In this document: positions 1-44,339 of the stretch, piece by piece
Position numbering within the stretch: the stretch's first letter is position 1
Layout of the letters: each line of letters begins with the position of its first letter
NCBI GenBank assembly: GCA_009782385.1
Contig: WRJE01000010.1
Location: 1 to 44,339 of the forward strand
Source of the DNA: Oscillospiraceae bacterium
GTDB lineage: Bacteria; Bacillota; Clostridia; Oscillospirales; UBA929
Direction: 5' to 3'
DNA length: 44,339 nucleotides
Program-made: the position numbers and the translations under genes
The notes under the pieces: generated by a model
The model's input: only the letters and a program-made list of their open reading frames with translations
What the model was told of the DNA's origin: nothing
Database searches by the model: none

Positions 1-31
1 GACTGTTGTTATGATATCCCCTATTACTGAC

Positions 32-262
32 TCAGTCCCGATTTTTTTTTAATGACATAGTTTCAAGGTATGACGTAACAACAGTTTCGCTGGCTTCTTT
101 TCGTGTCTCTAATACCGCCGTTTCCAAGTCGTGAAACGCATTGCGAAATCCTTGCTCTTCTATTTCCTTTATATAAGGGACGGCACGTTCGCTTTCATTT
201 ATTGTGATTATTTCGCCGTCCTGATTTTTTATCGTTACCGTGACTGTTAAGGTGTTCGTCAT
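32..262 (-). CDS. Probable N-terminal part of an ISLre2/UPF0236-like transposase
   Basis: The 76-residue frame starts MTNTLTVTVTIKNQDGE and continues with FHDLETAVLETRKEASE. From memory this resembles the N-terminus of ISLre2-type (UPF0236) transposases, which are about 450 residues long, so this would be only the first sixth; I could not align it. An AAAGAGGGG ribosome site precedes the ATG. The coding strand carries a run of nine A just before the stop. Reading in the -1 frame after that run bypasses the stop and stays open to the window edge. This could be a programmed slip of the kind insertion sequences use, or simple decay. The identification is tentative. Confidence 0.4.
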   Translation of the reverse strand: MTNTLTVTVTIKNQDGEIITINESERAVPYIKEIEEQGFRNAFHDLETAVLETRKEASETVVTSYLETMSLKKNRD

Positions 263-360
263 TTGTATGCCCCTCTTTTTTTCCTTAGTTTACACCATTT
301 CGGATGCGATGGCTATTGCACAGGTGGCAACTTTTGGTACGGTTATATAAGATGACATGC

Positions 361-381
361 ACGCAACCGCGCGGGTTGCGT
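361..381. repeat. Perfect 8-bp hairpin
   Basis: The arms acgcaacc and ggttgcgt are perfect complements around a GCGCG loop. The hairpin lies in the otherwise gene-poor stretch between the transposase-like fragment and the DUF262 gene. It could be a terminator stem or an insertion-sequence end; no T-run follows it. Confidence 0.5.
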
Positions 382-422
382 ATCTAGGCAAAGGCAACCG
401 TCGATTTCCAACTGTCATAAAA

Positions 423-624
423 CATTATCAGGCAAACTTGTAACAGATATGGACGACCCCACATAGTATGTACAGACTTTAAAGAGAAAGGAGGAGAAAA
501 ATATTCCTTAGAAATACTTGCAAAAAATTTAGGGTTAGAGTATAATGACGAAGAAGACAAAATGATGATGAGAAAATGGGACATTGATTATCATGATTGG
601 AAAGTCGCGTTTGGCTATATGTAG
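423..624 (+). pseudogene. C-terminal coding remnant, unknown protein
   Basis: A frame of 66 codons without a usable start runs to the TAG at 622-624. It encodes a protein-like segment containing TDFKEKGGEKYSLEILAKNL and, near the end, WDIDYHDWKVAFGYM. The composition (charged, one aromatic-rich tail) looks like real coding sequence rather than chance, and it stops 43 bases before the next gene's start. I do not recognise the family. The lack of a start suggests the 5' part was lost by insertion or deletion. Confidence 0.35.
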
Positions 625-667
625 CTTTAGGTAAATCTAAATTGAAAGAAAGATGGAGGTATACAAA

Positions 668-1654
668 ATGCAAATACCAAACAAATTTGACAGCAATGTA
701 GATCAACTTATACGCATGATGGATAAAAAACAGGTTGACTATGATGGAGCCATTCAGCGGGGTAAAGTGTGGGACAAAAAGAGAAAAAGCAGATTAATTC
801 GTTCTCTTTTACTCAAGAGGGCTGTAGGTGTGTTCATCTTCAATAAAATTGGAGATAATGCATATGAGGCACTAGATGGTAAACAGCGTAGTACGGCAAT
901 TTATGAATTCATTAAGGGAGATTTTGCTCTTCATCCAAGTTTTTTACCAATTACAGATGATAGTGGAAATGAAACTCCAATCGCCAAGCGCAAATTTACA
1001 GAGTTGCACGAAGATTTGCAGAGCAGGATTACTAGCTATGTTCTTGAAATTCGCTTTTATAATAATTTGAGTCAAGACGAAAAACTGGACATATTTGAAG
1101 ACATTAACAACGGTAGACCTGTTACAGCAAGTGACATTACTAGAACTAAAATAAAAAGTCGTGGATTGTTTGAGTCATTGGCAAAGCATGATGCTATACG
1201 TGGTACTCTTTCTATTGCAAATCGGAACAAAAAAATGGATGAAGACTTTGCAACCAAGGTGTGGCTGATGTGTTATAGCGGCTCTGAGAGCTTGCTCAAT
1301 AAGGATACTGCACCGATTTTATCCTCTACGGAAGTAACCGAAGATCAAGTTCAAGGGCTTACTAAAATTCTTGATTATTTGAAGGTTCTAATCAAGACTT
1401 TTGGTAAGGACAAAAAAATGGCAAGGAAAATGAAAAGCATAACCCACTTTATGTCTCTTGGTTATATGGCACATATAGCAATAAGCAAAAATTTAAGTGC
1501 AGAGAAATTTGCTGAAAAAGCCATAAAGTTTTTTAGCGGCGAGGGAAACAAGGCTTCAATTAGCGATAAATATAATTTTGCTTGTGGAGCAGGAACAGCA
1601 AAAGCCGATAAAGTTAGCATTAGAAAATCAGAGATGGAAAAAGCCTTGAAATAA
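668..1654 (+). CDS. DUF262 (GmrS N-domain-like) protein
   Basis: The 328-residue protein has the ParB-like DUF262 fold signature: the DGKQRSTAIYEFIKGDF stretch near residue 70 corresponds to the DGQQR motif that binds and hydrolyses nucleotide in GmrSD/SspE-type defence enzymes. A second conserved patch, IFEDINNGRPVTASD, follows near residue 145. There is no DUF1524 (HNH) C-terminal half, so this is a single-domain form, not a full GmrSD restriction enzyme. An ATG at 653 exists, but GGAGG at 654-658 sits nine bases before the ATG at 668, which I take as the start. It stands alone upstream of a MazF toxin and ends at a good hairpin terminator. A role in phage or foreign-DNA defence is inferred from the family only. 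Confidence 0.75.
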   Translation: MQIPNKFDSNVDQLIRMMDKKQVDYDGAIQRGKVWDKKRKSRLIRSLLLKRAVGVFIFNKIGDNAYEALDGKQRSTAIYEFIKGDFALHPSFLPITDDSGNETPIAKRKFTELHEDLQSRITSYVLEIRFYNNLSQDEKLDIFEDINNGRPVTASDITRTKIKSRGLFESLAKHDAIRGTLSIANRNKKMDEDFATKVWLMCYSGSESLLNKDTAPILSSTEVTEDQVQGLTKILDYLKVLIKTFGKDKKMARKMKSITHFMSLGYMAHIAISKNLSAEKFAEKAIKFFSGEGNKASISDKYNFACGAGTAKADKVSIRKSEMEKALK

Positions 1655-1668
1655 GGGGCTTTGAAGTG

Positions 1669-1692
1669 CGGAGAAAAAATAAATTTTCTCCG
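1669..1692. terminator. 9-bp hairpin terminator after the DUF262 gene
   Basis: The arms CGGAGAAAA and TTTTCTCCG are perfect complements around a 6-base loop, 14 bases after the DUF262 stop. The A-rich left arm and T-rich right arm give a stem that could terminate in either direction. Confidence 0.6.
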
Positions 1693-1728
1693 TTAATACA
1701 TAAAAATAAAATATTTGTAAAAAAATGC

Positions 1729-1757
1729 TTGACAAAAAATAAAAGGGGTGGTAATAT
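1729..1757 (+). promoter_or_regulatory. Sigma-A promoter of mazF
   Basis: TTGACA (1729-1734), a 17-base spacer and TAATAT (1752-1757) stand about 30 bases before the mazF start. GGAGG at 1777-1781 is the ribosome site. The toxin therefore has its own promoter and is not obviously driven with an antitoxin. Confidence 0.75.
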
Positions 1758-1788
1758 AAGAATATAAAAAAGAAACGGAGGTGCGTCT

Positions 1789-2196
1789 ATGGAACAAATA
1801 ATAAGAGGAGATATATACTATGCTGACTTATCTGGTTGGAGAGGAGCAGAGCAAGGTACTGACCAAGGCGACTTTCGCCCTGTGCTTGTGGTTCAGAATG
1901 ATGTAGGCAATAAATATTCTCCAACAACACAAATAGCTCCACTGACATCGAAGACTACAAAAAGGAGCTTACCAACACATGTGAGATTTGATAGGGGAAT
2001 TGGAGGACTAAGAGAGCCATCTACTGTATTGATGGAACAGCTAAGAACAATAGACAAAAGCAGACTAAAATACTATGTAGGTCATATTGATAATAATAAG
2101 ATGTATGAGGTTGATTGTGCTATTGCTACCAGTTTGTTTCCTTTTAACGTCGCATCTGCTTTTAGTCAGATGCTTGCTAATGCGATTCCTGCATGA
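1789..2196 (+). CDS. mazF: MazF/PemK-family mRNA interferase toxin
   Basis: At 135 residues it has the PemK/MazF beta-barrel signatures: RGDIYYADLSG at the N-terminus, the RPVLVVQND strand, and TQIAPLTSK and STVLMEQLRTIDK further on. These match the Bacillota MazF/NdoA branch, which cleaves single-stranded RNA at short sequences. The usual MazE-type antitoxin gene is not present just upstream: the preceding gene is the DUF262 protein and a terminator plus a private promoter separate them. Either the antitoxin is one of the small downstream genes, or it was lost, or this is a solitary PemK of the kind common in Clostridia elements. Confidence 0.85.
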   Translation: MEQIIRGDIYYADLSGWRGAEQGTDQGDFRPVLVVQNDVGNKYSPTTQIAPLTSKTTKRSLPTHVRFDRGIGGLREPSTVLMEQLRTIDKSRLKYYVGHIDNNKMYEVDCAIATSLFPFNVASAFSQMLANAIPA

Positions 2197-2234
2197 TATA
2201 ATATTTACATTCTAACAATTATGGAGTGTGTCTT

Positions 2235-2381
2235 ATGATATATGTGTGTGAACATTGCGGCTTTTTATTTAGACGATCTGGTGTGGCAGAACAATGCCCA
2301 GATTGCGGGAAGCAATGCATACGCGAAGCAAATGATGTTGAACGGAAAGAATATGAGGAACGAGAGAAAAATAAGTTTTAA
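2235..2381 (+). CDS. 48-residue rubredoxin-type zinc ribbon protein
   Basis: A short gene starting ATG-ATA-TAT-GTG-TGT, with GGAG eight bases upstream, encodes MIYVCEHCGFLF followed by EQCPDCGKQCIREA and a charged tail ending EREKNKF. The two C-x-x-C knuckles (residues 5/8 and 21/24) form a classic zinc ribbon of the kind found in FmdB-like and rubredoxin-like small proteins. It follows mazF by 38 bases in the same direction and may be cotranscribed with it. Its function is unknown; a nucleic-acid or protein-binding role is the default guess. Confidence 0.7.
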   Translation: MIYVCEHCGFLFRRSGVAEQCPDCGKQCIREANDVERKEYEEREKNKF

Positions 2382-2410
2382 CAAAGTGTTTATTGATGTT
2401 AATATCTGCT

Positions 2411-2533
2411 ACATCCGTTTTATCAAGGGCTGTGTGCTGTAGCCTTTGACATAACGCGAACCTTAAATATTTGCTACTTCAATGAGATTCAAGGATTGGG
2501 ATTGATTATCTCAGTCTTTGATAAAACGGATGT
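2411..2533. repeat. Long inverted repeat, 16-bp perfect arms
   Basis: The arms acatccgttttatcaa (2411-2426) and ttgataaaacggatgt (2518-2533) are perfect complements 91 bases apart. They occupy most of the gap between the zinc-ribbon gene and the next small gene. There is no open frame of note inside. It has the layout of a miniature inverted-repeat element or of a long stem-loop RNA. Confidence 0.6.
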
Positions 2534-2589
2534 GTTACATAGGATTACAATCAAATAGGGATTTATGAAAATTTTGAAAGGATAAATTA

Positions 2590-2916
2590 ATGAATAATAT
2601 TAATATATGTGTATTAGGATTATCAGATGAACAAAAGAACTTAATAGAACAAAGCATAAATAGGAAAGATGGTAATTCTTTTGATATTTGTAACTTAGTT
2701 GAATGTTATGATGTATGTTGTGATGAATGTCCGTTTAGCGATTCTAATAAAGATGATTTTGCACTTGAAACATCCTCAATGACAATGAATGAAAAAGAGC
2801 AAAGAGATTTTAATCAATCACAAAAACAAAATTTAATTATTAAGGATTTAGAAAGTGAAATATTAAAGCTCAAAAACAGAAAGCTATGGGATAGGATATT
2901 AAATAGGTGTGATTAA
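2590..2916 (+). CDS. Hypothetical protein with Cys cluster and coiled tail
   Basis: The 108-residue protein is not recognised. Its centre has a cysteine cluster, ECYDVCCDECPF (about residues 38-49), suitable for metal binding, and its C-terminal third (IIKDLESEILKLKNRKLW) is predicted to be a short coiled coil. The start is set by AAAGGA nine bases upstream of the ATG. It lies just after the inverted repeat at 2411-2533, and no partner gene indicates a function. Confidence 0.55.
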   Translation: MNNINICVLGLSDEQKNLIEQSINRKDGNSFDICNLVECYDVCCDECPFSDSNKDDFALETSSMTMNEKEQRDFNQSQKQNLIIKDLESEILKLKNRKLWDRILNRCD

Positions 2917-2964
2917 AATCAATTACATAATTAGTGAGAAAATTGAAAGAAAGGAAAAGGCTTG

Positions 2965-3042
2965 TTGAAAAATGTAATATTTACAGAAATTTGTGTTGAT
3001 TCAAAATCAAAAGACATATCGCCACAGCACGATATGCCCTAA
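2965..3042 (+). CDS. Possible 25-residue peptide with TTG start
   Basis: After AAGGAAAAGG a TTG begins a short frame encoding a peptide with KNVIFTEICVDSKSKDI and ending HDMP. The ribosome site is the main support; the sequence is too short to classify and may be chance. Confidence 0.2.
   Translation: MKNVIFTEICVDSKSKDISPQHDMP
3015..3036. terminator. 7-bp hairpin between convergent small genes
   Basis: Arms catatcg and cgatatg are perfect complements around ccacagca. It lies between genes read from the left and the small minus-strand membrane gene at 3098-3277, so it could end transcription from either side. No T-run is present, so this is only a suggestion. Confidence 0.3.
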
Positions 3043-3097
3043 GATTGTATTAAATTGTGCAATGGAGGATACCAAACCTTTCTTACAAACAGTGGTA

Positions 3098-3277
3098 TTA
3101 GCGATATACTATTGATCGTATTTTGGAAAACAGTATTTCTTGAGATGGATAAACGAGTTTTTGTTGCTCTTTGTCATATTCAATTTCTGATACACTTATG
3201 GGTTCGTTAGATGGGGAACAAATATACAGCAATGTGAAAACAAGAATTGTGCCAATGATACCGATAACCCATTCCAT
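3098..3277 (-). CDS. Small single-span membrane protein
   Basis: The protein is 59 residues, starting MEWVIGIIGTILVFTLLYIC, which is one hydrophobic span of about 18 residues, followed by a polar tail rich in E, Q and K. A perfect AAAGGAGG lies nine bases before this ATG (a GTG one codon upstream is the alternative start), which is why I accept such a short gene on the strand opposite to its neighbours. The family is not recognised; a topology with a short outside N-terminus and a cytoplasmic tail is inferred. Confidence 0.55.
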   Translation of the reverse strand: MEWVIGIIGTILVFTLLYICSPSNEPISVSEIEYDKEQQKLVYPSQEILFSKIRSIVYR

Positions 3278-3380
3278 CACCCAATGCCTCCTTTCAAAAC
3301 GAATGAAGGATACGGATTGATAAGCATTGTACTCGGAATCGAAAATGTGGAGTAATCATGTCAATTGCTGTGGGAACACA

Positions 3381-3396
3381 TCGTATCATGATACGA
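3381..3396. promoter_or_regulatory. 16-bp perfect palindrome, operator-like
   Basis: The sequence tcgtatcatgatacga is its own reverse complement. It lies in the intergenic region between two divergently oriented small genes, about 40 bases upstream of a candidate promoter, a normal place for a dimeric repressor or activator site. The cognate regulator is not identifiable here. Confidence 0.5.
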
Positions 3397-3434
3397 AAAA
3401 GAAGTCAAGCAGTTTTTAGAAAAATTACATAAAA

Positions 3435-3463
3435 TTTACATTGGTATGATAATGCAATAGAAT
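3435..3463 (+). promoter_or_regulatory. Promoter-like sequence before the zinc-ribbon gene at 3522
   Basis: TTTACA (3435-3440), a 17-base spacer and TAGAAT (3458-3463) resemble a sigma-A promoter. It is placed correctly for the plus-strand gene starting at 3492 or 3522. Confidence 0.45.
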
Positions 3464-3521
3464 TATAAATAAAATAAGAAGGAAGAAATTAATGTTAAAT
3501 ATTAAAAAGGAGTTTGAGATT

Positions 3522-3824
3522 ATGAAAAAGCAGAAAAAAACAATAGAGATGAAAGTGGGAGGCATAAAGTGTGATGCTTGTGATTGGAAGGATACGAATG
3601 TAAGCATTAACGATTATAAGAACTGGCTTAATAAACCATGTCCTAAGTGCGGAGCTAATTTATTGACAGAAGCAGATTGCAGAACAACAAAATTTATATT
3701 TGGTTTTATTAAGTTAATGAATAAGTTTCTACCGGCACCAAAGGAAAGTGATAAAATTGCGGAGGGTATAATTAAGATGAATGGAACTGGTGCGGTAGAT
3801 ATAGAGATTAAAGAAATTAATTAA
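3522..3824 (+). CDS. Zinc-ribbon hypothetical protein
   Basis: About 100 residues beginning MKKQKKTIEMKVGGIKCDAC. Two cysteine knuckles, CDACDW and CPKCGAN, are spaced as in a zinc ribbon; the C-terminal half (KFIFGFIKLMNKFLP, then GTGAVDIEIKEIN) is mixed hydrophobic and beta-like. Two starts are possible. The ATG at 3492 has only a weak AAGGA, whereas the ATG at 3522 has AAAGGAG nine bases upstream and is preferred. I do not recognise the family; similar small proteins are typical cargo of Clostridia phages and integrative elements. Confidence 0.6.
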   Translation: MKKQKKTIEMKVGGIKCDACDWKDTNVSINDYKNWLNKPCPKCGANLLTEADCRTTKFIFGFIKLMNKFLPAPKESDKIAEGIIKMNGTGAVDIEIKEIN

Positions 3825-3862
3825 CACCAAACAGAGATTTATTAAAATATTAGGAGGAGAAA

Positions 3863-3934
3863 ATGTCTATAGTAATATCATTTATTAGTTTGTTTATATC
3901 CATTTGCACAGCATATACGAAGTCAAATAGATAA
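3863..3934 (+). CDS. 23-residue hydrophobic peptide, possibly frameshifted
   Basis: A strong AGGAGGAG precedes an ATG encoding MSIVISFISLFISICTA plus a few polar residues, then TAA. A one-base shift near codon 16 would continue the protein as a hydrophilic segment containing RSQIDKELCDLQTYELLYEN, stopping just before the insertion sequence. It may therefore be a membrane-anchored protein broken by a frameshift, or the signal-peptide end of the 3D-domain gene that continues beyond the insertion sequence at 5941. The peptide start itself is well supported by its ribosome site. Confidence 0.4.
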   Translation: MSIVISFISLFISICTAYTKSNR

Positions 3935-3991
3935 AGAACTCTGTGATTTGCAGACCTATGAATTGTTATATGAAAACAAATGATGATTCAG

Positions 3992-4287
3992 TGAACTACC
4001 CACGCGCCTAAAGGCACGGGGCTTCTGAGTAACAATAGAAGCCAGTTTACCAGACTAAGCTGACGAAAGTACAGCTACGATAGAATAGTTATGACACCCT
4101 CGGTTGACGCACCAGACCGTTGCAATGTCGTGTATATTTAAGTAGAGTTGAAGGGTAAGGCTCGGTGATATACATATGTAAGCTATTTTTATCTTTGTCG
4201 AGGTGATGTCGGAAAAACATCGTGGTAACAGTGATGTGGAGTACGCACAACCGCAGTAATGCGGAATTATCCGAAAGGAGAAACACA
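3992..4287 (+). ncRNA. omegaRNA (HEARO) of the IscB system
   Basis: IscB nucleases are guided by an omegaRNA encoded immediately upstream, and the 300 bases before the TTG start contain no open frame of note but many pairings: the TAAA-loop hairpin at the left end, gcttct/agaagc (4021-4042), and several GC-rich stems up to the ribosome site. By the family rule the guide is the short 5' extension copied from DNA flanking the left end, here roughly 3975-3991. The boundaries are inferred from the genes on either side, not from a covariance model. Confidence 0.7.
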
Positions 4288-5532
4288 TTGGTAGTATATG
4301 TAATTAGTAAAGATGGAAAACCGCTGATGCCAACAACACCCGCAAGAGCAAAGAAAAAGTTAAGGTCAGGCAAAGCTAAATGTATACGCAGAACTCCGTT
4401 TACAATCAAGCTCACCTACGATAGCAAAGAGTTTACACAACCACTCACACATGGAATAGACACAGGTTCATCAATTATTGGAAGCGCAGTAGTTGACAAT
4501 AATGGAGAAGTGGTGTACTTATCAGAGATAGAGATACGTAATGACATCACAGACAAAATGAAACAACGTGCAAAATACCGTAGGAACAGACGCAACCGCA
4601 AGACTCGTTACCGTAAGGCTCGGTGGCAACATAGAAAGAACAGCATTAGGAACGATAGGTTTTCACCAACTATGACAAGTAAAATTAACTCACATTTGAA
4701 AGAGATTCGTTTCGTGAAGTCAATTTTGCCGATAACACACTTGATATTGGAGACAGCAACATTTGATCCACACGCATTGAAAAATCCTGCGGTATTGCAG
4801 AACAAGTGGTTGTACCAAAAAGGAATTAACTACGGCTTTGCTAACACTAAGGCTTTTGTTTTAGACAGAGATAGTTACACCTGTCAATACTGCGGAGGTA
4901 AAACTAAAGACAGTAGGCTTCATATTCATCACATAACATTTAGAATGAACGGTGGCTCTGACGAAGCAGATAATTTGATAACTCTATGTAAAACCTGTCA
5001 CGACAAACTACACGATGGATTGATTCAACTCAAAGGTGGTAAGCACAAGGGGCAACTTAGGCACGCCACACAGATGAACTCAATCAGACAGCAATTGTTA
5101 AGGCAGCTTAACTGTGATGAGACGTTTGGCTTTATCACAAAGGAACACCGACAACTAATGAGTCTTCCAAAAGAACATCATATGGATGCTGTCGCGGTTG
5201 CAAGTCAAGGTAATGGCGTAACATTCAAAACAAGTGTTATGCTTCAAAAGAAGTGCTTGGCAGATGGTGATTACCAAAAAACCAAAGGCATTCGTAGTGA
5301 ACAGCCGATAACCACTGATAAGATTTGTGGATTTAAGAAGTTTGACAAAGTTAGATACGGTGGCATTGATTACTTCATAAAAGGTAGAATGTCTACGGGA
5401 TACGCAATACTGATGAACATACACGGAGAAAAAGTCGCAATGAAACCAATTCCAAAGCTCGATAAGATGAAGAGAATAAGCGCAAGGAAATCATGGATTA
5501 TACAAGCAGAAACCATTCGAAATATTGTTTGA
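4288..5532 (+). CDS. iscB: IscB RNA-guided endonuclease (RuvC + HNH)
   Basis: Length is 414 residues with a TTG start; AAAGGAG lies seven bases upstream, and the product then begins MVVYVISKDGKPLMP, the PLMP/RRXRR domain specific to IscB. In order: PLMP domain (1-50), RuvC-I with Asp58 in GIDTGS, an arginine-rich bridge helix (about 91-115), RuvC-II with Glu155 in LILETATFD, an HNH domain (196-240) with Cys199/202/234/237 and His214-His215 and Asn229, RuvC-III with Asp300 in EHHMDAVAVA, and a C-terminal beta-rich domain (about 345-405) of the type that reads the target-adjacent motif. All nuclease residues seem intact. The family cuts double-stranded DNA using the omegaRNA, and is thought to help retain the transposon at the donor site. 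The last 40 bases overlap tnpA. Confidence 0.93.
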   Translation: MVVYVISKDGKPLMPTTPARAKKKLRSGKAKCIRRTPFTIKLTYDSKEFTQPLTHGIDTGSSIIGSAVVDNNGEVVYLSEIEIRNDITDKMKQRAKYRRNRRNRKTRYRKARWQHRKNSIRNDRFSPTMTSKINSHLKEIRFVKSILPITHLILETATFDPHALKNPAVLQNKWLYQKGINYGFANTKAFVLDRDSYTCQYCGGKTKDSRLHIHHITFRMNGGSDEADNLITLCKTCHDKLHDGLIQLKGGKHKGQLRHATQMNSIRQQLLRQLNCDETFGFITKEHRQLMSLPKEHHMDAVAVASQGNGVTFKTSVMLQKKCLADGDYQKTKGIRSEQPITTDKICGFKKFDKVRYGGIDYFIKGRMSTGYAILMNIHGEKVAMKPIPKLDKMKRISARKSWIIQAETIRNIV

Positions 5533-5888
5533 TGTGTCATTTGATATTTGTGTGTAAGTACAGAAAGAAGTTGTTATCTGTATTTGGAACACAGGTTAAA
5601 AAGTTGCTATGTGACATAGCTGAAGAAAACGATATTGAAATTATGAAAATGGAAGTTGACAAAGACCATATTCATATCCTGATAAGCTATTCGTCTACAA
5701 AATCAATACTTGAGATTGTTAGATTATTTAAACAGATTTCAACTTATAGGATTTGGAGGCAATATGATAATGACAAGTATTTAAGAAAGCATTTCTGGAA
5801 AGAACAAACATTTTGGAGTGATGGATATTTTGCTTGTAGCATAGGTCAAGTGAGTAAGGATATTATTGAAAAATATATACAAACATAG
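5493..5888 (+). CDS. tnpA: IS200/IS605 Y1 transposase TnpA
   Basis: The protein is 131 residues, the usual length for this family. The HUH metal-binding motif is His59-Ile-His61 in KDHIHILIS, and the catalytic tyrosine is Tyr128 in IIEKYIQ near the C-terminus, with the conserved FWSDGYFACSIG before it. The enzyme nicks and joins single-stranded transposon ends as a dimer. The start overlaps the last 40 bases of iscB in another frame, with AAGGA five bases upstream, so translation is probably coupled. Presence of an intact tnpA beside iscB is notable because many iscB elements lack it and rely on a transposase in trans. Confidence 0.92.
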   Translation: MDYTSRNHSKYCLMCHLIFVCKYRKKLLSVFGTQVKKLLCDIAEENDIEIMKMEVDKDHIHILISYSSTKSILEIVRLFKQISTYRIWRQYDNDKYLRKHFWKEQTFWSDGYFACSIGQVSKDIIEKYIQT

Positions 5889-5903
5889 GGGTAGGCAATT
5901 CAT

Positions 5904-5925
5904 CCGCTCCCCTAAAGGGAAGCGG
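5904..5925. other. Right-end subterminal hairpin of the insertion sequence
   Basis: Arms ccgct and agcgg, with partial continuation of the stem, enclose a TAAA-containing loop. It mirrors the left-end hairpin and is the structure TnpA would bind at the right end. Confidence 0.7.
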
Positions 5926-5940
5926 TTTTCTTGCCTTGAC

Positions 5941-6330
5941 TTTATAAATGAGATTGTAAATGAGGAGGAAGCTATATATGATGAACATGAATCGCCAGAA
6001 CCAATATTTCTCGGAGAGTTTACGTCAACAGGATATTGTCCATGTGAAAAATGTTGTGGCAAGTGGAGCAATCCTTCTAATCCACTTACAGCAATTGGAA
6101 ATCTAGCAGTTGAGGGAGTCACAATAGGCGCAGACTGGGATACGCTATCACCAGGAACTATGTTATACATAGAAGGCATAGGAGAGCGTGTCGTTCAGGA
6201 TAAACTGGCAAAATGGATTGTAGAGCGTTATGATGGTAAGATACTTGATTTGTATTATGAAAGTCATGAGGATGCGTGGAATCATGGAAGACAAATAGTA
6301 AGCGTCTGGCTGTTGCCAGATGAAATATAG
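5941..6330 (+). CDS. 3D-domain protein, 5' end lost to the insertion sequence
   Basis: The frame encodes a 3D domain (named for three conserved aspartates), as in the C-terminus of YabE/Rpf-like and phage cell-wall hydrolases: GYCPCEKCCGKW, then GADWDTLSPGT, VVQDKLAKW and KILDLYYES supply the expected Asp residues and the YCPC knuckle, and the tail HGRQIVSVWLLPDEI is the last strand. The frame is open leftward into the insertion sequence without any ATG or ribosome site of its own, so the signal peptide and true start have been removed; the fragment at 3863-3988 may be the other half. The 3' end runs into AGGAGG of the next gene. Probably non-functional unless translated by readthrough. Confidence 0.7.
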   Translation, partial: FINEIVNEEEAIYDEHESPEPIFLGEFTSTGYCPCEKCCGKWSNPSNPLTAIGNLAVEGVTIGADWDTLSPGTMLYIEGIGERVVQDKLAKWIVERYDGKILDLYYESHEDAWNHGRQIVSVWLLPDEI

Positions 6331-6339
6331 GAGGATAAT

Positions 6340-6579
6340 TTGAAAGAAATTAAAATTAGTTTGGACACTATTGATAAAGTCAAAAATTTTGTAAACATAG
6401 CGATGCAATATCCGCAAGAGTTAGTAGTTTCATCTGGGAGATTTGTTGTTAATGCGAAGTCTATAATGGGGTTGTTCAGTTTGGATTTGACGAAGAAGGT
6501 ATTGTTGTCGATACCAAATGATGTGGGTTATAAAGTATTTAAAGAAAAACTGAGTGATGTCCAGATTGATTTTGAATAG
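6340..6579 (+). CDS. HPr-family phosphocarrier-like protein
   Basis: This 79-residue protein starts at TTG, with AGGAGG at 6329-6334, five bases before it, overlapping the stop of the preceding gene. The segment VVNAKSIMGLFSLDL matches the helix 2 region of HPr (usually NAKSIMGVMSL), and the length fits. The phosphorylatable His15 and its surrounding motif of true HPr are not present near residue 15, so it probably does not take part in PTS phosphotransfer; such His-less HPr-like proteins are common in Clostridia. Its role here is unknown. Confidence 0.65.
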   Translation: MKEIKISLDTIDKVKNFVNIAMQYPQELVVSSGRFVVNAKSIMGLFSLDLTKKVLLSIPNDVGYKVFKEKLSDVQIDFE

Positions 6580-6591
6580 GAGGTAAATTTT

Positions 6592-6765
6592 ATGTATGTT
6601 AGTAAAGATGATGTTATGAAGCAATATAATTCTCTTATAATGCTTAAGTAAATTAAATTTGTTGAAAATATGTTATCAACTCGCAGCCCATTCTTAAGTA
6701 AAAATAAAGATCAAAAATTAGCTATTAAATTAATCAATGATGTTAAAGTGCCAATGGAAGGTTGA
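6592..6765 (+). pseudogene. Small gene with an in-frame TAA after codon 19
   Basis: GGAGG lies ten bases before an ATG encoding MYVSKDDVMKQYNSLIMLK, then TAA (6649-6651). The same frame continues open for another 37 codons (IKFVENMLSTRSPFLSKNK and on to VKVPMEG) to a TGA at 6763-6765. The composition is continuous across the stop, which looks like a nonsense mutation in a 57-residue protein. Readthrough cannot be excluded. I do not recognise the family. Confidence 0.45.
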
Positions 6766-6792
6766 GACAATAGTTAAGAAAGGAAAATTGTT

Positions 6793-7125
6793 ATGGCAGA
6801 ACCAGAAAGATTTAGAGATGTAATACGTAATTACGGTACAGCAGAAGGTGCATATAAAAGCAAAACATTACGAAACGATTGGTTGTGTCCTCGGTGTCCA
6901 AAACCAAGATTTGGATGGGTGTGTAGTTTTGGGCGTGGATTAGAGCTAACGCATGGAATAGATCCAAAAGTATGTGGAACTTGTGATAATAATGAAAACA
7001 ATCAAAGGTTTGACATATGGGAGTCGGGCAAGTGCAAACTTGGAGGTAAATCGCTAAGTCCTTGTGAACGATGTGAGTTAAATGGATGTAAGTGGGTGCC
7101 GTGTGTGGTAGACCACAGAGAGTAA
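6793..7125 (+). CDS. Cysteine-rich hypothetical protein
   Basis: The 110-residue protein has ten cysteines in pairs: LCPRCPKPRF, VCGTCDNN, then CKLGGKSLSPCERCELNGCK near the C-terminus. This suggests two or more structural zinc or iron-sulphur sites. AAAGGA precedes the ATG. No known family is recognised and no neighbour explains it. Confidence 0.6.
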   Translation: MAEPERFRDVIRNYGTAEGAYKSKTLRNDWLCPRCPKPRFGWVCSFGRGLELTHGIDPKVCGTCDNNENNQRFDIWESGKCKLGGKSLSPCERCELNGCKWVPCVVDHRE

Positions 7126-7185
7126 ATAGATTTAATGGTAATATGAAATAATAATATGATGTGGATAAATATTTCAAGAAAGGGC

Positions 7186-7214
7186 TTGACAAGAACATAT
7201 GACTGTGCTATACT
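7186..7214 (+). promoter_or_regulatory. Sigma-A promoter for the gene cluster at 7237-8955
   Basis: TTGACA (7186-7191), a 17-base spacer and TATACT (7209-7214) form a near-consensus promoter. It is about 23 bases before the first frame of the small-gene run that ends with the SPFH protein. Confidence 0.75.
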
Positions 7215-7236
7215 GACAATGTAGAATAATAATATA

Positions 7237-7446
7237 TTGGGTGGTGATAAAATAAAGATTCCGAAGAACGAAATTTTATGGGTATCATATTTAGATAAAA
7301 ACGGGGTGGTTAGGTACATAACAACATCAGATATTATGCGTACTAAATATATTCTCTATAGTGTTTCAAATGAAAAGTTGACAAAAGTATCAATGGGAAA
7401 GAGCCCAACCAAATTTGATGAAATTATTTATGATGGAGGTAATTAA
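7237..7446 (+). CDS. Hypothetical 69-residue protein
   Basis: The frame begins at TTG 7237 and contains NEILWVSYLDKNGVVRYITTS and further basic and beta-like residues. The start is doubtful: GGGTGG lies just inside the frame, so a non-standard start shortly after it is also possible. It is the first gene after a strong promoter and overlaps the ribosome site of the next gene, which suggests one transcript. No family is recognised. Confidence 0.5.
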   Translation: MGGDKIKIPKNEILWVSYLDKNGVVRYITTSDIMRTKYILYSVSNEKLTKVSMGKSPTKFDEIIYDGGN

Positions 7447-7447
7447 A

Positions 7448-7690
7448 ATGAAATTTGTTGATATAAACAAAATAATTGTTCCTAGAAGTTTCAAAGAATC
7501 TAATCCTAGTGAACATAAAATATTAAGAAAGAGAAAGTACTATTATTATCACGGCGAATTTGATAATCTAATAAAAGTTGAAGAAGTAAAATTTTGGTTT
7601 TGGAAAAAATATATTTTGTGGGATGGATACATATCATATTTAATTGCTAAAGAAAACAATATAAAGCGCATTTCCGTTGTTTGTATATGA
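7448..7690 (+). CDS. ParB/Srx-fold-like small protein
   Basis: This protein is 80 residues, starting MKFVDINKIIVPRSFKESNP with GGAGG (7435-7439) eight bases upstream. The pattern 'DINKIIVP ... Kxxxxxxyyxxxgxfd-xIxVe' and the end LWDGYISYLIAKENNIKRIS followed by a VVC strand resemble the DGyhRylAak-G...VpV motif of ParB/Srx N-terminal domains. The usual arginine of the GxxR catalytic motif is replaced, so nuclease or CTPase activity is doubtful. The fold call is by motif only. Confidence 0.5.
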   Translation: MKFVDINKIIVPRSFKESNPSEHKILRKRKYYYYHGEFDNLIKVEEVKFWFWKKYILWDGYISYLIAKENNIKRISVVCI

Positions 7691-7740
7691 TAACAGTAGA
7701 AAATAAAAAAATACTAAGTAAAATATGAAGGGAATTAAAA

Positions 7741-7995
7741 ATGAAAACTTATAGTATAGATATCATGACGAGTGAATTTAATGAACTTACAGTTGATGTG
7801 CCAGATAATATTAATGAGGATGAATTTGATGAGATTCTTAACGAGTCCATAGAATCTTCGGTTGATGGTGGAATTAATACTTTGTATAAAATACTTGAAG
7901 ATAATGGGATTAAAGTAACAAAGCCATTAGATGAAAAGTATGGTAAAAAAGGGTATTTGTTTGAAGTTGATACTTATTCAAAAGTAAATATATAA
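7741..7995 (+). CDS. Acidic hypothetical protein
   Basis: The 84-residue protein is strongly acidic (DVPDNINEDEFDEILNESIE), with no membrane segment or cysteine. It lies 18 bases upstream of the SPFH gene in the same direction and is likely cotranscribed. The ribosome site is GAAGGG. Function unknown. Confidence 0.55.
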   Translation: MKTYSIDIMTSEFNELTVDVPDNINEDEFDEILNESIESSVDGGINTLYKILEDNGIKVTKPLDEKYGKKGYLFEVDTYSKVNI

Positions 7996-8013
7996 TAATA
8001 AGGAGAATATATA

Positions 8014-8955
8014 ATGGGTATAAAAATTATTTTGGCTGTTGTTTTACTATTGATTTCAGTTGGTGGATACATAGGAGCTTATTTTATTTCGGACAAGGAT
8101 GGACGGTATAGTGATAGAAAAAGCAATAAGAAATCAAAAATGTTGATTCTCGGTTCATCTGTAGTGGTTTTGTTGTTCTTGATTTTTCCGTGGTCGTTCT
8201 TTTCAATTTCAACTGGTGAAATCGGTGTTGTTAAAGTTTTTGGCGAAGCAAAAGAAACGGTGTCTCCAGGTATCCACTATAAATTTTGGGTTTCAAATAC
8301 CATTGAGCGTTATGATATAAAAACAAGGGAAATTAATCTTGATTTCCAAGCGTATAGTAAAGATGCTCAAACAGTTACAGGACAGCTTGCGGTTCAATAT
8401 CAGATTAAACCTGATATGATTATGGACATTAACAGACAATACGGTTCTATCGACATTCTCGAAAGTAAGTTGAAAGCAGTAATACTTGAACGAACAAAAA
8501 GCGTATTTGCAGATAAGGGTGCAATGTTAATCGTTGAAAGTCGTTCGTCATTGAGCGGTGAGATTGAGCAAAGGATACTTCCAACAATGGAGCAGTACAA
8601 TATTATAGTTACAATGATTGCTCTATCCGATATTTCTTTTAACGATGCATTTGAGAGTGCTGTGGAGCAGAAAATGGTTGCAGAACAAGAGCAACTTCGT
8701 GCAAGTTATGATAAAGAGAGGGCAATCATCAAAGCAGATGAACGATTGGCTGTTGCTGAAAGAGAAGCACAGGCCACTATTCAAAAGGCGCAAGGTGATG
8801 CAGAAGCGTTAAAAATTATGCAAGGCGCTTGGGGAGCGTTAGGATTTGAGGTAAGAGAGGCAATGCTAAGACAAATGTTTTATGAGAAGTGGAACGGTGT
8901 CTTACCAGAGGTCATGGCCGGAGATAATCTTGATTTGATAATCGGCAGTAAATAA
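8014..8955 (+). CDS. SPFH/band-7 (prohibitin-like) membrane protein
   Basis: The 313-residue protein begins with two membrane segments (about residues 4-28 and 43-66), then the band-7/SPFH domain starting SFFSISTGEIGVVKVFGEAK and running to about 210, then a coiled region rich in E, A and K (AVAEREAQATIQKAQGDAEAL). This is the standard layout of prohibitin/HflK-type scaffolds that form oligomeric rings on the membrane face. AAGGAG precedes the ATG. In integrated elements and phages such proteins are sometimes linked to membrane surveillance or superinfection exclusion, but that is inference. It is the last gene of the cluster from the promoter at 7186. Confidence 0.85.
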   Translation: MGIKIILAVVLLLISVGGYIGAYFISDKDGRYSDRKSNKKSKMLILGSSVVVLLFLIFPWSFFSISTGEIGVVKVFGEAKETVSPGIHYKFWVSNTIERYDIKTREINLDFQAYSKDAQTVTGQLAVQYQIKPDMIMDINRQYGSIDILESKLKAVILERTKSVFADKGAMLIVESRSSLSGEIEQRILPTMEQYNIIVTMIALSDISFNDAFESAVEQKMVAEQEQLRASYDKERAIIKADERLAVAEREAQATIQKAQGDAEALKIMQGAWGALGFEVREAMLRQMFYEKWNGVLPEVMAGDNLDLIIGSK

Positions 8956-8975
8956 TTAAAATATTGACGCTAGAG

Positions 8976-9210
8976 GTGCGTGGGAGGAATAACGCCCTTA
9001 GCTAAGGTATACACAAATGTGAACAAAACGCTGTAAACCATGGTAGGCGATTTGTTATAATCTCCGAGGTGGGTCAAGACATGGCTGAGAAAATAACGGT
9101 AATGTATTGGCACAAGGGTATAGAAAGAGTCCAGATGTGACTCAACAAGGGTAGGGTAGTAGTCGGAGTAAACCGTTCGTTAGGTGAAACCCGTGTAGGA
9201 GATTATATGT
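8976..9210 (+). ncRNA. Structured RNA-like segment, possibly group II intron domain I
   Basis: This 340-base gap has no gene up to 9299 but looks RNA-coding: it is much less AT-rich than its surroundings and has strong pairings. A 10-bp stem tataatctcc/ggagattata (9056-9065 with 9198-9207) encloses about 130 bases, and gagtc/gactc (9127-9143) forms a hairpin inside it. The start GTGCG (8976) fits the GUGYG 5' consensus of group II introns. There is no reverse transcriptase and no domain V seen, so if it is an intron it is a 5' remnant. A free-standing structured RNA of the large phage/element type is the alternative. Confidence 0.35.
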
Positions 9211-9298
9211 AAATTTAAATTACGATAAAACCAGACATTGATAATAAAGTAGAATAAAAATAAATCATTGTGGAATAAATACAATGAGGTGATATCTC

Positions 9299-9475
9299 AT
9301 GCAACCTATATCAACTAAAAAAAGATATGGTAGATATAAAGTAGAAATTATTTCAAATAAACCAAGTGAAAAAGCAATAAGCGATTACAATAAAAATGTC
9401 GCAATGCTCATCAAAAAATCTCTTGACAAACTTGACAATATCACATATAATGGATGTATTGTTAAGGCTATATAG
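9299..9475 (+). CDS. 58-residue protein upstream of the recombinase
   Basis: GAGGTGAT lies eight bases before an ATG. The product starts MQPISTKKRYGRYKVEIISN and continues with a lysine-rich helix (VAMLIKKSLDKLDN) to the TAG at 9473. Small basic genes like this often precede serine recombinases; a recombination directionality or accessory role is possible but not shown. The recombinase promoter lies inside this gene. Confidence 0.5.
   Translation: MQPISTKKRYGRYKVEIISNKPSEKAISDYNKNVAMLIKKSLDKLDNITYNGCIVKAI
9423..9451 (+). promoter_or_regulatory. Perfect consensus promoter for the recombinase
   Basis: TTGACA (9423-9428), exactly 17 bases and TATAAT (9446-9451) match the sigma-A consensus at all twelve positions. 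The predicted start of transcription is near 9458, giving a leader of about 36 bases with GAGGAG before the recombinase ATG. Confidence 0.8.
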
Positions 9476-9493
9476 AGGAGTGCGTTTTACAAA

Positions 9494-11011
9494 ATGGAAA
9501 CTGCATATGATATAAAATTTGTTGCTGTATATTTGCGTAAGTCTCGCGCAGAACAAGAAAACGAATTAGAGAAGCATAGGACGATTTTAACTGACCTATG
9601 CAATAGGAATAATTTCAAATATGTTGAGTATGCTGAAATAGGAACTTCAGATTCAATAGATATGCGTCCTAAAATGACACAGCTTCTCAAAGACGTTGAT
9701 AGTGGCTTGTACGATGCAGTATGTGTTGTAGATTACGATAGGCTCGGTAGAGGTGATCTTGGTGAACAAGATAGGATTAAAAAGGCGTTTCAAAAATCAT
9801 CTACGCTCATTATTACCCCAGAAAAAATATATGACTTGAATAATGATTTAGATGATACATATGCTGACTTTAAGGGTTTATTTGCAAGACAAGAGTACAA
9901 AATGATAACAAAACGTCTTAGACAAGGGAAAAAAATTGGAGCTCGCAGAGGCGATTGGACAAATGGAACACCATCATTCCCATATGAATATGAAAGGTAT
10001 GAGGGGAAATATAATCAAAAAGGATTGGTTGTAAACGATGAGCTTTATAAAGTCTACCGTGAAATAATATCAATGGCTATTGATGGCATGAGTCCAAATA
10101 AAATTTCAATAACTTTAAATCAAAGGGGGATTACAACAAAAAAGGGAAACAATTGGAGTGGTGCTACAATTCAAAGATTATTGTTGGATGAAACGCAACT
10201 AGGTAAAATCATTAGCAACAAATCAAAAGGAGATGGACATAAAAATAGAAAACCAAATGCAATTAAATTAAGATTACTTCCAAGGGAAGAATGGATAATA
10301 GTTGAAAATTGTCACGAAGCAGTAAAAACACAGTATGAACACGATATCATATCAAAACTTATTAAAAGCAGAAACTTAAATCCTAATAGAGCAATGCCAC
10401 AAACATATTCGTTTTCCGGTATAGTCAGATGCGGCAAATGTGGTAGGTGCATGACTTTTGGAAAAGATTTACGTAATAAATATAGATTGATAATGAAGTC
10501 ATGTGTTCGTCAAGATCACGTTGGAAACAAATGTAAAAATGGCGGTATATGGGTAAGCGAATTTGAACAGATGGTGTTAAATGAGATACAATCATTTTTA
10601 GATAATTATGCTATTCAAGAAGCTGAAATGAGTGTTGTTAACTCTGATTTGTTGAATAAAGTTATTAATGAAAAAGAAGTTCAAAAAGAAAAATACATAA
10701 AGGCATTAGATGTTGTAGACGATGGTTACGAGTTGGGTGATTACTCAAGAGATGTTTGGCTGAATAAAAAGCAAAAATGGAATGAAAAGATTAGAAAGGT
10801 AGAGAGCGACATTGTAGAACTTAAGTATCAGTTAAATAGTATCCCTAAAATATCATATGAAATACGACAACAGAATATTGAAAAATTCTTTAATAATATT
10901 GAGCAAGTTACAACACCGAAAGAAAGAAATGATTTATATAGAACAATTATTGAACGCATTATATGGATTAAGGATGGTGATGCCATTAAAATCGAGATAG
11001 TATATAAGTAG
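9494..11011 (+). CDS. Large serine recombinase (integrase)
   Basis: The 505-residue protein has the resolvase catalytic domain at the N-terminus, with nucleophile Ser17 in VYLRKSRAE and the DRLGRGD segment near residue 85. The recombinase domain (about 165-270, with ISMAIDGMSPNKISITLNQRG) follows, then a zinc ribbon (CGKCGRCMTFG ... CVRQDHVGNKCKNGG, about 310-355) and a C-terminal coiled coil (about 390-460). This is the phiC31/TnpX-type layout used for site-specific integration and excision. The gene ends 28 bases before the yyaL junction, so the right attachment site is immediately downstream. All key motifs appear intact. Confidence 0.95.
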   Translation: METAYDIKFVAVYLRKSRAEQENELEKHRTILTDLCNRNNFKYVEYAEIGTSDSIDMRPKMTQLLKDVDSGLYDAVCVVDYDRLGRGDLGEQDRIKKAFQKSSTLIITPEKIYDLNNDLDDTYADFKGLFARQEYKMITKRLRQGKKIGARRGDWTNGTPSFPYEYERYEGKYNQKGLVVNDELYKVYREIISMAIDGMSPNKISITLNQRGITTKKGNNWSGATIQRLLLDETQLGKIISNKSKGDGHKNRKPNAIKLRLLPREEWIIVENCHEAVKTQYEHDIISKLIKSRNLNPNRAMPQTYSFSGIVRCGKCGRCMTFGKDLRNKYRLIMKSCVRQDHVGNKCKNGGIWVSEFEQMVLNEIQSFLDNYAIQEAEMSVVNSDLLNKVINEKEVQKEKYIKALDVVDDGYELGDYSRDVWLNKKQKWNEKIRKVESDIVELKYQLNSIPKISYEIRQQNIEKFFNNIEQVTTPKERNDLYRTIIERIIWIKDGDAIKIEIVYK

Positions 11012-11059
11012 AGCGCTTACTACAGCATTTAGGATATATGCCATTGGTGTCATGTCATG
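11012..11059. other. Right attachment junction in the yyaL gene
   Basis: Reading back from the yyaL frame, the codons tgc-cat-tgg-tgt-cat-gtc-atg (11039-11059) give C-H-W-C-H-V-M, identical to the YyaL family active-site motif. Homologues have Thr just before the first Cys; here ATA (Ile) stands there, and an in-frame TAG (11030-11032) comes two codons before that. Homology to the gene therefore stops at or just before 11039, which places the crossover there. Confidence 0.7.
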
Positions 11060-12688
11060 GCTCACGAGAGCTTTGAGGACGCGGAAGTCGCCGAAGTATT
11101 GAATCAAGGCTATGTGAGCATAAAGGCGGACAAGGAGGAACGCCCTGACATCGACAGCGTATACATGAGCGTCTGCCAAATGCTTACCGGCTCGGGCGGC
11201 TGGCCTTTGACCGTAATTATGGATTGCTCCGGCAAGCCTTTTTTTGCGGGGACATATTTCCCCAAAACAGGCCGTTACCGAATGGCGGGGCTTACCGATA
11301 TACTAACGGTAATTCTTGATAAATGGCACACGGAAAGAGATACTTTGCTCCGTTCCGCCGCCCGTATTACCGGACAGCTCGGTGTGCGTGAAAAAACCGC
11401 AAACCCCGCCGTATCGCCTGAGCTGCTCTGCGAAAAGGCGGTTGAATATTTCAAAGCAACATTTGACTTGAGATACGGCGGTTTTGGGCGCGCGCCCAAG
11501 TTTCCGTCACCGCATAATCTGCTTTTTCTGTTGGAGTATCATAAACTGAACGGAGATAAAAACAGCCTTTTCATGGCGGAGAAGACACTGGAGCAGATGG
11601 CGAGGGGCGGCATATTCGACCATATCGGTTTTGGGTTTTCGCGGTATTCCACAGACGAGAAGTGGCTCGCGCCGCATTTTGAAAAAATGCTGTATGATAA
11701 CGCTCTGTTGGTATCGGCATACGCGAAAGCGTATCAAATCACAGGGAATCCGCTGTATAAAAGCATTGCCGAGAAGACACTGCTCTATATCCGCCGTGAG
11801 ATGACGCATCCGGGCGGAGGTTTCTATTCGGCTCAGGATGCCGACAGTGACGGTGTTGAGGGCAAATACTATGTATTTACGCCGGACGAAATTATTTTCG
11901 TACTGGGCAAAGACATGGGAGAAGCGTTCTGCGAATACTATGACATTACCGATAAAGGCAACTTTGAGGGAAAGAATATTCCTAATTTGATTCATAATTC
12001 AAAGTTTGACGAACGGTTTGCCGATGCGTCGGCGAAACTTTATGATTATCGTTTGACAAGAACGGCTCTCCACAGGGATGAAAAGATTCTGACCTCATGG
12101 AACGCGCTGATGATTGCCGCGTTTGCCGATGCCGCCGCCGCGTTTGGGAACGATGAATACTTGAATATGGCAAAACGCGCTATGGATTTTATTGAGACAC
12201 ATCTATATGAAAACGGGCGGCTTTTGGCGAGCTATTGTGACGGTCGGCGCAGTGAATGGGGATTTATTGACGACTACGCTTTTACTATATACGCGCTGTT
12301 AAGATTATATCAAACCACGGCGGACAACAGATATTTTGCGTTTGCCGAAACTCTGGCAGATACGGCTATAACGGACTTTTTCGACTTTGATGATGGCGGT
12401 TTTTATCTCTACGGAAGCGCGGGAGAAGCATTGATAACGCGCCCAAAGGAGTGTTATGACGGGGCTATGCCGTCAGGCAACTCGGTCATGGCGATGAACT
12501 TGGAAATGTTGTATGCTATAAACGGCAGCCGCGAAACAGAAAACGTTCTGCTCAAGCAGAATGCCTATATGAACGCCGTTGCGGCGGACGCGCCCGCCGG
12601 GCATACGTTTTATTTGTTGAGCAAGATGGGAAACAAAGATTTGTCGTTTGGGTGCAAGGATGGTGTTTGCGGTGTGAGGTGGAAATGA
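11057..12688 (+). CDS. YyaL/DUF255 thioredoxin-fold protein, 5'-truncated by integration
   Basis: The 543-residue frame matches the YyaL (SPATA20-like, DUF255) family from its CHWCHVMAHESFED motif onward; full proteins are about 670-690 residues, so roughly the first 50 are missing. Visible family blocks include GGWPLTVIMD, GGFGRAPKFPSPHNLLFLLE, GIFDHIGFGFSRYSTDEKW and FYSAQDADSDGVEGKYYVF, and the six-hairpin-like C-terminal part is complete. The first ATG left is inside the motif itself and has no good ribosome site. While the element is integrated the protein is probably not made; excision would restore the gene. The exact activity of the family is not established. Confidence 0.85.
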   Translation: MAHESFEDAEVAEVLNQGYVSIKADKEERPDIDSVYMSVCQMLTGSGGWPLTVIMDCSGKPFFAGTYFPKTGRYRMAGLTDILTVILDKWHTERDTLLRSAARITGQLGVREKTANPAVSPELLCEKAVEYFKATFDLRYGGFGRAPKFPSPHNLLFLLEYHKLNGDKNSLFMAEKTLEQMARGGIFDHIGFGFSRYSTDEKWLAPHFEKMLYDNALLVSAYAKAYQITGNPLYKSIAEKTLLYIRREMTHPGGGFYSAQDADSDGVEGKYYVFTPDEIIFVLGKDMGEAFCEYYDITDKGNFEGKNIPNLIHNSKFDERFADASAKLYDYRLTRTALHRDEKILTSWNALMIAAFADAAAAFGNDEYLNMAKRAMDFIETHLYENGRLLASYCDGRRSEWGFIDDYAFTIYALLRLYQTTADNRYFAFAETLADTAITDFFDFDDGGFYLYGSAGEALITRPKECYDGAMPSGNSVMAMNLEMLYAINGSRETENVLLKQNAYMNAVAADAPAGHTFYLLSKMGNKDLSFGCKDGVCGVRWK

Positions 12689-12708
12689 ACATAATAGACA
12701 TATGGTAT

Positions 12709-12740
12709 TGTAGGGCGCGTCTGGGAAGCCGCGCCCTACA
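12709..12740. repeat. GTAGGG-family palindrome, 11-bp stem
   Basis: Arms tgtagggcgcg and cgcgccctaca are perfect complements around ten bases. It lies between the convergent yyaL and hicB genes and covers the hicB stop codon, so it can act as a bidirectional terminator. It belongs to the dispersed family described at 36971, 40593 and 43000. Confidence 0.7.
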
Positions 12741-13080
12741 TACTTAATTTATACAGCGTATACTGATTGAGTGAAACACCCTCTTTTTCAGCTTCCACAG
12801 CAAGACGGCGATGCAGTGTTTTGGGAAGCCGAACGACAAACTTACCGCTATATTTATCTGTATCTAACGGCTCGGGAACAGGAAATCCCGCTTCGAGCTT
12901 CGTTTCAATCCACCCCTCCATTGCTTCCCTGATATTTGTGTGAGCTTCTTCCAAGGTTGCGCCGTCACTCATACAACCGTCCAACTCTTGAACGGTAGCA
13001 AAATAATATTCGCCGCTGTCGTCTTTGGTGTGACGGATGACAATATTATATGGGAGCTCCATATATTCTTGCAGTGTCAT
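12736..13080 (-). CDS. hicB: HicB-family antitoxin
   Basis: The 114-residue antitoxin has the HicB-like partial RNase-H fold at the N-terminus (YYFATVQELDGCMSDGATLE, about 25-45) and a ribbon-helix-helix DNA-binding segment at the C-terminus (GKFVVRLPKTLHRRLAVEAE, about 82-105). It would bind and neutralise HicA and repress the operon. Two starts are possible: ATG at 13095, and ATG at 13080 with GGAGG eight bases upstream, which I prefer. It follows hicA by a few bases in the same direction. The operator described at 13341 is a likely binding site. Confidence 0.88.
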   Translation of the reverse strand: MTLQEYMELPYNIVIRHTKDDSGEYYFATVQELDGCMSDGATLEEAHTNIREAMEGWIETKLEAGFPVPEPLDTDKYSGKFVVRLPKTLHRRLAVEAEKEGVSLNQYTLYKLSM

Positions 13081-13097
13081 GGTTTCCACCTCCATAA

Positions 13098-13319
13098 TTA
13101 TTTTTCTCCTATTCGCTCCAACAATTCGTTGATATATGATATTTTCAAAGGGTCTTTCAGAGTTATCAAGTCGCCTTGTTTGTTCAAGTAGTGACGGTGC
13201 GAGCCTTTTTGCCGCTTAAAAGAGTAGTCGTATGCGGCAAGCACCTTTTCAGCTTCCGGCAGACGTATTCCGTGTGGCTGATTTCTCATCTTCTCTATTA
13301 TTTTCTCTACCGATGGCAC
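13098..13319 (-). CDS. hicA: HicA-family mRNA interferase toxin
   Basis: The 73-residue toxin has the dsRBD-like HicA fold with the catalytic histidine in KGSHRHYLN (His41/His43) and the usual ending PLKISYINELLERIG. The family cleaves mRNA in a ribosome-independent way. The start is GTG; the family pattern 'MPxVEKIIEKM' at the N-terminus supports it although the ribosome site is weak. hicA is first and hicB second in the operon, the canonical order. Confidence 0.88.
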   Translation of the reverse strand: MPSVEKIIEKMRNQPHGIRLPEAEKVLAAYDYSFKRQKGSHRHYLNKQGDLITLKDPLKISYINELLERIGEK

Positions 13320-13340
13320 AATCTATCACATCCCATGTTC

Positions 13341-13369
13341 ATAGTATCATATGCGATACTATTTGTCAA
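13341..13369 (-). promoter_or_regulatory. hicAB promoter with embedded operator
   Basis: On the minus strand TTGACA (13364-13369), a 17-base spacer and TACTAT (13341-13346) form the promoter. The spacer and -10 are covered by an inverted repeat, atagtatc and gatactat separated by six bases (13341-13362). A dimeric ribbon-helix-helix repressor bound here would block RNA polymerase, fitting autoregulation by HicB. Confidence 0.7.
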
Positions 13370-13453
13370 CAAGGCGATATGTATATTTTCAAACTTGCCA
13401 ATTCTGCTATAACATGATATTATATATTTATCATAATGGGAGGGTGGGCGCAA

Positions 13454-14014
13454 ATGGCAATTTATGGCGCGAATTATGTCGGCTGCGCTGTTTCAGTCTA
13501 TGACAAGTCCGATAATTTACTTGTAACTACAACAGTTGCAAAACATGACAGGGACGCGCTGCGTATTGAGGTGAAGTCAGAGCTGAATCTCAAGCAAGGA
13601 GACGAGTACAAAGTACTTATTTTGACTTCTCCCACACCTGTTTTTTACTTGGGGAAGATAATTCAGGAAGAATACAAAAAAATTATCGCAATGTACAAGG
13701 GCAAAGAGAAAGAAGACCGCAAAAACGCGAGACACAGTATTCTTCTCCCCGCGTTAATAGAAAGCCTGATATATGACGGTCAGGCATATTCGTTGTGTAT
13801 GCCGCTTGGGGTTAAAGTCGTTAACATTAGCCAAAATGGGGTGCGGCTTCGCACACCGTTTAATTCGCTCACGCACAGAGACAGGTTTACGCTGCGAATG
13901 AAAATCGGGGGAGTTGATAAACTGTTGGTTGCCGATGTTATGAACCACAGGGATGTCGGGAATGAATATTCGGAGTACGGATGCCGCCTAAGCGCGGGTT
14001 CAGCGGTGAATTAA
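13454..14014 (+). CDS. PilZ-domain c-di-GMP effector
   Basis: The 186-residue protein starts MAIYGANYVGCAVSVYDK, ten bases after a GGGAGGG; an ATG at 13436 is the alternative. The N-terminal half is a YcgR-like beta domain, and the C-terminal PilZ domain shows the arginine-rich KNARHS turn (about residue 93) and the VNISQNGVRLRT strand that corresponds to the [D/N]xSxxG motif. It binds cyclic di-GMP in known relatives. The next gene, starting two bases later, is an HD-GYP phosphodiesterase, so the pair couples sensing and turnover. Confidence 0.8.
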   Translation: MAIYGANYVGCAVSVYDKSDNLLVTTTVAKHDRDALRIEVKSELNLKQGDEYKVLILTSPTPVFYLGKIIQEEYKKIIAMYKGKEKEDRKNARHSILLPALIESLIYDGQAYSLCMPLGVKVVNISQNGVRLRTPFNSLTHRDRFTLRMKIGGVDKLLVADVMNHRDVGNEYSEYGCRLSAGSAVN

Positions 14015-14016
14015 CT

Positions 14017-15114
14017 ATGAGTGACACTGTTATAAATAAAGATAATCTTAGAATTGTCCCGTTCAGCCTTCTGTATGAGGGAATGGTGGTGGAGGAAGAT
14101 ATTTACGATTCCACCGCCTCGATTATGATTGCCAAAGGCGGGATTACACTCGATGCCAACAGGATTGAAACCATAAAAAAACACAACGATTACAGCAGTT
14201 TTATCAACGTTACCGGCAATACGTATAAAGCTCTTACGCAGAGAGAGCATGATTACCCGGTCGAAAGCCGAACGGAGATGGAGGAGGCTTCCGGCTATAC
14301 CGAGGTCAAAGACGATACATTTCAGATACTTGGTGAAATAGCGAATACAAAAAATGTACCGCAGGAGGCACTGTATTCGGTGTCCGAAAATCTGTCAAAC
14401 CGTCTGGAGACAGTTCCGCAGTCGTCGGTTTTGGCTCTGATTAACGCGCTCGCTCCGGTAGACGAATACTTGCAGCGGCACTGCGTTAATGTAAGCCTAT
14501 TGAATGGTCTGATGGGCAAATGGATGAATATGCCTAAGGATGAGGTTGATACGCTTGTGCTTATCGGGCTTCTGCACGATTGCGGCAAGGCGATGATTCC
14601 AACGCAAATTCTAAACGCGCCGCGAAAACTGACTGTTACGGAGTTTGAGGTTATAAAGAACCATCCTAAGTTCGGTTATGACTTGCTGACAGAGTTCCCC
14701 GAACACGTGCGACTTGGGGCGCGTTATCACCATGAAAAGATTAGCGGGTTGGGGTATCCGAACCGGATTGGCGGCGATAATTTGCCGCTGGAAGCGCGTA
14801 TTACCGCTGTCTCGGATATTTATGACGCTATGGTGTCGCGGCGTTCATACAAGAAGCCGAACAGCCCTTTCAGCATAATGGCAATGCTTTCAAAACTGCA
14901 AGGCACGGATCTTGATAAAGAGTTAGTCGATATCTTTATCAGCAATATGCCGCATGATTTGGTGGATAAAACGGTTATGATGTCTGACGGCAGATTGGGC
15001 GTTATACGGTCTTTTGACGTTAAAGATATTGAGTATCCGATGATTGAGGTTAACGGGCGCGTTATAAAAAGCAATGAGGATTTATACTGCGTATCAATGC
15101 ACAATGATGATTAG
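14017..15114 (+). CDS. HD-GYP domain c-di-GMP phosphodiesterase
   Basis: Length is 365 residues, starting MSDTVINKDNLRIVPFSLLY. The HD-GYP domain occupies about 140-320: LLHDCGKAMIPTQIL carries the HD metal ligands, HHEKISGLGYPN the HHExxxGxGYP motif, and AVSDIYDAMVSRRSYKKP the conserved helix. These enzymes hydrolyse c-di-GMP to pGpG or GMP. The N-terminal 130 residues are of the DUF3391-like type often attached to HD-GYP. It begins two bases after the PilZ stop, so the two are an operon. Confidence 0.92.
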   Translation: MSDTVINKDNLRIVPFSLLYEGMVVEEDIYDSTASIMIAKGGITLDANRIETIKKHNDYSSFINVTGNTYKALTQREHDYPVESRTEMEEASGYTEVKDDTFQILGEIANTKNVPQEALYSVSENLSNRLETVPQSSVLALINALAPVDEYLQRHCVNVSLLNGLMGKWMNMPKDEVDTLVLIGLLHDCGKAMIPTQILNAPRKLTVTEFEVIKNHPKFGYDLLTEFPEHVRLGARYHHEKISGLGYPNRIGGDNLPLEARITAVSDIYDAMVSRRSYKKPNSPFSIMAMLSKLQGTDLDKELVDIFISNMPHDLVDKTVMMSDGRLGVIRSFDVKDIEYPMIEVNGRVIKSNEDLYCVSMHNDD

Positions 15115-15129
15115 GAGGAAATGAAAAAA

Positions 15130-15360
15130 ATGGAATATATTCGTCAAACGATAGGCGGCGATAAATTAAGCGGCATTTTTGATATTCCGCAGTCGCTGCG
15201 CGGCAAAAACGCGGAAGTCATTATTCTGTTCTCTGAAGACCATTTTCATGAAAGTCCAAAACAAAGGAAACGTCCGCTTGGTTTCGCCAAAGGCGCGGAA
15301 GTCCCCGACAGCTTTTTCGAGCCGTTATCCGAGGAGGATTTACAATTATGGGGACTATAA
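15130..15360 (+). CDS. VapB-type antitoxin (DUF2281-like)
   Basis: The 76-residue protein begins MEYIRQTIGGDKLSGIFDIP and has the arginine- and proline-rich segment KQRKRPLGFAKGAE and the acidic end PLSEEDLQLWGL typical of antitoxins paired with PIN toxins. AGGAGG is two bases from an earlier ATG (15121) and eleven from this one, so the start is not settled. The stop overlaps the vapC start by 13 bases, typical of translationally coupled antitoxin-toxin pairs. Confidence 0.7.
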   Translation: MEYIRQTIGGDKLSGIFDIPQSLRGKNAEVIILFSEDHFHESPKQRKRPLGFAKGAEVPDSFFEPLSEEDLQLWGL

Positions 15361-15746
15361 AATATTTACTTGATACGCATACTTTCCTTTGGGCTGTTCG
15401 CGGAAGTCCAAAATTAAGTAATACGGCTGCAAAAATAATTGAAGATATGAATGTGCGGATTTTTGTTTCGGCGGTAAGCGCATACGAAATTATGAATAAA
15501 CACCGCGTAGGCAAACTTCCCGAATTTGAAGATATAGCCAAAGACTATTTCAATTTTGTAAAAATTTTAGGAGTTGATTCGCTGACAATAAACGAGCGGC
15601 ACACGCATTTCGCAGGTCAATTTGAATGGACGCACCGCGACCCTTTCGACAGATTATTGGCGGCGCAAGCATCCCTTGAAAATATGACCCTCATTACAAA
15701 TGATGAAGTGTTTCAATCGCTTCCGTGGGTGTCTGTTGTTTGGTAA
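15348..15746 (+). CDS. VapC-type PIN-domain toxin
   Basis: The 132-residue PIN protein has acidic residues in the expected places: Asp9 in LLDTHTFLW, Glu47 in SAVSAYEIMNK, Asp98/Asp101 in HRDPFDRLLAAQA and Asp119 in TLITNDEVF. These coordinate Mg2+ for RNA cleavage. The family usually attacks tRNA or rRNA. It overlaps its antitoxin and is followed by a 57-base gap before the receiver gene. Confidence 0.88.
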   Translation: MGTIKYLLDTHTFLWAVRGSPKLSNTAAKIIEDMNVRIFVSAVSAYEIMNKHRVGKLPEFEDIAKDYFNFVKILGVDSLTINERHTHFAGQFEWTHRDPFDRLLAAQASLENMTLITNDEVFQSLPWVSVVW

Positions 15747-15803
15747 CACAGCGGCACGCATATTGACAATAACTATGAGATATTTAGAACAGAGGCGAAT
15801 AAT

Positions 15804-16238
15804 ATGAAGAGAATAATTTTTGTGGTTGACGACAGCCCCGCAAGCCTTTCCGTTACGGAAGAGGCTCTTGAGAAAGAACATAGGGTGATTACCTTGTCAT
15901 CCGCGGTAAAAATGTTCGCGATTTTGGAAAAGGTTACGCCGGACTTAATCCTGCTCGACATCGAAATGCCGGAGATGGACGGGTTCGAGGCGATTATGCG
16001 GCTGAAAGAAAACGAGGCATACGCAAAGATTCCCGTCATTTTCCTGACCGGGTTGACAGACCCGGCAAACGAGTCTTACGCTTTGGAATTAGGAGCAATG
16101 GATTTCATTACAAAGCCGGTATCTGAACCAATGCTTTTGAACCGCATTAAAAATTATCTGATTATCGCGGACTATATCAAAAATTACGCGATGATTACTA
16201 ATTATATAAAGGATCAAGAGCCGGCGGAAGGAGGTTAA
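15804..16238 (+). CDS. Single-domain response regulator receiver
   Basis: The 144-residue protein has the receiver fold: acidic pair Asp9-Asp10 in VVDDSPASL, phospho-acceptor Asp52 in LILLDIEMPEMDG, Thr in VIFLTGLTD and Lys in FITKPVSEP. It has no output domain; the C-terminal 25 residues form an amphipathic tail (LIIADYIKNYAMITNYIKDQ). The next gene, five bases after its stop, is an HPt protein, so this is probably one arm of a phosphorelay with the hybrid kinases in the region. Confidence 0.88.
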   Translation: MKRIIFVVDDSPASLSVTEEALEKEHRVITLSSAVKMFAILEKVTPDLILLDIEMPEMDGFEAIMRLKENEAYAKIPVIFLTGLTDPANESYALELGAMDFITKPVSEPMLLNRIKNYLIIADYIKNYAMITNYIKDQEPAEGG

Positions 16239-16243
16239 ATATC

Positions 16244-16795
16244 ATGAAAGTTAGTCGCAGGATGGCAGAGATAGTTTATAACGAGATTCAAGGTTCGGTT
16301 GCCGCGCTGCGGGAAATAATGAGCGGTGTTCTTGACGATGAGAGCGTAAAGACGGCGGCGTTTCGGTTTCACGCGCTGAAAGGCGCGCTTGCAAATATGG
16401 GCGAGACTGAATTATCCGCGTTTGCAGGACGATTGGAGCTTGCGGGCAAGCAAAAGAACGGCGGCATGATTGCCGCCGAAGCCCATGTATTTATAGATGA
16501 ATTAACGGCTTTCGCGGAAATGTTCGCGCCCGATAATAACGAAGACGGCGCGGAGGAACACTTCGGGCATTTAACCGAACGGCTGAAAATTGTTGAGGAT
16601 TCATGCGCCGTTTACGACAAGAAGACCGCAAAAGACATAATTGCCGGGTTAAGAATCAAAAAGTGGCCGACGCAGGTGCGGGAACATCTTGCGGCAATGG
16701 ACGAGCATCTCTTATTGGGTGACTTTGACGAGGTAATACGCGCCGCAGTACATATCAGGACTATTGTTCCTGAAGCTGAGCCTCTAGCAGAGTGA
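16244..16795 (+). CDS. HPt-domain phosphotransfer protein
   Basis: The 183-residue protein has His43 in RFHALKGALANMGE, the H-x-x-K-G motif of histidine phosphotransfer domains, within a four-helix bundle of about 95 residues. The C-terminal half (ERLKIVEDSCAVYDKKTAKD and on) is a second helical region not recognised. It is cotranscribed with the receiver gene and its 3' end overlaps the convergent antiporter gene by 35 bases. Confidence 0.82.
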   Translation: MKVSRRMAEIVYNEIQGSVAALREIMSGVLDDESVKTAAFRFHALKGALANMGETELSAFAGRLELAGKQKNGGMIAAEAHVFIDELTAFAEMFAPDNNEDGAEEHFGHLTERLKIVEDSCAVYDKKTAKDIIAGLRIKKWPTQVREHLAAMDEHLLLGDFDEVIRAAVHIRTIVPEAEPLAE

Positions 16796-18737
16796 TATTC
16801 GCCTGCATTTCCTTTGCCGTTTTCCACGACAGACGCTCTTCCTCAAGCATATGCTGAATCAGCACACGCTCTATATGCAAACTCTGAGCCGCGACATCGT
16901 GAATCATCCTGTGATAATCCAAATGCGTTTTTTTATCTTTTTCAATCCCCAGACGCGCTGAAACAACCTTTTCGTGTTCCTCGGCGATGATGGCGGCAAT
17001 CGGGTCGTCTTCGGGCAGGTTGAGTTCATCGAGTGTCTTTTGCATCATTTGCGCGTTGACTTTTTCAAGCTCCAAATAGTCTTTGTCTTTCAGCTTAGGT
17101 TCTTTCCATGTGAATGACTGAATAAAATGCCATACCATCTTTATCAGCACCACGAGGGTGTTGTTTTTTTTCTCGCATTCCGCTTTTTCCTTGTCAATTT
17201 CCTCTATATAATGCTCCGCCGTAGTTTTGCTTATCTGCTCAATTTCCGCCATACGCAGAAAGACATCTTTTTCCCAGTCCAGAATTTCACTGCCGAAATC
17301 CCAGCTATGATACATATCCTTTGGTTTATTATCTTTGGTGTGCTGTTTTATACGGGATTGATAATTTCGGATAACAATTTCCGTTGCCGCGAGGTTGTCT
17401 TTCGTTGCGGAATTTTTAATACGTTCGGTAACGGTTGATAATATTTCAACGCGAGCGGCCTCCTCAGCGTCTGCGGATGATGATTCCGCTTTGCGCTTTA
17501 TCAGAAGCGGCAGGAAAAAGTTAGTTATCAGCAGGGATATGGTAACAACGCCGCTCGCAATCAGAATAATCAGTTCGCGTTCGGGGAAAGGGACATCGCC
17601 CGGCAGCATAAGCGGTATCGACATCGCGGTTGCCAACGAGATTGCGCCGCGTGTGCCGCCAACGCTGAACACCATGCCCGATCTGATTCTGCTTATTGGA
17701 TAATCGGAGTCTGAATAGTATTTCTTCCTTACCGTTAAAATCCACCATAGAAACCGTATGACTATAATTGCAAAAGAAATCGCCAAAACACAGCCTATAA
17801 TCTGTATTCTGCTGATGTCAAACGTCCTGCCGTATTGCAGTATCTGCGTAAGCTGTGTGCCGAGTATAACAAACACAAGCCCGTCCAAACTAAATGAAAA
17901 AAACGACCACACACTGTCCTGCGCTTTATTCAGGCTTACCATTTCGGGGTTGAACTTGTCTCTGAACAGGGAATGCAGCATTCCCGAGAAAAACACGGCT
18001 AAAATACCGCTTACGCCCACTTCCTCGGCAATCAAATATATAATAAACGGTGTCAGCATACCTATGAAGACGTGCAGTGACTGATTGTTTATGCTTAGTG
18101 AATGCAGCCACCGCAGGAGCAAATATTTCAATACGGTTATAACTAACCCGACCAGCAAGCCCCCGCCCGCCAGTATAAAAAACCGCGCTATACCGTGCAT
18201 CAAGACGAACGAACCCGTTATTACGGCGGTAACGGCGAACTGGAAGCACACAATGCCGGTCGCGTCGTTTATCGTGGATTCACCCGACAGAATGCTGAAT
18301 ATCCTGCGCGGCATTGGTACACGGCTGGCAACCGCCTCAACGGCGACAATATCGGTGGGACACAGTGATGCCGCAAGCGCGAACGCCGCCGCGAGCGGGA
18401 TTACGGGTACAAGCCAATGAGTGAGATACCCGATTATAATAACCGCAACGAACACCAAGGCAACGGCGGCCATTATAATGGGCTTAAAGGTTTTCCGCAT
18501 TCCTCTTTTATCCGAAAATACCGTTGATTTGAATATGAGCGGCGTAAGAAACAAGACGAAAAACAGCTCCGGCTCAAGATGAAACTCAAATCCGAATATT
18601 CCGAACGGAATAATCGCTATCATCGCGCCGAGAATAATCTGCACTATCGGCAGCGACAGCATCGGAAGAAAGCGGTTGATTAAATTAGAGAGCAGGATTG
18701 CCGCGAAAAGTATCAATATAAAGTTAAAAACAAGCAC
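16761..18737 (-). CDS. CPA1-type Na+/H+ antiporter (NhaP-like)
   Basis: At 658 residues it has about 12 membrane segments in the first 410 residues, including GESTINDATGIVCFQ with the ND motif essential for cation exchange in the CPA1 family. A long soluble C-terminal domain (about 420-658), rich in Lys and Glu, follows and is likely regulatory. The start is a GTG with GGAGAT seven bases upstream. It exports sodium (or potassium) in exchange for protons at the membrane. Convergent overlap of 35 bases with the HPt gene is unusual but the frames are both convincing. Confidence 0.88.
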   Translation of the reverse strand: MLVFNFILILFAAILLSNLINRFLPMLSLPIVQIILGAMIAIIPFGIFGFEFHLEPELFFVLFLTPLIFKSTVFSDKRGMRKTFKPIIMAAVALVFVAVIIIGYLTHWLVPVIPLAAAFALAASLCPTDIVAVEAVASRVPMPRRIFSILSGESTINDATGIVCFQFAVTAVITGSFVLMHGIARFFILAGGGLLVGLVITVLKYLLLRWLHSLSINNQSLHVFIGMLTPFIIYLIAEEVGVSGILAVFFSGMLHSLFRDKFNPEMVSLNKAQDSVWSFFSFSLDGLVFVILGTQLTQILQYGRTFDISRIQIIGCVLAISFAIIVIRFLWWILTVRKKYYSDSDYPISRIRSGMVFSVGGTRGAISLATAMSIPLMLPGDVPFPERELIILIASGVVTISLLITNFFLPLLIKRKAESSSADAEEAARVEILSTVTERIKNSATKDNLAATEIVIRNYQSRIKQHTKDNKPKDMYHSWDFGSEILDWEKDVFLRMAEIEQISKTTAEHYIEEIDKEKAECEKKNNTLVVLIKMVWHFIQSFTWKEPKLKDKDYLELEKVNAQMMQKTLDELNLPEDDPIAAIIAEEHEKVVSARLGIEKDKKTHLDYHRMIHDVAAQSLHIERVLIQHMLEEERLSWKTAKEMQANITLLEAQLQEQ

Positions 18738-18779
18738 AATGCCATCTCCTGTTATATGTTCAGATAACGCAACAAACTG

Positions 18780-18808
18780 AATATATCACATTCGATGGCA
18801 AAACGCAA
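18780..18808 (-). promoter_or_regulatory. Promoter of the antiporter gene
   Basis: On the minus strand TTGCGT (18803-18808), 17 bases and TATATT (18780-18785) resemble a sigma-A promoter, 43 bases upstream of the GTG start. Confidence 0.5.
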
Positions 18809-18855
18809 TAATTATTAGATTGATTTGTGTCATTTTATGTCAACGGGTGTTTCAG

Positions 18856-21800
18856 TCACTCCACCAATCCCGCCTGCCTTAACAGCTTCAACGCTAACGC
18901 CGCCGTTTCGGCGCGGGTGATGTTATCAAGCGGTGCTATTCTGCCGCCGCCTTTACCTGTGAACAAGCCCGAACCTACATTCCACATCGCTGCGTCTAAC
19001 GCCCACGAACTCACGCTTCCCGCGTCGATGAAGGCTTCGAGACTGCCTGCCGCTCCCTCGTATCCGGCAATTTGCGCCGCTCTCCATATCAATATCATCG
19101 CTTCCTGACGGGTCATCTGTCTGTCGGGCGCGAATCTGCCGTCTCCAACGCCGCCCACAAGTCCGTACTCATACGCCTTGCCAACCGCTCCCGCGTACCA
19201 CACGTCCGCCGATATATCACTGAACACCGTACCGTTGCCGTTTTCGGGCAGACCCAACGCTCTGATGATAATCGAAACAAATTCCGCACAGGTTACGGCG
19301 CGGTCGCCGCCATACAACCCCTCGCCGATACTCGTGATTATTCCACGGCTGCCCGCTTCGTTGACATCGGCTTCATACCATTTACCCGCCGCGTCTGAAA
19401 ACACGACATCATTATAAATCAGCGCGTAGACGGAGTTTGTCAAGCTGCTGACGGTTGCGTACCATTTGCCGTTTTCTTGATACACATAGGTCGGCACATG
19501 ACGCATCGTGCCGTCCGGCTCGATTACAACCGCCGTTGTGATTTTCGCCGCCTGTTCCGCCGTAATTTCTACCGTGCGGCTGACGAACTGCGTAAATTCG
19601 GTGACTTCGTAGGTTTTGTTACTGTATTCCGCCGTAACCGTAAACTGCATGGGCGGTAATACCAAATCCGTTCCGTATTCCGTCATCGCTTGCGCCACCA
19701 ACGCCCGCGTTTCTTCATTTACGGTTGTGGTTATCGTGACCGTAACGGGGACTTGGGCGGTATTGTACGCGCCGAGTGCTTCCATAATTGCAGAAGTGTC
19801 AATCGCCGCCGTGTTGATGTTATACACTACATTTTCGACCTGCACGGAAAGGGTTATTTCCTTTTCCGCCATATCGTCCACGTTTTTGACGACAAAGACG
19901 GCTTCGGCTGTTTCGGTATCCTTATTTGTCGGGATGATAACCGTTACGTTATCGCTCGCGTTTTTAATTTCGCTGTTAATTACCGTTTGATTTACAAGCA
20001 CGGTGGTTCGGTCGTCTTCCACGGTCACTTTGCCCGCTTCGGTTTTATTGCCGTCTACAAACACAACGGAATCGCTTGCTCCGGGAGTTGGTGACGGACT
20101 GGGACTAGGTGAGGGACTAGGTGAAGGACCGGGTGACGGTGATGGATTTGAGCCGGGGGATGGACCGGGGTTGGGCGGGGGTGTCGGAACAGGCGGCGGC
20201 ACAATGCCGCCGCTTCCGGCGGAGCTTGTCGCCGGAAACACCGCCGTTATAACACCGCTGTCCGCTGAGTTGCTGACCGTTGTCGCGCCCGACACGGTGA
20301 AGTAGTTCGCCGTTACGCCTGTGAGCGTATAGCCCGTTTTCGGCGTTAGGGTGATTGTCGCGGTATAGACCGTGCTTGCCGCGAATGTACTTGAAACGGT
20401 CGGCGACCATGCAATCGTGCCTGTATACTGCGCCGTTTCGGTGATTGCCGTTTTCGGCGTTGCGTCCCTGACGGGCGCGGTCACGCCGCCGATTGCCGCG
20501 ATGTCGATTGGTTCGGGAACTCCAAATATCACCTCGATGTCATGCGCCGCCGCGATACCGTTTATTGTATATGTTGAACCATTTCCTTTTGAAATGCCGT
20601 TATCTTTCCACTCTTTCACTTGATACCCCGATTTGGGCTCGGCGGTAAATGTCACGTTGTTTGCGGCAGTCGTTTCTATTTCCGGGATTCTGCCGTTTGA
20701 ACCTGCCGAAAGAGTGAACTCTTTGCCGTTTATTTCAAGCGTTCCGACCGCGCCGCCGCCATTCCCTTTGCCGATAGCCAGCAAGACGTTGTCGCCCGCC
20801 GTGGCTGTTACCTTGGCATTGCTGATTTCCACTTCGCCGCCATCGCCGTACATACCGCCGCCGATACCCGCGCCGTCAATGCCGCCGTTGGCTGTGACCG
20901 TGCCGCCGTTGATGGTGATTGTGCCGCCATCGCCTCCGCTCATGCCGCTGCCCGCGCCGCCGCCGATACCCGCGCCGTAGTCGCCGCCTGTGGCTGTAAC
21001 ATTGCCGCCGTCGATGTTGATTATGCCGCCCGCACTGAACGTACCGCCGCCTATACCCGCGCCGTTGCTGCCGCCTGTAGCATTGACCGTGCCGCCGTTG
21101 ATGTTGATTTCGCCGCCCGCGCCTTGACCGCCGCCGCCGATACCCGCGCCTTGACCGCCGCCTGCGGCTTCCACCGTGCCGCCGTTGATGGTGATTGTGC
21201 CGCCCATGCCGCTGTTGCCGCCGCCGATACCCGCGCCGCCCATGCCGCCTGCGGCTGTGACATTGCCGCCGTTGATGGTGATTGTGCCGCCTTTATTATT
21301 GGACCCGTTCATACCGCCGATACCCGCGTTACCGAAGCCGTCGGCGGTGGCGGTCAGTTTGCCCGTGCCGCCGGACTGCGCCCAAATGGTTAGGCTGTTG
21401 CCATCGCTTACGCCGATGCCGCCGTCAATTTCTACATTCGCGCCGTCCGCGAGAATTAGGTTAACATTGCCGCTGACGGTTATCCGCTGTGTAACGTTCA
21501 GCGTTCCCGCCGGGACATAATACCAACCTGTTCCACTTGTGTTCATAGCCGATGTACCCGCTGTAATCGCGGTTGCGTCAACGGGGGTTTGCGAAGCTCC
21601 TGCCGCGTTGACATATGGAATTGGCGGGGGAGGAGGGATTTCAAACGTCACCCCAACGGTGTGGTCATCATCAATCCCGTTGATGGTATATGTTAAAGCA
21701 TTTCCCTTTGAGCCGCTATCTGTCCATTCATTCACTTGATACCCCGAATTGGGCGCGGCGGTAAATGTTACATCGTTTGCGGCAGTCGTTTCTATTTTTG

Positions 21801-22836
21801 AGATTCTGCCGTTTGGACCTGCCGAAAGAGTGACGTTATTGCCGCTTATTTCAAGCGTTCCGGCCGCGCCGCTATCGGATCCCGCGCCGATAGCCAACGG
21901 GACATAATCGTCTGCCGTGGCTGTTACCTCGGCATTGCTGATTTTTACCGCGCCGCCCGCGCCGAGCACGCCGCCGCCAATGCCCGCGCCGGCGATGCCG
22001 CCTGTAGCATTGACCGTGCCGCCGTTGATGTTGATTATGCCGCCCGCGCCGATGCTGCCGCCGCCGATACCTGCGCTTTCGTTGCCGCCTGCGGCAGTGA
22101 CCGTGCCGCCGTTGATGTTGATTGTGCCGCCCGCGCCGTTGATGCCGCCGCCGATGCCCGCGCCGCCGCCGATGCTGTCGCTGCCGCCTATGGCTGTGAC
22201 CGTGCCGCCGTTAATGGTGATTGTGCCGCCCGCGCCGTAGGCACCGCCGCCGATACCCGCGCCGCAGATGCTGCCTGTGGCATTGACCGTGCCGCCGTTG
22301 ATGTTGATTGTGCCGCCCTCGCCGCCGCCGATACCTGCGCTTTCATCGCCGCCTGTAGCTGTAACATCGCCGCCGTTGATGTTGATTGTGCCGCCCACGC
22401 CCGAGTCGATGCCGATACCCGCGTAGTTGCCGCCGCCGCTGGCGGTCAGTTTGCCCATGCTCCCGCCTGTGGACTGCGCGTAAATGTTGAGGGTGTTGCC
22501 GCTGCTTACACCGATGCCGCCTGTAATGGTGACATCCGCGCCGTCCGCGAGAATTAGGTTGACATCGCCGGTGACGGTTATCCGCTGTGAAACGGTCGGC
22601 GTTCCCGCCGGGACATAATACCAACCGCCTGTTACACTTTCGCTCATGGCCGATGTACCCGCTTCAATCTCGGTTGCGGTCACAGAACCTTGCGAAACCC
22701 CTGCCGCGTCAACGTAGGAAACGCTGTCCGTTGCCGCAAATGCCGACAGCGTAAATGTCGGCGCAAGCGAGAGCGTCAGTACCACGGTCAGCAGTACCGC
22801 CATCGCGCGGGAAAAAGAAGAAAACGAATTTTTCAT
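18856..22836 (-). CDS. SLH-anchored surface protein with duplicated Gly-rich repeats
   Basis: This protein is 1326 residues. The start at MKNSFSSFSRAMAVLL has AAAGGGGT nine bases upstream and gives a clear signal peptide ending about ALSAFAA; earlier in-frame starts lack this. Two homologous blocks follow, each beginning with a segment like WYYVPAGT...QRITVTGDVNLILADGA and then several 20-26-residue repeats of the type GGTITINGGTVTATGG..GAGIGGG, which should form a beta-helix. InlB-like repeats end each block (SGYQVNEWTDSG). A proline-serine spacer (SPSPGPSPSPSPS) and an alpha/beta region come next, then SLH domains (about the last 190 residues, with VFSDISADVWYAGAVGKAYE) that hold it to the cell wall. 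Likely an adhesin or polysaccharide-binding protein. Confidence 0.88.
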   Translation of the reverse strand: MKNSFSSFSRAMAVLLTVVLTLSLAPTFTLSAFAATDSVSYVDAAGVSQGSVTATEIEAGTSAMSESVTGGWYYVPAGTPTVSQRITVTGDVNLILADGADVTITGGIGVSSGNTLNIYAQSTGGSMGKLTASGGGNYAGIGIDSGVGGTININGGDVTATGGDESAGIGGGEGGTININGGTVNATGSICGAGIGGGAYGAGGTITINGGTVTAIGGSDSIGGGAGIGGGINGAGGTININGGTVTAAGGNESAGIGGGSIGAGGIININGGTVNATGGIAGAGIGGGVLGAGGAVKISNAEVTATADDYVPLAIGAGSDSGAAGTLEISGNNVTLSAGPNGRISKIETTAANDVTFTAAPNSGYQVNEWTDSGSKGNALTYTINGIDDDHTVGVTFEIPPPPPIPYVNAAGASQTPVDATAITAGTSAMNTSGTGWYYVPAGTLNVTQRITVSGNVNLILADGANVEIDGGIGVSDGNSLTIWAQSGGTGKLTATADGFGNAGIGGMNGSNNKGGTITINGGNVTAAGGMGGAGIGGGNSGMGGTITINGGTVEAAGGGQGAGIGGGGQGAGGEININGGTVNATGGSNGAGIGGGTFSAGGIINIDGGNVTATGGDYGAGIGGGAGSGMSGGDGGTITINGGTVTANGGIDGAGIGGGMYGDGGEVEISNAKVTATAGDNVLLAIGKGNGGGAVGTLEINGKEFTLSAGSNGRIPEIETTAANNVTFTAEPKSGYQVKEWKDNGISKGNGSTYTINGIAAAHDIEVIFGVPEPIDIAAIGGVTAPVRDATPKTAITETAQYTGTIAWSPTVSSTFAASTVYTATITLTPKTGYTLTGVTANYFTVSGATTVSNSADSGVITAVFPATSSAGSGGIVPPPVPTPPPNPGPSPGSNPSPSPGPSPSPSPSPSPSPTPGASDSVVFVDGNKTEAGKVTVEDDRTTVLVNQTVINSEIKNASDNVTVIIPTNKDTETAEAVFVVKNVDDMAEKEITLSVQVENVVYNINTAAIDTSAIMEALGAYNTAQVPVTVTITTTVNEETRALVAQAMTEYGTDLVLPPMQFTVTAEYSNKTYEVTEFTQFVSRTVEITAEQAAKITTAVVIEPDGTMRHVPTYVYQENGKWYATVSSLTNSVYALIYNDVVFSDAAGKWYEADVNEAGSRGIITSIGEGLYGGDRAVTCAEFVSIIIRALGLPENGNGTVFSDISADVWYAGAVGKAYEYGLVGGVGDGRFAPDRQMTRQEAMILIWRAAQIAGYEGAAGSLEAFIDAGSVSSWALDAAMWNVGSGLFTGKGGGRIAPLDNITRAETAALALKLLRQAGLVE
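20700..22440. repeat. Degenerate tandem coding repeats in the surface-protein gene
   Basis: On the plus strand the motif gccgccgatacccgcgcc and variants recur many times at about 60-81-base spacing, in two blocks separated by non-repetitive sequence around 21,350-21,850. They encode the GGTITINGG/GAGIGGG protein repeats. The copies differ in codons, so the array is under protein-level rather than DNA-level selection, but it is a good substrate for slippage and recombination. Confidence 0.75.
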
Positions 22837-22888
22837 ATGTAAAATACCCCTTTCTAAATGGCTTTGATTATAGGTCAAGCTGCCAACG

Positions 22889-24976
22889 TTATCGCACCTT
22901 TTGCCTTTGACTGACAGCTTTTTTGTTGGGAGCTTTCCACGCGGTGAGTTTTCCCTTATAATCATCCAGAGCAACCACCACGACTTTGCCGCTTTTATTA
23001 TAAATCAGCTGTCCCGCTTCGAGCGTTATATTTCCGGACACTTCAGTCGGACTGATTCCCAAATCCTCACTCCCTCCGGCGAAAAGCATATCGCCGTTTT
23101 TGAGCCTGATTTTCCCGCTCTTGATACTATAATTGGGCGGTTTACCCATGCTTTTGACGCTGGCGCGGTGAATCATTTTCGCCCTAACCTTTTTGGGCTT
23201 GCTTGCCGCTGTGTACTCTGTGTCACTCAATTTTTCCGGTGCTGTTCTGACATAATAGTAAAACACAACGACCTTGCCGCCGGGAGAGCTTTCGACCGGG
23301 ATACCAATACGTTGACCGGGGATATCCGCACAGTATGACAGCGGCGTTTTTGCCCCGCTCCGTTCGATACACCCGGCGTTGCCGTCATGGACACAGCGGC
23401 AATAAAACTTACCGAAACCACGCTTGCTGATTTCTTTCGGATCTCTCGCCGATACCGCGATTTCAATCCCTGCGTTGTAGGGAGTCGTACCCTCCTTGTC
23501 TGATTTTTGATTCAGCATCCATTCTCCCGCCGTCTTACCCGACCAATCGGCGGCAAGAGTATAGTTAATCAGCGCGTAGGGGGCTTTGGGGCGTTTGTTG
23601 ATTTGGGGGAATGTGACGATAACACCGTCCGCGTTTTTTATGTGCAAGGTCATGCCCTTGTCCAGTAATTTGGGAAACCCTTTTTTTACATCAAAGTTTT
23701 TGAATGTAGTTTGCTTTACTTTTTGCCATTTGAACCCGCCGTCAAGGCTGTACTCCTTGATAATAAAGTCCTCGGGCAGTACGATAATCTCGCTCCGCAG
23801 GTTGATGTGGTATTCGTTCGCCATTTCGTACCCGTCAATAGAACCGGGGACGATAATGTCGGGATAGTCATAGTCAATACCCGAAAATCGGTCATCGGCA
23901 GGGTCGTCCGGTCGGGGGTCGAACACCAATTCTTCTTTCCACTTCGCGTATAGAGTGATGTCGGCGGTTACAGTGTTACTGCCGAAGTTCCATACATCTG
24001 TCAGAGCCGCGTCCTTGAACCACGCCACAAAACTGTATCCTTCCTTTTTGGTCGCGGGGGCGCAGATTGTAATATCATGGGCAACATCGGTCATCGGAGC
24101 AATCTCCGTCCCGCCGTTGGTGTCGAAGGTTACGGTATAAGACGGTTTAGAAGGAGGCTCAGGTGTGGGGGAGGGCTCAGGTGTTGGTTCGGGCGTGGGT
24201 GAGGGTTCGGGTGTCGATTCCCCGGGGGTCACATAACCGCATTTCGCGCAAACCTCGCCGGGGTCACTCGGAGAACAGGTTTCATTTGTCTCGCCGCAGC
24301 CGTTTGTGCAGTCATGTGTGCCGTCATCGTTTGATACCCAACTATGTCCTACTGCCAAATCTAACTCCTCGCCGCACCTAGTGCAAGTCTGCGCCGTTGT
24401 ACAAGTCGCCGAAGAACCGGGCGTGTGACTGTCGCAAGCCGATGGTGTCATTTCAATAATGTCCGGTTCTGTCGGTGTCACAGCGATTGAGGTGAATACG
24501 GGTTTATCATAGAAGAAGACAGTGCCTATATCCCCGGACACGCTTATCAATAAAAACCCTTCGGCAAAAATGCAGTCAATACGCGCCTTCGGAGAAACCA
24601 CCATAGAACCTCCCGGAAGACCGTCGGCGTAAAAGTCAATACGAAAGAACGGGTTTTCGACCGTGGCATCGGCAGCCCATGACAGCTTGAAGTATCCTAA
24701 CGGATTAGCGGCTACCGGCACATTAACTCTGGAATCGGTTAAAGGATTCTTAAAGCTGCTAAGTGTCATCTTGCCGCCGGCCGACACATTCCGGAAATAC
24801 GCCGGACTGCGCGAACAATCGCGCACCTGCTCCACCGAGAACTCGATATTAATTATCGGCAAATCCGGCAACTGTCCGCCCGCCGCCACTGCCGTGAGAG
24901 GGAGGGCGGGCAGCAGTGCGAGCGTTAGTACCACGGTCAGCAGTACCGCCATAAATCTACTAAAATTTTTATTCAC
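22889..24976 (-). CDS. Exported protein with Cys-rich motif and InlB-type repeat
   Basis: This protein is 695 residues from a GTG start (MNKNFSRFMAVLLTVVLTLA), nine bases after AAAGGGGG; a signal peptide with cleavage near ALPLTAVAAG is clear. Around residue 185-250 lies a cysteine-rich segment (CTTAQTCTRCGEELD, TNGCGETNETCSP, CAKCGYVTPGE). Next is a proline-glutamate linker (EPSPTPEPTPEPSPTPEP) and one InlB/Flg_new repeat (TVTFDTNGGTEIAPM ... ITLYAKWKEE). The remaining 350 residues are not recognised and show no SLH or LPXTG anchor. It precedes the SLH protein by 52 bases in the same direction and shares a very similar signal peptide, so the two are likely coexpressed and related in function. 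Confidence 0.8.
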   Translation of the reverse strand: MNKNFSRFMAVLLTVVLTLALLPALPLTAVAAGGQLPDLPIINIEFSVEQVRDCSRSPAYFRNVSAGGKMTLSSFKNPLTDSRVNVPVAANPLGYFKLSWAADATVENPFFRIDFYADGLPGGSMVVSPKARIDCIFAEGFLLISVSGDIGTVFFYDKPVFTSIAVTPTEPDIIEMTPSACDSHTPGSSATCTTAQTCTRCGEELDLAVGHSWVSNDDGTHDCTNGCGETNETCSPSDPGEVCAKCGYVTPGESTPEPSPTPEPTPEPSPTPEPPSKPSYTVTFDTNGGTEIAPMTDVAHDITICAPATKKEGYSFVAWFKDAALTDVWNFGSNTVTADITLYAKWKEELVFDPRPDDPADDRFSGIDYDYPDIIVPGSIDGYEMANEYHINLRSEIIVLPEDFIIKEYSLDGGFKWQKVKQTTFKNFDVKKGFPKLLDKGMTLHIKNADGVIVTFPQINKRPKAPYALINYTLAADWSGKTAGEWMLNQKSDKEGTTPYNAGIEIAVSARDPKEISKRGFGKFYCRCVHDGNAGCIERSGAKTPLSYCADIPGQRIGIPVESSPGGKVVVFYYYVRTAPEKLSDTEYTAASKPKKVRAKMIHRASVKSMGKPPNYSIKSGKIRLKNGDMLFAGGSEDLGISPTEVSGNITLEAGQLIYNKSGKVVVVALDDYKGKLTAWKAPNKKAVSQRQKVR

Positions 24977-24985
24977 AAGTATGTA

Positions 24986-25047
24986 CCCCCTTTGAACGGT
25001 TCTACCGCATACTATCCCAGTATAATGTGCGGTCATTCAAAAGGGGG
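24986..25047 (-). promoter_or_regulatory. Long inverted repeat that would sequester the ribosome site
   Basis: Upstream of the exported-protein gene, CCCCCTTTTGAA (mRNA sense, from 25047) can pair with TTCAAAGGGGG (to 24986) with a single bulged base. The second arm contains the AAAGGGGG ribosome site. The 39-base loop has smaller stems of its own (ccgca/tgcgg and tact/agta). In the mRNA this would hide the ribosome site until melted or bound. Confidence 0.55.
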
Positions 25048-25078
25048 CGAATGTTTAGAAATCCTAACAAAACTTTTT

Positions 25079-25762
25079 TCAGAGCATCGTCAGCATCGTA
25101 AGGCAATATCCCTCTCCGCGTGTGGTTTCAATGGTTATATCCTCCGTAACGGCGAAGAGTTTTTTCTTTAGGTTTGATATTTGCAGCCGCAGCGCGGATG
25201 TGTCGTTGTTCAGCGGCTGCCCCCACACTTTTTCAAACAGGTATTCAGCCGCGAGGGTTTTCTTTTCGTTTTGCGTGAGCATAAGCAGCAGGGAGAACTC
25301 CTTTTGTGTCAGCAATAAGTCTTTTCCGCCATAGACCGCCTGATTGCTTAACAGGTCGAAGCGCAGTTGACCGACTGCGATGTTTTCGTTGACGGTACGC
25401 GCCCGCCGCAGAAGGGCTTCAACTCTCGCCGCGAACACGTCTATGTCATACGGCTTGGCGAGGTAATCATCCGCGCCGAGGGACAGCCCTGTAACAACAT
25501 CCGCCGATTCGCCTTTAGCGGTCAGAAGCAGAACGGGAAGCGCGGACACCGCGCGAATTTCGCGCAGTAAATCAAGCCCCGAACCGTCCGGCAGCATAAT
25601 GTCAATCACGGCGGCATTCGGGAATTTTTCGGCTAATATCCGCCGCGCTTCCGCCAGATTTTCAGCCGACAGAACCGCCGCGCCCTGTGATTCCAATACC
25701 TCTGTGTTAATCCACATGACTTTTGGATTATCCTCGACAAGCAATATCGTTTTTCCGGTCAT
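25079..25762 (-). CDS. OmpR/PhoB-family response regulator
   Basis: The 227-residue regulator has a receiver domain (ILLVEDNPKVMW, phospho-Asp in AVIDIMLPDGSG near residue 54, Lys in DDYLAKPYD) and a C-terminal winged-helix DNA-binding domain (about 130-225, ending with LRLQISNLKKKLF and TRGEGYCLTML). It overlaps the downstream end of the kinase gene by four bases, so it is its partner. Its position directly before the two exported proteins suggests they are its targets. Confidence 0.92.
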   Translation of the reverse strand: MTGKTILLVEDNPKVMWINTEVLESQGAAVLSAENLAEARRILAEKFPNAAVIDIMLPDGSGLDLLREIRAVSALPVLLLTAKGESADVVTGLSLGADDYLAKPYDIDVFAARVEALLRRARTVNENIAVGQLRFDLLSNQAVYGGKDLLLTQKEFSLLLMLTQNEKKTLAAEYLFEKVWGQPLNNDTSALRLQISNLKKKLFAVTEDITIETTRGEGYCLTMLTML

Positions 25763-27138
25763 TTTTGCTCCTCCGCAAGTACGGGAAAAATCAGCGTTAC
25801 CGTTGTACCCTTTCCCACTTCGCTCTCTATGTTAACCGTGCCTTCGTGCAGCTCCATGACTTTTTTAACAACCGCAAGCCCCAATCCCGTACTGTTTCCG
25901 CCCGATACGCCGTGTTCAAACACGCGCGGAAGCATTTCCGGCGATATGCCTGAGCCGGTATCGCTCACCGTCAAACGGTGGTTGTCCCCGTCTTTAAGCC
26001 ACCCGACTTTTATAACGCCGCCGCTTGTGTGACGGTTGGCGTTGAGCAGGAGATTAACGAGCGCAACGGACAGCATATCAGGGTTTCCGTACATTTTCGC
26101 GGGTTTTGCAATATCGCGGACAAGAGTATTGCCATGCTTATTTACGGCGGGTTCAAATATAGTAAGCGTCATTTCGATGAACGCGCCCGAGCTGAAATGC
26201 TCCATGGGCTTCAGCTCGTTACTACCGCGTGAAAAGGTCAGCGCGTCGGTAACAAGGTTTGCCGTCTGCATCGTTTCCTGCCACGCTTCACGCAGGCGTT
26301 CTTTCGCGCGGTCATATTTGCCGCTGTCCATAAACCGCTCGGCAAGCTGTATATCGGCGGCGATAACCGTCAGCGGGGTTTTCATTTCGTGGCTGATGTT
26401 GCCGACCATCTCTCTAAGCCAATTTTGTGCGCGGACGGTGTCTTCGTTTTCTAATAAATCGTGTTTGAAAATATTCCAATATATAGACATAATGATAACA
26501 ACAAGAAGCACGGGCGCAACGTCCGCGCCATAAATGTTTATTTCAAACACATACAGCAAAGACGTGACAAACGGAGAAACCGCCAAGAATATCAGCAGCC
26601 AATATGTCCCGCGTCTCTCTTTGCCGGAGCGGAGCATTTTTTTGGCTATAACAAAAACGGACATAGCCACACATAAAGCGGCGTTTATAAAACTTAACGG
26701 ATAAAGCGGCCCCGTTTGTACAGCCAAACGATGGATTCCGGAAGTTTCCTCGAACCAATAGGACACATAAAACAAGGTGTGCCATTCGGAAGTCCAAACG
26801 AGTAATATTATAAACACGGAAACAGTAAAAATGAAAATATTGATAATCTTTTTTATTGAAATTTCACAATACTTTTGCACGAACATCAAATAAAACGGCA
26901 TAATGAATTGTGTGCCCAGATGAAAAATCTTTGCCGCCGCGATTCCGCCCCCCGTGGAATTTGCCATCATCTCCAAAATATATCCCAATTCGTAGAGGGT
27001 TACGCAGATAAGATATAACACATAATATTCGCGCTTCGCGCTTTTCATCCGCGTTTGTACTATATACATCGTGCCGATAGTAATGACCGCTAACACGGAC
27101 ATAACGCCAATAAATATACTGTTAATCATGCGCGTCAT
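25759..27138 (-). CDS. Sensor histidine kinase with multi-span N-terminus
   Basis: In this 459-residue kinase the first 230 residues contain about seven membrane segments in the style of the 7TM sensor region of histidine kinases. The dimerisation box is GNISHEMKTPLTV (His near 246) and the ATP-binding domain runs from about 350 with VNLLLNANRHTSGG, DTGSGISPEML and STGLGLAVVKKV. It autophosphorylates and passes phosphate to the regulator encoded four bases downstream. The start overlaps the 3' end of the DUF4143 gene by 17 bases, so all three may be one transcript. Confidence 0.92.
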   Translation of the reverse strand: MTRMINSIFIGVMSVLAVITIGTMYIVQTRMKSAKREYYVLYLICVTLYELGYILEMMANSTGGGIAAAKIFHLGTQFIMPFYLMFVQKYCEISIKKIINIFIFTVSVFIILLVWTSEWHTLFYVSYWFEETSGIHRLAVQTGPLYPLSFINAALCVAMSVFVIAKKMLRSGKERRGTYWLLIFLAVSPFVTSLLYVFEINIYGADVAPVLLVVIIMSIYWNIFKHDLLENEDTVRAQNWLREMVGNISHEMKTPLTVIAADIQLAERFMDSGKYDRAKERLREAWQETMQTANLVTDALTFSRGSNELKPMEHFSSGAFIEMTLTIFEPAVNKHGNTLVRDIAKPAKMYGNPDMLSVALVNLLLNANRHTSGGVIKVGWLKDGDNHRLTVSDTGSGISPEMLPRVFEHGVSGGNSTGLGLAVVKKVMELHEGTVNIESEVGKGTTVTLIFPVLAEEQK

Positions 27139-28303
27139 TCCTCATTAACCAATCCTCAATTTTTACCGCAGGTATACCCTCAAAGTTTCCTTTGAAAGAA
27201 CCTTCTTTGTACAGAACAAACTTGGGGTAATTGTCCTTGATATCCAAAAGAGAAGCGAATTCCCGCTCGATGGTAGATTCCTCGTTCAAAAGATAACAGA
27301 CTTGCAAATACAGCTTGTCACCGTCCTTTTCGCCTACGAAGTCGATTTCCTTTTCGCCTACACGTCCGACACAGACCTTGTATCCCCTGCGAAGGAGTTC
27401 CAAGCCTACAATATTTTCAAGTATGATTTCGGTGTTTTTCAAGTTCGCGCCCACAACAGCTTCGCGCAAACCGTGGTCTGCTACATAGTATTTCTCATTT
27501 ACTTTCAGCATTTTTTTGCCGTTAATATCTTGACTTTTCAGACGGTACAGCAGGTAGGCTTCCTCGCAGTTTTTCAAATAATTAAGGATTGTTTCCGGAG
27601 CGACCGTTCTTTTCTCAGCTTTGAAAAACTTTGAAATACTCGTTGCGGAAAAACTCTTTCCGACATTAGCCAGCGCATATGATATGATACGTTCCAAAAG
27701 ATCGACATCGCGTATATTGTTACGCTTGACTATATCTTTCAGCATAACGGAATTAAACACGTCCTGCAAATAATTTTTGCTGATTGACGGCTCAAAATCT
27801 ACGCTTGACAGGAAAGGCATCCCGCCGTATTGAATATACTCGTCAAAGGTATAGTCCGCGCTTACATCCTTAAACTCTGTAAACGAAAAAGGATAAACCA
27901 CAAATGAAACATAGCGTCCCGCGATGTAAGTGGCAAGCTCACCGGAAAGCAGTCTTGAGTTTGAACCCGTAATATAGATGTCCGCTCTGAATTTTACGCG
28001 CAGGGAATTTATTGCCTTCTCCCATCCCTCTACTTCCTGAATCTCGTCAAAGAAAAGATAGAAATTCTCTTTGCTTTCGCCGATTTTTTCGCATACATAA
28101 TCGTGGAATACGTTGTACTCACATAAATGCTGATTGCCCAAATCCTCGAAATTAAGATAAACGGTATTCGGACTGTTGATTTCATCCCTGATTTGCTGCA
28201 GCAGTACGCTCTTTCCGCCGCGCCGTATACCGGTCAGCACTTTTATAATGTCTTTACCGATAAACGGGCGGATTTTTGACAAGTAATTCTCGCGTATAAC
28301 CAT
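27122..28303 (-). CDS. AAA-type ATPase with DUF4143
   Basis: The protein is 393 residues starting MVIRENYLSKIRPF; GGGAG nine bases upstream supports this ATG over a TTG nine bases earlier. The Walker A motif is TGIRRGGKSVLLQQ and Walker B is YLFFDEIQEVEGW; the C-terminal DUF4143 domain covers about 200-390, ending in a restriction-endonuclease-like segment (GEKEIDFVGEKDGDKLYLQV). These proteins are common and poorly understood in anaerobes, often duplicated and sometimes considered solitary defence or toxin-like ATPases. The cellular substrate is unknown. Confidence 0.88.
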   Translation of the reverse strand: MVIRENYLSKIRPFIGKDIIKVLTGIRRGGKSVLLQQIRDEINSPNTVYLNFEDLGNQHLCEYNVFHDYVCEKIGESKENFYLFFDEIQEVEGWEKAINSLRVKFRADIYITGSNSRLLSGELATYIAGRYVSFVVYPFSFTEFKDVSADYTFDEYIQYGGMPFLSSVDFEPSISKNYLQDVFNSVMLKDIVKRNNIRDVDLLERIISYALANVGKSFSATSISKFFKAEKRTVAPETILNYLKNCEEAYLLYRLKSQDINGKKMLKVNEKYYVADHGLREAVVGANLKNTEIILENIVGLELLRRGYKVCVGRVGEKEIDFVGEKDGDKLYLQVCYLLNEESTIEREFASLLDIKDNYPKFVLYKEGSFKGNFEGIPAVKIEDWLMRNDAHD

Positions 28304-28326
28304 ATCTATCAACTCCCTGTTTATGT

Positions 28327-28356
28327 GTTATATCATAAAGTATAGGTGGTTGTCAA
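28327..28356 (-). promoter_or_regulatory. Promoter of the DUF4143 gene
   Basis: On the minus strand TTGACA (28351-28356), an 18-base spacer and TATAAC (28327-28332) precede the start by about 24 bases. Confidence 0.6.
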
Positions 28357-28373
28357 GGAGCAATCAAATATTA

Positions 28374-28408
28374 TATAAGTTATATCTGATACAATGTTAT
28401 AACTTATA
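28374..28408. repeat. 11-bp hairpin in the intergenic region
   Basis: Arms tataagttata and tataacttata are perfect complements around 13 bases. It lies upstream of the DUF4143 promoter, in the position of an upstream regulatory site or a terminator for the large kinase gene that would read toward lower coordinates. No T-run is present. Confidence 0.5.
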
Positions 28409-28465
28409 CTTTGCTGCAAATCGCAAACGATTACTCAACGACACACCATGCGACCTTTGGTTGTT

Positions 28466-28588
28466 CAATGTCATTAAATTAACGGTGCGGCATGGAAGCC
28501 GCACCCTACAAACCCGCGTTTCCCGTGGGGTCGGGCTTCCATGCCCGACCGTCCGAAGGAATGAAAATCACTTAATTTAATGACATTG
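28466..28588. mobile_element. 123-bp miniature inverted-repeat element
   Basis: Terminal arms caatgtcattaaattaa (28466-28482) and ttaatttaatgacattg (28572-28588) are perfect 17-bp inverted repeats. Inside are two perfect GC-rich hairpins, ggtgcggc/gccgcacc (28484-28505) and ggtcgggc/gcccgacc (28529-28550), whose loops and arms are themselves mirror images (atggaagc and gcttccat). AT-rich ends around a GC-rich folded core, with no gene, fit a non-autonomous element. It lies just after the stop of the hybrid kinase gene. Confidence 0.65.
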
Positions 28589-28593
28589 TTTGG

Positions 28594-31500
28594 CTATACC
28601 TCGGTTAATATTTGACTTAGAGCATCGGCGGCTTCATCAAAGTTGTAGTTCTCTAAAAATTTGAGCGCGTTCATTAACAATGTATTGGTCTTTTCACCGA
28701 AGCCGCGAGCTGTCAGCATTTTAATACCCCTGACAGCCGTGTCTATCTCAAATTCCTCAACGGCATCCAACACCCTTTTTATACCGTGCCTCAGTTCATC
28801 TAAATTTCCTTCTCCTGACATCTCGTCAGGTGACAGAATATTTTTCAGCTCATCATTTAAGCTCTTCAATTTGGCAATGAGTTCGGGCAACCGCTCCGCG
28901 CAATAATCCGCGTTATCGGCTTTAGCGGCTTTTTCCAACTCAAACGCCGCTCCGGACATTTCCGTTGCGCCAATGGTAGAGAGCGAAGATTTCATGCCGT
29001 GCATAGAGACTGAAAAGTTGTGTAAATCTTTATTTTGCAGAAAATCTTCCATCTTTCCGCATTCGGAAAGGAGCGTTTTGTAAAACACCGTCACAGTTTC
29101 AATGTACAAATCCTCCATGCCCGAAACGTGACTAAGTCCAACCTCCGTGTCTATTCCGTCTATGTCCTTTAACGCGGCGACAAAGCCCGCCGGGGCGCGT
29201 GTACGGCTAACCACATTCAAATCCGCGGGTATATCCTTGTTTTCGATTTTGTCAGCGGGCAGAAATTCGCGCAGAGTGCTGATAAGCTCACTTTTTTCAA
29301 TCGGTTTAGAGAGAAATCCGTTAAAGCCGTTTTCCAAAAACATCTCTTTAGCTCCGCGAATCGCGTTCGCCGTGAGGGCGACTATAACCTGTTTTTCAAA
29401 CTTCCCGCCCAAATCCCTGATTATTTGCGTTGCCTCGATACCGTCCATGCCCGGCATCATGTGATCCATAAATATAATGTCATAATCCTTCTTCTGCGCC
29501 ATTTCGATTGAACTCTCACCCGATAACGCGGTATCAATGTCTATGTTGAATATGTGGAGCAATCCTCTCGCAACCTTAATGTTCACTTCGTTATCGTCTA
29601 CAACCAGAACCTTTGCGGTCGGCGCGCTGATGTTTTGAGTTTCGGCATTAGAATCATCGTCAACAATAGCATCGGGGTCGCCGATTACAATCGGAACTGT
29701 GATGGTAAACACTGTGCCTTCACCGTAAACGCTTTCCAGTGTTATATTGCCGCCCATCATATCCACAAAGGATTTACTGATGGCAAGCCCAAGTCCCGTC
29801 CCTTTGACGTTCCTGTTTTTCCGCATATCGGTTTGGGTGAAAGCGCGGAATAATTTCGGTATGTCTTCTTCGTGCATACCCAAGCCCGTATCCTTTATCG
29901 TGAAAATCAGATTATCCCCGTTTTTAAGAACTGTAAAATGGATATAACCATGGGTTGTAAATTTTACGGCATTGCCGCAGATATTTGTCAGCACCTGCCT
30001 GATTTTTATGTCATCGCCGTAGAGGCAGTACGGCAAATCATCGGATTTGTCAAATCTAAACTCCAGTCCCTTTCTCTCAGATACAAACTTGAACATCGAA
30101 CCGATATTATCGATAAGCATATGGAAATTGTAATGAACCGGAATCAAATCCAGCTTCCCCGATTCAATTTTTGAGAAATCCAGAATATCGTTTATTATAC
30201 TCAGAAGCGAACGCGAGGACGTGAAAATGTCGGTTACATAATTTCGCTGCCGCTCGTTGAGCGACTCGTTCTGAAGCAGCTCCGACATACCCATAATCGC
30301 GTTCATCGGGGTGCGTATCTCATGGCTCATGTTGGCGAGGAACTCAGACTTCATGCGCGAAGTCTCTTCCGCCTGTTCCTTTTTGCCCCTAAGCTCAAGG
30401 GCTTCGCGTTCAGCCTCTATTTTGTCGTTCATATAACGCTTGATGTCTGTAATATCAATGGAGTGCTGAAGGTGCATCTTGTTAGTGCTGCCGGGCCAGT
30501 CGATATACGTGTCCGTGTTGCGGTATTCGCGCTTTGTCGCGGTGTTGTGTTCTTCCCAGACAACGGATTTACTTGAATCCTTGTCAAGCTGATTACACGG
30601 GCAGAAACTGCATCTCTCCGAAAAATTATCCTGTAAAACCTCATAACAATGTCTGCCGACAACATCATCCGGCACATCGAAGTGACGTTTCATCGGGTCG
30701 TTTATAAACAGTATAACATCGTCCTTGGGGTCGGTGACATATATAAACGCATCGATGTTGTTCATAATGTTCATTATCGTATCCAGCATATTTTCCGATT
30801 CGTTTATATGCACCTCGATTCTGTCCGCCATTTTATTGATTGAAGATTTGACGACCGCCATCTCATCGTTATAATCGCCGTATATTCTCGTGTCATACGC
30901 GCCTTCGGCTATTTTGTTCGCGCTCTCCGTTATGTCCACTATCGGTCTGACAATTTTACCGATTAGATAATACAGCAGAATAGCCATTGCCGATATAACA
31001 ACGATTATGAGCAATGTAATAGCGACCAGCAGTTCTCTAAGCCCCTCGTTGATTTCATCGAGCGGCGCGGTGACAGAGACATAAAATGTCTTGTTAAGTT
31101 TAGGTATATAGAAAGAGTTTAAGTTTACCAGTGACTTTTTGTTGTTTAACATGGATCTTGAGTTGATAAAAGACACAACACCCCCCTCGGTCGGCAGGGA
31201 ATACTGGAGTCCGGCGGCCTTTCTGGTCTTACCTATATCTTCCATTATGGGTGTGTAAATCAGGAAGTCGTCTTCGTTGCCGATAAGCATATATCCGGTT
31301 TTGTATACTTTTTCAGACTGAATCTTATGGTAAAGCTCCTCAAGAAAAATATCAACTGTAACCGCGCCGATGAAATTGCCGTTTATGTCCCGCACGGGGT
31401 GTGTAATCGTAAACATGAGGATGTTCTTGCCGTTGATTTCATAACTGACAGGCTGACTGTAGATAATTGAATTAGATGATTTCGCTCCCGTGTAGTGGGA

Positions 31501-31986
31501 AAACTTAAACTCACTGTCATTTTCCAAAGCCTCGGGCAGGTACACCGTTTCACCATCGTCTTTATAGAAATAATAACATATCCTGCCCGTGGTTGCAGTT
31601 CCGTAATGTGTGTTTCTATACGCTTCGTCCCTGCCGTCATAGGCGTTGGGTTCAAAGTATATGCTCGAGCCGTCTATAGTTCCGTAATCATTGAAAACAT
31701 CTAAAACCGTATCGCACAGATTTTTCCTGTCAACTATATCTCTCTCGATTTGGGATTCAAGCGTGCTTGACACAAGAGACAAATAATCCATTGCCTCGCT
31801 GATACGCAAATGAAAATCGGTTGTATATTTTTCGCTTAACTGCAAAAACCGTATTTCGGCGGAATCACGCATGGAATTGTACAGCTCAACGAACAGCACC
31901 GTACATACTATCGCGAATACAATCGCCATAGGGATAATCGTATAACCCATAATTTTCGCTTTTAAGCCGGTAAACTTCTTTAACAT
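28594..31986 (-). CDS. Hybrid sensor histidine kinase (dCACHE-HAMP-PAS-HK-REC-HPt)
   Basis: The protein is 1130 residues from [16 protein letters not shown], with GGGAG eight bases upstream and a consensus promoter overlapping any earlier start. Order: membrane segment (10-35), extracellular double-CACHE sensor (about 40-320), membrane segment ([20 protein letters not shown]), HAMP, PAS domain with a Cys cluster (RCSFCPC) that could hold metal or a redox signal, kinase core ([14 protein letters not shown]; HATPase to about 780), receiver ([30 protein letters not shown]) and C-terminal HPt ([15 protein letters not shown]). It is a complete phosphorelay protein; its output partner is not adjacent but the receiver/HPt pair at 15804-16795 is a candidate. 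Confidence 0.92.
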
Positions 31987-32017
31987 ATGTATTCTCCCTT
32001 CGATAAAGGATGGGATG

Positions 32018-32046
32018 ATTATACCATATATCGTTATATGTTTCAA
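32018..32046 (-). promoter_or_regulatory. Promoter of the hybrid kinase gene
   Basis: On the minus strand TTGAAA (32041-32046), 17 bases and TATAAT (32018-32023) lie 32 bases before the start codon. This supports the downstream ATG at 31986 as the true start. Confidence 0.75.
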
Positions 32047-32067
32047 CGGGGATTTTTTACCGAATAT

Positions 32068-34470
32068 TTACCGTATATCCCACACCGAACGCGCTTTGAT
32101 TTCTTTCGCGTCTCCGCGTAATATTTCCACAGTGACACTCCCGGCGTTGATGTCAAAGAAATTATCGCTCAAGATAAAATCTCCGTCATCGGAATAGAGT
32201 TCAACGCTTTTGGCAAACGCCGCCGCCGTGACCGTCAGCTTGCCGCCATCACGCTTAACCGACAGCTTAGGGTCTTGGAAAGCAAAGTGCTTGGGCATAC
32301 AAAACAGGGCAGTACCCGATGAAATAACCGTACCGTCAACCTCAAAGCTGTAACTGATATAATTTGACAATTCATCGCAGTCCGAAAAATCCATCTCATC
32401 AAGCCAAACCGATGTACACGCCGCCGCCTTGACAGCTTGACTGCCGCTTTTCAGCGTCTCTCCCGCCGGATTGCGTAAAGCCCAAGAGACTGTGCCGTTA
32501 ACATCACTCATTGTCTCATTTGCAACGGACAGACGCGCCGCCTTGCGTATGGGTTCGGGTTGCGCGACACAGAAGGGACGCTCCGTCATTTCGCCCGTTT
32601 CCTCACAGGACACCATAAGCGGCGCGAAAAAGCGTTTCGCGTAATAATGCAGTGCTTTACGGCGTTCGTAATAGTCAATCGAAGACCAAGACGCGACCGG
32701 CCAAATATCGTTCAACTGCCAGTAAATCGCGCCCATACAGCGGCCTCTGTTGCGCCGCCAATGCTCAACGCCGTAGCGTATGGCATCGGCTTGCAGCAGC
32801 TGTGTCGCGTAGAGCAGCTTTCCGAAATCGGCGGGGTAGAGATACATGGAGGACAGGTAGTTTAATATTTTGCCGTTTGCCGCTTGGTTGCGCTGGTGCA
32901 TCTCCATAACGCGGGAGAAGATATTGCGGTCTTCGGGCAGCGTGAACGCTTTGACTGTTTTCAAGTCGGGAAAACTTTGGAAACCGAACTCCGAAGCGTA
33001 GCGGAAATGAAATTTCCGAAATTCACTGAACGGTTTATTACCGTGCCATACGTCCCAATAATGCGTGTTGCCGCGATTGGGGTCATTGGGGTTGTCGAAG
33101 CTGCCGCCGGACGACGGCGACGCGGGCCAGTAAAATGTGTGCCTGTCGTGCCTCCGCAGTACCTGCGGAATGATGTACTCAAAGATACGGGAGTAATCGG
33201 CTCTTTGCTTGAATGAGGGCTTGTAGCTGTCGTAAAGCATTTCCAGCTCATTGTTGCCGCACCACAGCCCCAGTGAGGGATGGTGGCGCAGGCGTTTTAC
33301 ATTGTCCGCGACCTCTGCGCGTATGTTTTCGTCAAATGCCGGGGTCAGCTCATACACGGCGCAGGCAAACATAAAGTCCTGCCATACGACCAGACCCAGT
33401 TCATCGCAGATGTCATAGAAAAAGTCATCGGGATAATAGCCGCCGCCCCATACCCTTATGGTGTTGAAATTGGCGGCGGTACACTCCTCCAACAGGCGGC
33501 GGGTACGCTTCGGAGTTATGCGTGATAATATATTGTCCTCGGGGATGTAGTCCGCGCCCATGGAAAATATCTGTACACCGTTGACGGTGATGGCGAACGA
33601 TTCGCCCCACTCGTCCTTCTCCCGCGTGACTGTCATCGTCCGCAGTCCAATACGGCGTTCCCAAGTGTCAATCTCCCGTCCGTTCGCGGTAAGCACCGCG
33701 CGGACGGTATACAGCGGCTGTCCGCCATAGCCGTTAGGCCACCACAACTCAGGGTTTTCTATAACGATAGGTTCGCCGCAGGAACGCAGAACCGTCCCGT
33801 CGGGGCTTGTAACCGAAATGTCAATATCCCCGGGAGAAGCCTCCGTTTCAAATCCAAGCTCCACTTTACCGTCACTGTGTTTCTGAGTGATATACACGCT
33901 GTCTATACGTCCGGTCTCGATATTGATGACGGAAATATCACGCCAAATACCCGCGTCGGGAAGACGCGGACCCCAGTCCCAGCCAAACATACAGTGAGCC
34001 TTGCGAAGCTGAGAAAAGCCGCGCATGGCATCTGTTGACCCGTCTGTAAATACCTCTTCATATCTTTCGGCTATGTATTTTGTGGGCGAGCGGAATGTCA
34101 ATATAAGGGTGTTGTCTTTTTGACGGACAATGCCCGTGATGTCAAACTCCCAAATTCTGTGCATATTATCGGCGCGGCCCAGTGACTGCCCGTTGAGCTG
34201 TAAGTCACATATAGTGTCCAGTCCTTCGCAGCGGAGAAGGGTTTTGCCGTGGGAGGTTTCCATATCAAACGAGCGTGTAAATGTAAAATCACCCTCCATG
34301 ATTTTCAGAGCGTCCAGTTCGTTCATCCTGTAGTAAGGGTCTTCCATTTTTCTTTGTTCAAGCAGGGCGGCGTATACAGAGCCGGGGATTTGCGCGGGCA
34401 GAGCCTCGCCGGACAGCGTGCCGCCGATTATGGATAGATTCCAAAGACCGTTCAATGATTGCTTTTGCAT
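32068..34470 (-). CDS. GH2-family beta-mannosidase
   Basis: The 800-residue protein has the GH2 layout: sugar-binding domain (1-180), immunoglobulin-like domain (180-280), catalytic TIM barrel (about 290-600) and C-terminal beta domain. The acid/base is Glu408 in WCGNNELE and the nucleophile Glu494 in YASEFGFQS, both in typical beta-mannosidase context (SQLRKAHCMFGWDWGPRL and IRVWGGGYYPDDFFYDICDE are also diagnostic). There is no signal peptide, so it acts inside the cell on mannosyl disaccharides taken up by transport. The GGAGAGGAGC ribosome site lies just upstream. It is divergent from the rhamnulokinase operon. Confidence 0.92.
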   Translation of the reverse strand: MQKQSLNGLWNLSIIGGTLSGEALPAQIPGSVYAALLEQRKMEDPYYRMNELDALKIMEGDFTFTRSFDMETSHGKTLLRCEGLDTICDLQLNGQSLGRADNMHRIWEFDITGIVRQKDNTLILTFRSPTKYIAERYEEVFTDGSTDAMRGFSQLRKAHCMFGWDWGPRLPDAGIWRDISVINIETGRIDSVYITQKHSDGKVELGFETEASPGDIDISVTSPDGTVLRSCGEPIVIENPELWWPNGYGGQPLYTVRAVLTANGREIDTWERRIGLRTMTVTREKDEWGESFAITVNGVQIFSMGADYIPEDNILSRITPKRTRRLLEECTAANFNTIRVWGGGYYPDDFFYDICDELGLVVWQDFMFACAVYELTPAFDENIRAEVADNVKRLRHHPSLGLWCGNNELEMLYDSYKPSFKQRADYSRIFEYIIPQVLRRHDRHTFYWPASPSSGGSFDNPNDPNRGNTHYWDVWHGNKPFSEFRKFHFRYASEFGFQSFPDLKTVKAFTLPEDRNIFSRVMEMHQRNQAANGKILNYLSSMYLYPADFGKLLYATQLLQADAIRYGVEHWRRNRGRCMGAIYWQLNDIWPVASWSSIDYYERRKALHYYAKRFFAPLMVSCEETGEMTERPFCVAQPEPIRKAARLSVANETMSDVNGTVSWALRNPAGETLKSGSQAVKAAACTSVWLDEMDFSDCDELSNYISYSFEVDGTVISSGTALFCMPKHFAFQDPKLSVKRDGGKLTVTAAAFAKSVELYSDDGDFILSDNFFDINAGSVTVEILRGDAKEIKARSVWDIR

Positions 34471-34603
34471 TTTTTGCTCCTCTCCTCGGCAACAATTTAT
34501 ACGATGTCAAGATATTGATATTTATTGTCATACTTAGCTATTGCCAAATTTACTTATTTACTATAATATACTACTGACGGGAAAATGTAAAGGGGTGTCA
34601 AGT
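34471..34603. promoter_or_regulatory. Divergent intergenic region of the two sugar operons
   Basis: AT-rich sequence between the GH2 gene (minus) and the rhamnulokinase gene (plus). TATAAT at 34562-34567 is a good -10 for the kinase operon, but its -35 is poor, which suggests an activator. On the other strand there is a TATAAA-like -10 about 25 bases from the GH2 start. A regulator binding site is likely but no obvious symmetrical sequence stands out. Confidence 0.4.
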
Positions 34604-35920
34604 ATGCGGCATTATCTGGCAATCGACATTGGCGCGTCAAGCGGTCGCCACATACTGGGGCATTTGCGGGACGGTAAAATCGTCCTTGAGGAAATCCACC
34701 GTTTTTCCAACGGCATGACCGACCGTGACGGAACGCTCTGCTGGAATATCGGCGCGTTGGTTGATGAGGTGACACGCGGCATAAGCAAATGCGCCGCATA
34801 CGAGAGCCTTGGTATCGACACATGGGGCGTGGACTTTGTATTGCTTGACGCGAACGGGAACATTGTCGGCGATGCCGTGGCATATCGGGACAGCCGCACA
34901 GACGGCATGGACGTTGAGACGGAAAAAATAATCCCGTTTGCCGAACACTACGCCCGTACCGGAATCATAAAACAGCAGTTTAATACCGTATATCAGCTAA
35001 TGGCTTTGAAAATAAAAAAACCGGAACTGCTCGAACAAGCGGACACTTTGCTTCTGCTGCCGGATTATCTGCACTACCGCCTGACGGGAGAAAGGCGGGC
35101 GGAATACACTCACGCATCGACAACAGGGCTTATCAGCGCGGTCACGCGGGATTGGGATTGGGAACTAATCGAAAAACTGGGTTTCCCGAGGCGGCTGTTT
35201 TTATCGGTGTCGCACGGTTTAACGCCGTCACACGATACCGCGAGCGCGTTTCTCGTCGTTCCCGCGAAAGACGAAAATACTGTCTATATCTCAAGCGGCA
35301 CATGGAGTTTGCTTGGAATCGTGAGCGATAAGCCCATACTCACACAAGCCGCGCGGGAAGCGGGATTTACCAACGAGGGCGGTTACGGCGGCACGTTCCG
35401 CTTTCTCAAAAACATCATGGGTCTGTGGATGATTCAGTCAATACGTGACGAACTGCCCGATAAGCCGTCATATACCGAACTGGAACGTCAAGCCCGCGAA
35501 TCTGCTTATGACGGCCTTGTAAATGTCAATGATGCCGTGTTTTTCGCGCCGGACAGTATGTCACGCGCCGTTACGCAAAAGTGCGGGGAGGCGGGATACG
35601 CGCCGCCGGAGAGCACGGGCGATATTCTGCGCTGTGTCTATTCAAGCCTTGCGCTCGAGTACGCGAGGAGCATACGGGAGCTTGAAGATATAACAGAAAA
35701 ATGCTATACCGGTATCAGTATCATCGGCGGCGGCTCACAGGACAGCTTTCTCAACGAACTGACGGCGCAAGCATCGGGGTTGACGGTATACGCCGGCCCG
35801 ATCGAGGGTACGGCGTTAGGCAATATCATATCGCAGATGCTGCGAAGCGGTGAATTGCCCGACATAAAAACAGCGCGTGAAACTGTACGGAACAGCTTTG
35901 AAGTCAAAGAATATCTATAA
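34604..35920 (+). CDS. rhaB: Rhamnulokinase (FGGY family)
   Basis: The 438-residue protein starts MRHYLAIDIGASSGRHILGH, with AAAGGGGTG eight bases upstream. The ATP-phosphate loop AIDIGASSGR and the RhaB-type RFSNGMTDRDGTLCWNIGAL, GIDTWGVDFVLLD and SSGTWSLLGI segments identify the rhamnulokinase branch. It phosphorylates L-rhamnulose (possibly related ketoses) at C1. It is a little shorter than typical RhaB (about 470-490). No rhamnose isomerase gene is visible in the window. It is the first gene of the operon, eight bases before the aldolase frame. Confidence 0.88.
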   Translation: MRHYLAIDIGASSGRHILGHLRDGKIVLEEIHRFSNGMTDRDGTLCWNIGALVDEVTRGISKCAAYESLGIDTWGVDFVLLDANGNIVGDAVAYRDSRTDGMDVETEKIIPFAEHYARTGIIKQQFNTVYQLMALKIKKPELLEQADTLLLLPDYLHYRLTGERRAEYTHASTTGLISAVTRDWDWELIEKLGFPRRLFLSVSHGLTPSHDTASAFLVVPAKDENTVYISSGTWSLLGIVSDKPILTQAAREAGFTNEGGYGGTFRFLKNIMGLWMIQSIRDELPDKPSYTELERQARESAYDGLVNVNDAVFFAPDSMSRAVTQKCGEAGYAPPESTGDILRCVYSSLALEYARSIRELEDITEKCYTGISIIGGGSQDSFLNELTAQASGLTVYAGPIEGTALGNIISQMLRSGELPDIKTARETVRNSFEVKEYL

Positions 35921-35937
35921 TAGACGGGGTGGAAATT

Positions 35938-36717
35938 TTGAATAATTTGTTAAGCGAACTGGCGCGTATGTCTCAAACCGCGGGTTCACGCTCGGACTAC
36001 ATCCAAGGCGGAGGCGGCAACACATCCGTTAAACTGGGCAATGGGCTGATGGCAATCAAAGCATCGGGTTATCGGCTCAGGCAGGTCACCGAGACAGACG
36101 GATTTGCCGTTATCGAGACAGACACACTGAAAGACGTTACAGAAGAGCAGGGTTATAAGCCCCTTCGCCCGTCTGTCGAAGTCGGATTTCATGCTCTGCT
36201 GGGGAAATATGTACTGCATACCCATCCGGTCTACGCGAACATCGCGTTATGTTCAACGTCCGGAATTGAAAAACTGCCCGCGATTATGGAGGGTATATCG
36301 TATATCACCGTGCCTTATATCAATCCGGGCGCGGAACTGTGCGCGGCAATCAAGGAGAAACTGCAATCGGATACGCAAGCAGTTCTCATGCAAAATCACG
36401 GTCTTGTGGTTTCGGCTGAAACCGCCGATGAGTGCTTGCGCCTGCAAGATGAGATAAACGGGCGTATGGCAAAAGCCTATGGGGTTACAAAAGATGATTT
36501 TGAAGCGTTCTCGCAAAGTATCGCGAAACCGCTGTACCCCGACCAGCACGTATACCTGACCCTAAACGATGTGCAGAATGAAATACTGGCGGCGGTCATG
36601 TTCATCCGCTTTACGCTGATGAAAAACGGAGAGACTGTACAACCAATGGACGAAAACGCCGTTAATTTCATCGCGGGTTGGGAAGGCGAAAAATACAGAA
36701 GGTCGGTGCTGAACTGA
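35938..36717 (+). CDS. Class II aldolase (rhamnulose-1-phosphate aldolase-like)
   Basis: This protein is 259 residues from a TTG with GGGGTGG just upstream; a GTG at 35929 is the alternative. The class II (FucA/RhaD/adducin) fold is shown by GGGGNTSVKL, GYRLRQVTE, LHTHPVYANI (zinc ligands) and VLMQNHGLVVSAE. These enzymes split ketose 1-phosphates to dihydroxyacetone phosphate and an aldehyde (lactaldehyde when the sugar is rhamnulose 1-phosphate). Position right after a rhamnulokinase supports that reaction. Sequence is more divergent than classical RhaD, so a different 2-keto sugar phosphate is also possible. Confidence 0.8.
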   Translation: MNNLLSELARMSQTAGSRSDYIQGGGGNTSVKLGNGLMAIKASGYRLRQVTETDGFAVIETDTLKDVTEEQGYKPLRPSVEVGFHALLGKYVLHTHPVYANIALCSTSGIEKLPAIMEGISYITVPYINPGAELCAAIKEKLQSDTQAVLMQNHGLVVSAETADECLRLQDEINGRMAKAYGVTKDDFEAFSQSIAKPLYPDQHVYLTLNDVQNEILAAVMFIRFTLMKNGETVQPMDENAVNFIAGWEGEKYRRSVLN

Positions 36718-36740
36718 ATTATACGGAAAGGTGTGACACT

Positions 36741-37994
36741 GTGCAAATTATAACAATGCCGCAGTTAGGTATATCAGAAGAGAGCGCGATTCTGACGGAA
36801 TGGCATATAAAGCAAGGCGAATATGTCAATGTCGGGGACAAGCTGTTCTCCATTGAAACAGGAAAATCGGCGTTTGATGTTGAGAGCGAACACGCGGGTA
36901 CGCTGTTGGCTCTGTTCGCCGAGGAAGGCGACGAAGTCGCGGTCAAAGCTCAAGTGTGCGCGATTGGAGCTGTAGGGGACGCTGTCCCCAGCGTCCCGTC
37001 CGCAGTGGCGGTCATTAACAGTGAACAGATAACAGATAACAGTGAACAGATACCGCCTGTAGGGGCGGCTTCCGCTCCTCCCATTGTTAATTGTTCATTG
37101 TTAACTGTTAATTGTCAAGGTGTTTCCCCCCGCGCGAAAAATCTAGCCGAAAAGATGGGTGTTGACCCGTCACAGGCAATCCCCACAGGCCCGGACGGAC
37201 GTGTGATTGAGAGGGACATAAGACAGTTGACAGTTGACAGTGGACAGTGGACAGTAGGGCGCGACGCCCCCGGCGCGCCGTTTACAACGTCCCGCACAAC
37301 GCCAACAGCGGAATACACAGATAGGACATTATCCAACATTCGTAAAATCATCGCCAAAAACATGATGGCTTCTCTGCAAAACACGGCACAGCTGACGCAT
37401 ACCGCGTCTTTTGATGTCTCTAATATCTTAGCCTGCCGCAAACGATTCAAAAACGACCCCGCAATGTCCGGTATCACGCTTGGGGACATCATCCTGTACG
37501 CCGTGTCACGGACGCTGAAGGATTTTCCCGAATTGAACGCGCATTTGCTGGACAACACGTTAAGAGTATTTAACGAAGTCAATCTCGCAGTCGCCGTTGA
37601 CACCGAACGCGGTCTGATGGTTCCCGTAATCTTCAACGCATCACAAAAAACGCTGCCGGAGATTTCAAGCGAGCTGAAAATCCTTGCGGAACAGTGCCGT
37701 TCCGGCTCTATATCAGTTGATAGGTTATCCGGCGGGAGCTTTACCGTAAGCAACCTCGGGCAGTTCGGAATCGAGAGCTTCACGCCCATACTCAACGCGC
37801 CTCAGACAGGTATCTTAGGCGTGAATACCATCCAACAGCGCGTGAGAGTTGTGGACGGCTGTATAGGCGCGTACCCCTGCATGACGCTCTCGTTAACCTA
37901 TGACCACCGCGCCTTAGACGGCGCGCCCGCGTCACGGTTTCTGCAAACGTTGTGCGGTAATCTTGAAAATTTTGAACCGTTGGGGGTATTATGA
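36741..37994 (+). CDS. 2-oxo-acid dehydrogenase E2 (dihydrolipoamide acyltransferase)
   Basis: This protein is 417 residues from a GTG; AAAGGTG lies upstream. It has a lipoyl domain (1-75, Lys42 in ETGKSAFDVES), a peripheral-subunit-binding domain (about 130-165, SPRAKNLAEKMGVDPSQ) and the catalytic domain (about 190-417) with YDHRALDGAPASRF (HxxxDG). It forms the core of the complex and transfers the acyl group to CoA. The linkers between domains contain foreign repeat sequence translated in frame (INSEQITDNSEQIPPV and RQLTVDSGQWTVGRDA), which replaces the usual Ala/Pro-rich linker. Overlaps the next gene by four bases. Confidence 0.9.
   Translation: MQIITMPQLGISEESAILTEWHIKQGEYVNVGDKLFSIETGKSAFDVESEHAGTLLALFAEEGDEVAVKAQVCAIGAVGDAVPSVPSAVAVINSEQITDNSEQIPPVGAASAPPIVNCSLLTVNCQGVSPRAKNLAEKMGVDPSQAIPTGPDGRVIERDIRQLTVDSGQWTVGRDAPGAPFTTSRTTPTAEYTDRTLSNIRKIIAKNMMASLQNTAQLTHTASFDVSNILACRKRFKNDPAMSGITLGDIILYAVSRTLKDFPELNAHLLDNTLRVFNEVNLAVAVDTERGLMVPVIFNASQKTLPEISSELKILAEQCRSGSISVDRLSGGSFTVSNLGQFGIESFTPILNAPQTGILGVNTIQQRVRVVDGCIGAYPCMTLSLTYDHRALDGAPASRFLQTLCGNLENFEPLGVL
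36971..36997. repeat. GTAGGG-family palindrome inside the E2 gene
   Basis: TGTAGGGGACGCT followed by a 6-base loop and AGCGTCCC: arms gggacgct and agcgtccc (36976-36983 with 36990-36997) are perfect complements. It encodes part of the linker after the lipoyl domain. Confidence 0.7.
37017..37117. repeat. Composite element: five 7-mers, GTAGGGG core, five inverted 7-mers
   Basis: Left array 37017-37051 reads AACAGTG AACAGAT AACAGAT in its first three units, followed by AACAGTG and AACAGAT; right array 37083-37117 reads ATTGTTA ATTGTTC, then ATTGTTA, ACTGTTA and ATTGTCA, which is the same heptad on the other strand. Each array is exactly five units. Between them, 31 bases hold TGTAGGGGCGGCTTCCGCTCCT, a variant of the family palindrome. 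The whole is translated as a linker of E2. Confidence 0.75.
37223..37280. repeat. Five 7-mers running into a GTAGGG palindrome, inside E2
   Basis: ACAGTTG (twice), ACAGTGG (twice) and ACAGTAG cover 37223-37257, again exactly five units. The last one shares its GTAG with GTAGGGCGCG, followed by acgccccc and ggcgcgcc (ggcgcg/cgcgcc stem, 37258-37279). It encodes the second E2 linker. Confidence 0.7.
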
Positions 37995-39289
37995 TATACG
38001 ATTTAATAATTATCGGCGGCGGTCCGGCGGGTTACCACGCGGCGGAATTGTCGGCAAAGGCGGGACTGAAAACGCTGCTGTTTGAAAAACGCAACGTTGG
38101 CGGCGTATGCCTGAACGAAGGCTGTATTCCGTCAAAGGCGTTGCTGTACAGCGCAAAGCTCTACGATTCCGCCAAAGGCGGCGCAACACCTTACGGCGTG
38201 ACTTGCGATAATCCCGTACTGGACTATGCCGCCGCTGTCAAGCGAAAAGATAAGGTAGTCAAGAAGCTCGTATCGGGCATTGAAGCGTCACTGAAAAAAT
38301 CCGGCGTAGAAATCATCCGCGAACAGGCGGTCATTGTAGGGCGCGGCATCCCTGACGCGCCGTTTACCATAAACGGACGCAACGCAAAACACCTCCTCAT
38401 CTGCACAGGCTCAGAACCCATTCTGCCGCCGATAAAAGGCATCGAAACCGCAATGACTAACCGCGAAATACTTGCTCTGACCGAAGTGCCTAAGACGCTC
38501 GCAATCATCGGCGGCGGCGTAATCGGCTTGGAGATGGCGAGCCTGTTCAACTCGGCGGGCAGTAAGGTCACGGTGTATGAGATGACGGATAAAATCGCCG
38601 GACCGTTTGACAGGGAAATTTCCGATATGCTGCAAAAGATATATGAGAAGAAAGGCGTAACATTCAAACTCAAAACCGCCGTGAAAGATGTCGCGGACTT
38701 AGGCGCGGATAAAGTGCTTGCAAGCGTTGGCAGACGTGCGGTCATTACGGGAATGGGCTTTGAAAGTATCGGGATTCATATCGAAAAAGGCGCGGTCGTA
38801 ACAGACACTCAAATGAAAACCAATGTCCCGGGCGTATTCGCGGCGGGCGATGTCAACGGTAAATCGATGCTCGCTCACACGGCATACCGCGAGGCGGAGG
38901 TTGCCGTTAATACAATTCTCGGCAAAAAAGATTGCATGGAATATAACGCTATTCCATCGGTTATCTATACCAACCCCGAAGCGGCGGGTATCGGCGAAAC
39001 ATTGGAGACAGCCAAGGCAAAAGGCATAAACGCGGCCGAAACCAAGCTCCCGATGATGTACAGCGGCAGATTCATGGCTGAGAACGAAAACGGCGAGGGT
39101 ATCTGTAAACTGATTTGGAACGGTGACCGCCTGATTGGGGCGCACTTGCTTGGCAACCCGGCGAGCGAAATAATTTCCACCCTATCAGCTGTTCTATACC
39201 GCGAAATGAACATCGAACAGATTAAAAAAATCATATTCCCGCACCCTACCGCAGCAGAAATCGTAAAGGAGGCCGTATTCCATGCCTAA
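37991..39289 (+). CDS. lpdA: Dihydrolipoyl dehydrogenase (E3)
   Basis: The 432-residue E3 has the FAD-binding motif IIGGGPAGYHAAELS, redox disulphide GGVCLNEGCIPSKALL, NAD-binding motif IIGGGVIGLEMASLF, FAD segment GVFAAGDVNG and C-terminal HPTAAEIVKEA with the catalytic His. It reoxidises the lipoyl groups of E2 with NAD+. Its first codons overlap the E2 stop by four bases, and its end overlaps the E1 start by eight, so the genes are tightly coupled. Slightly shorter than typical E3 (about 460-470). Confidence 0.92.
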   Translation: MIYDLIIIGGGPAGYHAAELSAKAGLKTLLFEKRNVGGVCLNEGCIPSKALLYSAKLYDSAKGGATPYGVTCDNPVLDYAAAVKRKDKVVKKLVSGIEASLKKSGVEIIREQAVIVGRGIPDAPFTINGRNAKHLLICTGSEPILPPIKGIETAMTNREILALTEVPKTLAIIGGGVIGLEMASLFNSAGSKVTVYEMTDKIAGPFDREISDMLQKIYEKKGVTFKLKTAVKDVADLGADKVLASVGRRAVITGMGFESIGIHIEKGAVVTDTQMKTNVPGVFAAGDVNGKSMLAHTAYREAEVAVNTILGKKDCMEYNAIPSVIYTNPEAAGIGETLETAKAKGINAAETKLPMMYSGRFMAENENGEGICKLIWNGDRLIGAHLLGNPASEIISTLSAVLYREMNIEQIKKIIFPHPTAAEIVKEAVFHA

Positions 39290-41822
39290 GAGCCAATTCA
39301 TAGACCCTGCGGCAGTCAGAGAAAGAGGGGTAATCTCTTTCAATGACATACCGCTGAACCAATATAATACACCGTTCGGTGAAGCTGTCAAAAGTTATAC
39401 AAAAGAAGACCTGCTCGGCATATACCACGATATGCAGGTCATACGCGAGTTTGAGGGTATGCTCTACTCCGTGCGTACAACAAAGCAGTACAACGGCGTT
39501 GAATATGTCTATACCGGGCCGGCGCATTTGTATACCGGGCAGGAAGCCGCCGCGGTCGGCATGGCGTATACACTGAACGAAAACGACATAATTTTCGGCT
39601 CTCACCGCAGTCACGGTGAAGTGCTTGCCAAAGGTTACGCGGCGATAAAACAGTTAGACGATGATACATTGTACGGTATCATGAAAGATTTTATCGGCGG
39701 CGTTCCTCTCTCGGTAGTTGAGAAGCATAATAAGTCCGGCAATGTCAAAGACCTAGCCTCAGACTTTCTGCTGTACGGCTTTATGGCGGAGCTGTTCGGG
39801 CGCGATAACGGCTTTACACGCGGTCTTGGTAACTCAATGCACGTATTCTTTACCCCGTTCGGCATTTACCCCAACAACGCCATAGTGGGCGGAAGCGCGG
39901 GTATAGCCACAGGCGGCGCGTTGTATAAGCGCGTCAACAACAAGCCCGGTATGGTAGTCTGCAACATCGGCGATGCTTCGTTGGGCTGCGGACCTGTGTG
40001 GGAGGCTCTCAATTTCGCGTCTCAAGACCAGTTCACCAAGCTATGGAAAGAACCGCATAACGGCGGACTGCCGATTATTTTTAATTTCCTCAACAACCAC
40101 TACGGCATGGGCGGGCAAACCTCCGGCGAGACAATGGCTTATGACATACTCGCCCGCGTTGGCGCGGGTATCTCCCCGACACAGCTCCACGCGGAACGTA
40201 TAGACGGTTACAATGTCTTTGCGGTGATTGACGCTTTTGAGCGCAAGCGGAAAATCATAGATAACCGCGAAGGTCCGGTACTGCTTGACACTGTAACTTA
40301 CCGTTTTGTAGGACATTCGGCGACAGACGCTTCGACTTACCGCGAGAAAGCGGAGATTGAGGCATGGCAAGCCGTAGATGCGATAAAAACCTTCAAGGAG
40401 GAACTCGTAGGGAACGCACACCAGGGCGTTCCGTCAGTATACGACTGCGAAACGATAGAGAACGGCATCCGCGAACGTATCACCAAAATCATGAAACTGG
40501 CAATAGACGAAACGGTGTCGCCGCGCATAGACCTGTTCCAAAACCCTGACGGTATACGTCAATATATGTTTTCAAACGGTAATACTCCGTTTGTAGGGCG
40601 CGATGTCCACATCGCGCCGCAGATAACACAAACCAATCAAGACGGCGCGCCGAGGGTGTCGCGCCCTACGGACGTTTTGATTCCCCAAGACGAAAACCCG
40701 CGTTTGCAGAAAATAAAAACAAAATCACGTTCCGCCTTTGACAAAGACGGCAAACCCGTCTCCAAACTCAAGCAGTTCAACATCCGTGACGCGCTGTTCG
40801 AGGCGATTATAGATAAATTCTACGATGACCCAACGCTTATAGCGTTTGGCGAGGACAACCGCGACTGGGGCGGCGCGTTCGGCGTTTACGGCGGCGTTAC
40901 AGAATCCGTGCCGTACCACCGTTTCTTCAACGCTCCGATAAGCGAGGGAACAATCGTTGCCGCCGCCGTTGGATACGGCCTGTGCGGCGGACGCGCGATA
41001 CCGGAATTGATGTACTGTGACTTTTTGGGCAGAGCGGGGGATGAGGTGTTCAATCAGCTCTCCAAATGGCAGGCGATGAGCGCGGGCGCGTTGCAAATGC
41101 CTGTTGTACTGCGCGTTTCGGTCGGCTCGAAGTACGGGGCGCAGCACGCGCAGGACTGGACAAGTCTCGTCACACATATTCCCGGCTTAAAGGTAGTCTA
41201 TCCGGCGACACCGTATGACGCGAAAGGTCTGATGAACGCCGCGCTGAACGGCACAGACCCGGTTGTGTTCTTTGAGGCGCAGAAACTCTATGACACAGGC
41301 GAAATGTTCCATGACGGCGGCGTACCGGAGGAGTATTACGAAATAACCATAGGCGAACCTGATATTAAGCGCACAGGTTCGGATATTACAATTCTTACGG
41401 TCGGCGCGTCACTGTACGCCGGAATCGAGGCGGCGGATATGCTGCGGGAGAAACATAATCTCTCCGCCGAGGTAATAGACGCTCGAAGCCTTGTACCGTT
41501 CAATTACCAACCCGTTGTTGAATCGGTGAGAAAGACGGGGCGCGTTGTACTCGTATCAGACGCTTGCGAGCGCGGGGCGCATATCAACGATATGGCGCGT
41601 AATATAACCGAGATGTGCTTTGATTATTTAGACGCGCCGCCTGTTGTGGTGGCTGCTCCGAATGTAATCTGCCCCTGTCCCGAACTGGAGGATTGGTACT
41701 ACCCGCAGGCGAGTTGGATAGTAGACGCTGTACACGAGAAAATCCTGCCGCTTCCGGGGCATACGGCAAAGATGAACTTTACGAATGTTGAGAAAATCAG
41801 AAGAGAGAAGTTTGGTATATGA
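39282..41822 (+). CDS. Fused E1 alpha-beta of a 2-oxo-acid dehydrogenase complex
   Basis: The 846-residue protein is a fusion. Residues about 30-400 are E1 alpha, with the thiamine-diphosphate site GDASLGCGPVWEALNF followed by NFLNNHYGMGGQTSG and the phosphorylation-loop-like FVGHSATDASTYR. Residues about 490-840 are E1 beta (FGEDNRDWGGAFGVYGGVTE, MYCDFLGRAGDEVFNQLSKW, CERGAHINDM). In most bacteria of this group the two are separate genes (acoA/acoB or pdhA/pdhB). The substrate is not fixed by sequence; acetoin, pyruvate and branched-chain acids are all in the family. The linker (about 435-465) is made of a translated palindromic repeat. Confidence 0.9.
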   Translation: MPKSQFIDPAAVRERGVISFNDIPLNQYNTPFGEAVKSYTKEDLLGIYHDMQVIREFEGMLYSVRTTKQYNGVEYVYTGPAHLYTGQEAAAVGMAYTLNENDIIFGSHRSHGEVLAKGYAAIKQLDDDTLYGIMKDFIGGVPLSVVEKHNKSGNVKDLASDFLLYGFMAELFGRDNGFTRGLGNSMHVFFTPFGIYPNNAIVGGSAGIATGGALYKRVNNKPGMVVCNIGDASLGCGPVWEALNFASQDQFTKLWKEPHNGGLPIIFNFLNNHYGMGGQTSGETMAYDILARVGAGISPTQLHAERIDGYNVFAVIDAFERKRKIIDNREGPVLLDTVTYRFVGHSATDASTYREKAEIEAWQAVDAIKTFKEELVGNAHQGVPSVYDCETIENGIRERITKIMKLAIDETVSPRIDLFQNPDGIRQYMFSNGNTPFVGRDVHIAPQITQTNQDGAPRVSRPTDVLIPQDENPRLQKIKTKSRSAFDKDGKPVSKLKQFNIRDALFEAIIDKFYDDPTLIAFGEDNRDWGGAFGVYGGVTESVPYHRFFNAPISEGTIVAAAVGYGLCGGRAIPELMYCDFLGRAGDEVFNQLSKWQAMSAGALQMPVVLRVSVGSKYGAQHAQDWTSLVTHIPGLKVVYPATPYDAKGLMNAALNGTDPVVFFEAQKLYDTGEMFHDGGVPEEYYEITIGEPDIKRTGSDITILTVGASLYAGIEAADMLREKHNLSAEVIDARSLVPFNYQPVVESVRKTGRVVLVSDACERGAHINDMARNITEMCFDYLDAPPVVVAAPNVICPCPELEDWYYPQASWIVDAVHEKILPLPGHTAKMNFTNVEKIRREKFGI
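40593..40669. repeat. GTAGGG-family palindrome inside the E1 fusion gene
   Basis: Outer arms gtagggcgcga (40593-40603) and tcgcgccctac (40659-40669) are perfect complements. Inside, ggcgcgatgt/acatcgcgcc (40597-40618) forms a 10-bp hairpin and ggcgcg/cgcgcc another. It is 77 bases and is read in frame as GRDVHIAPQITQTNQDGAP plus neighbouring residues, in the junction between E1 alpha and E1 beta. Confidence 0.75.
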
Positions 41823-43003
41823 AAACGACAGCTGTAAGGTTATACGGAAAAAACGACTTGCGGCTTGAGACTTTTGAACTGCCGCCGATACGCGATGATG
41901 AAATACTGGCGAAAGTCGTCTGCGACAGCGTCTGTATGTCCACATACAAGGCGGCGAAGCAGGGAGAAGCTCACAAGCGCGTACCTGATGACGCGGCTAT
42001 GAATCCGGTCATTGTCGGGCATGAGTTCTGCGGCGAGATTATTGAAGCGGGGGAAAGATGGCGCGGTAAATTCAAATCCGGCGACAAGTTCGCCATCCAA
42101 CCCGCGATAAATGACCCTGCTAATGTCTATGCCGCGCCGGGGTACAGTTTTCCTTTTATCGGCGGCGCGGCAACATATATAGTTATTCCAAACATTGTCA
42201 TGGAGCGCGGCTGTTTGCTCAACTACGGCGGCAATGCGTATTATCACGGCTCGCTCGCCGAACCGATGAGCTGTATAGTCGGCGGGTTCAACTGTATGTA
42301 TCATTCCGAAGCGGGCAGTTATTTACATGAAATGGGTATCAAATCCGGAGGCAAGGCGGCTCTGCTCGCGGGTGTCGGCCCGATGGGACTGGGCGCGATT
42401 GACTACGCGCTGCACTGCGACCGCCGCCCGTCTCTGTTGGTTGTTACAGATATAGACGAAGCGCGGCTTGCCCGCGCCGCCGCGTTATACACTCCCGAAC
42501 ACGCCAAAGGTTGCGGCGTTGAACTTATATACGAAAAAGCACCGGATACGGAACGGCTGATGGAGCTGTCCGGCGGTCAAGGCTATGACGATGTGTTTGT
42601 ATACGCGCCTGTCGCCGCTGTTGCGGAACAGGGCGGCGCGATACTGGGTTATGACGGCTGCCTTAATTTCTTCGCGGGACCGACCGACCCGAATTTTTCG
42701 GCGCGTATGAATTTTTACGACCTGCACTACAACTCTACGCATACCGCCTGTAACAGCGGCGGCAACACCGCTGATATGATTGAGACGTTGGAGATGATGA
42801 CTGACGGAAAAATCGATCCGTCTTCCATGATTACTCATGTCGGCGGCTTAGACGCGGTGATTGACACCACGCTCAATCTGCCGAACATTCCCGGCGGTAA
42901 GAAACTGATTTACACGCACCTCTCCATGCCGCTGACCGCGATTGAAGGATTGTGGACACCGGAACGCGAACGAATATTGTTAGAAACAGGAAAATTATTG
43001 TAG
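41819..43003 (+). CDS. Zinc-type alcohol dehydrogenase (MDR), sorbose-1-P reductase-like
   Basis: The 394-residue protein has catalytic-zinc ligands in CDSVCMSTYKAA (Cys38) and GHEFCGEIIEAG (His67-Glu68), and a Rossmann segment GVGPMGLGAIDYALHC. The structural-zinc loop of four cysteines typical of many MDR enzymes is missing. Resemblance to L-sorbose-1-phosphate reductase and related polyol-phosphate dehydrogenases is by general pattern. It would oxidise a sugar or polyol alcohol with NAD(P). The start overlaps the E1 stop by four bases, and the stop codon TAG is part of a palindromic repeat. Confidence 0.8.
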   Translation: MKTTAVRLYGKNDLRLETFELPPIRDDEILAKVVCDSVCMSTYKAAKQGEAHKRVPDDAAMNPVIVGHEFCGEIIEAGERWRGKFKSGDKFAIQPAINDPANVYAAPGYSFPFIGGAATYIVIPNIVMERGCLLNYGGNAYYHGSLAEPMSCIVGGFNCMYHSEAGSYLHEMGIKSGGKAALLAGVGPMGLGAIDYALHCDRRPSLLVVTDIDEARLARAAALYTPEHAKGCGVELIYEKAPDTERLMELSGGQGYDDVFVYAPVAAVAEQGGAILGYDGCLNFFAGPTDPNFSARMNFYDLHYNSTHTACNSGGNTADMIETLEMMTDGKIDPSSMITHVGGLDAVIDTTLNLPNIPGGKKLIYTHLSMPLTAIEGLWTPERERILLETGKLL

Positions 43004-43093
43004 GGGACGCTGTCCTCAGCGTCCCGTAGGCTGTCCTCAGCGTCCCGCAGCTGTCCTCAGCGTCCCGTGGGCGACCGGGACGGTCGCCCCTAC
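43000..43093. repeat. GTAGGGG...CCCCTAC element with three inner copies
   Basis: Outer ends gtagggg (43000-43006) and cccctac (43087-43093) are inverted copies. Inside, ctgtcctcagcgtcccg is repeated three times (43010, 43031, 43051) and gggcgacc/ggtcgccc (43069-43089) is an 8-bp hairpin. The left end contributes the TAG stop of the MDR gene, and the right end directly touches the AGGAGG of the SDR gene. Confidence 0.75.
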
Positions 43094-43105
43094 AGGAGGT
43101 ATTGT

Positions 43106-43870
43106 ATGAGACTAAAAAACAAGGTTGTTGTTATCACCGGAGGGGCGCAGGGATTCGGCGCGGGTATCGCGGAATGCCTGACGGACGAGGGGGCGGCTGT
43201 CGCGGTTGCCGACTTAAAAGGCGGCATTATCACCGATGTGACTAAGGAGCGGGATGTGGAGCAGCTCTGTGACACCGTTATGGAGCGGTACGGCAGACTG
43301 GATATGTTTATCTCAAACGCGGGGATACTAAAAGCGGGCGGCTTGAACGAAATGAGCGTTGAAGACTTTGAGCTTGTGACTAAGGTAAATTACAAGGCGT
43401 TTTTCCTCTGCGCCAAGGCGGCGGCACGGGTAATGAAAGAGCAACGGGAAGAACATCCCGAGAGAACTTTCGACATCATCCAGATTAACAGCAAGTCCGG
43501 TCTGGAGGGTTCTAACAAGAATTTCGCCTATGCTGGGAGCAAGTTCGGCGGAATCGGACTGGTACAGTCCTTTGCGCTTGAACTGGCGGAATACGGAATA
43601 AAAGTTAACGCTATATGCCCGGGTAACTACTATGACGGGCCGCTGTGGAGCGACCCGGAGAACGGGCTGTTTGTCCAGTACCTACGCGCGGGGAAAGTAC
43701 CGGGGGCAAAGACAGTTGCGGATATAAAAGCGTTCTATGAGGCGAAAACGCCGATTAAACGCGGCTGTGTGCCGTTGGATGTCGCCCGCGCCATTATGTA
43801 CTGCGCGGAACAGCAGTACGAGACGGGACAGGCGATACCTGTCACGGGCGGACAGGTGATGATTAGATAA
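43106..43870 (+). CDS. SDR-family oxidoreductase (sorbitol-6-phosphate dehydrogenase-like)
   Basis: The 254-residue protein starts MRLKNKVVVITGGAQGFGAG; AGGAGG lies six bases upstream (43094-43099), while an earlier in-frame start would read through the palindromic repeat. The nucleotide-binding motif is TGGAQGFG; the catalytic tetrad includes Ser in INSKSG and Tyr-x-x-x-Lys in AYAGSKFGG. It is an NAD(P)-dependent classical SDR with a 6-carbon polyol or sugar-phosphate substrate as the likeliest type. It may act together with the MDR as an oxidation-reduction pair. Confidence 0.85.
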   Translation: MRLKNKVVVITGGAQGFGAGIAECLTDEGAAVAVADLKGGIITDVTKERDVEQLCDTVMERYGRLDMFISNAGILKAGGLNEMSVEDFELVTKVNYKAFFLCAKAAARVMKEQREEHPERTFDIIQINSKSGLEGSNKNFAYAGSKFGGIGLVQSFALELAEYGIKVNAICPGNYYDGPLWSDPENGLFVQYLRAGKVPGAKTVADIKAFYEAKTPIKRGCVPLDVARAIMYCAEQQYETGQAIPVTGGQVMIR

Positions 43871-43903
43871 GTGTTAAGTGTTAAGTGCTAAGTGTTAAGT
43901 AAA
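43869..43903. repeat. Five 7-base repeats after the SDR gene
   Basis: AAGTGTT AAGTGTT AAGTGCT (first three) AAGTGTT AAGTAAA, again five units of seven bases. The array begins within the TAA stop of the SDR gene and ends 20 bases before the PHP gene. It resembles, in length and unit size, the arrays in E2. Confidence 0.65.
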
Positions 43904-43923
43904 AGTAACGGGAGACGAGCGTT

Positions 43924-44339
43924 ATGAGGCGGGATGTTAATAATCATATACACACGACATATTCATTTTCGCCGTATACGCCCGCGTTGGCGGTAAGGAA
44001 AGCTAAGGAATCCGGGTTGGCGGCTGCGGGAATTGTAGACCATGACACCGTTGCGGGCGCGTCTGAGTTTATCGCTGAGGGGAAGCGGATAGGACTGCCT
44101 GTGACGGTGGGCTTTGAGATGCGCGTGTATCACGCGCACACCGCGATCGGCAACCGCCGCACGAATCACCCCGACCAGACGGACATATCTTATCTTACTT
44201 TCCACGGCGTTCCGCACAATCGGTTTGACGAGGTGACGGAGTTTCTGCGCCCTGTCCGCGAGGCTCGCGGACTTCGCAACAGGGCGATGTGCGAGCGGTT
44301 GGGCTTGGATTATGAGCGGGATGTTCTGCCGCTGTCCAT
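43924..44339 (+). CDS. PHP-domain metal-dependent phosphoesterase, partial
   Basis: A frame starts at ATG 43924 and stays open to the window edge (138 codons seen). It begins MRRDVNNHIHTTYSFSPYTP, the HxH motif of the PHP fold, and continues with GIVDHDTVAGASEF (second metal-binding segment) and VTVGFEMRVYHA. PHP enzymes hydrolyse phosphate esters using two or three metal ions. As the last visible gene of the sugar operon it may dephosphorylate a sugar or tetrose phosphate. The ribosome site is GGGAGACGAGC. Confidence 0.75.
   Translation, partial: MRRDVNNHIHTTYSFSPYTPALAVRKAKESGLAAAGIVDHDTVAGASEFIAEGKRIGLPVTVGFEMRVYHAHTAIGNRRTNHPDQTDISYLTFHGVPHNRFDEVTEFLRPVREARGLRNRAMCERLGLDYERDVLPLS

What the first reader, a model, noticed from the sequence alone, without database searches (positions are those of the whole stretch)
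3990..5940. Complete autonomous IscB transposon with omegaRNA and intact TnpA
PLMP, RuvC-I/II/III, bridge helix and HNH residues are all present, the omegaRNA region is upstream, and an intact HUH/Y1 transposase overlaps the nuclease gene by 40 bases. Natural iscB elements with an active-looking transposase in cis and translational overlap are less common than solitary ones. The small 414-residue nuclease could be a compact RNA-guided enzyme.
Basis: partly seen in the sequence, partly recalled or inferred. Interest (0 to 1): 0.65.

Follow-up and report, generated by a model that had tools for sequence, protein, structure and literature searches.

The report
Prophage-borne IscB element, crippled transposase
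This is a small jumping gene inside a bacterial prophage that carries an RNA-guided DNA-cutting enzyme of a known family (IscB, the ancestor of Cas9) and its guide RNA, both apparently intact, but its own 'jumping' enzyme has lost an essential residue to a premature stop, so it is an ordinary member of a known kind that can probably no longer move by itself.

Summary
A full-length HEARO/omegaRNA (3991-4210), a 414-residue IscB (TTG start, 4288-5532) and a Y1/HUH TnpA ORF (5493-5888) lie in one element, with a 40-nt iscB/tnpA overlap. The pseudoknot pairs (CACC/GGTG) and every mapped IscB catalytic residue are present.

"Intact TnpA" and "autonomous" do not hold. TnpA ends ...EKYIQT-TAG-GGG-TAG. 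In 60 of 61 related TnpA loci the same place reads YxxxQG. The premature TAG sits on the codon of the third metal-ligand Gln (Q131 of IS608), reported as essential for transposition. This copy is probably transposase-dead.

Ends were set from relatives. Two copies of a related element at different sites, and an exact empty site for one of them, show it runs from GTGAACT/GTCAACT to the base before ATAAA. By homology this element is 3991-5943, with guide AACAAATGATGATTCA (3975-3990) and target-adjacent motif ATAAA (5944-5948).

It is single-copy, sits in a serine-integrase prophage-like region, and is absent from 195 relatives. Among 29 loci of this IscB clade only 5 keep an apparently intact cis TnpA. 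IscB stays under purifying selection (dN/dS about 0.1). It is a new member of a known kind.

The parts
3975..3990 (+). predicted guide, left-flank host DNA AACAAATGATGATTCA
   Evidence: Flank directly 5' of the element. Guide position known from OgeuIscB (PMC9640706). The corresponding flank of relative L135 lies next to ATAAA in its empty site.
3991..4210 (+). omegaRNA scaffold (HEARO, RF02033); position 3991 is the left end of the element
   Evidence: cmscan 104.9 bits, full model. 67 pairs incl. pseudoknot, 32 pairs with changes on both sides in 9 relatives, 0/500 shuffles as good.
4110..4205 (+). omegaRNA pseudoknot, CACC 4110-4113 with GGTG 4202-4205
   Evidence: Covaries as CACC/GGTG, CATC/GATG and CAAC/GTTG in relatives.
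4288..5532 (+). iscB, 414 aa, TTG start: PLMP, RuvC-I/II/III, bridge helix, HNH, C-terminal TAM-interacting region
   Evidence: Pfam, phmmer to OgeuIscB E 2.6e-42, AF2 model matching IscB structures at E down to 1.8e-26, catalytic residues conserved in all compared relatives where the site is readable.
5493..5888 (+). tnpA, Y1/HUH transposase, 131 aa, C-terminally truncated by nonsense; overlaps iscB by 40 nt
   Evidence: Pfam Y1_Tnp; alignment A4.
5886..5888 (+). premature TAG at the codon of the conserved metal-ligand Gln (IS608 Q131 equivalent); GGG 5889-5891 and TAG 5892-5894 match the relatives' Gly and stop
   Evidence: 60 of 61 related loci keep Gln here; relatives end ...YIQSQG* or ...YIQEQG*.
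5893..5936 (-). right-end subterminal hairpin (TnpA recognition structure)
   Evidence: DNA fold -12.8 kcal/mol, z -3.56; same hairpin before NTAAA in most relatives.
5943..5943 (+). right end of element (last base)
   Evidence: By homology with L132/L135 and the exact empty site of L135 in L172, L173 and L175.
5944..5948 (+). ATAAA, target-adjacent motif retained in the right flank
   Evidence: NTAAA at this place in most relatives; NTAAA is the measured TAM of OrufIscB (PMC13180657).
5944..6330 (+). interrupted or abutted 3D-domain phage gene (true start unclear)
   Evidence: Relatives in viral contigs and phages. Joining 3990 to 5944 keeps one open frame into the gene (read by hand).
9494..11011 (+). 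large serine recombinase of the prophage-like element that carries the IscB element
   Evidence: PHROG integrase 267 bits, Pfam Resolvase/Recombinase.

Best explanation
This is an ISC element, an IscB-encoding IS200/IS605-type element (3991-5943), inserted 5' of an ATAAA in a prophage-like region. How it works: the omegaRNA, reading into the left flank for its guide, loads IscB. IscB then cuts the element-free version of this site (AACAAATGATGATTCA next to ATAAA). After excision, or when a sibling phage lacks the element, repair from an element-bearing copy restores or copies the element (RNA-guided homing/retention). TnpA of this family peels out and pastes the single strand. This copy's TnpA lost its metal-ligand Gln and final Gly to a nonsense codon and is predicted inactive, so the element would move only with a TnpA supplied in trans. 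Shown by sequence: parts, ends (by homology), omegaRNA structure, the nonsense codon, and the empty site and trans-mobilised copies in relatives. Inferred: RNP activity, homing, loss of TnpA activity.
For: omegaRNA. IscB family, catalytic residues and fold. TnpA identity and lesion. Gln131 is a metal ligand and essential in vivo (PMC6006769; PMC5934647). TAG serves as a stop at 9 of 33 ORF ends counted in the window. Ends, TAM and empty site. Single copy and absent from relatives. Purifying selection on IscB after tnpA loss, and tnpA-deleted copies at different sites. Gene-drive/retention mechanism described for IS605 nucleases (PMC11870625).
Against: No expression or activity data. A single-base assembly error in this draft genome (104 contigs) could mimic the nonsense codon. 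Low amber read-through could still make some TnpA. No empty site was found for the window's own insertion. The guide's only perfect match in the genome is its own locus.
Confidence: 0.85

Rival explanations
1. A fully active autonomous IscB transposon: the truncated TnpA works without its Gln, or the TAG is an assembly error.
For: HUH, Tyr and the rest of TnpA are intact; only the last two residues are missing; ends and hairpin are intact.
Against: Gln is kept in 60 of 61 loci, binds the metal and is essential in IS608. Single copy in the genome.
Confidence: 0.1
2. A decayed relic with no function, nuclease included.
For: tnpA is damaged; many relatives show tnpA remnants.
Against: IscB ORF, all catalytic residues and the omegaRNA pseudoknot are intact; IscB dN/dS is about 0.1 in relatives lacking functional tnpA.
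Confidence: 0.08
3. A host- or phage-domesticated IscB used for another purpose (defence, or phage-phage exclusion as its main selected role).
For: It lies in a prophage-like region; guides of such elements match sibling phages lacking the insert (for L135).
Against: The guide is still only the flanking DNA of the insertion; transposon ends are intact; no conserved position across relatives (different flanks).
Confidence: 0.1

Closest known systems
ISC elements (IscB-encoding IS200/IS605-type transposons) with RF02033 HEARO/omegaRNA
   Same: omegaRNA upstream, IscB with PLMP/RuvC/HNH, hairpinned ends, NTAAA target-adjacent motif, no target duplication (shown for L135).
   Different: This copy has a nonsense codon in tnpA; it lies in a prophage-like region.
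OgeuIscB (7xht) and OrufIscB
   Same: Catalytic residues align; structure match E down to 1.8e-26; predicted TAM ATAAA fits OrufIscB NTAAA.
   Different: 414 aa against about 492-496; shorter between bridge helix and RuvC-II and in the C-terminal region.
IS608 / ISDra2 TnpA (Y1 HUH transposases)
   Same: Same Pfam family, HUH and catalytic Tyr aligned.
   Different: Lacks the Y+4 Gln (Q131 of IS608).
L127 (IMGVR_UViG_3300009826_000002), nearest full-length relative found
   Same: IscB 78% identical; same architecture and overlap.
   Different: Its tnpA is frameshifted instead of ended by a nonsense codon.

Membership tests
IscB (OMEGA nuclease) | PLMP domain, split RuvC, bridge helix, HNH with catalytic residues | tested here: met
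   D58, E155, H215, H297, D300 match Ogeu D61, E193, H247, H340, D343.
IscB (OMEGA nuclease) | cognate omegaRNA upstream with nexus pseudoknot | tested here: met
IscB (OMEGA nuclease) | IscB fold | tested here: met
   AF2 model pLDDT 77; the top Foldseek hits are IscB structures.
IscB (OMEGA nuclease) | RNA-guided DNA cleavage | not testable with these tools
   Needs biochemistry.
ISC / IS200-IS605-type element | defined ends, subterminal hairpins, no target duplication, motif next to one end | tested here: met
   Ends by homology with L132/L135 and the exact empty site of L135; hairpin. Own empty site not found.
Active Y1 HUH transposase (TnpA IS200) | HUH motif and catalytic Tyr | tested here: met
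   H59, H61, Y128.
Active Y1 HUH transposase (TnpA IS200) | Gln four residues after Tyr (metal ligand, essential in vivo) | tested here: not met
   TAG at that codon (PMC6006769, PMC5934647).
Autonomous ISC transposon | functional transposase in cis | tested here: not met
   Same lesion; activity itself was not assayed. 'Works like' an ISC element still holds; 'autonomous' does not, unless the TAG is an error.

The most novel reading that the evidence does not exclude
The element is kept in phages as an RNA-guided homing element that no longer needs its own transposase: IscB cuts the empty allele in sibling phages and spreads the insert by repair, while TnpA is lost again and again. A more extreme form is that rare amber read-through, if it inserts Gln, makes a little full TnpA and so throttles transposition.
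Probability: 0.2. Interest if true: 0.5.

Novelty: new member of a known kind. Interest (0 to 1): 0.27.

Why it matters
It corrects an over-reading ("intact, autonomous") and gives a clean example of how solitary IscB systems arise: tnpA is lost by point nonsense, frameshift or deletion while omegaRNA, IscB and both ends persist. The defined guide, motif and ends make the retention/homing idea directly testable. As a compact nuclease it is unremarkable: 414 aa is typical for its clade.

Tried and rejected
TAG recoded as Gln in this genome: rejected, because TAG ends 9 of 33 ORFs counted in the window, the serine recombinase included. Other copies in the genome to define the ends: none. Empty site of the window's own insertion: no exact match in viral contigs and no perfect match elsewhere in its genome; the same test for L132 also failed, for L135 it worked. 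Close relatives of the IscB in 195 related genomes: only one distant IscB, about 40% identical; the other hits are short HNH matches. Another TnpA in the genome that could act in trans: one very weak Y1 hit, 21-23 bits. Unusual compactness: rejected by comparison with relatives. Meers et al. 2023 was not held in the library. Host taxonomy was not resolved.

Full report
OBSERVATION. RF02033 (HEARO, the omegaRNA of IscB) matches 3991-4210 over its full model at 104.9 bits. The ORF from TTG 4288 to 5532 encodes 414 residues. It hits Pfam RRXRR (174 bits) and HNH (50 bits), and OgeuIscB in the PDB at E 2.6e-42. The OgeuIscB catalytic residues D61, E193, H247, H340 and D343 (PMC9640706) align with D58, E155, H215, H297 and D300. 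These residues are kept in all compared relatives in which the site can be read; two loci are cut by a contig edge and one is masked at the HNH site. An AlphaFold2 model (pLDDT 77) matches IscB structures first (8csz E 1.8e-26). TnpA (5493-5888) hits Y1_Tnp at 110 bits and overlaps iscB by exactly 40 nt.

THE TRANSPOSASE IS NOT INTACT. The reading is ...IIEKYIQT-TAG-GGG-TAG. In 61 related TnpA loci, some near-identical to one another, 60 keep a Gln four residues after the catalytic Tyr, nearly always as a terminal YxxxQG (alignment). The nearest forms read YIQSQG* or YIQEQG*. The window therefore has a stop exactly at the Gln codon, followed by the Gly and stop codons that the relatives use. 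This Gln is Q131 of IS608: a ligand of the catalytic metal ion with the two His, and essential for transposition in vivo (PMC6006769; PMC5934647). TAG is a working stop here: it ends 9 of the 33 ORFs counted in the window, the serine recombinase included. I infer that this TnpA is inactive. A draft-genome base error remains possible.

OMEGARNA. On nine relatives the structure with the pseudoknot has 67 pairs. 94.8% of cells are paired and 32 pairs show changes on both sides; no shuffle of 500 does as well, and sliding partners by one to three columns collapses it. The pseudoknot (4110-4113 with 4202-4205) appears as CACC/GGTG, CATC/GATG and CAAC/GTTG. That is compensatory change, and the window's version is intact.

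ENDS, GUIDE, MOTIF. L132 and L135 are two copies of one related element in different flanks, 98% identical from the GTCAACT at the start of the HEARO match to the TTATAAA at the right. For L135 the exact empty site occurs in L172, L173 and L175 (L174 is cut shortly after the junction): left flank directly joined to ATAAA, with no duplication, and the boundary cannot be shifted without breaking the match. By homology the window element is 3991-5943. Its guide is the left flank (3975-3990, AACAAATGATGATTCA) and its motif is ATAAA (5944-5948). Most right ends among the relatives show a hairpin and then NTAAA, which is the measured motif of OrufIscB (PMC13180657). The window's own empty site was not found.

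CONTEXT. The element is single-copy, and no close IscB exists in 195 relatives. It lies in a low-GC stretch (about 29-41% against mostly 42-60% beyond position 11000). That stretch has a large serine recombinase (9494-11011) next to a split DUF255 thioredoxin-like gene, whose profile match begins only at position 48 of 163. It also has a 3D-domain phage gene directly 3' of the insert. This is a prophage-like element; its left end is off the contig.

TNPA LOSS IN THE CLADE. I classified 29 loci whose IscB is 56% or more identical, or whose contig edge leaves only the IscB tail (by hand, some pairs closely related). Only five have an apparently intact cis TnpA: L036, L041, L075, L079 and L191. 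The rest lack tnpA, hold remnants, or are broken: the window by nonsense; L127 by frameshifts; L189 by truncation; L035 by His to Pro in HUH; L034, L037, L180, L181, L182, L190 and L219 by deletion with short remnants. tnpA-less L192 and L194 share one element in different flanks (94% identical), so it moved in trans. L132 and L135 likewise share an internal tnpA deletion. IscB dN/dS in these pairs is about 0.10 (0.14 for the same-site pair L181/L182). So the nuclease and ends outlast the transposase. This agrees with the published rarity of cis TnpA (PMC9755519).

HOW IT WORKS. Best supported: IscB-omegaRNA cuts the element-free site and repair keeps or spreads the element, as described for IS605-family nucleases (PMC11870625). 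Transposition of this copy would need a TnpA in trans; the genome's only other candidate is a very weak hit. RNP activity and homing are inferred, not shown.

VERDICT. A new member of a known kind (ISC element), correctly spotted but over-read as autonomous. Interest is modest.

Noticed in passing
L111:1180-1290: Another natural TnpA has a nonsense codon (TAA) between the catalytic Tyr and the Gln (...QYI*NQG*), parallel to the window's lesion.
   Followed up: partly
L035:6209-6601: The TnpA of a Niallia IscB element has lost the first His of HUH (KEPIH), and its right-end hairpin is missing.
   Followed up: partly
L192/L194 and L132/L135: tnpA-less or tnpA-deleted IscB elements occur at two different sites each, indicating movement in trans, with IscB under purifying selection.
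   Followed up: yes
L190:4230-4275: The IscB C-terminus is fused in frame to the last codons of a deleted tnpA (...IEKYIQKQG*).
   Followed up: no
window 9494-11100: A large serine recombinase adjoins a split DUF255 thioredoxin-like gene near 11036, a likely attachment site; the N-terminal half of that gene was not found in the genome.
   Followed up: partly
window 1789-2196: MazF/PemK-like toxin gene in the prophage-like region; no antitoxin was looked for.
   Followed up: no
window 653-1654: GmrSD_N (DUF262) protein in the prophage-like region, possibly defence-related.
   Followed up: no
window 18856-25036: Two long, repeat-rich putative surface proteins on the minus strand with a locally high GC content (about 0.50-0.60).
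   Followed up: no
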